Positions 1 to 64,000 of a DNA stretch of 64,000 bases are shown in pieces (position 1 is the first letter of the stretch; every line of letters starts with the position of its first letter). Under the pieces are notes generated by a model. The model was not told the DNA's origin, searched no databases, and saw nothing but the letters and a program-made list of their open reading frames with translations. The DNA is taken from the NCBI RefSeq assembly GCF_003703835.1, contig NZ_RDQR01000001.1, positions 248,001-312,000 of the forward strand, read 5' to 3'. The DNA is from Auritidibacter ignavus. GTDB taxonomy: Bacteria; Actinomycetota; Actinomycetes; Actinomycetales; Micrococcaceae. The position numbers were made by a program, and so were the translations under genes.

Positions 1-258
1 ATCGCTGGGTCGGCCATCGCCGGTGTGGTCGGTGGTTTGATGCTCGGTTATGCGGATCTGGCCGAACAGGCCAGGCTGATTTGGATTACGGCGTTAGCAG
101 GTTCGCTCACCACATTCTCCACGGTCTCCATGTCCACCGCCCACCACGTCATGGCTGGAAACCTTGGGCGAGCGGTTGGCACCTGGACTCTTCACATCGT
201 CGCCAGTCTGGCCGTGGCCACTCTGGGATTCACCCTGGCTATCACGTCGTTTAGCTGA
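1..258 (+). CDS. crcB: Fluoride channel CrcB/FluC, C-terminal part (5' end outside window)
   Basis: The reading frame is open from the first base and ends at a TGA at 256-258, so only the last 85 residues are visible. They contain two or three hydrophobic segments and the family signature GSLTTFSTVSMST, in which the Thr/Phe/Ser residues line the fluoride pore. CrcB proteins are small four-helix membrane proteins of about 110-130 residues that form dual-topology dimers and export toxic fluoride. Actinobacteria often carry two adjacent crcB genes; whether that is so here cannot be seen. The gene converges on the DUF779 gene with a 36-base gap. Confidence 0.88.
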   Translation: MAGSAIAGVVGGLMLGYADLAEQARLIWITALAGSLTTFSTVSMSTAHHVMAGNLGRAVGTWTLHIVASLAVATLGFTLAITSFS

Positions 259-294
259 TTTCGCACCCCCAAAGATTCGCAACGTTGCCAAGCG

Positions 295-756
295 CTACTG
301 ATCCAATAAATTCGAACGGATCAAGAACCGTTTGCCTTCCGGGGCTTCCACCGAGAAGCCTGCGCCACGGCCGTCGACAACATCTAAACACAGCCGAGTA
401 TGTTTCCAGACCTGAAACTGTTCAGCGGATATCCAGAACGGTAGCGTCTGACCTTCGCGGTCAGGTCGGTGGCCTTCACCTGGCGGGCCGGACATCTCGA
501 ACGTGCCCAGTAAAACGTCTGAGGCGCCCGTCTTAAAATCTCCGATCGGGAAACACATCGGCGAGGAGCCATCACAACATCCGCCTGACTGGTGAAACAG
601 CAGGGGACCATGAAAAGCCCAAAGCTTTTGCAACAGCTCAAAGGCAGATCGAGTCATCGATACCCGGGAAAAATCTTCTCCGCTTATTTCTGGGCGGGCG
701 ACCAAAAATATCTCTGGGTCCGCGTTCTTCTCGGCAGTGTCGCTATGTGACGACAT
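295..756 (-). CDS. DUF779 family protein, partner of the aldehyde dehydrogenase
   Basis: This encodes a 153-residue soluble protein of the DUF779 family. The diagnostic stretch is the central HQSGGCCDGSSPMCF segment (around residues 55-69), a Cys-rich motif that could bind metal. Known members are almost always encoded directly beside an NAD-dependent aldehyde dehydrogenase of the ExaC/AcoD group, and the same holds here, with the gene downstream of and on the same strand as the dehydrogenase. Its biochemical role is unknown. The ATG at 756 is preceded by a strong ribosome binding site (AAGGAGGG, five to six bases away). It is probably cotranscribed with the dehydrogenase, with a hairpin between the two genes. 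Confidence 0.9.
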   Translation of the reverse strand: MSSHSDTAEKNADPEIFLVARPEISGEDFSRVSMTRSAFELLQKLWAFHGPLLFHQSGGCCDGSSPMCFPIGDFKTGASDVLLGTFEMSGPPGEGHRPDREGQTLPFWISAEQFQVWKHTRLCLDVVDGRGAGFSVEAPEGKRFLIRSNLLDQ

Positions 757-793
757 GGTGCCCTCCTTTCAGGGTATGCTTCACAGAAGCGTT

Positions 794-842
794 GACCGGG
801 CCCAGAACGCCACAGCATCCGCAGGCCCGGTCTTGTTCACTC
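794..842 (-). other. Intercistronic hairpin between aldehyde dehydrogenase and DUF779 genes
   Basis: A 9-base perfect inverted repeat (GACCGGGCC at 794-802 and GGCCCGGTC at 834-842) lies in the roughly 100-base gap between the two genes. No clear T-run follows on the minus strand, so this may be a partial terminator or an mRNA-processing/stability hairpin that lowers expression of the downstream gene. Confidence 0.4.
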
Positions 843-860
843 AGTTGCTTTCGCTCGCGT

Positions 861-2384
861 TTAGAAGAAACCTAAAGCGGAATCGGAATAGGACACCAAT
901 AGGTTCTTCGTTTGTTGGTAATGCTCCAACATCATCAGGTGCGTTTCGCGTCCAATACCGGAGGACTTATACCCGCCAAAGGCCGAGTGGGCCGGATAAC
1001 TGTGATAATTATTCACCCACACACGGCCCGCTTGAATATCTCGACCAGCCCGATAGGCTCTCGTACCATTCCGCGACCACACGCCAGCGCCCAAACCGTA
1101 GAGCGTGTTATTTGCAATCGAGATTGCCTCGTCGTAATCCGCGAAGGTCGTGACAGCGACGACAGGACCGAAGATCTCTTCCTGGAAGACACGCATATCA
1201 TTCTTCCCTTTAAAGATAGTGGGTTGGACATAGAACCCCTCCGCGAGGTCTCCCTCCAGTTCAGCACGGCCACCGCCTGTCAGGACTTCCGCGCCTTCCT
1301 TAACTCCAATGTCCAGGTAAGACAGGATCTTCTCGAGCTGATCATTGGAAGCCTGTGCACCAATGACCGTGTCCGAATTGAGCGGGTCACCGTGACTAAT
1401 GCGCTGAGTGCGAGCTACCGCCTGCTCCAAGAAGTCATCGGCGATCGATTCCTGCACGAGCGCTCGAGACGGGCAGGTGCAGACTTCGCCCTGATTGAGT
1501 GCAAAGAGCACAAACCCTTCTTGTGCTTTGTCGAAGAACGCATCATCGGCAGCCATCACGTCCTCGAAGAAAATATTTGGGGACTTACCACCTAGCTCCA
1601 GGGTTACGGGGATAATGTTTTCTGACGCATACTGCATGATGAGTCGACCTGTGGTGGTCTCGCCGGTAAAAGCAATCTTTCGAATCCGCGGATTCGAAGC
1701 CAATGGCTTACCGGCTTCCAGCCCAAATCCATTGACCACGTTGACGACCCCCGCAGGCAGCAGGTCCCCAATTAACTCCAACAGCACCAGAATCGAAGCC
1801 GGAGTTTGCTCAGCTGGCTTGAGCACGACAGCGTTTCCTGCTGCCAGCGCTGGAGCCAGTTTCCACACCGCCATCAACAGCGGGAAGTTCCAGGGAATGA
1901 TTTGCCCGACAACGCCCAGCGGTTCGTGAAAATGATACGCGGTGGTGTCATCGTCAATTTGGGACAGCCGACCCTCTTGAGCGCGTATCGCCCCTGCGTA
2001 ATAGCGGAAGTGGTCAATCGCCAAGGGAAGATCTGCGTTTAGGGGTTCTCGGATGGCTTTACCATTATCCCAGGTCTCAGCCACCGCAAGCTCTTCAAGA
2101 TGTTGCTCCATCCGGTCCGCGATCTTCAACAGAACTCCGGCCCGTTCGGCCGCCGAGGCTTTGCCCCACGCTGATGCTGCAGCTTGTGCCGCATCGATCG
2201 CGACGTCAATGTCCTCCGCGGTTCCGCGAGCGACCTCGGTGAAGACTTTGCCGGTCACTGGAGTAATATTCTCGAAGTACTGACCTTTGACTGGTGCAAC
2301 CCACTCGCCACCGATGTAATGGTCGTATCGTGATTTAAATTCCACCAGCGCGCCAGGCTGGCCGGGGTGTGCATATTGTGTCAT
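861..2384 (-). CDS. NAD-dependent aldehyde dehydrogenase (ExaC/AcoD acetaldehyde type)
   Basis: This encodes a 507-residue aldehyde dehydrogenase that should oxidise acetaldehyde or a similar small aldehyde to the acid with NAD+ in the cytoplasm. The Rossmann-type cofactor segment includes [18 protein letters not shown] (about residues 165-182), the general-base motif is [10 protein letters not shown], and the nucleophile is in [11 protein letters not shown]. The C-terminal ending [14 protein letters not shown] is typical of the ExaC/AcoD subgroup, as is the linked DUF779 gene. The ATG at 2384 follows an excellent AGGAGG. The GAF-domain regulator gene lies directly upstream on the same strand, and a palindromic site at 2442-2459 sits about 60 bases before the start, which suggests regulated expression. 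The exact substrate cannot be told from sequence. Confidence 0.95.
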
Positions 2385-2441
2385 CCTGACCTCCTAAAAA
2401 CGGGAGTCCGTTGTTACGGTTACTCTTCAGAGACTCCTTGA

Positions 2442-2459
2442 ATATGATCCTAATCACAT
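2442..2459. promoter_or_regulatory. Operator-like palindrome upstream of the aldehyde dehydrogenase
   Basis: ATATGATCCTAATCACAT has arms ATATGAT/ATCACAT (6 of 7 positions pair) around a 4-base centre. It matches the site at 3771-3788 in layout and most bases. It also resembles the CRP/GlxR consensus TGTGA-N6-TCACA with one mismatch. It overlaps the stop codon of the regulator gene and lies about 58 bases upstream of the dehydrogenase ATG, a position suited to activation. Confidence 0.45.
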
Positions 2460-3740
2460 GCCGGTTGCAGGCGGGTTGCAACGCATCCCGTCGATTTCAC
2501 CAGTGCGCTCGAGGTTCAAGACAATTTCCGTTCGGCGCGGATGCTGCTCGGGCAGAATTTTGAGTGCAAGCATCATGACTTGCTCGTCTTCCTCGTCGTG
2601 ACACGTATCGAGATACTTCAGCACTTGCTCGGCATTGGCTCTCTCCAGAACGAGCTCTCGTAACCACGTCGCCACTCGATGGCGCACCTCAAATACCCCC
2701 GGCGCGCCACTCTCTGGCAAGAACGATTGACTGCCGAAACCCAACGCCTGGTCAAGATCACCAGAGCGCAAGGCGTTCCATAGTTCCACGACATCAAGCT
2801 CCAGCGACGCCACAAGCCGATAGGGTCGAGACTCGACTTCAACAGCAAGCGCCGGTCGCGCAGCTAGGAATTTTCGCAAGCGGGTCATTTCAGCGCGCAC
2901 CGTGACCACGTGCTCACCAGAGCCGAAAAGTTGCTCACTCAGCTCTTCCGCGCTCATGCCTCGACCGCGCTGATGTGCCTCCCAGCACAACAAGAAAAGA
3001 ATTTCCGCATGACGTTGGCTCAGCTCTACGGCATTTCCCGCACCATCGACCAGCAAGGGCTTGGCTCGGCCGACCGCACTCAGTGTCGTGGGCCCAAGCC
3101 CCGCCTGCACCCCACCGTGATAGAGACACGTTGGCATGCGGTCCGCGTAGAGCTCTCGCAGGTATCCTTCGCAAGCTAATCCGGTGGCTTTCATCAACGC
3201 CAGCGCATGCCCGGCAACGGCACGATCACCGCCCGTAATGTCCAGGGCCCCTAAGATCTTTCCGGTAATCGGGTCGCGAACAGGGACTGCGGTGCACGAG
3301 AAGCATTGGATATGGAGGGCAAAATGTTGTGTTCGTGCCACTTGAACCGGACGTCCGGTGACTAAAGCAACCGCAGGGGCGGACGTGCCCATGCTTTGCT
3401 CCGCCCAATTGGCGCCAGGACCGAAGGATAGATCCTCCGCAAGAGTCCGCGTGTGGTGGTCGCCCTCCACCCAGAGTAAGGTGCCGGCGTAATCGACGAC
3501 GGCCACAATTAACCCTGACTCAGCCACGGAGTCCGTCAACACACTCCGCACCATTGGTAACAAAGCAGCAAGGGGGTGGTTTCTTCGATAGTCATCCAAC
3601 TTCAGCCCGTCGTAGAACAACGGGGCGTCAGTCGACTCGGCGTCAAGAGAATGAGCGCGAGAGCGACGCCACGAGGCTTCCAACTCCGGAGGTAGCCCGC
3701 GGTAACTCGGACCACCGCTTGCGACCAGTCCTTCTCTCAT
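2454..3740 (-). CDS. GAF-domain transcriptional regulator of the aldehyde dehydrogenase (AcoR-type N-terminus, no AAA+ domain)
   Basis: The 428-residue product begins like AcoR-type regulators: an N-terminal SWRRSR segment, a LAALLPMVRSVL helix, then a GAF sensor domain (about residues 75-190) ending in ILGALDITGG. Classical AcoR proteins continue with a sigma-54 AAA+ domain; none is present here. Instead there is a stretch (about 235-325) with TVRAEMTRLRKFL and RPYRLVASLELD that looks like an OmpR-type winged helix, so this should be an ordinary sigma-70-type DNA-binding regulator. A short C-terminal region follows. Actinobacteria commonly pair such regulators with ExaC-type aldehyde dehydrogenases, so it probably senses an aldehyde, alcohol or related metabolite. 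A palindrome 31 bases upstream of its ATG suggests autoregulation. Confidence 0.82.
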   Translation of the reverse strand: MREGLVASGGPSYRGLPPELEASWRRSRAHSLDAESTDAPLFYDGLKLDDYRRNHPLAALLPMVRSVLTDSVAESGLIVAVVDYAGTLLWVEGDHHTRTLAEDLSFGPGANWAEQSMGTSAPAVALVTGRPVQVARTQHFALHIQCFSCTAVPVRDPITGKILGALDITGGDRAVAGHALALMKATGLACEGYLRELYADRMPTCLYHGGVQAGLGPTTLSAVGRAKPLLVDGAGNAVELSQRHAEILFLLCWEAHQRGRGMSAEELSEQLFGSGEHVVTVRAEMTRLRKFLAARPALAVEVESRPYRLVASLELDVVELWNALRSGDLDQALGFGSQSFLPESGAPGVFEVRHRVATWLRELVLERANAEQVLKYLDTCHDEEDEQVMMLALKILPEQHPRRTEIVLNLERTGEIDGMRCNPPATGM

Positions 3741-3770
3741 CTGAGACCCACCTCAAAGAAGAGCGCTTGA

Positions 3771-3788
3771 ATGTGATCATCATCACAT
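3771..3788. promoter_or_regulatory. Perfect operator-like palindrome upstream of the GAF regulator gene
   Basis: ATGTGATCATCATCACAT has perfect 7-base arms (ATGTGAT/ATCACAT) around CATC and contains TGTGA-N6-TCACA, the exact CRP/GlxR-type consensus. It lies 31 bases upstream of the regulator start codon. A near-copy occurs at 2442-2459. It could be bound by a CRP-family protein or by the GAF regulator itself. Confidence 0.55.
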
Positions 3789-3851
3789 ACTCTAGGTGAG
3801 CCAAATACCCCTTGACAAGACCAACTCCCAGATCGAGACAGGTGAAGCTAG

Positions 3852-3880
3852 TTGGCTGTACTGACCGGACACGTTATTCG
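3852..3880 (+). promoter_or_regulatory. Candidate sigma-70 promoter for the branched-chain amino acid carrier
   Basis: A TTGGCT box (3852-3857), a 17-base spacer and a TATTCG box (3875-3880) precede brnQ by about 135 bases. No riboswitch or strong hairpin was recognised in the leader. Confidence 0.35.
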
Positions 3881-4014
3881 ATGGACACGTAGACCGACTC
3901 CTCCACTGACCCTCTAACCAATTCGAGACGTCGGGAAATCTAGCTACCAATATCAGTAGCGTGAGCCACCAGACATTATCCTAAGGTGAGTCACTGCACC
4001 TCAGACGCTCAAGG

Positions 4015-5454
4015 ATGGCCCCATCTATGGCTTCACCGACCACATTGTCGTCGAAGAAAACCGTCACAACAGTCTTCGCCGTTGGTTTGATGTTGTTCTC
4101 GATGTTTTTTGGGGCCGGGAACCTGATTTTCCCGCCCATGCTCGGTATCGAGTCCGGCGATCGGTTTGCGCCTGCAATCACCGGCTTCCTGGTGGCCGGC
4201 GTGGTCCTACCGGTCATCACGATCATTGCTGTCGCAGTGTCTGGTTCCGGCGTCAGGGATATGGCCTCTCGAGCTGGCGTCATTTTCGGTGTCATCTTCT
4301 CAGTGGTTGTCTATCTCTCCATCGGTTCGTTTTACGCCATGCCACGCGTGGCAGCGATCGGTTACGAACTCGGCATTGAATCCACCTTTGGACTATCCGG
4401 TACAGGCTGGCGCGTGTTCTTTACCGGGCTCTTCTTTGCCGTCGCGTTCGTCATTGTGCTATTCCCAGGCAAGGTGGCCGACTCCTTGGGTAAAGTCCTC
4501 ACCCCCGCCCTGCTCATTCTGTTGACCGTGATGACCATCGCCGTTATTGCGTCCATGAATAATCCCCCGGTAGCTCCCACCGAGGAATACGCTTCCAGCC
4601 CGCTGATCGCCGGAATTCTTCAGGGCTACTTCACCATGGATTCCATTGCCGCTCTGGCATTCGCCATCGTGGTGGTCTCCAGCTTCGGCGCTGCTGGCAT
4701 AACCAACCACAAGAGAGTGGTAAAGCTCAGCGCAATCTCGGCCTGTATCGCCGGCTTCTTCCTCATGCTGGTTTACCTCGGTCTGGGCTTTATGGGCACG
4801 CGCATGCCGAATAAAGAAAGTTATTCCGATGGCGCAGAAATTCTGTCCAGCGCGTCGAAGCTGACTTTGGGATTGACCGGAGACATCATCTTCTCCGCTG
4901 TGGTTCTGCTGGCATGCCTGACCACCGCGGTTGGTCTGATTGCTGCCTCAGCGTCGTTCTTTGAAGAACTACTCCCCCAGCTGTCCTACCGTAGCTGGGC
5001 AATGATCTTCACCGTGATCGCATTCACTCTTGCTAATCTCGGCCTGGAACGCATCCTGACGTTCTCGACACCCATCATCGGACTGATCTACCCACCCGCA
5101 ATAGCCTTAATCGTCACCAGCTTGGTCCACCTGCTGGTCCCGCGTCGCCAGTTACCACTGACCTACCGCACCGGTGTCTATGTCGCGCTGATCTTCTCGG
5201 CCCTTGATCTGATCGTGTCCAACAATCTGTTCGGTGCTGAGGTCCTGGCCGAGCCACTGGCGATCATCCCGTTGTTCTCAGCGGGACTGGGATGGATGGT
5301 CCCCACCGTCGTGGCAGCAACCATTGCCTTCATCTTCGATATGCAGCGCGGCCTGACCCGAGATGATGACCTCGTCTCAGGAGAAATCCGCGACCCTCTC
5401 CAAAGAGATGAGACGCCATCGTCCGACACGAGCCAGGCACTGAATCGCTCCTAG
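4015..5454 (+). CDS. brnQ: Branched-chain amino acid:cation symporter BrnQ
   Basis: The 479-residue integral membrane protein has about 12 hydrophobic segments spread over its whole length. The N-terminal segment LFSMFFGAGNLIFPPMLG is the clearest signature of the BrnQ/LIVCS family, which imports leucine, isoleucine and valine with Na+ or H+. The hydrophilic C-terminal tail (last 45 residues) is Asp/Glu/Ser-rich and probably cytoplasmic. Two starts compete: the ATG at 4015, which lacks a well-placed ribosome binding site, and the ATG at 4027 (residue 5), which has AAGGA 11 bases upstream. The gene stands alone and converges on ssrA. Confidence 0.93.
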   Translation: MAPSMASPTTLSSKKTVTTVFAVGLMLFSMFFGAGNLIFPPMLGIESGDRFAPAITGFLVAGVVLPVITIIAVAVSGSGVRDMASRAGVIFGVIFSVVVYLSIGSFYAMPRVAAIGYELGIESTFGLSGTGWRVFFTGLFFAVAFVIVLFPGKVADSLGKVLTPALLILLTVMTIAVIASMNNPPVAPTEEYASSPLIAGILQGYFTMDSIAALAFAIVVVSSFGAAGITNHKRVVKLSAISACIAGFFLMLVYLGLGFMGTRMPNKESYSDGAEILSSASKLTLGLTGDIIFSAVVLLACLTTAVGLIAASASFFEELLPQLSYRSWAMIFTVIAFTLANLGLERILTFSTPIIGLIYPPAIALIVTSLVHLLVPRRQLPLTYRTGVYVALIFSALDLIVSNNLFGAEVLAEPLAIIPLFSAGLGWMVPTVVAATIAFIFDMQRGLTRDDDLVSGEIRDPLQRDETPSSDTSQALNRS

Positions 5455-5633
5455 AGGCTCGCCTTTGACGCAAAGACCCTGTTCACAAATCGATGACATG
5501 AGCGGGGCTCGGTCGTCTTATTCCCAGTTAGCCCCCATCCTGCCGAGTTCTTCCCTGCAATCCGTGACATGTCGAACGTGGACCCTTTGTTTGAGGATGA
5601 GCGTGATTCCGCTACTTCCCTTTATGTGCAACG

Positions 5634-5665
5634 AAAAAGCCCGCCAACTCAACGAGTTAGCGGGC
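5634..5665 (-). terminator. Rho-independent terminator of ssrA
   Basis: On the minus strand, GCCCGCTAACT pairs with AGTTGGCGGGC (11 pairs, one G-U) around a 5-base loop and is followed by TTTTT. It begins four bases after the tmRNA 3' end. Confidence 0.9.
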
Positions 5666-5669
5666 CTAG

Positions 5670-6039
5670 GGTGGAGACGCCGGGAATCGAACCCGGGTCC
5701 GATGTGAACTTCAGTAGGCTTCTCCGTGCGCAGTCTGTTCTGAAGTTTTATCGACCTCGATCGTCCCACAGACAGGCGATCGTTCAGGTCTAGTCGGCTT
5801 CAGGTCTTCGTTGATTCCCCCGACAGGGTCAACGAACAGTGGCTATCTAATCGACGCCAGACACCGGGCCGATAGCATTCCCGGGCTGACGGACTCGATC
5901 ACTGATTAGGCAGCGAGAGCGAAGTCAGTGCGCTTAGATTCGGCACTTAATTGATTGCAAAGGGCGTTTACGAGATGACTTTGCGTCCTCGGCACGCTTC
6001 CCTTACCTCAACTCACATCGTCGAAACCGATCGTCCCCT
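5670..6039 (-). ncRNA. ssrA: Transfer-messenger RNA (tmRNA)
   Basis: This RNA rescues stalled ribosomes with SmpB and tags the unfinished protein for proteolysis. The 5' end GGGGACG (6039 downward) pairs with CGTCTCC near the 3' end (5673-5679) to form the acceptor stem, and the T-arm GGGTTCGATTCCC follows the tRNA-like rule. The tag frame reads AESKRTDFALAA followed by TAA, which matches the tag of Arthrobacter/Micrococcus relatives. After the discriminator A at 5672 the genome reads CCC rather than CCA, so the terminal CCA must be added after transcription. smpB lies just upstream on the same strand. Confidence 0.97.
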
Positions 6040-6073
6040 CTTCGATTATGTTCCACGAAATCGTGGATACACC

Positions 6074-6102
6074 AGAATAACCCGTCGAAAGTCCGCCCGC
6101 AA
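6074..6102 (-). promoter_or_regulatory. ssrA: Candidate ssrA promoter
   Basis: On the minus strand TTGCGG (6102-6097), a 17-base spacer and TATTCT (6079-6074) place the start of transcription about 28 bases before the mature tmRNA 5' end. The intervening leader contains the short inverted repeat CCACGA/TCGTGG (6054-6067), which may guide 5' processing. Another weak stem (6111-6117 with 6127-6133) lies between the smpB stop and this promoter. Confidence 0.5.
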
Positions 6103-6151
6103 GTCACGCGAGCTCCCTGATTGCCCGGGAGCTGTGTTCTTCTGCAAAGAG

Positions 6152-6667
6152 CTAAAACTCCAACGCGGAGACCCCGCGCCGGTTGGCTTGCCGCATCGCT
6201 CGTTGTGCCTCACGCGCATCTTGCTGCTCACGAAGTGCTTGGCGCTTGTCAAAGTCACGCTTACCCTCGGCAACGGCGATCTCTACCTTGGCGATACCAT
6301 TCTTAAAATAGAGCTTAAGTGGCACAATGGTAACGCCTTTGTCCTGGACAGCGCGCTCAAGCCGATTCAATTCTGCACGGTGTAGTAGCAATTTTCTCCG
6401 GCGTCGCGATGCATGGTTCGTCCAAGAACCGTTGAGGTATTCAGGAATGTAGACCTGTTCGAGGTAGAGCTCACCATTGGTAAACTGGGCGAACCCATCA
6501 CCAATCGAGGCTTGTCCCTCGCGTAGTGATTTAACCTCAGTTCCCATCAGAGACAGCCCGGCTTCATAGGTATCTTTGATCGTGTAGTTGTGACGAGCTT
6601 TCCGGTTCGAGGCAACAACCTGGCTATTGGGGTCAGGTGTTTTTTTCCCGTTCGATTTCTTCGCCAT
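6152..6667 (-). CDS. smpB: SsrA-binding protein SmpB
   Basis: SmpB binds the tRNA-like domain of tmRNA and carries it into stalled ribosomes. The 171-residue product has the family segments [33 protein letters not shown] and [11 protein letters not shown]. The C-terminal tail [20 protein letters not shown] is the basic helix that enters the empty mRNA channel. I place the start at the ATG at 6667 (MAKKSNGK), which has GAGG six bases upstream; a GTG at 6679 in the same frame lacks this spacing. It lies next to ssrA, as expected, and downstream of the ftsX/M23 genes. Confidence 0.97.
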
Positions 6668-6800
6668 CGTCAGCCTCACCTCTTCCCCAAGATCTCGTTG
6701 AACATACCGGGCACATCTTGTCGATCAACCCAAAAATTATACACGTCGGCCCTCTCCGAAGTCATCTAACGGGTCAGAGAGGGTCGCGACGTGGAAATAG

Positions 6801-8411
6801 TTAGAGCAAGCCCTCGGGGTCAACCGCGGTCCCGTCTAACAGCGTTTCAAAGTGCAAATGGCACCCGGTGGAGTTACCGGTTGTGCCGGTATAACCGATG
6901 ACGTCACCCTGGTTGACCTTCTGACCTGGACTGACGACGTAACGGGTCATGTGATGGTACTTTGTGGCCAATAGCCGACCGTTAACCTGCCCGTGCGAAA
7001 TGACGACGCGACGACCCGAGGTCCACACGGCCCAGTCAGCGTTCATGACCGTGCCGGACGCGGCGGCCTTGATCGGTAGACCACAGCCACCGCCATAGTC
7101 GATTCCGGTGTGAACGTATCCGCCAGCTCCTCCATAGTCAAAAGTTCCGGCTGGGGTGGGACGCCACCCAAATCCAGAAGTCTGGTAGGTATTGAGGGGA
7201 GGAACCAGACCCCACGCCGAGGAACTGCTGGAAGGTTTCGAGGATCCCGAGGAGCCCGATGATTTGGACGACTCGTTGGCCGCAGCCTCTTCTGTGACTT
7301 TTTGGTCTGCGTCACGCGAGGCCTTAGAGGCTTCTTCGGCCTTTTTCCGTGCTTCTTCAGCCTCCTTGCGCTGACGTTCCGACGCCTTAGCGGCCGCTGC
7401 TCGTTCCTCTGCTTCACGAGCCTTACGTTCCGCTTCTTCTGCTTCCTTGCGTTTGCGTTCAGCCTCTTCGACTGCCTCTTGGTATTGGCCTTCTAAGTCC
7501 GAGGTTGCTGATTCTTGATCGAGCAACTCCCGCTGACGCTGAGCGATGTCTTCGTTCACCGAAGATTGCTCGGCGCGGTTCTCGTCGATCTGCTTCTGAA
7601 TCTTCGGACGTTCGGCCTTCAGTTCTTCCGTGAGCCGCTCGGTGTCGGACACCATCGTGTCCAACTCCTTCTTTGCGGCTCGAGCCTCGTCACGGGCTTT
7701 TTCTTCAGCTTCGAGAGCTTCCTCGGCCTGTGCCTGTAGCTCTTCGATTTCTTGTTCCACACCGGCGAGACGTGCGTCCGTATTACGGTCGGTGGCTGCC
7801 TGCTGGGAGGCCTGGGAAGACCGTGAGGATTGGATGCGTAGCGCCTGCTGAGTCAGTCCCATAGTCTCGGGCAGGGAGGAATCAGAAACACCGAGCATAA
7901 ACGACAGATCTTGCGAGACCCCGCCACGCCGGTAGGCCTGGTGGGCAATCTGGCCAACTTCCTCGCGCGCTTGTGCAACCTGTTGTTCCGAGTCATCGAT
8001 CTCGGCCTGAATTTCCTGACGACGTTGCTGGGCTGAGGTCAATCGACTCTTGAGCGACTGCACTTCATCCACGGCAGCTTGCACTCGAGACTCTGCGTCT
8101 TCAACAGCCTGTTGCGCACCGGGCAACTGCTCTTGCAACTCGTTGAGCTCCGTGACCTTTTTCCGGATGTCCTCATCGAGCCCTTCCAGGTTGGCATTCA
8201 AGTCGCCCCGGTCAGACTCCAGTTTTTGCTTTTGGCTTTCCAAATCCGACAAGGAATCAGACAAGTCTGATTCCTGCTGACGCGATTCGTCCAGCTGCTG
8301 TTGCAACTCATCGACCTTGTCCTGCGCATGGGCTGGCGCGATACTGCTGACTGTCAGCACCGCCATCAAGCCAGTCGCAATAACACACAGAGGTAGCCGG
8401 TTACGGCTCAT
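6801..8411 (-). CDS. Secreted coiled-coil M23 (LytM) peptidoglycan endopeptidase, FtsEX-linked
   Basis: The 536-residue product has a signal peptide ending near residue 29 (AHAQ), a long coiled coil (about 30-285), an Ala/Glu/Lys-rich helix (about 305-370), a Ser-rich linker and a C-terminal M23 domain. The zinc ligands appear intact: HTGID near residue 434 and HLHFE near 518, so it should be an active hydrolase rather than an EnvC-type degenerate activator. Its place directly downstream of ftsE-ftsX and its coiled coil suggest that FtsEX controls it at the cell envelope, as known for EnvC in Escherichia coli and RipC in mycobacteria. The ATG at 8411 is preceded by AAGGAG at suitable distance. 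Confidence 0.93.
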   Translation of the reverse strand: MSRNRLPLCVIATGLMAVLTVSSIAPAHAQDKVDELQQQLDESRQQESDLSDSLSDLESQKQKLESDRGDLNANLEGLDEDIRKKVTELNELQEQLPGAQQAVEDAESRVQAAVDEVQSLKSRLTSAQQRRQEIQAEIDDSEQQVAQAREEVGQIAHQAYRRGGVSQDLSFMLGVSDSSLPETMGLTQQALRIQSSRSSQASQQAATDRNTDARLAGVEQEIEELQAQAEEALEAEEKARDEARAAKKELDTMVSDTERLTEELKAERPKIQKQIDENRAEQSSVNEDIAQRQRELLDQESATSDLEGQYQEAVEEAERKRKEAEEAERKAREAEERAAAAKASERQRKEAEEARKKAEEASKASRDADQKVTEEAAANESSKSSGSSGSSKPSSSSSAWGLVPPLNTYQTSGFGWRPTPAGTFDYGGAGGYVHTGIDYGGGCGLPIKAAASGTVMNADWAVWTSGRRVVISHGQVNGRLLATKYHHMTRYVVSPGQKVNQGDVIGYTGTTGNSTGCHLHFETLLDGTAVDPEGLL

Positions 8412-8470
8412 GAAAAGTACTCCTTCACGGAACGGGGGAAGACGAAGGACTCAAGCAGGCCACTGCCGAG

Positions 8471-9385
8471 CTAGACCTTGAGGTATCGCCGCAATGTCAA
8501 CCAGGACGAGACCGCAGCCAGAACCACGGCAATCACTATCAACAATGGTATGAGAACGAGGGCATCTTGCCCGGATATAAAGCCAGTGTCTGGATATTGG
8601 GTGGCCAACCAGTTACCAACAAAGAACTCTGCCAGTGCCCACGTCGTCACCGATGCCAGCACCGCGCCAAGGACCGCCGCCAACACACCTTCTGCCAGAA
8701 ACGGGAGTTGGATCATGGATTTGGAGGCGCCGACCAAGCGCATAATCCCGGTCTCGCGTCGGCGGGAGAAGGCGGAGAGCCGGATGGTGGTCGCGATCAA
8801 AAGCGTTGCTGTCACCAACATCACCACGGCCAGTCCGACCGCAACGACTGAGGCGATGTTCATGATTGCAAATAACGACTCCAGCAATTCTCGCTGATCT
8901 GAGACCTCCTCAACGCCCGGCATATTGGCGAACATCTCGTTGATCACTTCGTATTGTTCGGGGTCTACCAATTTCACCCGGAATGATTCCGGGAGCTGGT
9001 CAGCCGTGACTACCTCAGCCATTTCGGAGTTGGCAAACTGCTCTTGGAAAATCTCCAACGCCATCTCTTGAGACTCGTACTCGTAGCTGTCGACATACTC
9101 TGCTGCTTGCGGCGATTCGAGCTGGTCTTCAATGGCCTGGCGTTGTTCATCGGTCACCGCGCCCGCCGAACAGGCCGCCGACAGGGAATTTTCGGTACAC
9201 AAGAAGATCGCCACTTCAACCCGGTCGTACCAATAGCCCTTCATCTGGTTAATTTGTTGCTGAAGGAGACCGGCGGCTCCGACGAAGGTCAGGGACACAA
9301 AAGTCACCAGAATGACCGAGATGACCATCGAGAGGTTTCGGCGAATACCAGAGAAAGTCTCGCCGAAAATAAACCTAACTCTCAC
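8471..9385 (-). CDS. ftsX: Cell division protein FtsX
   Basis: The 304-residue product has one N-terminal membrane segment (about 21-42), a large extracellular domain (about 43-170) and three C-terminal membrane segments, the FtsX layout. The cytoplasmic loop between segments 2 and 3 contains [16 protein letters not shown], the coupling segment that contacts FtsE. FtsX transmits ATP-driven changes in FtsE to extracellular peptidoglycan hydrolases during division. Its start overlaps the end of ftsE by four bases (ATGA-type junction at 9382-9385), and the M23 peptidase gene follows within 60 bases. Confidence 0.96.
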
Positions 9386-10185
9386 TGCTGACCCTCCTGG
9401 ACGATCTGTTCCTGAACTGCCTCACCGCGCCGTGTGGCACGACGTGGCATCGGCTGGTCATCTCCATAGGCCTGCAGCTGGCGCTCGTGTTCAGGACTAA
9501 TGGAGGGAGAGTAACCGCCTTCGGCTTCATCACGCACAATACGACCATCCACAAGTTCCACCACACGCTTTTTCATCGAGTTAACGATGTCGTGATCGTG
9601 GGTCGCCATCACCACGGTAGTGCCGTTCTGGTTGATCTTGTCCAGAACTTCCATAATTCCCCAGGACGTTTCGGGGTCGAGGTTACCGGTGGGCTCATCG
9701 GCCAACAGAATCGCCGGGCGGTTCACAACCGCACGAGCAATCGCCACGCGCTGTTGCTCACCACCGGATAGCTCGTGTGGCATCCGCTTCTCTTTCCCCG
9801 CCAACCCCACGGTCTCGAGCACATCGGGCACGTTTTGGCTGATCAAGGCATTACGTTTGCCTAACACTTGCATTGCAAAGGCCACGTTGGCAAACACGGT
9901 TTTGTTCGGCAACAACCGAAAGTCCTGAAAGACCACGCCCAAACCGCGTCGCAGGTGAGGAACCCGCCAGCTCGGCAGTTTGGCGACGTTTTTTCCTGAG
10001 ACGTAGACGGAACCGGAGCTTGCACGTTCTTCTCGCTGGACCAGTCGGATAAAAGTTGATTTACCGGATCCGGAGGCACCAACTAAGAAGACGAACTCAC
10101 CGCGTTCTATTTCAACGGTCACGTCTTCGAGTGCTGGTCGCGAGGTACGGTGATAAACCTTCGTGACATCTTCGAATCGAATCAT
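9382..10185 (-). CDS. ftsE: Cell division ATP-binding protein FtsE
   Basis: This is an ABC ATPase of 267 residues. It has Walker [10 protein letters not shown] (about 36-44), the signature LSGGEQQR and Walker [13 protein letters not shown]. FtsE normally has about 220-230 residues; here a C-terminal extension of about 40 residues, rich in charged residues and Gln, follows the ATPase core, as in several Actinobacteria. It pairs with FtsX and probably powers the adjacent M23 hydrolase. prfB lies upstream with a 144-base gap, so ftsE may also have its own promoter. Confidence 0.97.
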
Positions 10186-10329
10186 GTTCTACTCCGACCG
10201 GGCAGAATACCCGCCGGCGGTGTGGCCTAATCGGGGAAGTCTTCCAGCGCCGGCCCTTCAAGAATAGTCACGAATTGGTAACCGTTGTGGGAGGCTGAGC
10301 CATGAGAGATGCTGTGTCGCCGAAGTCGA

Positions 10330-11454
10330 TTAGTTCTCGTCCTCGCCGTCATGCCGGTCACCGGCACGCCACCGGATGCCAGCATCGATAAAGTCATCAA
10401 TTTCGCCGTTGAAGACCTTGTCGGGGTTACCTTCCTCGTGCCCGGTCCGCAGATCTTTCACCATCTGATAGGGATTGAGCACATAAGAGCGCATTTGATC
10501 ACCCCAGCTGGCTTTTACGTCACCGGCGAGTTCTTTCTTCTTGGCATCTTCTTCCTGCTGGCGTAGCAACAGCAACCGCGACTGCAAGACCCGCAGGGCA
10601 GCAGCGCGGTTTTGAATCTGAGACTTCTCGTTCTGCATCGACACCACGATCCCGGTGGGAATATGGGTCATACGCACCGCAGAGTCGGTGGTGTTGACCG
10701 ACTGACCACCAGGGCCTGAGGAACGGAACACATCGATCTTCAGCTCTGTCTCGGGAATCTCCAGCGAGTCATCGGATTCAATCACCGGCACGACTTCAAC
10801 CGCGGCGAAGGAGGTCTGTCGACGTCCCTGGTTGTCGAAAGGAGAAATACGGACCAAACGGTGCGTTCCGGCTTCAACCGATAACGTTCCATATGCGTAT
10901 TCAGCATTGACCTCAAAAGTTGCCGACTTCATCCCGGCTTCTTCTGCATAGGAGGTGTCCATCACCTTGGTCGGGTACCCGTGGCGTTCGGCCCAGCGCA
11001 AATACATTCGCATCAGCATTTCGGCGAAGTCGGCAGCATCCACACCACCGGCACCAGAGCGAATAGTCACCACCGCCTCGCGCTCATCATATTCACCGTT
11101 GAGTAGCGTGACAGTTTCTAGCTGGCTAAGTGCATCGCGGATGCTGGAGAGCTCACTGGCCGCGTCATCCAAAATGGCCGGTTCTGACTCTTCCCTGGCC
11201 AATTCCACCATGACTTCGAGATCGTCAATGCGTGATTCCATGGTGGTCAACCGTTCCAGTTCGTGCTGACGCCTCGAGAGCTTGGAGGTGATTTTTTGAG
11301 CCTCATCAGGGTTGTCCCATAGATCAGGTGCCGCAGCCTGACCGGATAGCTCCTCGACGTCAGCGCGAATCTGCGGCAAGTCGGAGACTTCCGCAATCGA
11401 GGCATAGGTAGAACGTAGACCCGCGATCTCAGCGGGGAAATCAATTTCAGCCAT
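10330..11454 (-). CDS. prfB: Peptide chain release factor 2
   Basis: RF2 reads UGA and UAA stop codons and releases the finished protein. The 374-residue product contains the SPF motif that recognises stop codons ([10 protein letters not shown], about 205-214) and the catalytic GGQ (SGPGGQSVN, near 249). Full length is encoded in one uninterrupted frame, so the programmed +1 frameshift that controls RF2 in many bacteria is absent, as is usual in Actinobacteria. The order prfB-ftsE-ftsX is conserved in this phylum. Confidence 0.97.
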
Positions 11455-11499
11455 GACCCTCCAAGCCTACGTCATCTGAGCCGGAGGGCAGAAAACGAC

Positions 11500-11988
11500 T
11501 CAGCGTTGCAGACTGGTGCGAGCGCTGGACTCTGCGTGAACCTCTACCCCATCGGGAAGAAACCAACTCACCACCGGGACCTCCGCCTGTGCAGTCAACT
11601 CCACCACCACTGTATCCCCGCCAAGGACTCGGACATCGACGACGTCAAGGTCGCCGAACCGCTGGTAGGCCCCCGAAGAATTGAGATAGTCTTCAACCCG
11701 CCCCCGGGCCGACCGGGCATTGAGTCTTGGCGTTTGGGTTACCACGCTGTTGCTATTGGGTTCTGAGATGGCAGGTGCATCAAGACGAAAGTCGGCGGCC
11801 GCCACGGATGCCACAGTGTCGGCGGTCGATAGGAGCTTGCGCGACTGGAGATTGACCTGTGTGATTGCCAAGATCGTGACCGCACAGGACAACAAGACGG
11901 CGCATATCCCCACCAGCAAAATGCTGGTCTGTCCTGAATCTTCGCACATTCGGACACGCCATCGAGCTAGTACCTTACTCAAATTCAC
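11500..11988 (-). CDS. TadE-like pseudopilin/secretion-related protein (Rv3660c-neighbour type)
   Basis: The 162-residue protein has a short basic N-terminus, one hydrophobic helix (about 21-43) and an extracellular domain. The segment SGQTSILLVGICAVLL looks like a class III prepilin region (cleavage after Gly) but has no Glu at position +5. It matches the actinobacterial group called helicase/secretion neighbourhood TadE-like proteins. The likely start is the GTG at 11988, overlapping the end of the preceding TadE gene by 14 bases. It is the last gene of the tad cluster before prfB. Confidence 0.75.
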   Translation of the reverse strand: MNLSKVLARWRVRMCEDSGQTSILLVGICAVLLSCAVTILAITQVNLQSRKLLSTADTVASVAAADFRLDAPAISEPNSNSVVTQTPRLNARSARGRVEDYLNSSGAYQRFGDLDVVDVRVLGGDTVVVELTAQAEVPVVSWFLPDGVEVHAESSARTSLQR

Positions 11989-12421
11989 CCACTTGATAGT
12001 CAGCGACTGAGTTCAACGTGGCCACGCTGGTCGGGTTACCTAAGATACTGGGAACCAGCGGAAGACCCACACTAGTGGATATTTCGATCTGCGCTAGTGA
12101 GCCCGGAGCGGTGCAACTGTCTGGTGAGCAGTGAATGGCGACGGTAATTTGGTCTGGATCAACGCCGTAATCCTCCACGGTTCGCTCAATGCTGGCTCTG
12201 GCTCGTTGCTCGCCCTGTTCATCGTCCGAAGCCTGCGCAAGCATTCTCACGCCCTGATCAGCCGCTGCAACGGTGGCGTAGCCGGCGGATTGGATCTGGG
12301 CGATGAGTACTAAGAAATAGATCACCGGCACCAGTAGTACGGCAGCAAGTACCGTGAATTCCACGGTCGAAGACCCCTCATCGGCGCGATGGTCGCATCT
12401 ATTGGGTGAAGCTATACGCAT
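11975..12421 (-). CDS. TadE family minor pseudopilin
   Basis: The 148-residue product has a TadE-like N-terminus in which a Gly-Ser junction is followed by STVEFTVLAAVLLVPVIYF. The Glu five residues after the putative cleavage Gly fits processing by a TadV-type prepilin peptidase. One membrane helix is followed by a domain with two Cys residues (HCSPDSCT) that may form a disulfide. I choose the ATG at 12421, nine bases after GGGAGG; the GTG at 12427 is too close to that site. The start overlaps the end of the preceding TadE gene by 23 bases, so translation is probably coupled. Confidence 0.8.
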   Translation of the reverse strand: MRIASPNRCDHRADEGSSTVEFTVLAAVLLVPVIYFLVLIAQIQSAGYATVAAADQGVRMLAQASDDEQGEQRARASIERTVEDYGVDPDQITVAIHCSPDSCTAPGSLAQIEISTSVGLPLVPSILGNPTSVATLNSVADYQVGEFE

Positions 12422-12803
12422 GGCCACTCACCTCCCACGTGACAGGAGCGGCGACGAACCCAACCATGGGAATGCCGTGCTCGACGGTGATGGTAATCAA
12501 CTCCGCTCCATCACCACCGGGTACTGCGGAAACCTGAGCACTCACCTGAGCCTGCGAAGCCCCCGGTATCGACTCGGTCAGTAGCGTCTCGGCCCGCTCC
12601 ACGCCGTCGCTGACGGACTTATCAGCTAGCCCCGCATAACGGGCGCCTGCTGAGGCCGCGTCAATCATCGTATTGCGCGTGTGAATAATGACCGCTAGTT
12701 GCATGATCGAAACCATCAGCACCGCAATGACGGCGATGATCATGGTTGATTCCGCCACGGCGGAGCCACGCTCACGTCGCAACGAGCCGATGGATTCCCA
12801 CAT
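12399..12803 (-). CDS. TadE/TadG family minor pseudopilin
   Basis: The product is 134 residues from the ATG at 12803. It has a basic N-terminus (RRERG), a prepilin-like site followed by SAVAESTMIIAVIAVLMVSI with Glu at +5, one membrane helix and a soluble domain. The start lies one base after the stop of the small Flp-like gene (TAA-G-ATG), consistent with translational coupling; longer upstream in-frame starts would overlap that gene. It probably caps or primes a Tad-type pilus or related secreted fibre. Confidence 0.78.
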   Translation of the reverse strand: MWESIGSLRRERGSAVAESTMIIAVIAVLMVSIMQLAVIIHTRNTMIDAASAGARYAGLADKSVSDGVERAETLLTESIPGASQAQVSAQVSAVPGGDGAELITITVEHGIPMVGFVAAPVTWEVSGHAYSFTQ

Positions 12804-12804
12804 C

Positions 12805-13002
12805 TTAGTTTGTTGAAACTTGATCGATCGCCTGGTTGAAGAGGTCTGCCAGAGCCGGGCCGGCAAGTGCCAGCAGGCCAGCCACCAGCACAGCCGACAT
12901 CAGGGTAATCATCACCCAGCCTGGAACATCTCCTCGTTCATCTCGTCCCAGGCGCTGGAGTGAATTGGACATCCAGATCATCAACGTGATCAGGCTCTTC
13001 AT
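12805..13002 (-). CDS. Small Flp-like pilin candidate
   Basis: The 65-residue product has the right size and place for an Flp pilin: it follows tadC and precedes the TadE genes. It has a 20-residue leader ending DERG, then DVPGWVMITLMSAVLVAGLL and a short tail. A canonical Flp pilin has Glu-Tyr at +5/+6 after the cleavage Gly; here the +5 residue is Trp, and no Glu is present in the helix start. It may be processed differently or be a non-pilin membrane peptide. The ATG at 13002 is well supported by AAGGAG. Confidence 0.65.
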   Translation of the reverse strand: MKSLITLMIWMSNSLQRLGRDERGDVPGWVMITLMSAVLVAGLLALAGPALADLFNQAIDQVSTN

Positions 13003-13093
13003 AGTGTGTCTCCTTCTTGTCGTGACTTACTCGTCGTGGATTTCTGGTCATTTGTTTTTTGGGGGGTGATCTAGTCTGTATTGCTCGAGACTC

Positions 13094-14029
13094 TCAAACA
13101 CCGAGGTTCAATAGCGAGAGGCCCGGGTAGACGGCAAAGAGGACTGTCAGGGGCAGGATGCCGAAGATCAATGGGGCCATCATGCCGATCTCTTTCTTGC
13201 CCGCGACTTCCATCAAGTTTCGTTTCGACATCTCACGGACATCATGGGCTTGTGCCCTTAAGACCTGCGACAGCGGAGTACCGCGTTCCAAGGCCACCAA
13301 GAGCCCAGAGATGAATCGTTCGACGGCCGGTATCTGGACCCGGTGGTCACAGGACCGCAGGGCAGTAGCGAAGCTGGAACCGGCATGGAGATCTCGCATC
13401 ACGCGATCAAATTCGGTAGCCAGCTCTCCCTCAGCGGAGTTGGCCACCCGTTCGATGGCACCCTGTGCAGTGTCTCCGGCCGATACTGACAAAGCAACTA
13501 GTTCGGTCACGGTGGGAAACTCCGCCAAGATACGGGCTTTGCGACGAGATACCTGGGAGCTGAGAACATTATCCCGCAAGAAGAAACCCAGGACGCCAAG
13601 ACCAAGAACCACGATGACGCCTAGCAGGGGCGTGAGTGAGTAGTTCACGGCAAGCCCGATACTGACCACCATTCCGGCGGATGCTCCAAGTAGGGCATAC
13701 ATGAGTTGCTCTGTGCGATACTGTGCCACGGTCATCTCGAGGCCAGCGCTCCACAGTTTTCTCTGTAATTGGTCAGAACCGAGGTTCATCATATCCAGCA
13801 GTCTGGCCACTCGACCCAGCAACGGGGCGGCCAATTTGTAGATCGTACCGAGGACCCCACTGGGCCGAGCCGTCACCGGTGCCGTCGCAGGAGCAAATCC
13901 CCGGAGCTGAGGTTGGACGCGCTGGACTAGCGAGGGCGACCCACCTGTCCACACGACCAACATGATCAATACAAGACCGGTACCTAAAAGTGCCCCGCAC
14001 CCTAAGGCCAACCAACTTGGCACGCTCAT
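13094..14029 (-). CDS. tadC: Tad platform protein TadC (GspF family)
   Basis: The 311-residue membrane protein has hydrophobic segments near the N-terminus, at about 112-155 and at the C-terminus, with a cytoplasmic GspF domain between (about 165-285). The segment LVALSVSAGDTAQGAIERV is characteristic of type II secretion F proteins. With TadB it forms the inner-membrane platform that the TadA ATPase drives. It begins inside a four-base overlap with tadB, so the two are translated together. Confidence 0.9.
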   Translation of the reverse strand: MSVPSWLALGCGALLGTGLVLIMLVVWTGGSPSLVQRVQPQLRGFAPATAPVTARPSGVLGTIYKLAAPLLGRVARLLDMMNLGSDQLQRKLWSAGLEMTVAQYRTEQLMYALLGASAGMVVSIGLAVNYSLTPLLGVIVVLGLGVLGFFLRDNVLSSQVSRRKARILAEFPTVTELVALSVSAGDTAQGAIERVANSAEGELATEFDRVMRDLHAGSSFATALRSCDHRVQIPAVERFISGLLVALERGTPLSQVLRAQAHDVREMSKRNLMEVAGKKEIGMMAPLIFGILPLTVLFAVYPGLSLLNLGV

Positions 14030-14880
14030 AAAACTCTCCTCTCAGCCGGAAGAGCCCCAATCCTGCGCATTAGCCAATAGCACAAGGCACTAACCACCAC
14101 GCCGAACAGCAACACGAGCATGCCTGCCATCGTTTGATAAGCAGCCAACGCCTGCGGTTGTGTTGCCAAAAGTAGTAGCACGACCCACGGCGCGACCACA
14201 GCCAGACGCGCCCCGTTGATAGTCCAAGACTGTCGCGCTTCCAGTTCAGCTCGAGTTTGTGCCTCTTCACGCAAAAAGTCCGCCAAGGTCTCCAGTACTG
14301 CACCAATATCTGCGCTACCGACATCCCGGGTCATCATCAACGATGCCGCCAGCCGATCGGCTACTGGATCGGCCAGACGCTCCTTAAGGCGTGTTAGGGC
14401 ACCAGAGAATCGCATTCCGGCCCGATAATCTGCGGTGAAATCTTCCAACGCGGGTCTGAGTTCTTCGGGACCGTGAATCGCCAATTGTGACAACGCCTCG
14501 GGCAACGTCAATCCGGCACGAATCGCGGACCGTAAATGGTCTACCGCCTCGGGCCATACCTCGCGCATCGTCGCTTGCCGTTTTCTGGCTGACGATTTCA
14601 AGATGCCAAATGGAAGCAGAGCTGCGAAGAGTCCAAAGCAGATCCCCAACGGAACCGCTCTCGTCAGGGCAATCATGACCAGCCCCACCACCAAAGCCAA
14701 AATGGCCGAACTAGCCACGACAGTGGGGACGGTAATGCGTTCGATCCCAGAACGAATAACCAGGTGCTGAAGTCCTGACACGCGAGAGGGCTTGCGACTC
14801 TCCTGGGCAGGCTGGGCCCACCATGACAGCCAAATCAGGAGTAGCCCGACCCCTAGGATGAGCCCGAGCAACACGCTCAT
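14026..14880 (-). CDS. tadB: Tad platform protein TadB (GspF family)
   Basis: This 284-residue protein has hydrophobic segments at residues 1-18, 50-92 and at the C-terminus, and a GspF domain containing LRSAIRAGLTLPEALSQLA and MTRDVGSADIGAVLETLADFLREE. It is the partner of TadC in the pilus platform. Its ATG overlaps the end of tadA by four bases, which marks a tightly coupled tadA-tadB-tadC operon. Confidence 0.9.
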   Translation of the reverse strand: MSVLLGLILGVGLLLIWLSWWAQPAQESRKPSRVSGLQHLVIRSGIERITVPTVVASSAILALVVGLVMIALTRAVPLGICFGLFAALLPFGILKSSARKRQATMREVWPEAVDHLRSAIRAGLTLPEALSQLAIHGPEELRPALEDFTADYRAGMRFSGALTRLKERLADPVADRLAASLMMTRDVGSADIGAVLETLADFLREEAQTRAELEARQSWTINGARLAVVAPWVVLLLLATQPQALAAYQTMAGMLVLLFGVVVSALCYWLMRRIGALPAERRVL

Positions 14881-16103
14881 GCGTTCGCGCCCATCAAAGC
14901 GCGGACGTCCATACCGTGGTCACGAAACTTTTTGCTATCCACCAAGCCGCTGGGGTTAAAAACTAGTTCGTGCTCTGGTCGATGAAAGACTGGAGCCGAT
15001 TCGATCACACCGGCTTCGACACGTTGCCCGACCGCACGGATCTCAGCTATCCGTCGCTGTCCTCGGCGGTCTTTTTCACAGTGCACCACCAGGTCAAAAC
15101 AACTGGTCACCGTCGGGACCACGAATTGTGAGGTGATATTGTCCCCTGCCAATAAAGGTAGCGTGCAGATTTTGGTGAGTGCATCCTGGGCACTGTTGGC
15201 GTGCACCGAGCACATTCCCGACAGTCCGGCGTTCATCGCAATGAGCATGTCCAAGCTTTCGGCCTCGCGGACCTCTCCGACAATAATCCGGTCCGGACGC
15301 ATCCGCAGGGCTTCTTTTACCAGGCGACGCAACGAAATCTCACCATAACCTTCCAGATTGGCCTGCCGACACTGCATGCTCACCACGTCACGAACCGGTA
15401 TCTGCAGTTCAAAGATCTCCTCAACGGTAATCACTCGCTCTCTGGCCCCGATGGCAGCGGATAGACAATTCAACAGAGTGGTTTTCCCGGCTTGAGTGGC
15501 ACCGGACACCAGAATGTTCAGCCCGGCAGTCACGGCAGCCTCTAAAAACATGGCGGCTTGAGCGGTTAGCGAGCGGGTACGGACCAAATCCTGAAGGTTG
15601 TGCGCTCGAACAACGAATTTTCGAATGTTAACGGCCCAGTGTTGTGCCGTAATCTCCGGAATAACCACGTGGAGCCGTGATCCGTCGGGTAAGGCAGCGT
15701 CAACGAACGGTGAGGACAGGTCGAGTCGACGCCCCGAACTTTTCAGCATCTTCTCGACCAAGTCTCGAACCTGTTGCGCACTCAACGAGACATTGGTCAA
15801 CTCTGTGGTGCCACCGCGAGCGCAGAAAACTTGGTCGGGAGAGTTGATCCAGATTTCTTCGACAGAATCATCGTCCAGCAGCCGTTGCAGCGGTCCGAAA
15901 CCAGCGACAGCGTCTAGCACGGCTTTTTGAGCAACCTCACGATCGGCCAAAACCGGCACGCTGCCTGTCAGTGAACGCGCATCATAGTTCTGTGTGACGT
16001 GGTAGACGAGGTCTCGAACTGCAGTGAGATCTTTAGAAGGGTCAATATTGGATCGGCGTATCTCTTCGCGAACTTCTGTTTCCAGTATGCGCAAAGCGTC
16101 CAT
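14877..16103 (-). CDS. tadA: Tad/CpaF pilus assembly ATPase TadA
   Basis: The 408-residue secretion ATPase has Walker A GATQAGKTT (about 205-213), an Asp box (EEIFELQIP) and a Walker B/His region (DRIIVGEVREAESLDML, SGMCSVHANS). It powers assembly of Flp-type pili or a related fibre. I start it at the ATG at 16103 (MDALRILE), which has GGGGAG about 11 bases upstream; the frame extends to 16166 but that part looks untypical. It heads the minus-strand tad operon and is divergent from the FHA-FtsK gene. No prepilin peptidase gene is visible in the window. Confidence 0.93.
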   Translation of the reverse strand: MDALRILETEVREEIRRSNIDPSKDLTAVRDLVYHVTQNYDARSLTGSVPVLADREVAQKAVLDAVAGFGPLQRLLDDDSVEEIWINSPDQVFCARGGTTELTNVSLSAQQVRDLVEKMLKSSGRRLDLSSPFVDAALPDGSRLHVVIPEITAQHWAVNIRKFVVRAHNLQDLVRTRSLTAQAAMFLEAAVTAGLNILVSGATQAGKTTLLNCLSAAIGARERVITVEEIFELQIPVRDVVSMQCRQANLEGYGEISLRRLVKEALRMRPDRIIVGEVREAESLDMLIAMNAGLSGMCSVHANSAQDALTKICTLPLLAGDNITSQFVVPTVTSCFDLVVHCEKDRRGQRRIAEIRAVGQRVEAGVIESAPVFHRPEHELVFNPSGLVDSKKFRDHGMDVRALMGANA

Positions 16104-16155
16104 CGAATCATTGCTCCCCTTCAGCAACCAAAACTGTCGTCTGACATCACAAAAC

Positions 16156-16171
16156 TGTGACCCCACTCACT
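16156..16171. promoter_or_regulatory. CRP/GlxR-like site upstream of tadA
   Basis: TGTGACCCCACTCACT fits TGTGA-N6-TCACA with one mismatch and lies about 53 bases upstream of the tadA start. A single degenerate match may be chance. Confidence 0.25.
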
Positions 16172-16217
16172 GTAAACAATAAATTGAGCTGAGAAAACAG
16201 TGGTTCCTGAAATTTCT

Positions 16218-16235
16218 GGATAATTTATATTATCC
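16218..16235. promoter_or_regulatory. AT-rich palindrome between divergent tadA and FtsK genes
   Basis: GGATAATTTATATTATCC has perfect 7-base arms (GGATAAT/ATTATCC) around TTAT. It sits in an AT-rich stretch of the roughly 217-base divergent promoter region. Its right arm overlaps TTATCCACA (16230-16238), an exact match to the DnaA-box consensus. It is a candidate operator controlling one or both genes. Confidence 0.45.
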
Positions 16236-16320
16236 ACAGGTCTTACAAATACTCTCGACGCATTCGTACCCGGCGACGAAGATAGAACCGACCAGAAACC
16301 CATGACACACCGGATTGACG

Positions 16321-19300
16321 ATGCTTCTTGAGCTCTTCGGACTAGCAACTCCGCAACCGCCCCGATGGGTGCTTGAAAACCTTCCCGCGGGTGGCGGTGC
16401 TGAATTGGAACAGCTGATCAGACAGCACGCAGAAGCCCAGCTACGGGACTACCAGTTGTGGTTCGAGCAACGTCGCTTGGCGGACCTCGATCACACTCAG
16501 CTCACCCAATGTTGCGAGCATGTGCCCTCGGCCGGTCATGTCCTGCGGCTGATTGCCCGGCCTGACCACGCAATACCAAAGGAACGGATAGATCATCCTG
16601 GGTTGAATCTCGTGACTACTACCGGACCTGACGCCGGGCGTCTTGTGCCGGTCACACGAGAACCATTGTCCGTGGGCCGACAGCACGCGCACTATCAAAT
16701 CAACGATCCGTATCTGCTCGATCGTGATTTCAGCGTGCATCTGACGCAGCACACCACCCAGTTGACAACCTACAGCCCGCTAACACAACCTGCCGAAACG
16801 TCGCACGAGAGATCGGTTTCATCGCAGTGGCCGGCACAAGAGACTCTGTCCAGAGGGCAGACAAGTTTTCGTCTCGTCTCCCCGCACTATCCCCGGCTGC
16901 CAGAGTTAAGGGCCCCAGCCGTACTGGAGATTGATCCGGGCCCGGAGCCTCAGCCGCCGAATGTTGTGCTTCAACTGGTAATGGCAGCCAGTCCGATGAT
17001 CATCGGACTGGTGATGATGGTTGTCACAGGAATGTGGTATTTCCTGCTCTTCAGCGCGATTTCGGTGATCGTCGCCGTGGTCATGATCAGTCAATATCGC
17101 GCGAAACGCCGGAAGTTTATCGCAACGATCACCCGACTATCTACCGAACAGGGACAACACCGACTGAATGAAACATACACTCCAGACCAACTGCGTTTCG
17201 CTCTGCGATCTATCGCCCCAGATCCGCTCGGGCTGCTCCGACCGCATTTAGCAACTCCAACCATCCGCTGGGGAGACGGGATCCTCGCGGTCAAGCTTGT
17301 GCGGAGTGACGCCGACGAGAAATGGGCGCAGCATACCCAAGTTCATACCGCTATCGCCCAACATCTGGCTCCAGGCTCAACCACCGTGGTCCGCGGGCTA
17401 CCCGAACAGCTTGCCTCGGTCACACACTGGCTGCTGGCACAGTGCCACCATCACGCAGCGGCCACCCAACAACGTGTCTGGGTCCATACGAATTCCGAAC
17501 GGGACAAGGAACTGATCGATTCCGTCCTACCATCAACAATCATTGATACGACCGGTACGCTCACTCGGGACGACCTGGACCAAAAATTCGCCCGTACTCC
17601 CCTGGTACGGATTGAACAGGTAGACGAGAACTGTCCCAGACCTCCGGCCAGCCAAGAGGTGGTGTTTGATGTTAGCGATGGCTCAGTATCAGGTCTGGGC
17701 CAAGATATCTCGCAGATCAACTTCTTTGGGATAAGTGTCACCACTTTAGATTTGGTTACTTCACGCCTACTCAGCCAATTACCGGCAACCAGGAGTCATA
17801 GCCCGCTGTTGAGCCTTCCGTCTACATTTTTTACCGCTCATAGCGCGGGAGATCTGCGGGTGGAGATCGATGCCAGAGATAGCGCCGACGCTTTAGATCT
17901 GGTCGCAGACGGACCACATGTGTTGATTACCGGCACGACCGGATCGGGAAAATCTGAGCTCTTACTGACTGTTCTAGCCCAACTAGCGATGAACTACCCT
18001 GCGGACCAGCTATCGATGGTACTCCTCGATTTTAAAGGTGGTTCCTCCTTCGCGGTCCTCGAGGACCTGCCACATGTGATGGCGGTGGAAACCAACCTCA
18101 GCGCCGGACTATCTTTGCGATCTTTGGGAGCTATCGAAGCCGAATTACACCGCAGAGAGAAGCTCTTTGCTGAGTATCGGGTCCCCGATTACTCATCGTT
18201 CCGACAGAACGTGCCCCATGTCGTCTTGCCACGGCTTGTGGTGGCCATCGATGAACTGAAAATGCTAATCGAAGACCACCGTCAAGCCCAAGATGTTCTG
18301 ATCCGCCTCGCCTCCACGGGACGCTCACTGGGATTCCATTTGGTGTTGGCAACACAGCGGGCTCAGGGGACCGTGACCTCTGACGTGCGGGCGAATCTGG
18401 GCTCGGTACTCTGTCTTCGCACAGCAACAGAACAAGATTCCTGGGACCTGATCGGTGATGCCTCGGCCTATCGCATCAGCGCTTCTCAGCCAGGACGTGG
18501 GATTCTGCGTCGCGGACCGGCCGATTCCGAGATCTTTCAGACTCCTATTATGCGACTACCTTCTGAACCGGTCACGCTCACCCCAGTCTCCGCCGATCGC
18601 CCGGTGTCGACAAAGACTGTCGCCACCACGAAGTGGCCACGGGTGGTATCCATGATTACCCAAGCCCATGAACAGGCCGGTCTGTTATGTCCTGACCCCA
18701 TTGTCTTGCCTTCGCTACCCGAGCACTGGAATCCTAGCACTCAGAGCACAGACCCGTTAACACCGACATCAGGCATGATCCTAGGGCTCGTCGACCACCC
18801 AACCGAACGGATGCAAGCTCCGATATGGTGGAACCCCAAGACAACTTCTTCCGAGGCAACGCCTCAGAGCGGACGAAAACCCTGGATCCTAACCGGTTCT
18901 TTAGCCGTCATCGGCGCCAGCGGATCTGGTGCCGAAAAACTGCTAGATCGGGCAGTCCCGGCGTTCTTCACCCAGCACCACCAAGGGGACCCTTCGCCAA
19001 GGATTGCCAACAAGGTGGCCCTCTTTGATGGTCGCCCCCATCGAGAAGAATCCTCAGTGGAACGAGCAATCCACATAACGGAGAGTTCTCAGAACAGATG
19101 GTCGTTCCATGCTGAGTGCACCGGTGAAGAACTCGAAGAGGCTCTAGCGACCTTGAGAGAAATCCTTCAAGCTGGCCAACAGCTCACCATCATTATTCGA
19201 CATTTTTCGGCGTGGGCCTCAAGAATCCCTGGTCGAGGCTTCGAGAGTTTTGAAGACCGTTTAATGACGCTGATCCGCGACTTCCCCAACACACTGAAAA

Positions 19301-19503
19301 TCCTGATACATGGTGGCCGAGAATTGGCCGCGGGGCGCACCGTGGGGCTGATTACCGACCGGATATATCTGGGGTTCGGCTCAACCGAGGAACACCGTAT
19401 GGTCTGGCCACGGATACGTCAAGCCCCACATATTCCATATCGTGGTGTCCTCGTGGGACGAGGATGGCCTGTACAAGGCCTGGAAATTCAGCTTGCTGAA
19501 TGA
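16321..19503 (+). CDS. FHA-membrane-FtsK/SpoIIIE ATPase, EssC/EccC-like
   Basis: The 1060-residue protein resembles type VII secretion ATPases. Residues 95-150 look like an FHA domain (GRLVPVTREPLSVGRQ). Two membrane helices lie near 218-260. An FtsK/SpoIIIE domain follows, with Walker A TGTTGSGKS (about 535-543), LLDFKGGSSF, and a Walker B-like AIDEL near 640, then STGRSLGFHLVLATQR. A second P-loop-like site near 864 reads GASGSGAEK and lacks the usual Lys-Ser/Thr, so the C-terminal ATPase domain is probably inactive. The frame opens with TTG at 16315, but the ATG at 16321 is more likely; neither has a clear ribosome binding site. No WXG100, EccB, EccD or EsaA-like gene is nearby. It is divergent from tadA and overlaps the convergent methyltransferase gene by 16 bases. 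Confidence 0.85.
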   Translation: MLLELFGLATPQPPRWVLENLPAGGGAELEQLIRQHAEAQLRDYQLWFEQRRLADLDHTQLTQCCEHVPSAGHVLRLIARPDHAIPKERIDHPGLNLVTTTGPDAGRLVPVTREPLSVGRQHAHYQINDPYLLDRDFSVHLTQHTTQLTTYSPLTQPAETSHERSVSSQWPAQETLSRGQTSFRLVSPHYPRLPELRAPAVLEIDPGPEPQPPNVVLQLVMAASPMIIGLVMMVVTGMWYFLLFSAISVIVAVVMISQYRAKRRKFIATITRLSTEQGQHRLNETYTPDQLRFALRSIAPDPLGLLRPHLATPTIRWGDGILAVKLVRSDADEKWAQHTQVHTAIAQHLAPGSTTVVRGLPEQLASVTHWLLAQCHHHAAATQQRVWVHTNSERDKELIDSVLPSTIIDTTGTLTRDDLDQKFARTPLVRIEQVDENCPRPPASQEVVFDVSDGSVSGLGQDISQINFFGISVTTLDLVTSRLLSQLPATRSHSPLLSLPSTFFTAHSAGDLRVEIDARDSADALDLVADGPHVLITGTTGSGKSELLLTVLAQLAMNYPADQLSMVLLDFKGGSSFAVLEDLPHVMAVETNLSAGLSLRSLGAIEAELHRREKLFAEYRVPDYSSFRQNVPHVVLPRLVVAIDELKMLIEDHRQAQDVLIRLASTGRSLGFHLVLATQRAQGTVTSDVRANLGSVLCLRTATEQDSWDLIGDASAYRISASQPGRGILRRGPADSEIFQTPIMRLPSEPVTLTPVSADRPVSTKTVATTKWPRVVSMITQAHEQAGLLCPDPIVLPSLPEHWNPSTQSTDPLTPTSGMILGLVDHPTERMQAPIWWNPKTTSSEATPQSGRKPWILTGSLAVIGASGSGAEKLLDRAVPAFFTQHHQGDPSPRIANKVALFDGRPHREESSVERAIHITESSQNRWSFHAECTGEELEEALATLREILQAGQQLTIIIRHFSAWASRIPGRGFESFEDRLMTLIRDFPNTLKILIHGGRELAAGRTVGLITDRIYLGFGSTEEHRMVWPRIRQAPHIPYRGVLVGRGWPVQGLEIQLAE

Positions 19504-20390
19504 TATTGCATGGCCGAGGCATACATGCACACGGTGGCGGCGGTAGCAACATTTAGAGACTCAGCCTGGCCATACATCGGCACCGCGATCGACTGGACGG
19601 CCAGGTGTCGCTCATCATCGCTAAGCCCTTGTGCCTCATTACCAAACATCCAGGCCGTCGGGTCGGCCAATTGTGCCTCGCTCAGCATGTCTAGTGTGGT
19701 CTGTCCGTACCCGTCAGCCGCCAATAATTTCATTCCGGTCGCGGACAGTTCGGGTGCCAGTTCTCCGATATCAAGGCGAGACAAGACGGGGAGATGAAAT
19801 AAAGAACCAGCCGTGGAGCGGACGACCTTCGGACTGAAGGGGTCCACGCTACCGCTAGTCAGAAACACCCCATCAGCACCCACCGCATCGGCCACACGGA
19901 TAATCGTGCCGACATTTCCAGGATCCTGTACTCGGCACAGCACCGCGACCAAATGCAACCCGGCTAAGTCAAGCTGCTCTGGCTGTTCAGGTATTGCGCA
20001 AACAGCCAAGATCGATTGCGGTGACTGAGTATCGGACATGGCTTCTAAGACGTCCTGAGAAATCTCTGCAGCATAGACATTACGTCGCCGGACGACGTCC
20101 TGGACAAGACCAAATAATGCCGGATCAGAGGATTCGAGCTCCGAGGTCCAGTAAAGTTGATCAATCACACATCCCGGTCTCCAGCTCGCACGACGCTGTG
20201 ATGCCGACGGTGTCTTTGCCTGAAGTTGCCCGGTTTCTGCTTTGAGCGCTTCCCGGACGGTTTGCGGTCCTTCAGCCAGAAACAGCCCTTGGCGACGACG
20301 CACAGCAGAACGCCCCCCCAAACCTGCGACGTGTTTAACTCGATCGGATCGAGCGTTGTCCAGGAACGGGACGGGGCATTCAGTGCTCAT
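19488..20390 (-). CDS. TrmH/SpoU family RNA 2'-O-methyltransferase
   Basis: The 300-residue enzyme has an N-terminal substrate-binding domain (about 1-130) and a C-terminal SPOUT domain with all three motifs: DPGNVGTIIRVADAVGADGV, MFGNEAQGLSD and ESLNVATAATVCMYA. It should methylate a ribose in rRNA or tRNA using S-adenosylmethionine. In Actinobacteria a TsnR-type gene is regularly found after rplT, as here, which favours a 23S rRNA target, but the nucleotide cannot be predicted. The last 16 bases overlap the FtsK gene on the other strand. Confidence 0.92.
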   Translation of the reverse strand: MSTECPVPFLDNARSDRVKHVAGLGGRSAVRRRQGLFLAEGPQTVREALKAETGQLQAKTPSASQRRASWRPGCVIDQLYWTSELESSDPALFGLVQDVVRRRNVYAAEISQDVLEAMSDTQSPQSILAVCAIPEQPEQLDLAGLHLVAVLCRVQDPGNVGTIIRVADAVGADGVFLTSGSVDPFSPKVVRSTAGSLFHLPVLSRLDIGELAPELSATGMKLLAADGYGQTTLDMLSEAQLADPTAWMFGNEAQGLSDDERHLAVQSIAVPMYGQAESLNVATAATVCMYASAMQYHSAS

Positions 20391-20431
20391 CGGTATGCAG
20401 GTCGTTACGGTAGACGCAGAATACCAACGGA

Positions 20432-20815
20432 CTAGCTGGCAGCCGGGGCGTTGACGTCCTCAGGCAGAGCGTTCTTAGCCTGCTCGACGATTTTGGCGAA
20501 AGTAGCTGCATCAGAAACAGCAATCTCAGCCAGCATACGACGGTCCAGCTCAAGGCCCGCCAAGCGTACGCCCTGGATGAAACGGTTGTAGGTCATTCCG
20601 TTCGCTCGAGCAGCAGCATTAATACGGGTAATCCATAGACGGCGGAAGTCACCCTTACGCTTGTGCCGGTGTTGGTAGTTGTATACATACGAGTGCAACA
20701 GCTGTTCTTTGGCCTTGCGGTACAGGCGAGAGCGCTGTCCGCGGTAGCCGGAAGCCCGCTCCAAGACGGTCCGGCGTTTCTTCTGGGCGTTAACCGCCCG
20801 CTTCACACGTGCCAC
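20432..20815 (-). CDS. rplT: 50S ribosomal protein L20
   Basis: The 127-residue product has the highly basic N-terminus ([14 protein letters not shown]) and [15 protein letters not shown], typical of L20. It binds 23S rRNA early in assembly of the large subunit. It lies in the standard infC-rpmI-rplT order. A short C-terminal extension ([14 protein letters not shown]) follows the conserved domain. Confidence 0.99.
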
Positions 20816-20895
20816 GCGTATCTCCTTCAGTAGTCGATGATCGGCGGGGTCTTAGCTACACGGCCCCACCACAAAGTTGTGTGTAAAAAGAATGC

Positions 20896-21090
20896 TTAGA
20901 TACCCAGCATTTTCCGGATACGACGAGTGTCACCCTTGGTCACCGCGACATCGCCCTTCAAACGACGAGTCAGTCGCGACGACTTGTGTTCCAGGTAGTG
21001 GCGACGGTTGGCACGCTGACGCATCAGCTTTCCGGTACCGGACACGCGGAAGCGCTTTGCGGCACCCTTGTGAGTTTTCATCTTCGGCAT
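20896..21090 (-). CDS. rpmI: 50S ribosomal protein L35
   Basis: This 64-residue basic protein has the L35 signature [20 protein letters not shown] at its N-terminus. It is located between infC and rplT and is cotranscribed with them. The ATG at 21090 follows AAGGAG. Confidence 0.99.
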
Positions 21091-21219
21091 AGTTGCCGTT
21101 CTCCTTCGTGGTTGTGCTGACTCCCCCAGGAAGTCAGACTGAGCTCGGTGCCCTCCACCAAACTCTGTTGCCCTTCATCGCGTGATCGATGCGGGTACGG
21201 GTTCATCGTGACCGCTGAG

Positions 21220-21969
21220 CTAGCTCTTCCGAGGTGCCCGCGGCTTGGGCCCCGGCTTCGGAGCCTGGGAGGAAGACGTTGCTGAGGAACCCATCTTCTT
21301 CAGTTCCTCGGGCATGGCGTCTCCCACCAAATTCTTGACCTCGCGGTCCTTGGCCTGTTGCTCTCTGGCGGCCTTCGCTGCAGCAGCAGCCCGGTCGCGA
21401 CGAGAGCCACCGCCAGAGCGTTGCGGTGACGACGGCTTCTTCGCGTCTTTCTTATCTCTGCGGTTACGCAACGGACCCACAACCATCACCATGTTGCGAC
21501 CGTCCTGTCGCGGAGCAGATTCAACTTCGCCATACTCAGCTACGTCTTCAGCAAACTTCTCCAAGAGCTGGATCCCCAACTCTGGGCGCTGTTGTTCACG
21601 GCCACGGAACTGAATCATCGCCTTGACCTTGTCCCCAGATTTCAGGAACTTTTTGGCCCGGCCAGTCTTGGTCTCATAGTCGTGAGTATCAATCTTCAGA
21701 CGGAACCGCACCTCTTTGAGTGTTGTTGAGGCTTGCTTCTTCTTCGATTGACGGGCCTTGACCGCAGCTTCGTATTTCCATTTGCCAAAGTCCATGAGTT
21801 TAGCCACAGGGGGTTTGGCTTTAGGAGCAACCTCAACAAGATCCAGATCCGCTTCGACCGCCAGACGCAAGGCGTCTTCAACACGCACGATTCCGACTTG
21901 TTCACCCTGCGGGCCGACAAGGCGGACCTCTGGCACGCGAATGCGTTCATTGATTCTAGGCTCGTTAAT
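21220..21969 (-). CDS. infC: Translation initiation factor IF-3, apparent AUU start codon
   Basis: IF-3 keeps the ribosomal subunits apart and checks start codons. The family core begins [19 protein letters not shown] and runs through [11 protein letters not shown] and [10 protein letters not shown]. The frame is open upstream to a GTG at 22011, but homology begins at residue 15 of that frame. There, ATT at 21967-21969 follows GAGGAG with a six-base spacing, while the GTG has no comparable site. AUU is the known start codon of infC in Escherichia coli and supports autoregulation. From ATT the product is 249 residues, with a C-terminal extension of about 75 residues rich in Lys, Arg, Ala and Ser after the usual core. 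Confidence 0.95.
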
Positions 21970-22037
21970 GCTGTTCTCCTCAAATAGTCTGTCGCAACGG
22001 CACAGGGCCACCGCGTTACCTCGCGGAATCGTGACAC

Positions 22038-22068
22038 AAAAAATGCCTCCCTGTCAGACAGTGGAGGC
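22038..22068 (-). terminator. Attenuator-like terminator in the infC leader
   Basis: On the minus strand GCCTCC (22068-22063) pairs with GGAGGC (22050-22045), with an inner CTG/CAG pairing, and is followed by ATTTTTT. It lies about 70 bases before the infC start and well downstream of the predicted promoter, so it can act only as an attenuator of infC-rpmI-rplT. A second perfect hairpin (ACGTCAC/GTGACGT, 22103-22097 with 22079-22073) lies just before it. Confidence 0.7.
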
Positions 22069-22075
22069 TAAAACG

Positions 22076-22138
22076 TCACTCTGAGATGTTGAAAGCGTGA
22101 CGTCTCTTCAAGGGACTGCTCAGCAATACCCTTGGCAT
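22076..22138 (-). other. Possible 20-codon leader ORF in the infC leader
   Basis: An ATG at 22138 opens a frame of 20 codons (MPRVLLSSPLKRRHAFNISE) ending in TGA at 22076, eight bases before the terminator stem. No ribosome binding site is evident, so it may not be translated. It is noted because its stop codon falls in the 3' arm of the ACGTCAC/GTGACGT hairpin that precedes the terminator. Confidence 0.2.
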
Positions 22139-22214
22139 AACCCGGAAACTCGGTATCGTCGCGATACTTCCTGCTAGCGCGGGTGGGAGCAAACCTCCAC
22201 TTGTCTACCGACCT

Positions 22215-22243
22215 ATGGTAGCAGGTCTCGCCTCGATATCCAA
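22215..22243 (-). promoter_or_regulatory. Predicted sigma-70 promoter of infC-rpmI-rplT
   Basis: On the minus strand TTGGAT (22243-22238), a 17-base spacer and TACCAT (22220-22215) form a good promoter. Transcription starting near 22208 gives a leader of about 240 bases. Confidence 0.6.
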
Positions 22244-22310
22244 CGCAGTCCCGGCGACCCGCGGGGTAAACCTTGAGCAATATCCATAGAGCTATGCCAA
22301 GCTTAGACCT

Positions 22311-22706
22311 ATGACAGAACCACACTCCCACGACCACCTGTCCGACGAGCAACTCGACGACCTCCAGCACGGGGTCGAGGATCAGGTTCGCGAAATTCAG
22401 GACGTTCCTGCCGTGGAACTCATTAATACCACCGCAATCCACCTGATGACCGCAGCAGCGGTGAAATGCGGACTGGCGGACCTGCCCGATGCCGCAGAAC
22501 AAACTGACCTCGATGAGGCCCGCAAGCTCATCACGGCCTTGGCCGGTCTGGTCACGGCAGCTGCCCCGGAAATCGGTGGGGCACACGCGGCTCCCCTACG
22601 TGATGGACTGCGCACCCTGCAACTCGCTTTCCGCGAGGCCTCAACCGTCCCAGATGAACACGGCAAAGGCCCTGGCGAGAAGTTTACCGGCCCCGTCTAC
22701 GGTTGA
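22311..22706 (+). CDS. DUF1844 family protein
   Basis: The 131-residue soluble protein matches the DUF1844 family through VPAVELINTTAIHLMTAAAVKCGL and the following LDEARKLITALAGLV helix. The N-terminal 25 residues are acidic and His-rich, and the C-terminus is Gly/Pro-rich. The function is unknown. In Actinobacteria this gene is regularly divergent from infC, as here, which suggests a link to translation but does not show one. Confidence 0.88.
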   Translation: MTEPHSHDHLSDEQLDDLQHGVEDQVREIQDVPAVELINTTAIHLMTAAAVKCGLADLPDAAEQTDLDEARKLITALAGLVTAAAPEIGGAHAAPLRDGLRTLQLAFREASTVPDEHGKGPGEKFTGPVYG

Positions 22707-22790
22707 CTCACGCTACGAATCTATTCTCATCCCCGCTACCTACCCGGTATATACCAGGCCGGTAGTGGGCTTGAGCTAGCGTCAACTTGG

Positions 22791-23228
22791 CTACCGTTCA
22801 GGTTCTCGTCGGGTGATGTGGGCATTCACTGCCGGGCTAAACAATATGACTAACGCTACGGCCGCAGGGACAAGGAACGCGATGCCATACCACCAGTCAG
22901 CCGTGGAGAAGTAGTTAAAAGACAGGACAATGGCGAACAGCTCAATCACCATGACCGCTGCCCTGGTCCAGGCTTTACCTTTTACGACGCCATAGGCTGC
23001 TACGATCAACCAGATCGCTCCGATGGCTAAGAGAAAGGCGAGGAATAGCTCTGCCCCCAGGCCTAAGGTGCCATCTCCGATGTTCAGTACGGCCAGCACA
23101 GCCGAGACCGTAAGGACAAGCCCTTGGCAACCCACAATGAGGCTGAGCAACCACACCAGTGGTGCACGACTATCCACGCGATTGTCTTCGATGATGACCA
23201 CCCCTGATTGTGCCCCTTTCCGGATCAT
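22791..23228 (-). CDS. Small four-helix membrane protein, unknown function
   Basis: The 145-residue protein has four hydrophobic segments (about 25-45, 57-79, 88-107 and 113-132) separated by short loops, with basic N- and C-terminal ends. I recognise no motif. It converges on the DUF1844 gene and faces the whiB promoter region. Its function is unknown. Confidence 0.7.
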   Translation of the reverse strand: MIRKGAQSGVVIIEDNRVDSRAPLVWLLSLIVGCQGLVLTVSAVLAVLNIGDGTLGLGAELFLAFLLAIGAIWLIVAAYGVVKGKAWTRAAVMVIELFAIVLSFNYFSTADWWYGIAFLVPAAVALVILFSPAVNAHITRREPER

Positions 23229-23620
23229 TGTCTCATACCATCACGGGCCCACCGGCCTACTCTCCACCCCACGTAGGCAAACTTCAGGTGAACTAACAGG
23301 CTAAAAGGCGCACTGTCAAGAGCGCTCACTAAAAAGACGGAATGTTATGCCCCATGCCACAGTGGACGCAAATTGAGAGTGCTGTTGTGACAAATATCTC
23401 TTCAAATTTGACATTTCGGTGACTTTAGTCTCTTGCACGGAGCAAAACCACATGAAAACATTATTAACAACAGTCGACGAGCCGGTACAGGCCGGGCTCA
23501 CAGCGTCGCACCCTCTCCGTTTTCTCGCGAGTTCTTCTCATTGTCTCCTCTGACAAGCTGAACTGTTTCTTACGGACAGCGGTCGCGAGCCATACCAGCA
23601 GCGAAAAGGAGCAATTCATT
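23229..23620. other. Long intergenic region upstream of whiB1
   Basis: This 392-base stretch holds no convincing gene. It should contain the promoters of whiB1 (plus) and of the small membrane protein (minus). Two candidates on the plus strand are TTGAGA-16-TATCTC (23373-23400) and an isolated TTGACA at 23408, for which I see no matching -10 box. Either implies a 5' untranslated region of about 170-220 bases, as is common for whiB1-type genes. Confidence 0.4.
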
Positions 23621-23869
23621 ATGGATTGGCGTAGTAAGGCAGCGTGCCTGGATAAGGATCCAGAGCTCTTCTTCCCGGTGGGCAACACCGGTCCCGCGTT
23701 GTTGCAGATCGAAGAAGCTAAGGCAATCTGCAACCAGTGCCCTGTCATGGAACAGTGTTTGCAGTGGGCCATCAGCACCGGTCAGGATTACGGTGTCTGG
23801 GGCGGTATGAGCGAGGACGAGCGTCGCGCACTGAAGCGCCGTAAGGCTCGTGCCCGCCGGGCTTCCTAA
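23621..23869 (+). CDS. whiB1: WhiB-family iron-sulfur transcription factor, WhiB1 type
   Basis: The 82-residue protein has the four cysteines of a WhiB [4Fe-4S] cluster (C9, C37, C40, C46), the turn motif YGVWGGMSEDERR and a basic C-terminal tail (KRRKARARRAS) that contacts DNA. The start MDWRSKAACLDKDPELFFPVG is specific to the WhiB1 group, an essential nitric-oxide-responsive regulator that in mycobacteria binds the sigma-A region 4. It is a single-gene unit with a strong hairpin terminator downstream. Confidence 0.95.
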   Translation: MDWRSKAACLDKDPELFFPVGNTGPALLQIEEAKAICNQCPVMEQCLQWAISTGQDYGVWGGMSEDERRALKRRKARARRAS

Positions 23870-23942
23870 GCCGAAGAGCCAGCACCCTTGAGAAAAGGCC
23901 CAGACCACACTTTTGAATCAGTGCCACCGAGACTGATCTTTG

Positions 23943-23993
23943 ACCGGTCGTTTCACCGCCCTGAGCAATCTGCCAGAGCCTGAAACGACCGGT
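23943..23993. terminator. Hairpin between convergent whiB1 and sensor kinase genes
   Basis: Perfect 13-base arms (ACCGGTCGTTTCA and TGAAACGACCGGT) enclose a 25-base loop. Short T-rich stretches follow on the plus strand (GTTTGT) and on the minus strand (CAAAG). It is probably a bidirectional terminator. Confidence 0.65.
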
Positions 23994-24069
23994 GTTTGTC
24001 TGCAGTACACGAAGGCCACGTAGGACAGGGCTCCGGAGCCCTGTTGGCCCACTTCGGTCTTTCTCACTC

Positions 24070-25680
24070 CTACTCAACCGGGATACTAACCCGAGCCAAG
24101 GTGCCACGACCGCCGGGGGTTGCCAGTTGCCATGAGATTGTTCCGTGCAGGTCCGAGGCCACCAACGTGCGGATAATTTGTGTGCCCAGCCCTCCGGCAC
24201 TCGTCGCTGAGGTATGCTCCGGACGATCTGGACCGCGCGTGCCCTGGTAGCCGGGCCGGCCAGGACGACCCGAGTCTTCAATCTCGACGATCAGGTGCTC
24301 AACGGGTCGTGATGTGAGCTCGGTTCCGGGCAAATTTTCCGGGATTTGGGTGCTGTAGTAGGCCCGGAACCATACCGTTCCCCCCAGTTCGGAGTCGAGG
24401 CCGTGTTCCACCGCATTGGTGGCAAGCTCGTTGACGATCAATGCCAGCGGGGTGGCCAGTTCACTCGAGAGTTGCCCGAAGGCCGTGGAGATTTCGGTGT
24501 GGATGTCCCGCCCGGTGTTAGCGATGTCTACCGCCATCGTGAATTGTTGGGAGAGCAACTCGTCCATGTCGATGCGACGATCCACCGATTGTGACAGGGT
24601 TTCGTGAACCCGGGCAATGGTATCAACCCGCCCCATGGCTAGTAGCAACTCATGTTTGGCTTCCGGGGAGGTCATGCGACGTGATTGCATGCGTAACAGC
24701 GACCCGACGGTCTGCAGATTATTCTTCACCCGGTGGTGGATTTCCTTAATGGTCGCGTCCTTACCGATCAGCTGTCGATCACGATGGCGCAGTTCGGTGA
24801 CGTCTCGAATGAGTAATACGGCGGCATAACGCTCTCGGTGTCGATCTCGTAGCGGGATCGACCGTATCGACAGAGACACTTTTCGAGTTTCGATCTCTGT
24901 GGTCTCCGTGCTGACACCATAAAGAACGCTAGGTAGCAGGTGGTCGGTGTGGCCTCGCGGGGGCAGGTAGTCGGTCACGACGCGGGAAAGTTGTCGGCCT
25001 TCCAGCGGTTGCCGGATTCCGAGTTTCCGGAGCCCGGACACTGCGTTCGGCGAGATGAAGTTAACGAGGCCTTGGGCGTCTAATCGAATCATCCCGTCAC
25101 CGACCCTGAGATCTGACAACGATGGCCCATGGCGTTGATCGGGTTCTGGCCACAGTCCCCTGGAGATCATCATTAATAAATCTTGGGCCGACCGGTGGTA
25201 GGCCTGTTCCAGCCGGGAAGAATGACGTTGTCGCGCGAGGTTCTTGTGCACCGACAGCACGGCCAGTACCTCGTCGCCGTCGACCACCGGCCAGACCGTG
25301 ACGCCAAGAGCTGCCGAGCCTTGCAGTTGTTCGGATCCGTTGACGGGGATGCCGGTGCGCAGCACCTGCATCAGCAACGGCTGAAGTCCGGTGCGTGGGG
25401 CGGAGCCGATCAGATCGCGGATCAGCGTGGTTTGGGCGGTGAAGGGGCGGGCTTGGGCTGCTGCCACAAAGTCTGCTTGGTCGGGTTTTCCCGTCGCATC
25501 CCGGGTGTTAATACTCGGGAGCCAGAGGACCAGGTCAGAGAAGGCGAGATCGGAGAGGATCTGCCAGTCCCGAGGTAGCCGGCTGACCGCGGGTGGCAGT
25601 CGCAGAGCCGCCGTATCCGGGCCAGCCGAGGCCGGTGGCTGGGCACGATCAGATCGGTCGGGGTACCGTTCGTGGTGCAT
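24070..25680 (-). CDS. Cytoplasmic sensor histidine kinase of the PdtaS type
   Basis: The 536-residue kinase lacks membrane segments. It contains a GAF-like N-terminal domain (about 40-180), a PAS domain (about 190-300), a HisKA_2 phosphoacceptor region with EIHHRVKNNLQTVGSLL (His near 316) and a C-terminal HATPase domain with NELATNAVEHG. This matches PdtaS of mycobacteria, which signals to PdtaR, an ANTAR-type antiterminator that acts on mRNA. No PdtaR gene is visible beside it. It is cotranscribed with nothing obvious; a palindromic terminator separates it from the upstream gene's 3' end. Confidence 0.88.
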   Translation of the reverse strand: MHHERYPDRSDRAQPPASAGPDTAALRLPPAVSRLPRDWQILSDLAFSDLVLWLPSINTRDATGKPDQADFVAAAQARPFTAQTTLIRDLIGSAPRTGLQPLLMQVLRTGIPVNGSEQLQGSAALGVTVWPVVDGDEVLAVLSVHKNLARQRHSSRLEQAYHRSAQDLLMMISRGLWPEPDQRHGPSLSDLRVGDGMIRLDAQGLVNFISPNAVSGLRKLGIRQPLEGRQLSRVVTDYLPPRGHTDHLLPSVLYGVSTETTEIETRKVSLSIRSIPLRDRHRERYAAVLLIRDVTELRHRDRQLIGKDATIKEIHHRVKNNLQTVGSLLRMQSRRMTSPEAKHELLLAMGRVDTIARVHETLSQSVDRRIDMDELLSQQFTMAVDIANTGRDIHTEISTAFGQLSSELATPLALIVNELATNAVEHGLDSELGGTVWFRAYYSTQIPENLPGTELTSRPVEHLIVEIEDSGRPGRPGYQGTRGPDRPEHTSATSAGGLGTQIIRTLVASDLHGTISWQLATPGGRGTLARVSIPVE

Positions 25681-25733
25681 GATGCCAGCCTAGCGGGACG
25701 CGACGACGCCCCGGGAACCAAGACCGAAACGCA

Positions 25734-25771
25734 CACTGGTCAGCCCCACCGACGGGCGGGGCTGACCAGTG
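25734..25771. terminator. Hairpin after NAD-glutamate dehydrogenase
   Basis: Perfect 14-base arms (CACTGGTCAGCCCC and GGGGCTGACCAGTG) enclose a 10-base loop 43 bases after the gdh stop codon. The T-run is weak, but the stem is very stable. Confidence 0.65.
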
Positions 25772-25813
25772 GTGGCGTGTCACACCGAACCGGGGCGGAC
25801 TCGGGGAGTACTC

Positions 25814-28800
25814 CTAGACGATCAGGGTCCGCAAACGGTGCAGAACCACCGTGAGCATCGCCAGGTCGGTGTGCTCGCCTTCTTCGGGTTGCAACTGCGC
25901 TCTGATTTCGTCGAAGAAGCCCTTGACACGGTGCACACGCCGCTTGTGGTGGGCCCGCCAGTCTTCCACGGCAGCTGAGACCTCTTCGTGGGTGTCGTAG
26001 GTGAACGCCTCGGCGGTCTGTTCCACGATGACCGAGGCCAAATCTGACAGCCACCCGTAGAGGTCTTCACGGATGGAGACGCGGGCTAGGGCATCCCAGC
26101 GGGTCCGGCGGGACAGATCGGTGATCAACTCCAGTAGCTTCTCAGCGTCGAAGTAATCCTGACCGTGGAAGTAGACCCGTGCGATACCGGCAGGATCCTG
26201 ATCGAACCGGTCGGCAATGCCGGCGATATCCAACAAACTGTAGGATTCGAACAGGGTTGCCACGGTCTCTGCCAATTCGTCGCCGACGCCAGCCTCGCGG
26301 AGTTTCGTAGCACGGCTGGTGGCCGCCTGATGCATATCGCCGGTGAGCAACTGCCCGATCTTTGGTTGGACGGCTGCCACGGTGTCCTGGAACCGTTCAA
26401 TACGGGAGTGCATCGGCTCGGTGGTGAGCTGGTGGTGGATCAGCCAACGCATCAGCCGGTCGGTGAGCCGGCGGACATCTTGCAACATCTGCATCCGCAC
26501 CCGGTGGTCCAGCGTGGCGGGAAGATCATTGATCTGTTGTTGCAGGGCCGGTAGCTGGTAGATTTCTTCGGCGACGATGAAGGCGCGTACCAGGGTCGAC
26601 AGGTCCGCGGCGGTTTCTTCCTCGGCCCGGAAGATGACGGTGATGCCGCCGGAATCGATGACGTGGTTGGCTAGGCGGGTGGCGATGATCTGGGCACCCA
26701 GCGGGTGTTGCAGGATCGCATTCTCACCGGTTTCTTGTAGCCGTTCGGGGAAATAGCGCACCAGCCACCGGCTGAACCAGGGATCGGTGACGATATCGGT
26801 TTCCTGTAGCTGCCGTGCCAGGGTGTTCTTGGCGTACGCCAGCAGGATGGACAGTTCTGGAGTGTAGACCGGTTTGCCGTCCTTCAACCGCTGGTTCAGT
26901 GTGGCATGGGAGGGGATTGATTCCAGCTCGCGGTTGAGCCCACCGTGCTCTTCCAACCAGCTCACATACCGGATCAGTGCTGGCATCCAGTTCAGGCTGA
27001 GCGATTCTTCCACGCGAAGCAACCGGTTCTGGCTGGCGTTGGTGTCTAGCACCAGGTGCCCGACCTCATCAGTCATCGAGGCCAGCAACTCCTCGCGATC
27101 CTCAGCTGTCAAATCCCCGGAGGCGATCATGTTCTCCAGCAGGATCTTGATGTTCACCTCGTGATCGGAGGCATCCACACCCGCGGAGTTGTCTACCGCG
27201 TCAGTGTTGACGCGCACGCCGTGGGCGGCAGCTTCCACGCGGCCGGCCTGGGTTGCACCCAGGTTTCCGCCTTCACCGATGATGCGTGCCCGAACCTGGG
27301 AACCGTTGATACGGATCACGTCATTGGCACGGTCCCCGACGTCCTCACTGGTTTCGGACTCGGCCTTGATGTAGGTTCCGATACCGCCGTTGTAGAGCAG
27401 GTCAACCGGTGCCTGGAGGATATAGTGAATCAACTCCTCTCCGGACGCCGAGGTCACCGATTCCTCCAGGCCCAGGGCTTCACGCATCTGCTCGGTAATC
27501 TCAATGGACTTCGACCCGCGGTCGAAGACGCCACCACCGGCGGAAATCAGGTCGCGATCGTAATCAGCCCACGTCGAACGAGGGGTGTCATACAGCCGGC
27601 GACGCTCAGTGTAGGACGCCTCGGGGTCCGGGTTGGGGTCAATAAAGATGTGCAGGTGGTTGAACGCTGCGATGAGCTTCAGATGCTGCGATCGTAGCAG
27701 TCCGTTACCGAACACGTCACCGGACATATCACCGATTCCGACCACGGTGATCGGGTCGTGATCGGCATCTAGCTCCAGAGCAGCAGCATGGGAGCGTACG
27801 GACTCCCAGGCACCACGGGCGGTAATACCCATTTGCTTGTGGTCGTAGCCGACCGACCCGCCGGAGGCAAAGGCATCGGCCAGCCAGAATCCGTATTCCG
27901 CCGAAATGGCGTTCGCTGTATCGGAGAAGGATGCGGTGCCCTTATCGGCAGCCACCACCAGGTATGGGTCGGTGCCGTCGTGGCGGATCACCCGCTCTGG
28001 GGTGATCACCGTGGTCTCTTCGGCGCCTAACTGCTGGTTATCGGTAAGATCCAGCAGACCGCGGATGAAGGTCTGATAGGCATCACGACCGGCTTCGAAC
28101 CAGGCATTACGGTTTTGGGACGGATCCGGCAGACCGTGGGCAAAGAACCCGCCCTTGGCGCCAGCCGGGACGATCACGCCGTTTTTGACCTGCTGAGTTT
28201 GCACCAGGCCGAGGACTTCGGTGCGGAAATCTTCAGCGCGGTCCGACCAGCGCAGACCACCGCGGGCAATCTTGTCGTAGCGCAGGTGGGTACCAGAAAC
28301 CTGGGGGCTGTGGACCCAGATCTCGAAGGCCGGGCGCGGTTGTGGAGCGAAGTTGATCCGTTGCGGCAGGATCTTAAAGCTCAAGCGAGGGCCACCACGA
28401 GCCGCCGAGGAGTTGTGGGGATCCAAGTAGGCATTGGTCCGAACGGTAGCGTCGATCACGGTGATGAAGGCCCGCAAAATACGGTCGGCGTCCAGACTGG
28501 CGACATCGTCCAGGGATGCTAAGACCTTGTCCCGGGCCTGCTCGGTGGCCTCCACCCGGGCCTGACTGGCCTCCCCGTCGCTTTCTTCGCCTTCAGCTTC
28601 GGTTGCTTGCGGGTCGAACTTGGTGGCGAATAGTTCCACCAGACCGCTGGTTGCCACCGGGTTGTTCAGCAGGGTGGTGGCCACCAACTCGAGCGAGGAG
28701 GGGAATGACAGCTGACGCAGGTAGTGGGCGTAGGCGCGCAGGATGGCGACTTGGCCCAGTGGCAGTCCGAGTTCAATACCCAGTCGGTTGAACCCATCGG

Positions 28801-30724
28801 AAGAGTTGGTGCCGATCAGCGTGGCCGCTGCGGTTTCTTCCAGCAGGCTGGCCACCACGGTCAGGTCGAGTTCGTGTTCGGCCTGGACCCCCAAGTCGTA
28901 GAGGAAGAACTCGCGTTGATCACTCGGGCTGATCATGAACGGGTATTCGTCAATGACGCGTAGCCCCATATCGCGGAAGACCGGGAGCACATCCGAGAGG
29001 TCTTTAGACTCTTTGGAGTAGATCTTCACCCGCGCCTGCGAGCTATCGGAAGCATCCGGGATGGCATAGACCGTGGGTTCGTTATCGTTCAGGGCGGTGA
29101 ACCGGGAGATGTCCTCCAGTGCGTCTTCGACCTCGTAGCGGACTCGGTATCCGGGAGGGAAGGCCTCGTCCCAGATCTGAGCTGCATCAACGCCGCTCTC
29201 TTCGCCGAAGACGGCCACGGCTTCTATATCAATGCCTTCTTTCCACGACCGGATGGCCTGAGCCAAGTCGTGGCGCAATTGGCTCATGTCCAGCGATTCC
29301 ACGACGCCAGTGTCCTGGTACTGGCTGGCAATTTTGATTCGGAAGGTGACCCGAGCCAATACTGCCTCGCCGAGGAGCACCTGGTATTCAAGGGATTCAC
29401 CGTGCAGGACATCCATCAAGATGTTCTGGATGCGCTTGCGCACTGAGGTGTTGTAGCGGTCTTTGGGCAAATACACCATAGCCCGGGCGTAGCGTCCGAA
29501 AGGATCCTGATGGACATAAACGGCACTACGACGTCGCTGGCCGATATGCAGAACAGATTCCAAAGTTGCCCAAACCTGTTCTGACCCGGACTGCAAGAGC
29601 TCTTCGCGAGGGTAGGTCTCCAGATGGTCCAGCAATTGCTGTTCCGAGTGGGAGTGGGGACCGAATCCTGAAAGCCGCACCACTGCCCGCGCTGTTTCAC
29701 GAGCGACAGGTAGCTCCTGAACCGGGGTGGTACGAATTTTCGCGGTGAACAAACCAATAAACCGGTTCTCTCCGGTCACCTTACCGTTCTCGTCGTAGGT
29801 CTTGATGGCCACGTAGTCCATCGGAACCTGGTTCTGCACCCGCGAGACGGCGTTCGTTTTCGTCACGATCAGCGGATTGGGTACCTGGATCTGTTGCTGA
29901 CCGGACTGGGTCAGCGGCCGCCTTCCCGTTCCTTGACGTCGCGACAGGACACCGAGGCTGTTGGCACTCTCCCCGGCCAGCACCACGTCGCCATCGGCGG
30001 TGTGTTCCAGATCGTAGCGACGGTATCCCTGGAAAATGAATCCGCCCTTGACCATCCATTCCAGCAGTGCTGCCGTCTCATCGACACCACTTGTTGAAGT
30101 CGGTGCCTGCTGACGGAGTTGGTCAGCAACCTGTAGCGCCTGGGTCCGCATTTTTTCCTGGTCCCGAGCGACCAGCGAGACGTCTTCCAGACTGTCCGAC
30201 AACTGTTGCTCCAGCTCTGCAACTTCCTGTTCGTCAACCTTTTCGTAAAGCCGGATGCTCATCCAGGACTCGATACTGACCGTGGTTCCTTTCGGACCCA
30301 GCAATGCGTCGGATGCGATGTTTTCGGCTGTTTCACCGCTGAGGCGGGGACCGGTGCTAGGAACCGGGAACACGGACTGCAACTCAGCTGTCTCAGCGTC
30401 ACGGTGCACGATGAACATTGGGTGGTTGATCAGCTCAATCCCGTGGCCGGAGCCACTGAGCACCGCGGTCACCGAATCCACCAGGAACTGCATATCCTGT
30501 TGGACCACGTACACTGTGGTGACGTGTCCCGCATTGTGAATGTCAACGCTGGCCTCGTGCGCGGGACGAGCCATAGCGAGCTCGAGGTGGTGGTCCAGAA
30601 TCGAGCGGGCATCAGCATCGCCCAGTTTCTCTCGGTCCTCTGCTGAGAGATCATGAAAATAGGCTTGTGCGAGTTCTTCCGTTCCGGTGGACTCCTTTGT
30701 CCACAGCGGTTGTGTCCGAGTCAT
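25814..30724 (-). CDS. gdh: Large NAD-specific glutamate dehydrogenase (GDH-180 type)
   Basis: This enzyme of 1636 residues oxidises glutamate to 2-oxoglutarate and ammonium with NAD+. Its size and its divergent N- and C-terminal domains fit the GDH-180 class known from Streptomyces and mycobacteria. The N-terminal half holds ACT-like regulatory segments. The catalytic core (about 760-1190) includes KIARGGLRWSDRAEDFRTEVLGL, VPAGAKGGFF, and the dinucleotide-binding VVGIGDMSGDVFGNGLL. The ATG at 30724 follows AGAGGA. In mycobacteria this enzyme is controlled by the FHA protein GarA; no GarA gene is in the window. Confidence 0.96.
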   Translation of the reverse strand: MTRTQPLWTKESTGTEELAQAYFHDLSAEDREKLGDADARSILDHHLELAMARPAHEASVDIHNAGHVTTVYVVQQDMQFLVDSVTAVLSGSGHGIELINHPMFIVHRDAETAELQSVFPVPSTGPRLSGETAENIASDALLGPKGTTVSIESWMSIRLYEKVDEQEVAELEQQLSDSLEDVSLVARDQEKMRTQALQVADQLRQQAPTSTSGVDETAALLEWMVKGGFIFQGYRRYDLEHTADGDVVLAGESANSLGVLSRRQGTGRRPLTQSGQQQIQVPNPLIVTKTNAVSRVQNQVPMDYVAIKTYDENGKVTGENRFIGLFTAKIRTTPVQELPVARETARAVVRLSGFGPHSHSEQQLLDHLETYPREELLQSGSEQVWATLESVLHIGQRRRSAVYVHQDPFGRYARAMVYLPKDRYNTSVRKRIQNILMDVLHGESLEYQVLLGEAVLARVTFRIKIASQYQDTGVVESLDMSQLRHDLAQAIRSWKEGIDIEAVAVFGEESGVDAAQIWDEAFPPGYRVRYEVEDALEDISRFTALNDNEPTVYAIPDASDSSQARVKIYSKESKDLSDVLPVFRDMGLRVIDEYPFMISPSDQREFFLYDLGVQAEHELDLTVVASLLEETAAATLIGTNSSDGFNRLGIELGLPLGQVAILRAYAHYLRQLSFPSSLELVATTLLNNPVATSGLVELFATKFDPQATEAEGEESDGEASQARVEATEQARDKVLASLDDVASLDADRILRAFITVIDATVRTNAYLDPHNSSAARGGPRLSFKILPQRINFAPQPRPAFEIWVHSPQVSGTHLRYDKIARGGLRWSDRAEDFRTEVLGLVQTQQVKNGVIVPAGAKGGFFAHGLPDPSQNRNAWFEAGRDAYQTFIRGLLDLTDNQQLGAEETTVITPERVIRHDGTDPYLVVAADKGTASFSDTANAISAEYGFWLADAFASGGSVGYDHKQMGITARGAWESVRSHAAALELDADHDPITVVGIGDMSGDVFGNGLLRSQHLKLIAAFNHLHIFIDPNPDPEASYTERRRLYDTPRSTWADYDRDLISAGGGVFDRGSKSIEITEQMREALGLEESVTSASGEELIHYILQAPVDLLYNGGIGTYIKAESETSEDVGDRANDVIRINGSQVRARIIGEGGNLGATQAGRVEAAAHGVRVNTDAVDNSAGVDASDHEVNIKILLENMIASGDLTAEDREELLASMTDEVGHLVLDTNASQNRLLRVEESLSLNWMPALIRYVSWLEEHGGLNRELESIPSHATLNQRLKDGKPVYTPELSILLAYAKNTLARQLQETDIVTDPWFSRWLVRYFPERLQETGENAILQHPLGAQIIATRLANHVIDSGGITVIFRAEEETAADLSTLVRAFIVAEEIYQLPALQQQINDLPATLDHRVRMQMLQDVRRLTDRLMRWLIHHQLTTEPMHSRIERFQDTVAAVQPKIGQLLTGDMHQAATSRATKLREAGVGDELAETVATLFESYSLLDIAGIADRFDQDPAGIARVYFHGQDYFDAEKLLELITDLSRRTRWDALARVSIREDLYGWLSDLASVIVEQTAEAFTYDTHEEVSAAVEDWRAHHKRRVHRVKGFFDEIRAQLQPEEGEHTDLAMLTVVLHRLRTLIV

Positions 30725-30780
30725 TCAGTCCTCTATCAATAGAACGGGTCTGGTCTTTCACCGGCTCTGACCGGTCGAGA

Positions 30781-30808
30781 AAGATGGTCACGCCTTTGCA
30801 ACCATCTT
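30781..30808 (-). terminator. Possible terminator after the CpaE-like gene
   Basis: Perfect 8-base arms (AAGATGGT/ACCATCTT) enclose a 12-base loop, followed on the minus strand by TTTCTC. It lies between the end of the CpaE-like gene and the start of gdh on the same strand. Confidence 0.4.
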
Positions 30809-30881
30809 CCACCCTAGAGAGTTCTCTCAGCCGATGAAAGACTCCATGGAAGGCATATCCCGGATGAGAAAGATTTCTCAG

Positions 30882-32420
30882 CTAACGGCGATGACGGGCC
30901 CGCCGGAGTTGCCGACGGGTCCGGGGTTGGTCTATATGGTCCTGGTTCTCCTGGTGTCTGCACTGCCCCGCTTCGGGAGCGTGGGAGTCCGAGGCAAACA
31001 GTACATGGTGTCTCCCCGCTTCCGGCGAGAACTGCTGTTGCCGATGCTGAGCTTGATGGTGAGTGTGTTGTCGCGAGCGCGAGTCAGGCGGTTGTGGCGA
31101 CAGCCGACGCGCGAGTTCGTTTACCGCGCGTCGCAACGGCGACTTCGGAGCGACTTCGATCAGTGCCTGCCCCCGCAATAAGGCGGTACGACACTGCTGG
31201 GGTTGATCCGGCAAGAAAACCTCCAGCTTCAGCTGCGGCCCAAAACGTTGCCACACCTCGGTGATGCCTCGTTTCGGGTTGAATCCAGAACTGGCCGAAC
31301 TGACCTGGTTGAGCACTGGAATCACCTCCCCGGAAATCTGCTTTTCGCCGATCTGCTCAATCCCGCCGATCAAGCGCGGTAGCCCAATTGGGTCGGCGGT
31401 CCCGACCGCGACGACGGTGTCGGCGGCGTGGATGGCACTCAGCGTGGCTGCATGACGTTGTGGGGCCGGAATGTCGAAGCTGAGCTCCTCATCTTCTTCC
31501 AGCCCGAATCCGGCATCGATCACTACCAGGTCCCAGCCGCTTCGGGCCTGGGCAAAGATTGTCTGCAAGGAGCTGGGGCGCAACTCTGCCCACCGGTCCG
31601 GTCGTGTCAGGCCGGTTAACACGTCGAGATACTGACCGCCCACACCGACCCTGTGGCAATGCGATCTGAGTTCCTCGACGCTCAGCCGGTGATGCTCAGC
31701 CGCTCGCGAGGCCTGAGCAATTCCGGCCGAGTCGTCTAATAACCCCAGCATGGTGGCCACACTGGCGCCGTGGGTGTCGGCATCGATCAGCAGCACGTGT
31801 TTGCCCCATGTCGTCAGTTCTACGGCCAAGTTGACCGCAACCGTGCTACGTCCCACGCCACCGTGTGGCCCCCACACGGCGATGACGTTCCCGGCCTGAC
31901 ACCTCGCCCCGTAACCCAGGTCCTCTGGGTGCTCCTGCTGGCCTGGATCCGTCTGGTGCGTTACACCACTGGTGGGATCCGTTTGCAATAAGGCTCGCAA
32001 TGCGTGGTCGGTGGCATCGCGGGATTCATGAGGTCTCAAGGGTTCGGTATCGCGTGCCCGTGGCAAGGTGGGCTGGAGGTTCTGAATCCATTCGATCAGT
32101 TCTTCACCGGTGGTTTCGGCCCTGATGACCTGAATGTCTAAGGCTTGGAGCCGGTGACGCTCGGCGGGCATATCGCAAACCACTCCCCAGCGCAGATGTT
32201 CCATCCCCGACTCGGCGAAAGCGTCGGTGGTTTCCAGACCCACCTCGTGATAATCCTCGGCGATCAGTGCCACATCGATCATCCCACTACGGGCCAGGGC
32301 AATCAGTTCGGCCACCGATCGGCACCGGTGAGAGACCATCACCTCAGATTGCATTGACTCAATCGCGGCGATGTGATCGAAACGGGCTGAAAAAGTCGTG
32401 GCAACACGCACAGCAGTCAT
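30882..32420 (-). CDS. CpaE/MinD-like P-loop ATPase
   Basis: The 512-residue product has an N-terminal receiver-like region (about 1-110), a linker, and a MinD/ParA ATPase domain starting at VIAVWGPHGGVGRSTVAVNLAVEL (shown in part: GPHGGVGRST near 183-192). The deviant Walker A carries Arg where the signature Lys before Ser/Thr is expected, but keeps the Gly-rich loop; Walker B is LVVIDAGFG. CpaE proteins help position Tad pilus machines. The last 80 residues are Gln/His/Arg-rich. I place the start at the ATG at 32420 (TAGGA six bases upstream), seven bases after the stop of the CpaB-like gene. Confidence 0.82.
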   Translation of the reverse strand: MTAVRVATTFSARFDHIAAIESMQSEVMVSHRCRSVAELIALARSGMIDVALIAEDYHEVGLETTDAFAESGMEHLRWGVVCDMPAERHRLQALDIQVIRAETTGEELIEWIQNLQPTLPRARDTEPLRPHESRDATDHALRALLQTDPTSGVTHQTDPGQQEHPEDLGYGARCQAGNVIAVWGPHGGVGRSTVAVNLAVELTTWGKHVLLIDADTHGASVATMLGLLDDSAGIAQASRAAEHHRLSVEELRSHCHRVGVGGQYLDVLTGLTRPDRWAELRPSSLQTIFAQARSGWDLVVIDAGFGLEEDEELSFDIPAPQRHAATLSAIHAADTVVAVGTADPIGLPRLIGGIEQIGEKQISGEVIPVLNQVSSASSGFNPKRGITEVWQRFGPQLKLEVFLPDQPQQCRTALLRGQALIEVAPKSPLRRAVNELARRLSPQPPDSRSRQHTHHQAQHRQQQFSPEAGRHHVLFASDSHAPEAGQCRHQENQDHIDQPRTRRQLRRARHRR

Positions 32421-32427
32421 CGTGTTC

Positions 32428-33075
32428 CTACCGTTCGTTACCTGGGCTAGCCGGGACGATGCTGATCTTGGCTGAAGCTGCCTGGGCATCAATGATGGCT
32501 GGTAATTGCTCAGGAGTGAGCAAGACATAGACCGTCAGCGTGGAAGAGGCACCTAACCCACTGCGTTGGTCCTCGACAGCGACAACCTCGGCGGACTCAG
32601 CGGTGAGCTCGGCGTTGGTATACCCTTGGCGTTGGTCGTCTGGCTGGGACACCCATAAGTCGACTCGGGAGCCAGGTTGCACGGCATCGGGGACATCTTC
32701 CGCAGTCCGAATAGCGAACTGCTGGCGATCTTCCGGGTCGTGTTCCGAGACCGTAGCACGGGGTAAGAACTCGCCCTGACGAATCGTGGAGGTTACTGCA
32801 AAAGTCTCCGGTAACGGCTCATCGGCCGACCAGTAGTGTCCATCTGCTTCCGACAAATGCGCCTGCACCACGGTAAAATTCTCAGCGGTGATCGGTTCAC
32901 CGGGTGCTGCGTCAGCCGAGGCGGCCCAGTACCCCTGCCGAGAGTCTGTCGCCTGCACCACAAACACCATGGCGACCACTGATAAGACCACCAAGAGGAT
33001 GCCAATCACCAGTTTGGGGTCTTTGAATCCGGGACGTCGGATCCGCGCTGCGATGGGGCGAGGGTCTGTGGCCAT
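32428..33075 (-). CDS. SAF-domain membrane protein, CpaB/RcpC-like
   Basis: The 215-residue protein has a basic cytoplasmic start, one membrane helix (about 22-44) and a periplasmic-side SAF-type domain (about 55-200; QATDSRQGYWAASADAAPGE onward, then the IRQGEFLPRATVS turn). This is the layout of CpaB/RcpC proteins of Tad pilus systems. The ATG at 33075 gives MATDPRPIAARIRRPG. It is followed directly by the CpaE-like gene, so the pair forms an operon, about 17 kb from tadABC. Confidence 0.82.
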   Translation of the reverse strand: MATDPRPIAARIRRPGFKDPKLVIGILLVVLSVVAMVFVVQATDSRQGYWAASADAAPGEPITAENFTVVQAHLSEADGHYWSADEPLPETFAVTSTIRQGEFLPRATVSEHDPEDRQQFAIRTAEDVPDAVQPGSRVDLWVSQPDDQRQGYTNAELTAESAEVVAVEDQRSGLGASSTLTVYVLLTPEQLPAIIDAQAASAKISIVPASPGNER

Positions 33076-33345
33076 GGGGGTCTTTCTGTGTCTCGTCTCT
33101 TTCGATGCTGAGTCATGAGTTGGTGGGAGCAAAGAACCATTGGCATCTACGAGTACGAAAAACGATCATGCCGGTGCCGGCCCCCTGTCCACCGTAGGGA
33201 TTTATGTGACCGAATGCACTCAATGAGGGAAAAATGTGGACAATTCGCCTCGTCTATGACGCAACGTGTCACAATAGGAGCAACAGAGAGCGATCCTGTT
33301 TAGGGTCTTAAACCTCTAAAACGACTTCGCTGGAAAGGACGTGAC

Positions 33346-33564
33346 ATGCCACGCTTTCTGACCCTCCCAGATGTCGCTGAAGAGTTGCAGATTTCTGTCG
33401 GTGCCGCTCGCAACCTCGTCCAGAGTGGGGAACTCGAGGCATTTCAAATTGGGGGCCGCGGACAATGGCGGGTGGATTCAGAACGTTTTGAAGCGTTCAT
33501 CCAGCGGTTACACGACGAACAGCACGCCAAGATCGAAGAACAAAAGTCAGCTCACCAGAACTAA
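33346..33564 (+). CDS. BldC-like small HTH DNA-binding protein
   Basis: The 72-residue protein is a single MerR/excisionase-type helix-turn-helix domain (LTLPDVAEELQISVGAARNL) with a wing (GGRGQWRVDSERFEAFIQRL) and a short charged tail. This corresponds to the BldC family of developmental regulators in Actinobacteria, which bind direct repeats head to tail. The ATG follows AAAGGA. Actinobacteria often carry such a gene between the CpaE-like and secA regions. Targets are unknown. Confidence 0.85.
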   Translation: MPRFLTLPDVAEELQISVGAARNLVQSGELEAFQIGGRGQWRVDSERFEAFIQRLHDEQHAKIEEQKSAHQN

Positions 33565-33597
33565 CTGTCTGAGGCAGTACGTAATTGTCCTCGGCCA

Positions 33598-34167
33598 CTA
33601 TCGGTCGTCGAGAGCCACAGCAGACGTGGCGATCATTTGTATCTGGTCCACGGGAATCAGCCGTAGTCCCCGCACTGCAGGTCGCCTGCGGAATTCGTCT
33701 CGGGCATGTATGGCTACCTCGCAGTAGTCCTGTCCCACCCGATCGACCGTTCCTTCCACATAAATTCTTCCCCACCCGGCCGTGATAGACACCGGCTCTC
33801 GTCGACGCGCTAGTTGACGCAACACGCTCGTGAGTCGCGGTCCGCTTCGTAAGGTCGATTCCGGCGGTCGAGCTGTTCGCGTTTCTGCTTCCAGGCCCGC
33901 TATGGCGCGTTGCGGTATAACGACTGCACCGGACTGCGTCCGACCACCAATCCAGTCTGGACCAACTGAAGAGACCAACAGCCGCTGATGTTCTCCATCG
34001 GCAAATGTCATCTGCACTGTCTCTCCCCGGTGTCCTCTCAACCGGTCCGCAAAAGAGGTTTCCGCCCAGTGACCGCGCGTAAAATCAGCGGCCTCAGCAT
34101 CACGAACCTGCCGCAGTTCCACGCTCATTTGGTGTTCGAGATCAGCAAAAAATTCGTCCCAGCGCAT
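33598..34167 (-). CDS. Conserved actinobacterial protein of unknown function
   Basis: The 189-residue soluble protein begins MRWDEFFADLEHQ and has a helical N-terminus (about 1-40), two beta-rich segments (about 45-90 and 125-170) that could form small barrels, and an Arg-rich middle. I recognise no catalytic motif. Similar proteins, with the same MRWD start, sit beside BldC-like genes in Micrococcaceae as far as I recall. It is convergent with the BldC-like gene and divergent from the LysM gene. Confidence 0.72.
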   Translation of the reverse strand: MRWDEFFADLEHQMSVELRQVRDAEAADFTRGHWAETSFADRLRGHRGETVQMTFADGEHQRLLVSSVGPDWIGGRTQSGAVVIPQRAIAGLEAETRTARPPESTLRSGPRLTSVLRQLARRREPVSITAGWGRIYVEGTVDRVGQDYCEVAIHARDEFRRRPAVRGLRLIPVDQIQMIATSAVALDDR

Positions 34168-34300
34168 GGTGCCTCATTATTCCTGCTTACCTCTTTCGTG
34201 GCAATCATCACCATTTTCCTTTCAGCACCATTGACCGCGTTTGATGATGTTTGATAATTTTTTGGGTACTTAGACAGTTTTCAAGCCCTAAGGAGAGCCC

Positions 34301-35089
34301 ATGGCAGTGGTGAAAAGCTCATCGTCCTCCGGTCAATCGGGTCTTCGCGCCTCCGATGTTTGCTTGGTGCTGATGAGCGTGATCTCCGGCCCGCTGTTGT
34401 GGTGGTTCAGTACTGCGATCAGCCCCACCTCGGCGCAGACCGCATTGTCCACCCTGGAATACCTCATCGCCACAGCATGCTCGGTGATTGGGATCGGCAT
34501 CTGTGCGCTCTGCGTCATCTATGCTGTGGTGAGTCTTCTTGGAGTCACCCTCTACCGTTGCGGTCACCGCATTCAAGGTGTCGCGACCTTGCAGGTCGTG
34601 CCCGTGGCTGGTCGGCGACTCATCGCGACGTTATGTGGGATCAATCTCCTCATCGCCTCGCCGGCCATCGCCGGCGAGACTACCCACGACGGTTTAGCCT
34701 TGTCTGATACAAGAGCAATTGAATCTTCTCAACGAGAGCACATTGCCGGCTGGGACGTGAGCGCCCGTGTCTCTCCCGACCGTGAACACACCGGACTGCA
34801 CACTCCGACTGACGTTGTTCCTGGCTGGATTCCCAATCTCAACTACGACACGTCGGGAGACGACGCTAGCTCCGATGCAGTCCCTGATGTCCCCGGCAAA
34901 ACCGTCATCGTCGGTACCGGTGAGTGTTTGTGGGATATCGCCCATGAAGAGCTCGGGGCAGATGCGACCATACATGAAATTGATCTCCGTTGGCGCCAGT
35001 GGTGGTCCCACAACCAAGATGTGCTCGGATCCGACCCCCACACTGTTAGTCCAGGAACGGTTTTGTCCTCCCCACCTTTTCACTCCTAA
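34301..35089 (+). CDS. Membrane protein with C-terminal LysM-like domain
   Basis: The 262-residue protein has two or three hydrophobic segments (about 20-45, 52-85 and 98-125), then a low-complexity extracellular stretch and a C-terminal domain starting VIVGTGECLWDIAHEELG. That segment has the LysM pattern of a strand, a Leu-Trp-x-Ile-Ala helix and a later NQDVLGSDPHTVSPGTVL, and should bind peptidoglycan. Such genes lie just before the Rv3235 and secA genes in related bacteria. The ATG follows AAGGAG. It probably anchors an envelope complex, but the function is not known. Confidence 0.78.
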   Translation: MAVVKSSSSSGQSGLRASDVCLVLMSVISGPLLWWFSTAISPTSAQTALSTLEYLIATACSVIGIGICALCVIYAVVSLLGVTLYRCGHRIQGVATLQVVPVAGRRLIATLCGINLLIASPAIAGETTHDGLALSDTRAIESSQREHIAGWDVSARVSPDREHTGLHTPTDVVPGWIPNLNYDTSGDDASSDAVPDVPGKTVIVGTGECLWDIAHEELGADATIHEIDLRWRQWWSHNQDVLGSDPHTVSPGTVLSSPPFHS

Positions 35090-35154
35090 ACCCGTTTTGT
35101 CCGCCCACGATCTGTTCTTCCCACCGCCTATCCTTATGAGGAGATAACCCCATC

Positions 35155-35865
35155 ATGACGCTCCCCTCCGTCTCTGCGACTGCTGGCCCTCAGTCCGTCC
35201 AACAGCGCGCACTCCCCCGACAGTCCAATTCTCCGGTCAGTAAACCAGCTTCAGTCTCCGTCAGTCCCGTCCCGTCAGCGCTGACGGGATTTCACGACGA
35301 GAAACTAGCGGCGTGGACCAACACCCGCTCTCCGCTCATTCACTTCAAACCCGGTACGGTGTCCACCCCGGCCATTAGCACACCAGACCAAACTCCTGCA
35401 GACACGGAGCCTGTTTCGCACCGGACTCCCGCTCAGTTGCCCGACGCCACTCCCCAGGACGATCCGGTCGCCAACCGCCAACGGCAGATAGCCCAACGGG
35501 CCCTGGCAGAACAGCGTCGAGCCACCGAACGCCACCTGCAAACCATGACCCGAGTGCTCGGCCAAGCTTGTGTGGAGATTGAATATGGGTTGCGAAGCTA
35601 CCACCAACTTCAAGGGTGGATGTCGCTGGAGATGATCGAGAAGATGAGGTTTCGGGCCCAACTCGCCCAGCAGGGTCGACCCCAGGAATCGGACGGTCAA
35701 AAACCGATGAATGTTCGGGTACACCGAATGCGACTACAGCGAACCCCTTCGCAGTGCTACGAATCCAGTGCCACCATTATTGTTGGCAACCGATTGCGGG
35801 CGATGGCACTTCGTTTTGAGAAGCACCGCGACAGGTGGAAAGTGTGTGATTTCGAGTTGGGGTAA
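35155..35865 (+). CDS. Rv3235 family protein
   Basis: The 236-residue protein has a Pro/Ser/Thr-rich unstructured N-terminus (about 1-110) and a folded C-terminal domain (about 120-236) with LGQACVEIEYGLRSYHQLQGW and a C-terminal RALRFEKHR-like stretch (here MALRFEKHRDRWKVCDFELG). This matches Rv3235, a conserved actinobacterial protein encoded beside secA. The function is unknown. It follows the LysM gene by 65 bases and probably shares its transcript. Confidence 0.85.
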   Translation: MTLPSVSATAGPQSVQQRALPRQSNSPVSKPASVSVSPVPSALTGFHDEKLAAWTNTRSPLIHFKPGTVSTPAISTPDQTPADTEPVSHRTPAQLPDATPQDDPVANRQRQIAQRALAEQRRATERHLQTMTRVLGQACVEIEYGLRSYHQLQGWMSLEMIEKMRFRAQLAQQGRPQESDGQKPMNVRVHRMRLQRTPSQCYESSATIIVGNRLRAMALRFEKHRDRWKVCDFELG

Positions 35866-35943
35866 CCCTCACCTGGGTAACAGACACCGTTGCCCAAACC
35901 TAGCTACTCATCCCAAATGCGCCAGTGCCGAAACTTCTCACAT

Positions 35944-35981
35944 GCTGAGGCCCGCAACCCTACCGGATCGCGGGCCTCAGC
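35944..35981. terminator. Bidirectional terminator between Rv3235-family gene and secA
   Basis: Perfect 12-base arms (GCTGAGGCCCGC and GCGGGCCTCAGC) enclose a 14-base loop between two convergent genes. No long T-run is present on either side. Confidence 0.65.
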
Positions 35982-36004
35982 CAAGCCGTCAGAGGCGACA
36001 CATG

Positions 36005-38767
36005 TTATTTTTTCTGGGCGCGGGCTTTCTTCGCGGCCTTCTTTTTCTCTCGTTCGGCAGCTTTGCGCTCCGCTCGAGATTGCGTCCTCTCACTACCGTC
36101 GTCTGTGCGACGAACCTCGGTTTTCGCAGTCCCGGTTCCTTCTGAGGACGGGGCCGTGTACTGCAACTTGCCGGGCTGTGTGTCAGTGTCCAGACCTTTA
36201 ATTTTCAGCTGTGGCGCCATGGTCACCTCACGAGAATCGGTGACGCCTGGAAGGCTAGCCTTCTGTGGCTGGGTTTTGACGTCGAGAGTGAACAGATTGT
36301 GGACCGATTCCTGGCGAATTGCCTGCATCATGGCTTCAAACATCGTGTAGCCCTCACGCTGGTATTCGACCAGAGGATCACGTTGGGCCATGGCGCGCAA
36401 CCCAATACCTTCTTTAAGGTAGTCCATCTCGTAGAGGTGCTCTTGCCATTTTCGCCCGATGGAATTGAGCACCACCTTGCGCTCTAGTTCACGCATATTA
36501 TCGGAGCCGATCTCTTCTTCGCGGTCCTGATACAGCACTTTTGCATCGGAGACAAACTCACGCTTCAAATCCGCAGGCTTCGCCCGGTGCAATTCACCGA
36601 GCTGTTCCTCGAGTTCTTCGGGGGTCAACTCGACCGGATAGATCAAGCGCAGATCTTCCCACAACGTCTCTGGGGACCATTCGGAACTTCGTTCCCCGGC
36701 CGTGGCTTCATCAACGGCATCGCTAATGGAGTCCTCGATGAAGTGCTCGACCTTTTCGGCCAGATCTTGGCCTTCCAAAATCTGACGACGGTCAGCGTAG
36801 ATGGCCTCACGCTGACGGTTCATCACGTCGTCGTATTTAAGGACATTCTTGCGCTGTTCGGTGTTGCGCGATTCCACGTTGGACTGCGCATTCTGAATCG
36901 CCTTCGTCACCAGACCGGATTCCAGGGCAAACTGGTCGTCATCACCGGTGCGTTGCAGAATCTTCCGCGCCATACCCGGGTTGAACAGTCGCATCAGATC
37001 ATCGGTCAGGGACAAGTAGAACCGAGACTCGCCGGGGTCCCCTTGACGTCCGGAACGACCTCGTAGCTGGTTATCAATCCGTCGGGATTCGTGGCGTTCA
37101 GTTCCCAGCACATATAAGCCACCGGCCTCCACAACTTCTTCGCGCTCCGCCTGGGTCTTCACCTTTTGCTCAGCAAAGACTTCGTCCCAGATTTGCTCGT
37201 ATTCTTCAGCATTTTCTTCGGGGTCGAGCCCGCGTGCCTGCATCTCCGCGACCGCATTAAATTCGGCGTTACCACCGAGCATGATGTCGGTACCACGTCC
37301 GGCCATGTTCGTTGCCACCGTCACCGCACCTTTACGACCGGCTTGAGCAACAATGGCAGCTTCTCGCGCATTGTTTTTCGCGTTAAGCACTTCGTGACGT
37401 ACGCCTTTTTTGGCCAACAGCTTCGACAAATATTCAGATTTTTCAACCGAGGTGGTCCCGACCAAAACCGGCTGACCAGATTTATGACGGGCCTCGATAT
37501 CATCCACGACAGCATTAAACTTCGCCTTCTCGCTGGCGTAGACAATGTCTTTTTTATCGATGCGCTGAACATCTTTATTTGTCGGAATCGGGACAACGCC
37601 GAGTTTATAGGTGCTCATAAACTCTGCAGCTTCAGTCTCAGCCGTACCGGTCATCCCCGACAGCTTGTCGTAGAGGCGGAAATAGTTCTGCAACGTCACC
37701 GTGGCCAAAGTCTGGTTCTCAGCCTTGATCTTCACACCTTCTTTGGCCTCAATCGCCTGGTGAACTCCCTCGGAGTAACGGCGTCCTGCCAACACGCGTC
37801 CGGTATGCTCATCGACGATTTGAACCTCGCCTTTGAGAACCACATAGTCCTTATCGCGGGTAAAGAGTTCCTTGGCTTTCAGCGCGTTATTCAGGTACTG
37901 AATCAGCGGGGTGTTGGCCGATTCGTACAGGTTGTCGATTCCGAGCCAGTCTTCGACCTTATCGATACCTTCTTCGGAGATCGAAACGGTCCTCTTTTTC
38001 TCGTCCACTTCGTAGTCAGTATTGCGCTTCAGCCGCGGAGCCAATTTGGCGAATTGTAAATACCACTTCGAGGCGTCGCCCTGAGCCGGTCCGGAGATAA
38101 TCAACGGAGTACGTGCCTCGTCGATGAGGATTGAGTCGACTTCGTCGACGATGGCGAAGTTGTGTCCGCGTTGCACCAAATCGTCGAGCGACCAGGCCAT
38201 ATTGTCGCGCAGATAGTCGAACCCAAATTCGTTGTTAGTCCCGTAGGTGATGTCAGCTGCATACTGTTTTGCCCGTTGCGCAGGACGCTGGTTGGACAGA
38301 ATGACGCCGGTTTCCATCCCAAGGAACCGGAAAACCCGTCCCATCAAGTCTGATTGGTACTCGGCCAGGTAGTCGTTAACCGTCACCACGTGGACGCCTT
38401 GACCACTCAACGCGTTCAGGTAGCTGGGAGCTGTGGCGACTAGAGTTTTACCTTCACCGGTTTTCATCTCAGCGATGTTTCCCAGGTGCAAGGCAGCAGC
38501 ACCCATGAGTTGCACGTCAAAGTGGCGAAGTCCCAAGGTACGGGACGATGCTTCACGCACCGTGGCAAATGCTTCGGGTAAAAGTGCATCCAGCGATGTA
38601 CCGTCTTCGATTTCAGCACGGAAGCGATCGGTTTCTGCCCGAAGTTCGGCATCAGACATGTCCCGATAGTCATCTTCGAGCTGGTTGACAGCATCGGTAT
38701 AGGCCCTCAACCGTTTGAGAACTTTCTTCTCACCGGTCTTGAGGATCTTCTCGATGAAAGAGACCAC
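36005..38767 (-). CDS. secA: Preprotein translocase ATPase SecA
   Basis: This is a 920-residue motor that drives proteins through SecYEG. It has Walker A MKTGEGKT (about 101-108), [15 protein letters not shown], the [19 protein letters not shown] helicase segment and the helical scaffold/wing domains. The C-terminal tail is Lys/Ala-rich ([21 protein letters not shown] region) and lacks the Cys-x-Cys zinc motif found in many SecA proteins, as is usual for actinobacterial SecA1. It is a single-gene unit between two terminators and is followed by hpf upstream. Confidence 0.99.
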
Positions 38768-38930
38768 AGTGTTGACTCCAAATTCACAAATCGTCTCAGA
38801 CCCTCAACGACGAAGTCGTCACAGGTCCAGGAACAAAGCATTCAACCAGACTAGTCTACGTGGTTTAACCTGGAAGAATCCTTAGTATGGGCTTTGTCCA
38901 TGAGTGACCAAGATCTACAGTTCAGGGATG

Positions 38931-38967
38931 AAAAAGTGGCCTTGTTGCGTGTGCAACAAGGCCACTT
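38931..38967 (-). terminator. Rho-independent terminator of hpf
   Basis: Perfect 15-base arms (AAGTGGCCTTGTTGC and GCAACAAGGCCACTT) with a 4-base loop are followed on the minus strand by TTT. It lies 36 bases after the hpf stop codon. Confidence 0.92.
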
Positions 38968-39003
38968 CGAGGTCTATCACAGACCCTCAGTGGGCCAAGA
39001 CGT

Positions 39004-39702
39004 TTAAGCGCTAGCTTGCTGATCTCGGTAAGCCCGGATTTGTTCGTCGGAACCTTCAGGTTCAGTGTCTTCACCCAGGCTGATCACGCCGTAGGACCAG
39101 CCACGTCGCCGGTAGGCCACAGAGGGACGTCCCGACTCTGCATCAATGAACAAGTAGAAGTCGTGGCCCAGTAGCTCCATGTTGTCCACGGCATCGTCGA
39201 GCGACATGCTTTCTGGCGGAAAAACCTTCTGACGGATGGTCACCGGTGCCTCACCGTTTTCTGCCAGGTGCCGTTCCTGTTCTTCACGCTCAGCTTCCTC
39301 GCGCTGGGCTTCTAGCACCTGTTCCACCAACGACACAGAGTTGTCCACGGGCACCGAATCGGCGGTGATTTCGCGGACCGAAACACGTTTGCGGTGAGAC
39401 TTGCGCCGTTCCCGTAGCCGGCGCAGTCGTTCCTGAATCTTATGGAATACCTTATCGAAGGCCACCATTTGGTCGTCGTCGGAAGCTTCAGCACGCACTA
39501 CGTTTTTGGGGCTATGTACGGTTAGTTCCACGGTCATCGACCCGGAGGCGCCGGTGTGAGATGGCTGAGCACCGAGCTTGATTTCGACCCGTTGGGCTTC
39601 TTGAAGTAGGGACTCGATTTTCTCGAGGCGTTCTTCAACATAATCGCGGAACGATTCCTTAATGGAAGCGCCGCGGGCTACATAGGAGATGTCGATGGCC
39701 AT
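39004..39702 (-). CDS. hpf: Ribosome hibernation-promoting factor, long form
   Basis: The 232-residue protein has an N-terminal ribosome-binding domain (about 1-105, starting IDISYVARGASIKESFRDYVEERLEK, of which the first 20 are diagnostic) and a C-terminal dimerisation domain (about 170-225, VTIRQKVFPPESMSLDDAV, MELLGHDFYLFIDAESG). The long form joins two 70S ribosomes into inactive 100S dimers in stationary phase. I use the ATG at 39702, which follows a near-perfect AAGGAGG; the frame extends to 39729 without a better site. secA lies downstream, as in most Actinobacteria. Confidence 0.96.
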   Translation of the reverse strand: MAIDISYVARGASIKESFRDYVEERLEKIESLLQEAQRVEIKLGAQPSHTGASGSMTVELTVHSPKNVVRAEASDDDQMVAFDKVFHKIQERLRRLRERRKSHRKRVSVREITADSVPVDNSVSLVEQVLEAQREEAEREEQERHLAENGEAPVTIRQKVFPPESMSLDDAVDNMELLGHDFYLFIDAESGRPSVAYRRRGWSYGVISLGEDTEPEGSDEQIRAYRDQQASA

Positions 39703-39717
39703 AATGTCCTCCTTAGC

Positions 39718-39768
39718 TAAAACAAGCACGGTGGTAAGAGAAGTTTAACCTCCCTTCACCACCGTGCT
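39718..39768 (-). terminator. Terminator of the mtrA-mtrB-lpqB-comF operon
   Basis: Perfect 11-base arms (AGCACGGTGGT/ACCACCGTGCT, 39725-39735 and 39758-39768) enclose a 22-base loop and are followed on the minus strand by TGTTTTAG. It ends just before the hpf ribosome binding site. Confidence 0.75.
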
Positions 39769-39827
39769 CTGTTGGTAATGCCGAGTCTACCCATTGATTG
39801 CCAGCTGTTCACGTTGCCATCTCCGGT

Positions 39828-40733
39828 TTAGCTCAAATCGTCGTGCGAATGTTTCTCAACCGTAGCGATCACCGCTGCTGCGAGCACCTCCCATCCCGCG
39901 GCTTCCAGAACTCGTGTGGCCCCGGCCAGCGTCGCCCCGGTGGTGAGCACATCATCAACGATCATCACCGGATACCCGGTGAGTTGTTGCGCAATTCCGC
40001 GTCTGACCCAGAATTTTCGTTCTGCCGCGGTGACTCGTTGGGCCGCGGTGCGACCAGCGTGCGATGTGCGGGCGTTTAATCTCCAACGATGTCGTAAAAA
40101 CTGTCGCTGGCGTATGATGCCGGGCACGGGCGCTCTGGTCACCAGTGTGTCAAGCGGGTCGAAACCCCGACGGCGCCAACTAGCCGCAGAGCTCGGGATC
40201 GGCACCGCCACGACCGGCAGCTGCGTTGCGCTGGTGCCATATTGTTGTGCCACAGCGTCCCACACCAGGTCCCGGGCTACCAGCATCGACCTAGCCAGTG
40301 CGGGTGCAAGAAGCCGATGCAACCCGGTCCGGGAGTGGTCTTTGAACGCCAGGATCATGCGGGCTAACTCACGGGTGTATTGTCCTGTTGCCACCACCGG
40401 CAAGGGGCGGTCGGTGCCGGGTATAAAGGGAAGGGATGGTGCCCAGGACTCAGCACGTTCCGGATGAAGGAGTTGTGGCATCACGGTCTGCCGACAGTGG
40501 TGACAGAGGTGCTCGGCGGTGGCGTCGCGGCGCTGACAGACGACGCAGATGCGAGGCATGAGGATTCCGGCCAATTCACGGCCTGCAGTGCTCACCCAGC
40601 GCGCGCCAGGGTGTTCGCGAAGTCGATCAAGACGGCCTGCCCATCGCGTCAGACGAGGCCTCGGCGCCGGTGGCCTGGGTGGTTCGTGCCTGAAAGATCT
40701 CATCTTCCCAGTCTCGCGCTTTGCTGGTTGCAA
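39828..40733 (-). CDS. comF: ComF family phosphoribosyltransferase-like protein
   Basis: The 301-residue protein has a Cys-rich zinc-binding N-terminal region (CVVCQRR...CHHC, near residues 63-80) and a C-terminal phosphoribosyltransferase fold with the PRPP-binding motif VMIVDDVLTTGATLA. ComF proteins take part in uptake of single-stranded DNA during competence, although in Actinobacteria the role is not established. It is the last gene of the mtr operon, 31 bases after lpqB. Confidence 0.9.
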   Translation of the reverse strand: MQPAKRETGKMRSFRHEPPRPPAPRPRLTRWAGRLDRLREHPGARWVSTAGRELAGILMPRICVVCQRRDATAEHLCHHCRQTVMPQLLHPERAESWAPSLPFIPGTDRPLPVVATGQYTRELARMILAFKDHSRTGLHRLLAPALARSMLVARDLVWDAVAQQYGTSATQLPVVAVPIPSSAASWRRRGFDPLDTLVTRAPVPGIIRQRQFLRHRWRLNARTSHAGRTAAQRVTAAERKFWVRRGIAQQLTGYPVMIVDDVLTTGATLAGATRVLEAAGWEVLAAAVIATVEKHSHDDLS

Positions 40734-40764
40734 CCCCAGCTACACTCAGAGACTGTGGAGAATG

Positions 40765-42516
40765 TTAGCCGGGGTAGGACAAGTCGTCGGCGTTATCCTC
40801 TTGGGCACGCCAATTGGTCCCGACGCGGATATACACCTCGTCGTCGGTTTCGGCGTACACCGTGGCGTTGCCGGCCCCGGTCGAAAAGCCACGCATACCG
40901 AGCATGGGTTTAAAGGTCACGCTGGTGCCAGCCAATCCAATCATTTCCAGCTCGACGCGTTCGCTACTGGAGACCTCGCCGATCAGGACCTCGTTCATGG
41001 AGTACCACTGCACCCGGTTGGCCGGGGCTGCGGTTTCAACCACGAGTGGTTCCACCAAACCCAACGGCTTACCCGAATCATCGCGGACGATACCGGAAAT
41101 AAAGAGTTGCTGGGAGTTGTCCCGCTCTAAAATCATCGCGATCCGAGATCCTTCAGGAGAAACCCGTACGGCTTTAATCTCCCCATCCATCAACCACGGG
41201 ACACTGATTTCCTGAACCTGTTCGCCGTCGAATTCGCTGGCGAGCAATGTCTGTTCGCCACCTGAGACAGCGGCTTCGGCGTTCTCTGACTCCCCAGCAT
41301 CCTCGGAATGCTCATCTTCAACGCTGGAGACAGTCCAGGCCCATCCCCTGTTGTCAAGTGAAGGAGCCAACAGATCGGTTCCAGACGCCAGTTCCTGAAC
41401 CGCCGACCCGTTGGTGGCCCCAACCATCTGGGTGGAGTCCTCATTCAAGAACACAAAGCGGTTGCCTTCCACGTTCATCGTCGGCTCGTGGGGCCCCAGA
41501 CTACTGACGTCTGCAACGCCAGGGATCTCGGTGATGTTGGAGCCCTGGTAATAGACCAGTTGGTTGGTGTCATGGTTGATGGCAATTTGACGAGCTCCAA
41601 CGGAATACGTCGTGGGGGTCTCCCGGAACTGCGGATCAGGCTCTCCTGTATCCACATCTTCCAGCCCCACGGTAAGTTTCACATCCGAAATCCGTGGCCG
41701 GGTGCCCAAGGTCATCTGCAATTGATGCTCAATGCGTTGACGCTGTAGGGCGCTGGTGCCCGCCAGCGAATCGGCCTTCACATCGATCGAGGCTGTGCCG
41801 GAACTGATCGGTACCGATGGGCGAGCAAGTTCGACCTGCTCCATTGGGTTGGCCACAGCACCCTCCAGATAGCTGGCTGGACCGGTAATCAAGGCCTCGA
41901 CGATGGCCGTGGCTTGACCGGGACGGTCAAGGAACCACCGGGTATCCGGCACGGCATTGTGGTAGTCGAAGTCGTAGAAGTACAGAGTTTGGGAGACAAA
42001 CAGTGCCGAGAACTGTGCGCTGTCTAAGGCAATGCCGTCGGGTAGCTCAGAAATCCGCCACTGGCCGTCGACCTCAGTCAGCTTGATTTCCAGGGCTTCA
42101 GTCGTCTCCGATGGGAGCGGGGACATCACCCCCTGTGCATCCACCGCCGAATCAACCTCAAGCTGCACCGTGTAGGTATCGGTGTCTTCAGTCGAGACCA
42201 CCGCCGGAGATCCTTGATACACCAAGGTACGGGCCAGCGGGTCCCATTGCTCAGCCGCCGAGTCTGTCAGGTAGCTCCGCGCCACAGCGAAGTCATCTTG
42301 AACCCCGGTCGCTGCCACAATGAACCCATTAATGATGGACTCGGGTGAGGCATCCTCGGCCGGTCCGGCAGGGTTAAAGGTGTGGGTGACCGATTCCCCT
42401 GTCGTACCCAAGTCTTCAGATTCTCCGACCGGACCAGACTGCGGCAATCGGGAACACCCAGCCAGCACCAGCGCACACGCCACCAGCACGACCAGTGCTC
42501 TGAGTGTTCTAGTCAT
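40765..42516 (-). CDS. lpqB: MtrAB-associated lipoprotein LpqB
   Basis: The 583-residue protein has a lipoprotein signal peptide ending in LVLAGC (lipobox, Cys near 22), a GerMN domain (about 190-310) and a C-terminal beta-propeller-like region. LpqB works with the sensor MtrB outside the membrane and modulates MtrAB signalling and cell division. I use the ATG at 42516, preceded by GGAGGGGG; the frame extends to 42555. The start overlaps the mtrB stop by eight bases, giving translational coupling. Confidence 0.94.
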   Translation of the reverse strand: MTRTLRALVVLVACALVLAGCSRLPQSGPVGESEDLGTTGESVTHTFNPAGPAEDASPESIINGFIVAATGVQDDFAVARSYLTDSAAEQWDPLARTLVYQGSPAVVSTEDTDTYTVQLEVDSAVDAQGVMSPLPSETTEALEIKLTEVDGQWRISELPDGIALDSAQFSALFVSQTLYFYDFDYHNAVPDTRWFLDRPGQATAIVEALITGPASYLEGAVANPMEQVELARPSVPISSGTASIDVKADSLAGTSALQRQRIEHQLQMTLGTRPRISDVKLTVGLEDVDTGEPDPQFRETPTTYSVGARQIAINHDTNQLVYYQGSNITEIPGVADVSSLGPHEPTMNVEGNRFVFLNEDSTQMVGATNGSAVQELASGTDLLAPSLDNRGWAWTVSSVEDEHSEDAGESENAEAAVSGGEQTLLASEFDGEQVQEISVPWLMDGEIKAVRVSPEGSRIAMILERDNSQQLFISGIVRDDSGKPLGLVEPLVVETAAPANRVQWYSMNEVLIGEVSSSERVELEMIGLAGTSVTFKPMLGMRGFSTGAGNATVYAETDDEVYIRVGTNWRAQEDNADDLSYPG

Positions 42517-44308
42517 CAAGCCCCCTCCGAGATCGTGGCACCAAGGCTTGCTCATTCACCCGGTCTGGCATTTCGTGGCCGTTCGCAGGTTCGTCTGGGC
42601 CGGGGCCGATTTCGGAAGCGCTACGACGCTCCGAGCACTCATATTCGGGAGGCAGTTGCAGCGGGTAGGGCTTGACGAGTTCTCCACCAACCTGGCGGGG
42701 TAAGACAAGACGGAAGGCAGCGCCGCGGTGGGGTTCGCCCCAAACATCGAGTTCGCCGTGGTGCAAGCGCGTATCTTCCACGGCAATGGCCAGGCCCAGA
42801 CCGGAGCCTCCGGTGGTGCGTGTCCGGGCCGGGTCAGCACGCCAGAACCGGTCGAAAACACGCTCGAGTTCATCTTCGCTCAAGCCCAGCCCGTGGTCAC
42901 GCACCACGATCGCAATCTCTGTCTTATTTCCGGCCACGATGACATCGACCGGTTTCGATTCGCCGTGTTCAATGGCGTTATTGATGAGATTGCGCAGAAT
43001 GCGTTCGATGCGACGGGAATCGACTTCTGCGGTGAATTGGTCCCCTTGGGGCACAATGGATAGTTCGGTCTGGTTATTATCGGCCAGTGGCTGGGCAGTC
43101 AGTAGTACGTCGGCGACCAAATGCAACAGGTCGGTGGACTCACTGGCCACCTGGGCTGCCCCGGCATCGAACCGCGAGATCTCCAAAAGATCAGCGAGCA
43201 ACGCTTGGAAGCGCTCCACTTGGTGATAGAGCAACTCGGTGGAGCGACGATTAACAGCATCGAAATCATCACGTGAGTCATAGAGCACTTCTGCTGCCAT
43301 CCGCACCGTGGTCAGCGGTGTCCGTAACTCGTGAGACACATCGGAGACGAACCGCTGTTGAATCTGAGACAGATGCGCCAGCTGGGTGATCTGGTCCTGA
43401 ATATTGTCGGCCATCGAGTTGAACGACCGAGACAACGTCGCGACTTCATCTTCCCGGTTGACATTCATGCGCACCGAGAGGTCACCCGACGACAACCACT
43501 GGGCGGTTTCGGCCGCCTGCTGGATGGGGCGTACCACCGAGCGGGTCGTCACCACGGCAATCACGACATTGAGCAAGATCAAAATCGCACCGGCAATGAG
43601 GAGCACGCTCATCACGTAATCCAGCGTGCCTTGTACTTCAGAGATGTCGTAAATGAAATACAACGCATAGTAGTTACCCGGCGGCAACACGACCTGAGTA
43701 CCGAAGGCCAGCCCCGGATCTGTTGCCCCGCCGGTGTCAGAGGGAATGGCCACCGACTGCCAGTAGATCCCATCGCCTTGTTCGACTTGGCTCGCCAAGT
43801 CATCGGTGATGATGTCTTCACTCACGCCGGCTGAGGACATCGAGCCAACGAATTGGTTCTCGTCATCATCGAGGGGAACCAACACGAAATCGCGGGCAAT
43901 GGCCCCCGAGGTATTGCCACTTAACGCTGCCAGGGTGTCGTTGACCAAAGAGGCCGTGGATTCTTCGTCAGCGGTTGCCGCGGAGTCAAAGACTTCTCGT
44001 GCTTGGCTCAGCCCGTGATTAGCCTCGGCCTGCACTTGATTAAACCGGGACTGGAACAGACCCGTGGTCACCTGATGAGTCAAGAACAGCGCCAGGATCA
44101 GCACGGCAATCACCGAGAGCAAAGCGGTAATCATCACCGTGCGTAGCTGCAACGAGGACTGCCAACGTCGCCAAAAAGTTTTGAACGGCCGAGAAAGGAA
44201 GCGATTCTTGCGCGGTTTTTCTGCCCGCTGGGCCTCAGGCGCTGCCGGTCGGGCGGTGTTTGCTTCGGAGGTCGTTTCTTCTGACTCGACGGACAAGGCT
44301 GCGCTCAA
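42509..44308 (-). CDS. mtrB: Sensor histidine kinase MtrB
   Basis: The 599-residue kinase has a cytoplasmic N-terminus, two membrane helices (about 59-80 and 230-253) flanking an extracellular sensor domain, a HAMP domain, the phosphoacceptor VSDVSHELRTPLTTV (His near 326) and a C-terminal HATPase domain (NLINNAIEHGES, GSGLGLAI). It phosphorylates MtrA and links wall state to replication and division. The frame starts with TTG at 44308, overlapping the mtrA stop in TTGA; no ATG lies before the first helix except in its interior, so this unusual start is likely. Confidence 0.96.
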   Translation of the reverse strand: MSAALSVESEETTSEANTARPAAPEAQRAEKPRKNRFLSRPFKTFWRRWQSSLQLRTVMITALLSVIAVLILALFLTHQVTTGLFQSRFNQVQAEANHGLSQAREVFDSAATADEESTASLVNDTLAALSGNTSGAIARDFVLVPLDDDENQFVGSMSSAGVSEDIITDDLASQVEQGDGIYWQSVAIPSDTGGATDPGLAFGTQVVLPPGNYYALYFIYDISEVQGTLDYVMSVLLIAGAILILLNVVIAVVTTRSVVRPIQQAAETAQWLSSGDLSVRMNVNREDEVATLSRSFNSMADNIQDQITQLAHLSQIQQRFVSDVSHELRTPLTTVRMAAEVLYDSRDDFDAVNRRSTELLYHQVERFQALLADLLEISRFDAGAAQVASESTDLLHLVADVLLTAQPLADNNQTELSIVPQGDQFTAEVDSRRIERILRNLINNAIEHGESKPVDVIVAGNKTEIAIVVRDHGLGLSEDELERVFDRFWRADPARTRTTGGSGLGLAIAVEDTRLHHGELDVWGEPHRGAAFRLVLPRQVGGELVKPYPLQLPPEYECSERRSASEIGPGPDEPANGHEMPDRVNEQALVPRSRRGLDD

Positions 44309-44985
44309 ATCTGGCCGGCTTTATAGCCCACGCCACGAACAGTGAGAACAACTTCGGGATTATCTGGATCCTTTTCGACCTTGGAGCGCAAGCGTTGCAC
44401 GTGGACGTTGACCAACCGGGCATCGCCTTGATGCCGGTATCCCCAGATTTCCTCCAACAACGTTTCGCGGGTCAGCACTTGCCCGGGACGACGGGCTAAC
44501 GCGGCCAAAAGATCGAATTCCAGCGGTGTCAGCGAAATGCGTTCACCGTTGCGGGAAACCTCATGACCAGAAATATCAATTGTCAGATCGCCAATAGTGA
44601 GGCTCTCCTGAGCACGGTGGTCGGTTTCGCGCAACCGGGCACGGACACGGGCCACCAACTCGGCGGGCTTAAAGGGCTTGGGCACATAGTCGTCGGCTCC
44701 AGCTTCTAGCCCACGAACCACGTCGGCGGTCTCAGATTTAGCGGTCAACATCACCACCGGCACGTCTGATTCCATGCGGATCTCGCGCAGAATGTCAATG
44801 CCGTCCTTGCCGGGAAGCATCAGGTCCAACAGCACCAGCTCCGGGCGGATCTGACGAAACATCTCGTTAGCTTGGTTGCCATCAGCGCAGAAATACGGTT
44901 CAAACCCGTCGTTGCGCAAAACAATACCAATCATTTCGGCTAGGGCTTCGTCATCATCGACGACCAAAATCTTGGGTGTAGCCAC
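44305..44985 (-). CDS. mtrA: Response regulator MtrA
   Basis: The 226-residue OmpR-type regulator has a receiver domain with phosphoacceptor Asp in LVLLDLMLPGKDG and a winged-helix domain (about 125-226) with RETLLEEIWGYRHQGDARLV. MtrA is usually essential in Actinobacteria and controls wall hydrolase genes and dnaA. I use the GTG at 44985 (VATPKILVVDDDE), with GGGAGGGAAG just upstream; this gives the normal family length, whereas the open frame would add 39 unusual residues. Confidence 0.97.
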   Translation of the reverse strand: MATPKILVVDDDEALAEMIGIVLRNDGFEPYFCADGNQANEMFRQIRPELVLLDLMLPGKDGIDILREIRMESDVPVVMLTAKSETADVVRGLEAGADDYVPKPFKPAELVARVRARLRETDHRAQESLTIGDLTIDISGHEVSRNGERISLTPLEFDLLAALARRPGQVLTRETLLEEIWGYRHQGDARLVNVHVQRLRSKVEKDPDNPEVVLTVRGVGYKAGQI

Positions 44986-45168
44986 CGCTTCCCTCCCGGC
45001 TCGGACTATATGATCCCAGACCACCAGCATAACCGAGCCGGCCAATTTCGCCGCGGCGTGTTGCATGCGCGCGCCCCGCAACTCACCCTGTTTGCACCGC
45101 AAAGTTGTCCTATAACATATGAACTAGTCCGAGTCTGAGCGGGCCGAGTCCCCAGAAATGGAGAGATC

Positions 45169-46458
45169 GTGAGCTTCTATCCACCCCCGGGCCAAGGCCC
45201 CGGCACACCCTATGGAGGGTACCCACAACACCAGCAACCCTCGGGGTGGGGACCATACGCCACACCGCAACCACAATTGATGCTCACGGTGTCCCGTCCC
45301 GGCACGATCCCGCTGACTCCGTTGAGCATCGGCGATTTGTTTAGCGGGGTTTTCGCAACGTTGCGCACCGCACCTGGGGCCGTGTTGTTGCATGGGCTCG
45401 GCTACGGTCTCGTCACGTTTCTTTTGTACCTGATGGCAGTCGCCCCGGCTTTCGTCACCATGTACGTCGCGTTCACCACGGTGCTTGATGGGGGCCTACC
45501 CACCTCGGAACAGATCGCATCCGGAAGTGTGGCGATAATCGTCCTTCCAATGCTGGCATTGGTGTTGCTGTTCCTCGCGTCGGTATTTTTCCCGGGGCTG
45601 GTAGCCATCGTCACCATGCGCGGTACGATCGGTACCTGGACCGGATTCTTTCAATCCTTCCGCCTGTTGCACGGTAGCTACTGGAAGCTCATTGCTTTGT
45701 CGGTACTGATCAATATTGCCGTCATCGCGCTGTCGGTGCTCGCGTTCCTCTTGATCGTTTTCGCTGTTGCCGTCCTGGAGATCCCTGCGGAGCTCTTTGC
45801 CGTGATCATGATTATTGTCATCCTCACCGGGGGGATTCCCATAGTCTGGCTGACGATCAAGCTGATGCTGGCCCCGACGGTGATCGCGGTCGAACAAGTA
45901 GGCCCGTTGACCGCGCTTCGTCGTTCCTGGGTGCTGACCAATAATAATTTTTGGCGTTCTTTGGGGATGACCTTATTGGTCACTGTCTGCATCGTTATCG
46001 CCAGATGGGTGATTTCTATTCCCTTGGCTATGCTGGCTCCACTCTTTCTGGCTTCGGCCGGAAACGAAGCGGAAGCGCTGACCGGCTTCCTGCTGGCTCA
46101 GGTGGTCATCGTCGGGGTCAGCAGTGTGGTCTCCGGGGTACTGTATGCGCTGTTCACCATCTTCATTGCGTTGCTCTACACTGACTTGAGGATCCGACGT
46201 GAAGGCATTGGTGCCCAGCTAGCCCACGATGCTGAATCCATCTCGGGTCCCATCGATGAGTTCAGTATTGATCCGACCAAACGCCGTAGCGATTCTCAGT
46301 CGGCCGATCTCGTGCCGGGTCGCGACGTGCATTGGCAGCCCACACCGCCACCGGCAGGTGCACCATTCACCGGACCGGCGGGACCGAATGCTCCCTACTA
46401 TCCGCCACATCCGCCCAATCCATCTAACCCACCCATGGGGCCGCCGACATGGTCATGA
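45169..46458 (+). CDS. Multi-pass membrane protein (glycerophosphodiester phosphodiesterase membrane-domain type)
   Basis: The 429-residue protein has a Pro/Gln/Gly/Tyr-rich cytoplasmic N-terminus (about 1-40), about six to seven membrane helices (about 60-335) and a Pro-rich C-terminal tail. The core, with RPGTIPLTPLSIGDLFSGVF and TALRRSWVLTNNNFWRSLGM, resembles the membrane domain fused to some glycerophosphodiester phosphodiesterases, but no catalytic phosphodiesterase domain is present. The GTG at 45169 follows GGAGAG. It is the first gene of a DUF4129-DUF4350-MoxR-DUF58 operon, with the next gene overlapping by 10 bases. Confidence 0.82.
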   Translation: MSFYPPPGQGPGTPYGGYPQHQQPSGWGPYATPQPQLMLTVSRPGTIPLTPLSIGDLFSGVFATLRTAPGAVLLHGLGYGLVTFLLYLMAVAPAFVTMYVAFTTVLDGGLPTSEQIASGSVAIIVLPMLALVLLFLASVFFPGLVAIVTMRGTIGTWTGFFQSFRLLHGSYWKLIALSVLINIAVIALSVLAFLLIVFAVAVLEIPAELFAVIMIIVILTGGIPIVWLTIKLMLAPTVIAVEQVGPLTALRRSWVLTNNNFWRSLGMTLLVTVCIVIARWVISIPLAMLAPLFLASAGNEAEALTGFLLAQVVIVGVSSVVSGVLYALFTIFIALLYTDLRIRREGIGAQLAHDAESISGPIDEFSIDPTKRRSDSQSADLVPGRDVHWQPTPPPAGAPFTGPAGPNAPYYPPHPPNPSNPPMGPPTWS

Positions 46459-47129
46459 TGTCCCCGCCACTGACCCCAGACGCTGAGCAAGCCCGCCAGT
46501 GGGCCGAAGAGGAGCTGTCCAAACCCGAATACGCGGAGGCAGATCCCGGCCCGATCATTGAGCTGATCGATAACCTGGTTGAGTGGTTTCAAGACCTGGC
46601 CGCCGTCGAATTCTCCGGTAGCGGCGAACTGGGTGTGATCGTGCTAGCCCTGGCGTTAGTCGCCCTGCTGATTGCCTTAGTGTTGTGGTTACGGCCGGGC
46701 CGTACCGGTCGGGTCAAGACAACATCAACCGACGAGGTTGAGGTCGCCGCTGACGTTACGGCCACGGAGTATCTCGACCGGGCCCGCCGACATGTGGCCG
46801 AGCAGGACTATGCCCACGCACTGGCCGATGCGTTACGGTCGATGATCCGCGACGGGCAACAACGGGATCTGGTCTCAGAACGTCCTTCCCTCACCGCGAC
46901 GTTTGCCACGACGGAACTCGCCGAGGCCTTCCCCCCATTCACCGAACAATTGGAACAAGCCGCCGTTCGCTTCAATACCACGTTCTACGCCCACCAATCC
47001 CCCAGCGCCACAGATGCCACGCAGATGATCGAGTTGGCGGAAAAGCTCCACCAAGCCAAGCCGGCCCCTGCCACACCCCGCGATGACAGCGTCCCCGCTC
47101 AGCACGCCAAGGATCTGGTGCCCCGATGA
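46449..47129 (+). CDS. DUF4129 domain membrane protein
   Basis: The 226-residue protein has one membrane helix (about 62-80) and a cytoplasmic DUF4129 domain (about 105-190), with ATEYLDRARRHVAEQDYAHAL and PFTEQLEQAAVRFNTTFYAH. DUF4129 is often the C-terminal part of transglutaminase-like membrane proteins; here it stands alone. It sits between the membrane protein and the DUF4350 gene, and the junction with the latter is a four-base overlap. Confidence 0.88.
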   Translation: MVMMSPPLTPDAEQARQWAEEELSKPEYAEADPGPIIELIDNLVEWFQDLAAVEFSGSGELGVIVLALALVALLIALVLWLRPGRTGRVKTTSTDEVEVAADVTATEYLDRARRHVAEQDYAHALADALRSMIRDGQQRDLVSERPSLTATFATTELAEAFPPFTEQLEQAAVRFNTTFYAHQSPSATDATQMIELAEKLHQAKPAPATPRDDSVPAQHAKDLVPR

Positions 47130-48418
47130 CCGCAGCATCCTCTCTACAGTCTTCGGCACGTACCTCACAGACCGGTTCCCGTAAAACCGGTATCATCGTG
47201 GTGTCGGTCATCGCCGGAATTCTGGTGCTCGCCGGCGTGGTGTTTTATGCCTTGCTCCCCAGCACCACTCAGGGGATCCCCTATTCCACCGACAATCCCG
47301 GCCGTTATGGTTCCCAGGCCATGACACGCATCCTGGAAGATCGCGGTGTCTCGGTCCACACCGCTGCAACGGTTGATCAGTTGGAAGGTCAACTCAACCA
47401 GCATCCGGACGCCACGGTGGTATTGATCGATGAGAACAACAACCTGGCTTCGGCGCCCCATGATTCACGGCAACGCGCCGCGGAGGCCATTCCACCATCC
47501 CAGCTGGTGATTTCAACCTCATCCCCGGAGCTACTCGAACACTTCACCGACGAGTTCTCGCGGGACTACGCCACCGTGTCCAGTCACGACGGCGGGATCA
47601 CTGCGGGCACGACCGAGGACTGCCAGCTGAAGCACGGGCGGGTCGCCGGTGAGATTGATAGCTCTTCCTGGGCGGTATCGGTCCCCCGCACGCAGCGTGA
47701 GTCCGGCCAGATCTCCACGTGTTTTCCCGTACCCGAGAACGCATCCTCCGACCAAGCCACGGCGCTCCTGGCCGAAACAGCAACCGGGATCACGGTACTG
47801 ACCTCTCCGAAGATCTTCACCAATGAACGGATCGACGAGCGAGGCAATGCCGCCTTGGCCTTACGCCTGGCCGGCTCGCGCGAGGACCTGATCTGGTATA
47901 CCCCGGACTTCACCGAGCTCTTGGACTCCGATGCTCCGCTGTCTGAGGCGCAACTGCCTCGTTTCGTGGTCTTTGGAATCTGGTGGGCGGTCGTGCTGGC
48001 CGTGCTGGCCATGTTCTGGTTAGGACGTCGCCACGGCCCGATCGTGCGCGAGCCATTGCCCTCGGTCGTCAAGCCGGCCGAAACCACGGTGGGCCGAGCC
48101 CGCATGCACCGACGTGCCGGACACCACCTTCAAGCTCTCGAGGCCTTGGAACAGGCCACGTTGCGTCGCATCGCCCACAGCATGCGATTAGGGCGCAACA
48201 CCGACCCGCAAACCATCATGCGCCAGGCTGCACTCCACACCAACCAGCCGGTCCAGGACATCCAGCAGCTCTTCAAGATCAGCTCCGGACTCGTCCCAGC
48301 CCACGGTAGCCACAACGTTTCCCCCGAGGAGATGGTGACCACTGCCCAAGAACTCACAGATTTTGAACATCTCATCGACCAGGTACTACGCCCCGATCAC
48401 GGGAGGAGCACGTCATGA
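47126..48418 (+). CDS. DUF4350 domain membrane protein
   Basis: The 430-residue protein has one membrane helix near the N-terminus (about 24-45), an extracellular DUF4350 domain (about 55-270; YSTDNPGRYGSQAMTRIL) and a second helix (about 280-300), then a cytoplasmic tail with RMHRRAGHHLQALEALEQ. Genes of this kind lie beside MoxR and DUF58 genes across Actinobacteria. The function is unknown, probably in the cell envelope. The ATG overlaps the DUF4129 stop. Confidence 0.88.
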   Translation: MTAASSLQSSARTSQTGSRKTGIIVVSVIAGILVLAGVVFYALLPSTTQGIPYSTDNPGRYGSQAMTRILEDRGVSVHTAATVDQLEGQLNQHPDATVVLIDENNNLASAPHDSRQRAAEAIPPSQLVISTSSPELLEHFTDEFSRDYATVSSHDGGITAGTTEDCQLKHGRVAGEIDSSSWAVSVPRTQRESGQISTCFPVPENASSDQATALLAETATGITVLTSPKIFTNERIDERGNAALALRLAGSREDLIWYTPDFTELLDSDAPLSEAQLPRFVVFGIWWAVVLAVLAMFWLGRRHGPIVREPLPSVVKPAETTVGRARMHRRAGHHLQALEALEQATLRRIAHSMRLGRNTDPQTIMRQAALHTNQPVQDIQQLFKISSGLVPAHGSHNVSPEEMVTTAQELTDFEHLIDQVLRPDHGRSTS

Positions 48419-49449
48419 TGCACCAGCCACCGGCTTTTCCGCCATCCCAGCCACCCCAGGGTCACCCCCCACAGGACCAGTCTGCGCGGGCACAGTCGGC
48501 AGACGACCTGCGGGAGGCACTCAACCAGGTGCGTGGCGAAGTGGCTAAAGCCGTCGTGGGCCAGGACCAGGCCGTGACTGCATTGCTCATCGGTATTTTG
48601 TGTCGGGGGCATGTGTTGCTCGAAGGGGTCCCCGGTGTAGCCAAGACGCTTTTGGTCCGGTCAGTGGCCAAATCGGTGCAACTAGACTCCCACCGAGTGC
48701 AATTCACCCCGGATTTGATGCCCGGCGACGTCACCGGCTCGCTGGTCTATGATTCCAAAACCGGGGAGTTTGAATTCCGCAAGGGCCCGGTGTTTACCCA
48801 CGTGCTGCTCGCCGACGAAATCAACCGCACCCCACCGAAAACCCAAGCTGCCTTGTTGGAAGCCATGGCCGAATACCAAGTCTCTACCGACGGGGTAACC
48901 CGGCGGTTGCCGGACCCGTTTATGGTGGCAGCCACTCAAAATCCGGTCGAGCACGAGGGAACCTATCCCCTTCCGGAAGCCCAACTGGATCGGTTTTTGC
49001 TCAAGGTGGTGATGGATCTTCCCGAGCGCGATCAGGAACGAGAGATCCTGCGCCGTCATGCGGCGGGTTTCTCGGCCGCAGATCTCGACGCCGTGGGCAT
49101 CCAGCCGGTGGCCGAGGAAACGACCTTGCTCAAAGCCCGCGCCTCGGTGCAACAAGTCGCCACCGGTCCAGAGATGCTCAGCTACATCACGGACATTGTC
49201 CGCGCCACGCGGCAATCCCCCTCTTTCCAGTTGGGTGCTTCCCCGCGCGGTGGTACCGCTCTGATGCACTGTGCCAAGGCTTGGGCTTGGCTATCGGGCC
49301 GCAACTTCGTCACCCCCGACGACGTGCAGTCGCTGTTGCTACCGACCCTACGCCACCGGGTGTTGCTGCGCCCGGAGGCCGAATTGGACGGTGTCGATAC
49401 CGACCAAGTCTTGACCGGACTACTCTCCAGTGTGCCGGTCCCCCGCTAA
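48415..49449 (+). CDS. MoxR-family AAA+ ATPase
   Basis: The 344-residue ATPase has Walker A GVPGVAKT (about 71-78), Walker B LLADEINRTPPKTQAAL (about 129-145), the sensor segment VAATQNPVEHEGTYPLPEAQLDRF and an arginine-finger/lid region. MoxR proteins act as chaperones that activate partner proteins, often vWA/DUF58 types such as the one encoded next. The start ATG overlaps the stop of the DUF4350 gene. The N-terminus is Pro/Gln-rich for 30 residues. Confidence 0.95.
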   Translation: MMHQPPAFPPSQPPQGHPPQDQSARAQSADDLREALNQVRGEVAKAVVGQDQAVTALLIGILCRGHVLLEGVPGVAKTLLVRSVAKSVQLDSHRVQFTPDLMPGDVTGSLVYDSKTGEFEFRKGPVFTHVLLADEINRTPPKTQAALLEAMAEYQVSTDGVTRRLPDPFMVAATQNPVEHEGTYPLPEAQLDRFLLKVVMDLPERDQEREILRRHAAGFSAADLDAVGIQPVAEETTLLKARASVQQVATGPEMLSYITDIVRATRQSPSFQLGASPRGGTALMHCAKAWAWLSGRNFVTPDDVQSLLLPTLRHRVLLRPEAELDGVDTDQVLTGLLSSVPVPR

Positions 49450-49512
49450 ACACCGTCTCTTTCCGTCCTCTCCCACCATCCTCGACACACCAAAGGCAGG
49501 TAGCTACGAGTT

Positions 49513-50805
49513 ATGGTCATCTCCTGGCGCGCGATGATTCTGGCTATTATCGGCCTGTTTCCCATCCTGCTGTTTCCGCGCTGGTCAACGCTGGGGTTGT
49601 GTGTGCTCGGGCTGATCGTGGTGCTGTGTGCGGACGCACTGACCGCCGTTTCGCCTCGCCGGGTGTCCTTCTCCCGTTCCGCGCAAGGCAGTATTCGGCT
49701 GGGTGAAACGACTACCGTTCAGCTGGTGGTGACCAATCAGAGCTCCCGAACATTGCGCGGTTCGGTCCGGGATGGGTGGCAACCCACCGCTCAGGCCGAC
49801 AGCCCGGAACAACCGGTCACGATTCCGGGCCAGGAGCCCCGCCGGCTTTCCATGCACCTGACCCCCACTAGGCGCGGCACACTGCGCTCCCGAATCGTCA
49901 CGGTCCGTAGCTGGGGCTGGTTGGGGCTGGCGGGCAAACAATACACGCATCGCGCCGAGGGTGCGATCACGGTGATTCCACCGTTCAACTCCCGGCGTCA
50001 CCTGCCCTCGAAGCTAGTCTCGCTGCGGGAAATGGCCGGGAGGTCGGCGGTCTTGACCCGCGGGGCCGGCCACGAATTTGATTCTTTGCGCGAATATGTC
50101 CGTGGCGATGACGTCCGCGATATTGATTGGCGGGCTACGGCCCGCGCCCAAGAACTGGTGGTACGCACCTGGCGACCGGAACGGGACCGTCGGGTGTTGA
50201 TCCTCATCGATACCTCCCGCACCTCGGCCGTGCGGAGCGAAGACGGCACCCGACTGGATACCGGCATTGAGGCCGCGCTACTATTAGCGGCACTGGCTGA
50301 TGCTGGCGGTGACCGTGTCGAAGTTATCGCCCTGGACCAGAAAGTTCAGGCCCGGGCCTCTTCCACCCGTCGTGGGAAACTCTTGCACCAGATTGTCACG
50401 GCGCTGACCGATGTATTCCCGCGGCTGGTGGCTGCCGATTTCACCCAGGTGTCCTCGCTCATCTCTCAGACCGTGAAACAACGAGCACTGGTGGTACTCA
50501 TTACGGCCCTGGACACCGCAGCCATTCAGCAAGGTTTGCTCCCGGTGTTACCGACGATTGCGCGCAAACATCAGGTGGTGCTGGCCTCGGTCACCGATCC
50601 GGAGCTCGAGGCCATGGCGGCCGAACGCGAAGACCTCGAGACGGTCTTTCAGGCCGCCTCGGCAGAACAAGACGAACATCGTCGAGCCGGTCTGATTGCC
50701 CAGCTACGACGGTTTGGCGCCGAAGTGGTCGAAGCCGATCCGCAGGATCTCCCGCCCCGGTTAGCCGATACCTATCTGCATCTCAAAGCTGCGGGACGGT
50801 TGTAG
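49513..50805 (+). CDS. DUF58 domain protein (vWA-like), MoxR partner
   Basis: The 430-residue protein has two membrane helices at the N-terminus (about 8-45), a beta-rich domain and a C-terminal DUF58/vWA-like region. The family signature is FDSLREYVRGDDVRDIDWRA, followed by RVLILIDTSRTS, a MIDAS-like Asp-x-Ser motif. It probably binds a metal ion and a partner, and is activated by the adjacent MoxR. It closes the operon and converges on the MetE-like gene with a 5-base gap. Confidence 0.93.
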   Translation: MVISWRAMILAIIGLFPILLFPRWSTLGLCVLGLIVVLCADALTAVSPRRVSFSRSAQGSIRLGETTTVQLVVTNQSSRTLRGSVRDGWQPTAQADSPEQPVTIPGQEPRRLSMHLTPTRRGTLRSRIVTVRSWGWLGLAGKQYTHRAEGAITVIPPFNSRRHLPSKLVSLREMAGRSAVLTRGAGHEFDSLREYVRGDDVRDIDWRATARAQELVVRTWRPERDRRVLILIDTSRTSAVRSEDGTRLDTGIEAALLLAALADAGGDRVEVIALDQKVQARASSTRRGKLLHQIVTALTDVFPRLVAADFTQVSSLISQTVKQRALVVLITALDTAAIQQGLLPVLPTIARKHQVVLASVTDPELEAMAAEREDLETVFQAASAEQDEHRRAGLIAQLRRFGAEVVEADPQDLPPRLADTYLHLKAAGRL

Positions 50806-50810
50806 TCGCG

Positions 50811-51935
50811 TCATGATGGGCCGGGCACCCGCTGGGAGAACTCATCGGCCACACCGCGTAATGCTTCGATGCAACGTCCCAGTCCTACTCCCGTCATCGG
50901 CCTGGTCGCTCGGGCTACCAGTACGCTCGAGGCCAGGTCCCAGGGGTCCAACCCGACGCGTTCAGTGGTTTCCACCAGCTCTACTCCAGCCCGGGGCGGG
51001 TCAATGCCGTCGAGTCGCTCGAGGTCGCATTCCAGGTGTAAGGGGATTTGGGAGTGGCGGAACCGTTCAATCCATTCCCACCGCCAGCTGGCCCAACGTC
51101 CCACCGGATCGGTTTCCAGGGCCGGAAAGCTGATGCTGACGCCAAGTGGTGGACTGTCTTGGTCGTTGGTGGCCAGGGTGTGCAATGAGGTGAGTAGCCT
51201 GTCGTCTTTCCCGAGGTGGTGGGTGTCTAGATCGACCTGGAAAACCAGCTCGGACCCGGTGGGACAAAGCTGGTCGGCAAGTAGTGCCCAGTACGTCTCG
51301 AGCTCGGCGATATCGAGGCTCCGTTCGGTCAAATACCCCGAGGCCGTGGCGATCGCTCCTCGTAGTCCGGCAACAACATCGGTGTCTCGAACCACCAAAC
51401 GCAAGGTAGTCTCCGGCAGAATACGGGCACTGATCTGGACGAGCTCGGCCAGTGCCTCTGCCAACACGTGGGCAACATCGCGACGAGCGCCGTGATCTCG
51501 GATGATCTTCTGACCGCCGGGGCCCATCAGCACGGAGAACAGGGTCACCGGGCCGGGAACCTCGAGCATCAACTCTGGCAGGGGACGCTCTTGCTGGTAA
51601 TCGGCCACCCGCTGGAACTGCTCACGCAGGGCTGTAGCATATCGGCGTTGTTCTTTGCCCGGGGTCGCTTCGGTGGCTTGTACTTGCCAGCCGTAGCTGC
51701 GACGATTGGCCACCAGAAACCCGGGTAATCCGACAGCAAGTTCGGACAGTGGTTGCCAGTACGGCAACTGAGGCAGGTGGGGACCGGGCAACTCATCAAG
51801 CAGGATGCCCAGAGTCTCACCCCACGCGGTTGGACCCCCGGGGCCAGGGTCCGGGGTGCTGAGACTAACGCGCAGAGCAGGGAGATCGGGTTTCTGTGCC
51901 TCACTGGACACGGTCGCCTCACCTGGTCGTCTCAT
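50811..51935 (-). CDS. MetE/UROD-like fold protein of unknown substrate
   Basis: The 374-residue protein resembles the vitamin-B12-independent methionine synthase C-terminal fold that in mycobacteria is encoded near mnmA and ligA (Rv3015c). Evidence is the order iscS-mnmA-...-this gene, a DELPGPHLPQLPYWQPL segment, and the (beta/alpha)-barrel-like rhythm with GPVTLFSVLMGPGGQ. I do not see the His/Cys zinc ligands of MetE, so it is probably not a methionine synthase. Starts at 51935 (ATG, GGAGG only three bases away) or 51911 (GTG, GAGG five bases away) are both plausible. Confidence 0.75.
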   Translation of the reverse strand: MRRPGEATVSSEAQKPDLPALRVSLSTPDPGPGGPTAWGETLGILLDELPGPHLPQLPYWQPLSELAVGLPGFLVANRRSYGWQVQATEATPGKEQRRYATALREQFQRVADYQQERPLPELMLEVPGPVTLFSVLMGPGGQKIIRDHGARRDVAHVLAEALAELVQISARILPETTLRLVVRDTDVVAGLRGAIATASGYLTERSLDIAELETYWALLADQLCPTGSELVFQVDLDTHHLGKDDRLLTSLHTLATNDQDSPPLGVSISFPALETDPVGRWASWRWEWIERFRHSQIPLHLECDLERLDGIDPPRAGVELVETTERVGLDPWDLASSVLVARATRPMTGVGLGRCIEALRGVADEFSQRVPGPS

Positions 51936-52293
51936 GGTCCTCCGCGCCCTGGGCAGTGTCGCTCTTTTGGTCATCGGCGATGGCCTGATGGTGCCGGATC
52001 ACTTCGGAGACGATGAAGTTCAAAAACTTCTCGGCAAATGCCGGGTCCAGATCCGCGTCCTCAGCCAGCCGACGCAACCGGGCAATCTGGGCTTTTTCCC
52101 GCTCCGGATCAGAGGGTGGCAGATTATTCTCAGCTTTGAGTTTGCCGACCCGCTGGGTGCATTTGAACCGCTCGGCCAGTAAATAAACCAGAGCAGCATC
52201 GAAGTTATCGATACTGCCACGAATGGCCAGGAGTTGCTCGAGAACTGCGGGTTCGGCCAGCTCGTGAGGTGAGGCATGCTCGGATGTGCTCAT
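51919..52293 (-). CDS. Chorismate mutase, AroQ type
   Basis: This small enzyme converts chorismate to prephenate for phenylalanine and tyrosine synthesis. The 124-residue product has the all-helical AroQ pattern: LLAIRGSIDNFDAALVYLLAERF, RVGKLKAENNLPPSDPEREK and a C-terminal helix. Key residues are visible: Arg in helix 1, Lys in VGKLK, Asp-x-x-Arg-Glu in the second motif. I start it at the ATG at 52293 (MSTSEHASP). It lies between mnmA and the MetE-like gene on the same strand and overlaps the latter. Confidence 0.9.
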   Translation of the reverse strand: MSTSEHASPHELAEPAVLEQLLAIRGSIDNFDAALVYLLAERFKCTQRVGKLKAENNLPPSDPEREKAQIARLRRLAEDADLDPAFAEKFLNFIVSEVIRHHQAIADDQKSDTAQGAEDHETTR

Positions 52294-52337
52294 ATCACTC
52301 ACTGTAGTCAACGTATCGCGGATCTGTCGCCGACAGG

Positions 52338-53480
52338 TTATACCCAAGCACCCATACGCTCTGCATTGACCGCACGGTGGATGGTGGTTTGTCCCACCAC
52401 GCGGGTGCCTTGATACACCACCGCCGTCTGACCTGGGGCTACCCCGGAGATGGTCTCATCCAGTTTCATCTGCCATACCGTGGCTTCAGCGCCATCGACC
52501 TCATCGCTGGCGACGCGGACGCGTCCAGGCACCGGGTCAGCGTGAGCACGGACCTGCACCTGGCAGTCGAACCACTCACCGGTGGCCTCTTCGTCGAGCG
52601 GTTGTCCCGCCCAGGATGGCCGGATTCCGGTAATCCGGTCGATGTTGAGCATCGCGCGGGGACCAACCACAACCTCATTTTCTTTCGGCCGGACTTCAAG
52701 GACGAACCGTGGCTTGCCGTCCGGGGCCGGCGTGCCAATTCCCAGGCCTTTGCGCTGTCCAACCGTAAAGGCCTGCGCACCGCGATGCTGGCCTAGCGCG
52801 GTCCCAGCGGTGTCGACAATCTGCCCCGGACGCATCTCAATGTGCTCTTCGAGCCACTCGCGGGTATCACCTTCGGGAATGAAGCAGATGTCATAGGAGT
52901 CTGGTTTCTGCGCCACCGACAGTCCGCGGTCGGCGGCTTCAGCGCGCACCAACGACTTCGAGGGGGTATCCCCCAGGGGGAACAGACAGTGTTCGAGCTG
53001 TTCTGCGGTGAGCACACCGAGCACATATGACTGGTCCTTGGCATCGTCAGCGGCACGGTGTAGCTCCAGGTGGCCTTGGTCGTTTTCGATCACCTTGGCG
53101 TAGTGTCCGGTACACACCGCATCAAATCCCAGGGCGAGGGCCTTTTCTAACAGGGCAGCGAATTTGATGCGTTCATTGCACCGCATGCACGGGTTTGGGG
53201 TTCGTCCGGCGGCATATTCGGCGATGAAATCATCGACCACATCCTCTTTGAACCGCTCGGAAAAATCCCACGTGTAGTACGGAATACCCAGCTTCTCACA
53301 GGCACGCCAGGCGTCACGGGAGTCTTCAATCGTGCAACAACCGCGAGACCCCGTTCTGAGGGTGCCTGGCATTCTTGACAGTGCCAGGTGTACGCCGACC
53401 ACCTCGTGACCGGCATCGACCGCCCGGGCAGCAGCGACTGAGGAGTCGACACCGCCACTCATGGCTGCAAGCACTTTCAC
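52338..53480 (-). CDS. mnmA: tRNA-specific 2-thiouridylase MnmA
   Basis: MnmA puts sulfur on U34 of tRNAs for Lys, Glu and Gln. The 380-residue enzyme has the PP-loop [10 protein letters not shown] (8-17), an N-terminal GCC motif, the catalytic cysteines in [12 protein letters not shown] and [11 protein letters not shown], and a C-terminal beta-barrel. The sulfur probably comes from the cysteine desulfurase encoded just upstream, 115 bases away, on the same strand. Confidence 0.97.
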
Positions 53481-53595
53481 GATTCTTGCCCTTTCTCTCC
53501 CGTGGTGGAATGGTGCGGATCTTGCGTATGGTGTGGCACCGGGCCTCTACCATAACAGCTCGATGTAACACCACCAGCACCCTACCTATTCCCGG

Positions 53596-54858
53596 TCAGC
53601 CCCGATGGGAGTTGGCGGTCACAATATGAGAATCCTGCCCGGCCATTCCGGCCCGCTGAGCGGAGGCGTAGACGCCCGGTAGGACGGAGAGCACGGCCTG
53701 AATATCAGCCTCGGTGGTGGTGTAGCCGAGCGAAAACCGCTGGGTTGAGCGTGCCATCTGCTCATCGGCTCCTGTGGCGGACACAACATGAGAGGGACGG
53801 GACACACCAGCGGTACAGGCCGAACCAGTCGAGGACTCAATGCCGGCCATATCCAGTCCAAACAGCAACGAGTCTCCCTCACAACCGGGGAAACAAAAAT
53901 GCACGTTGCCGGGCAGACGACGAGTCCCCACCGGCACGTGCTGCCCGGTCTCCGGGTCCCGGTCCTGGTCACCTTGCAACTGTGCCTCTGGAATGGCCTG
54001 CTGGATTCCGGCGATCAACCGATCCCGAAGTCCGCTGAGTCGTTCGCGCTCGACCTGTTGGTTGGCGGTGGCAACTTCGGCGGCTGCGGTGAAGGAAACG
54101 ATCAGTGCCGAGGCCATGGTTCCGGAGCGGATATCGCGCTCTTGGCCCCCGCCAAAAAGTACTGGCGCTACCTGGGCGTCGCGACGCACCAGAAGCGCGC
54201 CGATACCGATGGGCGCCCCAATTTTGTGTCCGGAAATAGCCATGGTGGTCACCCCCGGGTGGTCGAAATGTAACTCCAGGGCACCAAACGCCTGCACCGC
54301 ATCCACATGGAAGGGTAGCTCCGCGGCTGCGGTGGCCTCGGCCAATTCGGCAATCGGTTGGACGGTACCGATCTCGTTATTGGCATACATCATGGTTGCC
54401 AGCGCCAGCTGATCGGCATGCTGATCAATGGCGTCCTTCCATGCCTCGACCTCTACCCGGCCGGTGGCATCGACGGGGACTTGAATCAGCTCGGCGCCGT
54501 GGTGGGCCTCCAGGGCTTCGAGTGTGTCGATCACGGCGGCGTGCTCAATCCCGGTAAACAGAATCTGATGGCGTCGGGGATCTCGGCGGTGGCGAGCATG
54601 ATAAAGGCCCTGCAGGCCCAGGTTGTCCGATTCGGTGCCCCCGGAAGTGTAGATGACCTCGGTGGGGTGAGCTCCCAACACGGCGGCCAGGCGGTCTCGG
54701 GCGTCTTCAACCCGAAGCTTGGTGCCACGCCCAGCGGTATGCAGTGACGAGGCATTGCCGATCCGTTGGGATTGATCCACAAACGCCTCGATCGCCTCGG
54801 GCCGGGTGGGCGAGGTGGCGGCATGGTCAAGGTAGACACGATCTGCGGAAGTATTCAC
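53596..54858 (-). CDS. iscS: Cysteine desulfurase (IscS/NifS type)
   Basis: This PLP enzyme of 420 residues takes sulfur from cysteine for tRNA thiolation and iron-sulfur clusters. It begins VYLDHAATSPTRPEA; the PLP-binding Lys is in ISGHKIGAPIGIGAL (about residue 213) and the catalytic Cys in SSTGSACTAG (near 348). The position ahead of mnmA supports a role as MnmA sulfur donor. It is divergent from the DnaJ-like gene. Confidence 0.95.
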   Translation of the reverse strand: MNTSADRVYLDHAATSPTRPEAIEAFVDQSQRIGNASSLHTAGRGTKLRVEDARDRLAAVLGAHPTEVIYTSGGTESDNLGLQGLYHARHRRDPRRHQILFTGIEHAAVIDTLEALEAHHGAELIQVPVDATGRVEVEAWKDAIDQHADQLALATMMYANNEIGTVQPIAELAEATAAAELPFHVDAVQAFGALELHFDHPGVTTMAISGHKIGAPIGIGALLVRRDAQVAPVLFGGGQERDIRSGTMASALIVSFTAAAEVATANQQVERERLSGLRDRLIAGIQQAIPEAQLQGDQDRDPETGQHVPVGTRRLPGNVHFCFPGCEGDSLLFGLDMAGIESSTGSACTAGVSRPSHVVSATGADEQMARSTQRFSLGYTTTEADIQAVLSVLPGVYASAQRAGMAGQDSHIVTANSHRG

Positions 54859-54948
54859 AGTCTCCAGTCTAAAACTCCTGGACCATCACCCTCGATTGCC
54901 GTGGTGTGCAACAGAGCAACCTAGCGGGATAGCGCACCGGGTTTCGGT

Positions 54949-56019
54949 ATGATTCTCACCGTGTCAACCTCTGATTTCCCGAATTCCCCCAACCCTTATG
55001 AGGTACTCGGGGTGTGTGCTGACGCAAGTCAGGACGAAATTAAGGCCGGGTACCGCAAGGCGCAACGTCAGGCCCACCCGGATCTGGGCGGTGATCCGGC
55101 ACAGTTCGACCTCGTCACCCGTGCCTGGGAACTGATCGGAACCGCCGAAGCCCGGGCAGAGTTTCACCGCGATGCCCGGACGCGCTCGCCACGGTCAGCG
55201 GGTTCCTCACGGGCCACAGGCACCTCGGCGACATCGTCCACCACGAGGCAACAGTCCTCCCGCCAGACCCCGAAACCGGTCACCGTCGTACCGTCTTTGG
55301 CTCAGGGGCCGGTGACGGTTCAGCTGGGAAAGACCAGCGTGATCGTCGATGCCACCCTGGTCGAATCCTCGGTGATCGGCCGTGTTCCTACCGGTTTATT
55401 TTCCTCTGGTCGCAGCGGTGCCTACGTGCAGGTCGCCAGCACCGTGGCCCCCTCGCTACGTCAAGCACTACCGGCGGCCCGCATCGTGCTGGGCCTGAAA
55501 ACCAAGGAACTCACCCGTCATTTGAAAAACCACCGTCGCGATAATGCTAGGTCCTTGCTCGGAACAAACCTTCCCCCGTCGACGCAGATCCCCATGGTAG
55601 TGTTGTGCGGTTATCGGCTGGCCTGTGTGTGGCTGATGAAAGCATCGCCGGGAGTCTACCAGTGGGACGGGGGACGATTATTCGCCGAGAATCGACCGGT
55701 CTCTCTGCCAGCTGATGCCACCCGGTCCCCTTCTGCCCTGGCTGAGCTAGCCACCTTGTTCCCGGAATTGACCGTGGGCCATTTTGTCGCACTCATCCCA
55801 TCGGATCAGCACCCGTTTGCCCCGGACGTCACCAGTACCGGGCCGCACCAGACTTCCTGCGGGCTCGAAGATGTGCCGGCAAACCTGAATAACACCATCC
55901 GACATCTGAAAATGTTCCTCGGCGTCGACCACCAACACCATGTGCTCGATCGGAACCTGTTGGGATCGCTGGTGGCCATGTCGCCGTTCCCGAAAGACCG
56001 CTCCCATCCCGCGCGCTAG
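54949..56019 (+). CDS. DnaJ-domain protein with unusual C-terminal region
   Basis: The 356-residue product begins with a J domain (about 14-78) that holds the HPD motif (RQAHPDLGGD). There is no Gly/Phe region, zinc finger or standard substrate-binding domain. After a Ser/Thr-rich linker, residues 120-350 form an unrecognised domain. It is probably a specialised co-chaperone for DnaK. The start may be the ATG at 54949 or the GTG at 54961; neither has a strong ribosome binding site. Confidence 0.82.
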   Translation: MILTVSTSDFPNSPNPYEVLGVCADASQDEIKAGYRKAQRQAHPDLGGDPAQFDLVTRAWELIGTAEARAEFHRDARTRSPRSAGSSRATGTSATSSTTRQQSSRQTPKPVTVVPSLAQGPVTVQLGKTSVIVDATLVESSVIGRVPTGLFSSGRSGAYVQVASTVAPSLRQALPAARIVLGLKTKELTRHLKNHRRDNARSLLGTNLPPSTQIPMVVLCGYRLACVWLMKASPGVYQWDGGRLFAENRPVSLPADATRSPSALAELATLFPELTVGHFVALIPSDQHPFAPDVTSTGPHQTSCGLEDVPANLNNTIRHLKMFLGVDHQHHVLDRNLLGSLVAMSPFPKDRSHPAR

Positions 56020-56087
56020 ACAGCGACACCAGACTCCGTAGAGATGACACAGTAGTCATGACTCCATAGGAAGAAGAAACACCCGCC

Positions 56088-56624
56088 ATGTCCGCTCCCG
56101 ACCGGCACGACACCAACCCGCACACCCAGGCCAGTCTGCATCCCGACACCGCCAACCCGGGATTCCGGATCGTATTCGAAGCCCCCGAAATTCCCGGTAA
56201 TACCGGTAATGCCATCCGGTTAGCGGCCATTACCGGTGCCGAGTTGCACCTGATCGAACCACTGGGATTCAACTTCGCCGATGCCCATCTCCGCCGGGCA
56301 GGCCTGGATTACCACGACTTGGCGGTCGTCACGATCCATCCGGATGTGGACACCGCCTTCCACGCACTGGCCCCCGAGCGGGTCTTTGCCTTCACCTCCC
56401 ACGCCACCTGTCTGTACACCGAGATTCAATACCGTCGCGGGGATGTCTTACTCTTTGGCAAAGAATCCACCGGGCTGACCGAAACAACACTGCAACATCC
56501 TGGCATCACCGATCGGGTCCGGATCCCGATGCAGTCGGGACGACGCTCCCTGAATTTGGCCAATTCGGCCTCCATTGTCACCTATGAGGCCTGGCGCCAG
56601 TTCGGCTTCGCCGGTGGAGCCTAA
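56088..56624 (+). CDS. trmL: tRNA (cytidine/uridine-34-2'-O)-methyltransferase TrmL
   Basis: The 178-residue SPOUT methyltransferase has the three family motifs: APEIPGNTGNAIRLAAITGAEL, LLFGKESTGL and SLNLANSASIVTYEAWRQ. It is a stand-alone SPOUT domain with no N-terminal extension, as is typical of TrmL (YibK), which methylates the wobble base of tRNA-Leu. The ATG follows AGGAAGAAG. It lies between the DnaJ-like and sigma fusion genes. Confidence 0.95.
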   Translation: MSAPDRHDTNPHTQASLHPDTANPGFRIVFEAPEIPGNTGNAIRLAAITGAELHLIEPLGFNFADAHLRRAGLDYHDLAVVTIHPDVDTAFHALAPERVFAFTSHATCLYTEIQYRRGDVLLFGKESTGLTETTLQHPGITDRVRIPMQSGRRSLNLANSASIVTYEAWRQFGFAGGA

Positions 56625-56700
56625 ACATCACGAATGAATTAAGGTTTCAGGGCGTGGCCTAGCGACGCAGGTGGCGAAATCTTTCTATGCTGGAATGACG

Positions 56701-58083
56701 ATGCAGACTGAAACACCGGGTATTGCCCGACTCCTCCAGCTTTCCGGTGAAGGCGACCGTGCGGCCTTCGCAGCACTTTTTGATACCTCCGCACCCTCGG
56801 TTTATGGTTTTGCTCGCGCTCTGCTGACCACCCAAGAACAGGCCGGCGAAGCTACCGTCTCGGTGTTCACCACCTTATGGGAGCAAGCGCCCCACTTTAA
56901 TCTCGATTTCACTCTGGACGCTAGCGATGAAACCGCCCGGAACCGTACTGCTGCCACCTGGATTATTTCACTCGCCCAGCGCACCTTCGCTGAGCTCATT
57001 CATGCCGGGCATTTCACCGAGATCAACGACGAAGCCGGGTTGCTCCCCCTGGCCGCCGAACTGCCGGAGTTGCACGGACTGTCTGAGGCCCAGTTGCGCG
57101 CGTTGACCATCATCTGGCTAGGAGCCCGCTCCTACCCGGAAGCAGCTCGGGAGCTAGGAGTGGGAGTTCCCACCCTAAAATCACGGTTACGTGATACCTG
57201 TTCGCGGTTGTCACAACGCTATATTGCAGCGGTCACCGGGGTCTCTGACACCACTCAAGATCCGATTCTGGCAAAACCGGTTACCCCGGAGGTCACCGCA
57301 CGCACCGGCCAGAGTCCCACCTTTTCACAATCGATTACCACCGATTTGGAGTCTGGCCTGGTCGACGAATTGGCTGCTCTGGTGGCCACCAACTCAATCG
57401 ATGAAGACGAGCGCATCGCCATTGATAGCCACGTTCACCGGCTGGGCCGGGAAAAAAAAGAACAGTGGCAACTACGCATCAGCCTTTTGCAACGCAGCCT
57501 AGCGTGGGGGTTCCGCCGACTGACTACCGAACCGGAGTCTTGGATGCTCGATCAGCTACTGGAATCCTTGCCAGAGCAGAATCTTGGGGTCGGCTTCGTC
57601 GAGCAGTTTGATACGCACGAACCCGAACCTGAGCCGGCCAGCGGTACTAAGCGTAGAATCATCTGGGCGGTGGTCATTGCCCTCTTGCTGGCTGCCGTCA
57701 TTGCCATCTCGACGCTTCTGGCCTCCAGCGACGATATCGTTTCCACCGTCGATGACGCCCACGATACCCAGCTGACCTCGCCTCAAGATCTCAACGCCGG
57801 CGGTACCGTGCAAGCCCACCTCTCCCGGGATGAAGACGTGGCATACCTGTCCTTCTCCTCGGTGCCAGATCTGGGAGCTGACCAAACCTATCAGGTCTGG
57901 CTCTTTGCATCTGCCGGCGACTCTCCCTCTTCGCTCGGCCAGTACGATGCCACCCAAATGGAAGACCGCCATGTCCAATTCCGTGGGGTCAACGGCTACG
58001 AGCAGCTCTGGGTCACCATTGAGCCTGAGAACGGCTCAGACTACCCCACCACCGAGCCACTGGTCCAGATCGATTTGCATTAG
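56701..58083 (+). CDS. Fused ECF sigma factor and RskA-type anti-sigma factor
   Basis: One uninterrupted 460-residue frame joins two normally separate proteins. Residues 12-66 form sigma region 2 (GDRAAFAALFDTSAPSVYGF) and 118-176 sigma region 4 with a helix-turn-helix (YPEAARELGVGVPTLKSRLR). After a linker, residues 218-265 match the anti-sigma domain of RskA (DELAALVATNSIDEDERIAI) but lack the zinc-binding His/Cys set. One membrane helix follows (about 319-341), then an extracellular RskA domain (about 355-460; YQVWLFASAGDSPSSLGQYD). In mycobacteria SigK and RskA are separate, and RskA is cut by membrane proteases to release SigK. The upstream GTG at 56671 and ATG at 56695 are alternative starts. 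Confidence 0.88.
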   Translation: MQTETPGIARLLQLSGEGDRAAFAALFDTSAPSVYGFARALLTTQEQAGEATVSVFTTLWEQAPHFNLDFTLDASDETARNRTAATWIISLAQRTFAELIHAGHFTEINDEAGLLPLAAELPELHGLSEAQLRALTIIWLGARSYPEAARELGVGVPTLKSRLRDTCSRLSQRYIAAVTGVSDTTQDPILAKPVTPEVTARTGQSPTFSQSITTDLESGLVDELAALVATNSIDEDERIAIDSHVHRLGREKKEQWQLRISLLQRSLAWGFRRLTTEPESWMLDQLLESLPEQNLGVGFVEQFDTHEPEPEPASGTKRRIIWAVVIALLLAAVIAISTLLASSDDIVSTVDDAHDTQLTSPQDLNAGGTVQAHLSRDEDVAYLSFSSVPDLGADQTYQVWLFASAGDSPSSLGQYDATQMEDRHVQFRGVNGYEQLWVTIEPENGSDYPTTEPLVQIDLH

Positions 58084-58089
58084 TAGTCG

Positions 58090-58857
58090 CTAAAAGCCAG
58101 CGAAGGTCAGCTCCCCGTTGACGGTCACCAGGTGAAAGAGTTCAGCGGCTCGCGACGGATTTGGGTGATTTGCCTCGAGTTGCTCGGCGACCCGCTGATG
58201 CATCCACTCCGGATCCGGATGCTGTGATGCGTGGCAGTCCAAGGCCGCCAATTTTTGCCCCACAAAATCGGTGACATCCATGCGCACGGTATGTCGTGTA
58301 GCGGGTGCACCGTAGAGCATGAGATAACGGATCTTGACCGCGTCCCACCCGTGCTGAGCCAAACGCGGAAATGCGAAGGGGTTTTCGACCGCCGGATAGA
58401 TGGCACGAGTGACCGCTTCTCCGGTGGCCAGATGATCCGGATGAGACTTCTGCAGGGACGACCAGTCGCGCTCCGGGTGCGGGGCCAGCACCAGATCCGG
58501 TCTCATCTCACGCATCAGATGCACCAGATCTTCTTCCAGGTCCGGGCCCGGGACCACTGCCCCGTCCCGATACCCTAAATAGTCCACCGTGCTGACCCCG
58601 ATCGTCTCGGCAGCCACTCGTTGTTCGTGTTGGCGTTGAGTTGCCAGGGCACTGCGTTCCTGGTCGTGGAAGCCCCCGGCGTCGCCGTCGGTGACAATCC
58701 CATAACGAACCTGGACCCCGCAGGCTACCAAACCCGCTAGGGTTCCGGCTGCCCCGAAATCCAGGTCGTCGGGATGAGCTCCAATGGCCAACACCGATCT
58801 AATCGTGTGCTGTTGCACGAACGTGGCGGGATCAAGTGTCAACAAATCTGCGCTCAC
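58090..58857 (-). CDS. PIG-L/LmbE family N-acetyl-sugar deacetylase
   Basis: The 255-residue zinc enzyme has the metal-binding AHPDDLDFGAAGTLA (about 27-41) and SHPDHLATGEAV further on. The family includes MshB and Mca of mycothiol metabolism and other N-acetylglucosamine deacetylases. The sequence does not reveal which substrate applies here. It converges on the sigma fusion gene with a 6-base gap and follows htrA on the same strand, so may be cotranscribed with it. Confidence 0.9.
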   Translation of the reverse strand: MSADLLTLDPATFVQQHTIRSVLAIGAHPDDLDFGAAGTLAGLVACGVQVRYGIVTDGDAGGFHDQERSALATQRQHEQRVAAETIGVSTVDYLGYRDGAVVPGPDLEEDLVHLMREMRPDLVLAPHPERDWSSLQKSHPDHLATGEAVTRAIYPAVENPFAFPRLAQHGWDAVKIRYLMLYGAPATRHTVRMDVTDFVGQKLAALDCHASQHPDPEWMHQRVAEQLEANHPNPSRAAELFHLVTVNGELTFAGF

Positions 58858-58918
58858 AGTGGCCTGTCTTCTACTCGTGTGTTCCGGTGCGCCGTCTCAG
58901 CGCAGATCTCAGACTAGC

Positions 58919-60502
58919 TTAGTTGCCCAGCTGGGATTCATCACCGAGGGTCACCTGAACTTCTTGCTGTTCGCCGTCACGGGTAACACCCAAGGTAATT
59001 TCCGACCCGGCGGCGTGCTCACGAACCGTGGCAGTCAGCGCCTGAGAATCCGCGGTGGGTTTACCGTCGGCGGAGGTAATGACATCACCTTCTTGAATAC
59101 CGGCTTCATCGGCCGGCGATCCGTCGGCGACATCCACCACGCGAGCGCCAGCGGCGAAGGCTCCCCCACCGCCAGATCCGGGGGCCAACGGACCGGCGGA
59201 TTCTGACCCGTCGGTGCGTGCAGCCTCAGGGGTGACCGACACACCGAGGGCACCGTGAGTGGCTTCACCGTTTTCGATCAGTTCACCGGCCACACGCTGG
59301 GCGTAATCGACCGGAATAGCAAAGCCCAAACCGATATTGCCTTGTTCACCACCGGATGAGCCACCGGCCGAGGCGATGGCGACGTTAATACCGATCAACC
59401 GTCCTTGAGAATCCACCAGCGCGCCACCGGAGTTACCCGGGTTAATGGCAGCATCGGACTGAATCACGTTGATGTGGATGACGCCCGAGGACTGCGACTG
59501 TTCTTGCTGTCCAGGAAAATGGAACTCGAACAGCCCATCGTCGTCACCTCCGGATCCCGGCCCACTGTCTGGTTCCGGAGCCGCCGAAGACTGGACCGCG
59601 ATGGTGCGATCCATTTGGGAGACGATACCGTCAGTGACGGTCCCCGAAAGACCCAGCGGAGCACCGATCGCGATGGTTTGATCTCCGACGTTGAGATCGG
59701 AGGAGGATCCCATCTCAATCGGCGTGAGTCCCTCAGCATCGATCTTGATGACAGCCAGGTCGCTGAGCGGGTCGGTGCCCACGACTTCTGCGGTGTAAAC
59801 ACGGGAGTCTGCGGTTTGCACACTGAGCTCGGCATCACCGGTGGCACCCCCGAGGGTGACCACGTGGGTATTGGTCAGAATATGGCCTTGATCATCCAAT
59901 ATCACCCCGGAGCCACTCCCCGCCCCGGAGGAAGACGCCGCCGAAATCGTCACCACCGAAGGCGATGCCGTCGCTGCCGCGTCGGTGACCAGAGTGGTGT
60001 TTTCCTCACGGTTGACCCCGCCGGTGTTCCCGGAGCGATCCCCGCTGCGGTCCTCAGCGCTAAACACGCCTGAGGAATCATCGTTGAGCGCAGAAAACCC
60101 GTACAGTGCGCCTGCGCCGATCCCGCCGCCGAGTAAGCCGGCCAGTAACGCAATGGTCAGCACTGCCGGTAAACCGAAACTTTTTTTGTGCTGTTGCTCG
60201 GGCGCGTCGTGACCGTGTTGAGCTGAGCCAGTCTGGTCGGATGGGCCAAGCGCCGAAGCCCCGTCGAGGGGTGCAGTCGCATACGGTGGCTGTCCCGGGG
60301 ACTGAGCGTTCTGCTCAGCACCAGCCGGTGGAAAGACCGGGCCGGTGGATTCATCGGCCTCGGATGGCGTGGCCGGGGCACCCGCAGGTCGTTGCGACGG
60401 AAACGGTGGCATGTTGCCACCAGGCTGGGAGGAACTGTTTTCCGGGTTCTGAGAGTTATTCAGATTGCCAGACTCGCTCATGGGTTGTTGATGTCCTTCC
60501 AT
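58919..60502 (-). CDS. Membrane-anchored HtrA/DegP-type serine protease with PDZ domain
   Basis: The 527-residue protein has a Pro/Gln/Ser-rich cytoplasmic N-terminus (about 1-125), one membrane helix (about 130-152) and an extracellular trypsin-like domain. The catalytic triad is visible: His near 212 (LTNTHVV), Asp near 247 (LSDLAVIKID) and Ser near 357 (PGNSGGALVD). A PDZ domain (about 410-515) closes the protein. It is a probable envelope quality-control protease like HtrA of mycobacteria. Starts at 60502 and 60481 are both possible. Confidence 0.93.
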   Translation of the reverse strand: MEGHQQPMSESGNLNNSQNPENSSSQPGGNMPPFPSQRPAGAPATPSEADESTGPVFPPAGAEQNAQSPGQPPYATAPLDGASALGPSDQTGSAQHGHDAPEQQHKKSFGLPAVLTIALLAGLLGGGIGAGALYGFSALNDDSSGVFSAEDRSGDRSGNTGGVNREENTTLVTDAAATASPSVVTISAASSSGAGSGSGVILDDQGHILTNTHVVTLGGATGDAELSVQTADSRVYTAEVVGTDPLSDLAVIKIDAEGLTPIEMGSSSDLNVGDQTIAIGAPLGLSGTVTDGIVSQMDRTIAVQSSAAPEPDSGPGSGGDDDGLFEFHFPGQQEQSQSSGVIHINVIQSDAAINPGNSGGALVDSQGRLIGINVAIASAGGSSGGEQGNIGLGFAIPVDYAQRVAGELIENGEATHGALGVSVTPEAARTDGSESAGPLAPGSGGGGAFAAGARVVDVADGSPADEAGIQEGDVITSADGKPTADSQALTATVREHAAGSEITLGVTRDGEQQEVQVTLGDESQLGN

Positions 60503-60722
60503 TTCAGGGCCTTGACTCAGGTGAGCTGGAGATCATTCTCCCCTACGTTTCTGGAGGTTCTGAGAGTAGCAACTGGACGTTAGCTGGATGCTGTCTCGAT
60601 ACTGTGGAGCGTGCACTTTAGCAGCGCTACCCCGTACACTCTAAAGGGTCACCAGTCCACCCTGATGTCACAGTAGGCCAGGTGACGTCAGGTAACCTGT
60701 CCGGTCCGAAGGAGTGAATAAT

Positions 60723-62213
60723 GTGACTCCAGTAATGCCCCTGGCTTCCTTCACCGTGTCGATGTTTAGCCTGATCGTTGTGGCGGTATTTCTGATCGTC
60801 GTGGTGGGAGGCTTGGTGCGAATCCTTCGCCGCCCGAAATTGTGGTCGGATCAACGTTTCGGCCAGGGTAGATCCGGCCAGCGGTCGCGTGAGCGCACTC
60901 GCCCAGAGAGTAAAGCTCGGATCCCACTAGACGACCTTTTTCAGCAGGCCAATCTCGAGCTACTCGAGGCCGATCACAGTATCCATCGCGCTGAAGAAGA
61001 GGTCGGTTTCGCGATGGCTTCCTATGGTGAAGAGGCGGTCGAGGAATTCCATCTGAAGGTCCAACAGGCCAAAGAATCACTCTTGCAAGCGTTTCGGACC
61101 AGTCAACAGGTGGAACGTCAGCTCACGGAGATCCCAGAGCACCAAGCCCGTCAGCAACTCGAAGAAGTTCTGGCCACCGCCAACCGAGTTGATGAGGTCT
61201 TGGAACAGCAAGAGGCGTTCTTCGACAAGTTGCGGGGCCTAGAGGATTCTGCCGAAGAGGGGCTACGCAAGCTCCGCTACGAGGCCGACGATATTGACCT
61301 GAAGATTGAACCAGGGCGCCTGGTATTAGAGCGACTGACCGAGCAGTATCAGGGGCCGAGTTTAGAAGAGGTCTCCAATAATCATCGTCATCTCATCAGC
61401 GGGATCGCTGAACTGCGTGGCACGATCGATCAGGCCGCCGAATTGTTGAACGCCGGGGATCGGTCTCAAGCAACACTGGCTATTCGGCAGGGCTGGGACC
61501 GTGCCGTGAATCTCCGTTCGCTTGCCGAAGGGATCCTGCACAAAGAGGTCCAACTTTCCACAGCGGTGGAGAATCTCAACGCCGGACTCGTCGACTCAGA
61601 ACAAGATATCTTGGCTGCTGAGGCGCTGATGGAGCAGGGCGACTACAGCAATTTGCGCCCCCCGACGACAGGCCTACGTCAGGCGATCGATGAAGTGAAA
61701 GCTGGGCTCCAGCAGGACAAGATCGATCCGGAGAAGCTCTTGGACCGGTTGTCCCAGGCTCACCAGCGGCTCGCTGAGCGACTCGAGCTTATCCAGAACT
61801 ACCACGATAAACTGGCCCGCGCCCGGACCGCGCTGGGTAAAGAGTTGCAACAAGCTCGAGCCAAAGTGCGCGGTAGCTCTGACTACATTGGCAGGCGTGG
61901 TCGATATATCGGCTATAGCGCTCGTGCCAAATTCAATGAAGCCCAGTCCGCACTCCAAACCGCCGAGCAACGGGCCGAGACAGATCCCATCGATGCCTTG
62001 AACAACGCCCGCCGCGCTTCTCAATTAGCTGATCAGGCCGCCGAGATCGCTCACAACGAGCCCGATGATGGCTTCGGTCCTACGTACCCGATCGGGATGG
62101 GGCGCACGAGATGGGACCGAAGCTCCACCGGGTCTATCAGCAGTGGCATCCCCTTCCCCATGAAACATCGGGCGGGTTCACGGAGTCGTCGAGCGTCGCG
62201 ACGTCGTCGCTAG
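60723..62213 (+). CDS. Membrane-anchored coiled-coil protein, TPM-domain family without the TPM domain
   Basis: The 496-residue protein has one N-terminal membrane helix (about 11-33) and a very long alpha-helical coiled-coil region (about 55-440). The C-terminal segment (SDYIGRRGRYIGYSARAKFNEAQ) matches the tail of actinobacterial TPM-domain proteins, which normally start with a secreted TPM phosphatase-like domain; here that domain is absent. A Ser/Arg-rich basic tail closes the protein. I start at the GTG at 60723, eight bases after AAGGAG. It precedes pspA by about 117 bases, suggesting a role in membrane stress. Confidence 0.78.
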   Translation: MTPVMPLASFTVSMFSLIVVAVFLIVVVGGLVRILRRPKLWSDQRFGQGRSGQRSRERTRPESKARIPLDDLFQQANLELLEADHSIHRAEEEVGFAMASYGEEAVEEFHLKVQQAKESLLQAFRTSQQVERQLTEIPEHQARQQLEEVLATANRVDEVLEQQEAFFDKLRGLEDSAEEGLRKLRYEADDIDLKIEPGRLVLERLTEQYQGPSLEEVSNNHRHLISGIAELRGTIDQAAELLNAGDRSQATLAIRQGWDRAVNLRSLAEGILHKEVQLSTAVENLNAGLVDSEQDILAAEALMEQGDYSNLRPPTTGLRQAIDEVKAGLQQDKIDPEKLLDRLSQAHQRLAERLELIQNYHDKLARARTALGKELQQARAKVRGSSDYIGRRGRYIGYSARAKFNEAQSALQTAEQRAETDPIDALNNARRASQLADQAAEIAHNEPDDGFGPTYPIGMGRTRWDRSSTGSISSGIPFPMKHRAGSRSRRASRRRR

Positions 62214-62330
62214 GCTGAGGCCCTCAGCTAAACCACGAGATTGGTTCTGGTCCTTTGTCGTCTGGCTTCGTAGAGTTAAAGCAATCATCAATATCGTATC
62301 CCTGACCCCGATACCCTAGAGAGGTTTCCT

Positions 62331-63140
62331 GTGGCACAGCAATCAATTTTCGGTCGTATCGCGACCCTAGCGAAGGCTAACATCAATGCGTTACTCGACC
62401 GAGCAGAGGACCCGCAAAAGATGTTGGACCAGATGGTGCGTGACTACACCGCCTCCATTAAAGAAGCTGAAGCCGCCGTGGCCCAGACCATCGGCAACCT
62501 GCGGATGCTGGAAGATGACCACCGGGAAGAGATTGACCAGGCAAAATCCTGGGGACAGAAGGCACTGGCTGCCTCGCAACGAGCTGATCAGTTCCGTCAA
62601 GACAGCGATGGCTCCTCAGCGGATAAATTCGATGACCTCGCCAAGATCGCTCTGGAACGTCAGATGCACGCTGAGAAAGCGGCCAAACGCTCGGAGCCGG
62701 CTATTGAGTCTCAGCGTGAAGTCGTTGATCGGCTCAAGTCCGGTTTGCAGCAGATGAATAAGAAGCTCAGCGAGATCACCTCCAAGCGTGATGAGCTGGT
62801 GGCTCGTGCGAAGTCGGCGCAGGCCCAGTCCAAGGTCCAGGAAGCCATTGGTTCGCTGAGCTCCTATGATGCCACCAGTGAGGTGGATCGCTTCGAAGAG
62901 AAGATCCGGCGCGAAGAAGCCCGCGTACGAGGCATGGAGGAACTGAATTCCTCCAGTCTGGACGCCCAGTTTGAAGCCTTGGAGGATTTAGGTGAGAAGA
63001 GCGAGGTGGAAGCCCGGCTGGCAGCGTTGAAGGCCGGTCAGTCCTCCAATGGTTCTCAGGCGTTGCAGGGTGGGGAATCCGAAGAGGAACTCTTCGCTCA
63101 GTTGGAATACACCCCGGACTCAGAGACGAAGAACGCCTAA
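62331..63140 (+). CDS. pspA: Phage shock protein A / IM30 family
   Basis: The 269-residue coiled-coil protein begins with the amphipathic membrane-binding helix of PspA (IFGRIATLAKANINALLDRAE) and continues with long helices (about 25-220). PspA/IM30 proteins assemble on damaged membranes and form ESCRT-III-like coats. The GTG at 62331 follows GAGAGG six bases upstream. The C-terminal 45 residues are acidic and Gly/Ser-rich. It follows the TPM-less coiled-coil gene and precedes a hairpin terminator. Confidence 0.95.
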   Translation: MAQQSIFGRIATLAKANINALLDRAEDPQKMLDQMVRDYTASIKEAEAAVAQTIGNLRMLEDDHREEIDQAKSWGQKALAASQRADQFRQDSDGSSADKFDDLAKIALERQMHAEKAAKRSEPAIESQREVVDRLKSGLQQMNKKLSEITSKRDELVARAKSAQAQSKVQEAIGSLSSYDATSEVDRFEEKIRREEARVRGMEELNSSSLDAQFEALEDLGEKSEVEARLAALKAGQSSNGSQALQGGESEEELFAQLEYTPDSETKNA

Positions 63141-63176
63141 GGTTCTCTTATCTGATCTCATCCTTTTCTCACGCTT

Positions 63177-63214
63177 CGGCCCCGAGAACAGCGCTGGTAC
63201 TGTTCTCGGGGCCG
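63177..63214. terminator. Hairpin between convergent pspA and metal permease genes
   Basis: Perfect 15-base arms (CGGCCCCGAGAACAG and CTGTTCTCGGGGCCG) enclose an 8-base loop 36 bases after the pspA stop. It probably stops transcription from both sides. Confidence 0.7.
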
Positions 63215-63270
63215 TGGCGTGGCGAGCTCAGGAACTGAGCCCGACTCCGAAGCACGCCTGGGTCGTGCTC

Positions 63271-64000
63271 TTAAACCGTGGCAGCAGTGCTGGATTCGAC
63301 ACTGCGTGCTGTGGGCTTACGAGAGGCCAGCAATCGGCCCAGTAGTCCATGGTGTGGAGCCACGAGCCACAGCAAGAGGAAGACGGCGGTGGCCACCAAG
63401 ACGATCGTTCCCCCGGTAGGCAAATCGGCGGCCCAGGACAGATAGAGTCCCAGAAAGGCACAGACTGCCCCGATCACCGGGGAAAGCACCATCATCACCA
63501 CGAGACGGTCGGTCACCAGTCGTGAGCTGGCGGCCGGGATCACGAGCAGAGCGACCACGAGAATATTGCCGATCACCTGGACTGAGACCACCACAGCAAC
63601 CGAGACCAGCACATAGAGAATCACGTCGAGTACCAGCACAGGCAAGCCTGCTGCCGCAGCCATTTCCCGGTCTAGGGATACCGCGACCAATTCTTTATGC
63701 AAGAGGAATAGGGTACCCAGAATCAGCACGGCGGCTCCGGCGACCACGTAGATATCAGAAGTCGGGATGCCGGTAATCGAGCCAAAGAGGAATGATTCCA
63801 GGGAGCCCGAGTACGCCGGTGAGAACGAGATGATCACAATCCCCAGGGCGAAAGCGGCCACGAAAAAAATACCGATCACCGAATCTTCTTTCAACCGCCG
63901 GTTCTGTGAGAACACGGCCACCAGGATCGCGGTGATCACCGCAGCGATCATGCCTCCCAAGACCAGTGATCCCTGCAGGATAAAGGCGATGGCCAGTCCG
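63271..64000 (-). CDS. Zinc/manganese ABC transporter permease, ABC-3 family (5' end outside window)
   Basis: The visible 243 residues are very hydrophobic, with at least seven membrane helices, and contain VQVIGNILVVALLVIPAASSRLVTDRL, the cytoplasmic coupling segment of ZnuB/MntB/AztB permeases (shown signature: ILVVALLVIPAASSRL). The frame stays open through the window end at 64000, so the N-terminus is missing; the in-frame TTG at 63960 is not the true start. An ATPase and a binding protein should lie further upstream, outside the window. The metal (Zn or Mn) cannot be decided from this part. Confidence 0.93.
   Translation of the reverse strand, partial: GLAIAFILQGSLVLGGMIAAVITAILVAVFSQNRRLKEDSVIGIFFVAAFALGIVIISFSPAYSGSLESFLFGSITGIPTSDIYVVAGAAVLILGTLFLLHKELVAVSLDREMAAAAGLPVLVLDVILYVLVSVAVVVSVQVIGNILVVALLVIPAASSRLVTDRLVVMMVLSPVIGAVCAFLGLYLSWAADLPTGGTIVLVATAVFLLLWLVAPHHGLLGRLLASRKPTARSVESSTAATV

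Follow-up and report, generated by a model that had tools for sequence, protein, structure and literature searches.

A SigK/RskA-type sigma and anti-sigma factor pair fused into one predicted membrane protein in Auritidibacter ignavus and related Micrococcaceae

Introduction

Hybrids in which a sigma factor and its anti-sigma factor form one membrane protein are already known, and the category is not new. IutY of Pseudomonas putida is activated by Prc and RseP, and the same has been proposed for the ECF48, ECF52 and ECF53 proteins (PMC8999054, PMC5411451). In the two-protein SigK/RskA system of Mycobacterium tuberculosis, helix 4 of the anti-sigma domain contacts region 2.2 of the sigma factor, and RskA functions independently of a zinc motif (PMC7406223). 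PhyR is a sigma mimic, in which the core- and promoter-binding regions are degenerate and the binding of the anti-sigma factor is retained (PMC8103513). The contact with the RNA polymerase core is made, in primary and ECF sigma factors alike, by a polar DxxDxxQE surface (PMC13147305).

Here we analyze a gene of A. ignavus, found in a 64-kb stretch of DNA (hereafter, the window), which encodes a SigK-like and an RskA-like half in a single chain. No fusion of the SigK/RskA (ECF19) type was found in the literature searched, the main ECF re-classification (NAR 2021) being outside that search, and no paper in it named both Micrococcus luteus and RskA. The unusual part of the case is that a sigma/anti-sigma pair fused in cis has systematically lost its core and promoter contacts.

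Results and Discussion

Gene, start and promoter box

All coordinates of the gene and its features refer to the + strand of the window. According to the preliminary description, one frame encodes sigma regions 2 and 4, an RskA-like anti-sigma domain, one transmembrane helix and the RskA_C domain, which our reading of the frame and the profile searches confirm: the frame is intact, without interruption, from 56671 to 58083, and the gene proper (56701-58083) codes for 460 amino acids plus the stop codon and is a single open frame in all orthologues. The ATG at 56701 is the best candidate for the start and likely the true one, because a TATGCT hexamer (56686-56691), resembling the -10 box of a leaderless-type promoter, lies 9 nt upstream of it, as it also does 8-9 nt before the starts of separate sigK genes. 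Orthologues align at this ATG with an N-terminal METxTPG; the hexamer occupies the matching position in the Citricoccus fusions, and the remaining fusions have TANNNT there. Autoregulation by SigK was considered as a test of activity and proved uninformative, since the upstream box resembles a housekeeping -10 element in both the fused and the separate state. Inside the part coding for the anti-sigma domain there is a run of eight A (57452-57459), the sole A/T run of at least eight in the window and a possible slippage or error-prone site.

Domain architecture

The protein consists of sigma regions 2 and 4, a linker, a cytosolic anti-sigma domain, one transmembrane helix and an extracellular RskA_C domain. 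The region 2-like domain (56716-57018, residues 6-106), delimited by profile matches, the match to the SigK structure 4nqw_A and alignment, has helices at residues 8-16, 20-41, 45-65 and 77-101 in the AlphaFold model. Its region 2.2 (56839-56880) reads QAGEATVSVFTTLW where SigK has LSEDTTQEVYLQVW, so that the core-contact Gln and Glu are gone, and its region 2.3/2.4 (56959-57012) reads WIISLAQRTFAELIHAGH where SigK has WLMTIAHRRAVDKVRSTQ, with the basic residues gone. The region 4-like helix-turn-helix (57070-57219, residues 124-173) retains VPTLKSRLRD. The linker (57220-57324) carries a motif, DPxLxxxVT, common to five of the six fusion genera, Micrococcus being the exception, and aligned separate SigK and RskA proteins have no equivalent of it. 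The RskA-type cytosolic anti-sigma domain (57325-57567, residues 209-289), recognized by a weak PF22618 match and by alignment, is devoid of a zinc motif. It is followed by the juxtamembrane motif LPEQNLGVGF (57568-57597), fusion-specific by alignment, of which the pattern Q-[DNE]-[VIL]-G is kept in nearly all listed fusions and is variable in separate RskA proteins. The transmembrane helix (57646-57723, residues 316-341) is seen both in the sequence and as a helix of the model, and the RskA_C domain (57724-58080) completes the chain.

Profile matches to the window protein differ widely in strength. RskA_C (PF10099) reached 61.5 bits (E 1e-16), above its cut-off of 29.4, and below their cut-offs were sigma region 4 (PF08281; 20.4 bits, E 4e-4), sigma region 2 (PF04542; merely 13 bits, E 0.1) and RskA_N (PF22618; 12-13.6 bits, cut-off 27). 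The NCBIfam SigK model matched at E 3e-20, yet with 72 bits versus a cut-off of 226, and the solved SigK structure 4nqw_A was matched at E 2e-7. The proposed composition is thus strongly upheld for RskA_C and modestly for region 4, while region 2 is marginal and more degenerate than the preliminary description implied. Among 30 orthologues, matches were obtained to RskA_C in 30, to sigma region 4 in 25-26, to RskA_N in 22 (the best at 4e-11) and to sigma region 2 in 10. The window protein contains neither a Cys motif nor a Pfam match to a carbohydrate-binding module, which sets it apart from the ECF52 type, and Pfam detected no receiver domain in it. The absence of the zinc-motif Cys residues, which had been pointed out before, is real, but it is normal for RskA, the M. 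tuberculosis protein not relying on such a motif (PMC7406223), and was rejected as a special feature.

Distribution and origin of the fusion

When 395 genomes of the same family were searched, full-length, one-frame matches were obtained in six genera (g1, the genus of the window itself, g2, g21, g4, g15 and g13); elsewhere the matches were split or partial. The named carriers are Enteractinococcus, Yaniella, Citricoccus (with Micrococcus terreus), Micrococcus (lylae, lacusdianchii and others) and Nesterenkonia; in the search of named genomes these fusions were found with the alignment as the query, and the window protein alone matched none. The 47 distinct fusion sequences of the six genera are all open, and every readable fusion orthologue is a single frame (the Micrococcus assembly L051, with a run of unread bases within the gene, was left out). 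Such conservation means that the fusion is neither chance nor error. Two genes are retained in Kribbella, Microbacterium, Agromyces, Williamsia and Nocardioides. In Micrococcus G138 (L050:7043) the fusion stops directly after the transmembrane helix, making it a natural sensor-less variant, and no RskA_C is left anywhere in that genome.

Neither another RskA nor a close SigK was found in the A. ignavus genome or in the tested Yaniella/Enteractinococcus and Micrococcus genomes. Some fusion genomes (g2, g4 and g13, including Citricoccus and Nesterenkonia) possess second, separate SigK/RskA pairs (L164-L169) at another locus, which group in the tree outside the trmL-locus clade of the family.

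Sister genera of the family have sigK and rskA side by side or with a few bases of overlap, and the gene order DnaJ-like, SpoU, fusion or sigK-rskA, PIG-L, HtrA is common to fusion and separate-gene genomes. In phylogenies of both halves against SigK/RskA pairs, a single branch separated all fusions from the other proteins, and they were monophyletic in each tree (support 100/99 and 100/100). In its own tree the anti-sigma half is nested with the family's separate RskAs. Because both halves are monophyletic and the locus is the same as that of the separate pairs, one fusion event at the trmL locus, from adjacent sigK and rskA, is the simplest account; the two genes would have been joined in the ancestor of the Yaniella/Enteractinococcus-Citricoccus-Micrococcus-Nesterenkonia clade.

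As to the neighborhood, an HtrA-like protease gene (58919-60502) stands directly after PIG-L in fusion genomes, and etfAB-like genes lie between PIG-L and HtrA in two separate-gene genomes examined. The closeness of HtrA had been offered as a hint of a common pathway; it turns out to be general Micrococcaceae synteny, found also beside the separate genes, there beyond the etfAB-like ones, and was rejected as evidence for a dedicated partner. Further on (60714-62213) a coiled-coil-rich protein of 499 amino acids is encoded, PspA-like by eye and with no Pfam match at E 0.001, which is kept in the same position in Citricoccus, Micrococcus and Nesterenkonia. The sole Rfam match in the window at gathering score is a tmRNA gene (5669-6038, - strand).

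Loss of polymerase and promoter contact residues

Residues of the 47 distinct fusions were compared with those of 57 separate SigK-like proteins, using the numbering of the separate SigK L041. The region 2.2 Gln (Q71) is present in 57/57 separate proteins and in 0/47 fusions (1.00 to 0.00), and the neighboring Glu (E72) falls from 0.86 to 0.02. Likewise, from separate to fused proteins, E67 and R58 each fall from 0.96 to 0, T97 from 0.95 to 0.02, R102 from 0.86 to 0 and D105 from 1.00 to 0.02, and A103 of region 2.4 is lost as well; the fold residues F41, W78 and W94 stand at 1.00 in both sets. The net charge of region 2.4 declines from +2.7 in the separate proteins to about 0 in the g1, g4 and g21 fusions; in the window protein, where the HRRAVDKVRS of SigK is replaced, it is 0, and in Yaniella/Enteractinococcus eight residues of this region are deleted. 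In region 4, K-R-RD is retained in five fusion genera, and the Micrococcus fusions have lost the recognition helix along with the linker motif. A within-genome control is provided by the second, separate SigKs of six fusion genomes, which retain QE or QD and RRA[VI]D.

The reduced number of acidic residues in region 2.2 brought up activation by Thr phosphorylation in the style of ECF43. It was rejected, because T52 lies one residue before the lost Gln, which is not the ECF43 position (PMC13147305), and because many ordinary SigKs have the conserved Thr as well.

Selection and predicted structure

Codon models applied within genera gave dN/dS of 0.03-0.19 in every domain of the fusions and of 0.017-0.046 in separate SigK, these ratios being rough, as synonymous sites are near-saturated between species. 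Given such values in every domain, the fusion gene is not a pseudogene, and purifying selection on it persists. Between genera, identity is 0.87 in separate and 0.44 in fused proteins for sigma region 4 and 0.67 versus 0.41 for region 2, and the anti-sigma domain shows a smaller drop, from 0.46 to 0.37, so that it is mainly the sigma half that has been relaxed.

The window protein and a Micrococcus fusion were modeled with AlphaFold (mean pLDDT 85 and 83, respectively). Their sigma halves best matched RskA-bound SigK (4nqw_A), with TM scores by target length of 0.81 (window) and 0.76 (Micrococcus), against merely 0.25-0.36 with RNA polymerase-bound ECF sigmas. 4nqw is in the AlphaFold training data, and the models were read for the conformation of the sigma half rather than for the placement of the anti-sigma domain. 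The sigma half is accordingly predicted to adopt a clamped, RskA-bound-like conformation, the arrangement to be expected from a cis-acting anti-sigma domain.

Proposed function and alternatives

We consider that the product would be a single-pass membrane protein whose own sigma half is clamped in cis by the anti-sigma domain. This half would have turned into a sigma mimic, retaining the fold and the contact with the anti-sigma domain and losing those with the RNA polymerase core and the -10 element; because of this loss, its release as a promoter-specific sigma factor is unlikely, and it would rather serve the anti-sigma domain as an internal partner. The clamp would open upon changes in the extracellular RskA_C domain, making the region 4 helix-turn-helix, or a surface of the anti-sigma domain, accessible to another partner. 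We infer the loss of sigma activity, as well as the signal, the partner and the output. A cis-clamped, PhyR-like mimic is the reading that we favor, at about even confidence. More tentative is the extended proposal that the sigma half, stripped of its polymerase and promoter contacts, is a permanent cis-bound dummy capping its own inhibitor, and that a new membrane signaling module has thereby arisen across actinobacterial genera, including Micrococcus. Against a mimic speaks region 4, which, with its KSRLRD, is well retained outside Micrococcus and which a pure dummy would not need. Besides, as anti-sigma helix 4 touches region 2.2, part of the change could represent co-evolution in cis, some activity being kept.

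The main competitor, quite possible though behind the mimic, is a functional ECF sigma tethered to the membrane: in response to an envelope signal the RskA part would be cut, first at site 1 and subsequently at site 2, a cytosolic protease would remove the anti-sigma domain up to the linker, and active sigma would be released. The architecture agrees with this, IutY being a tested precedent and ECF48/52/53 proposed ones (PMC8999054, PMC5411451), and so do the M50 site-2-protease homologues encoded in the A. ignavus genome, the purifying selection on the sigma half, the region 4 helix retained in five of six genera and the conserved juxtamembrane and linker motifs, which could be cleavage or stop sites. 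Such a sigma would, however, have to bind polymerase without the usual region 2.2 residues, since the Gln (in all fusions), the Glu (in nearly all) and most region 2.4 residues, retained in separate SigKs, are lost; region 4 is lost in Micrococcus, the sigma half is relaxed relative to the anti-sigma half, and the anti-sigma domain would still be covalently joined after membrane cleavage. Of the earlier suggestion of a tethered sigma or a cis-acting inhibitor, the membrane-anchored fusion therefore stands, and the inhibitor probably works in cis, as the RskA-bound conformation of the model indicates; the ability of the sigma half to act once released finds no support, since the core-contact Gln is absent in 47/47 fusions and the inhibitor would stay attached.

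It is unlikely that the protein is a self-capped anti-sigma factor whose target, in trans, is a different ECF sigma of the cell and whose attached pseudo-sigma competes with that target. A sigma mimic is indeed combined here with an intact anti-sigma domain, the PhyR/NepR system shows that a mimic can compete for an anti-sigma factor (PMC8103513), and further ECFs are encoded in the A. ignavus genome; yet the A. ignavus, Yaniella and Micrococcus genomes are without another RskA or a close SigK. A slowly decaying relic with no remaining function, for which the lost sigma motifs and the Micrococcus G138 gene lacking its extracellular domain could speak, is very improbable in view of the open frames and the dN/dS values given above. 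The joining of two genes by a sequencing or assembly error, to which the A8 run might have pointed, has a negligible probability, the same fusion recurring in many independent genomes, so that the orthologues refute it.

Under the favored mimic, the sole SigK-locus gene of A. ignavus, Yaniella/Enteractinococcus and Micrococcus may not encode a sigma factor, which would change its annotation. In the fusion group, which comprises soil and skin bacteria (Micrococcus, Citricoccus, Nesterenkonia, Yaniella and relatives), one half of the switch may be a repurposed dummy. The case is one of a single origin, where a two-protein sigma/anti-sigma switch collapsed into one chain and the unfused state persists at the same locus in sister genera. 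The residue pattern poses a testable question: is a sigma factor that is linked to its inhibitor for good able to remain one, or will it become a mimic like PhyR?

Comparison with known systems

The nearest relative is SigK/RskA of M. tuberculosis (ECF19 with AS19-1; 4NQW), which has homologous halves in the same order, a zinc-free anti-sigma domain, one transmembrane helix and RskA_C, and the fusion model fits its RskA-bound SigK; there, however, two proteins with intact region 2.2/2.4 motifs stand in place of one protein with these motifs lost. IutY (ECF243) of P. putida likewise unites sigma and anti-sigma parts within one single-pass membrane protein, but its periplasmic anti-sigma part is of an unrelated type, and the release of its sigma by Prc/RseP is experimental, while sigma activity of the fusion is putative. 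ECF52 (SCO4117), ECF48 and ECF53 of Actinobacteria share with the fusion the sequence of sigma, cytosolic anti-sigma, transmembrane and extracellular parts in one chain; they differ in having a zinc finger instead of a zinc-free RskA-type domain with RskA_C, and ECF52 has in addition a proline-rich region and a carbohydrate-binding module. Alphaproteobacterial PhyR resembles the fusion in retaining the ECF fold while the regions that contact core and promoter are degenerate, and its retained anti-sigma binding is the respect in which the fusion is PhyR-like by our proposal. In contrast to PhyR, a soluble, receiver domain-containing protein binding NepR in trans, the putative mimic described here is joined to its own anti-sigma domain and bound to the membrane.
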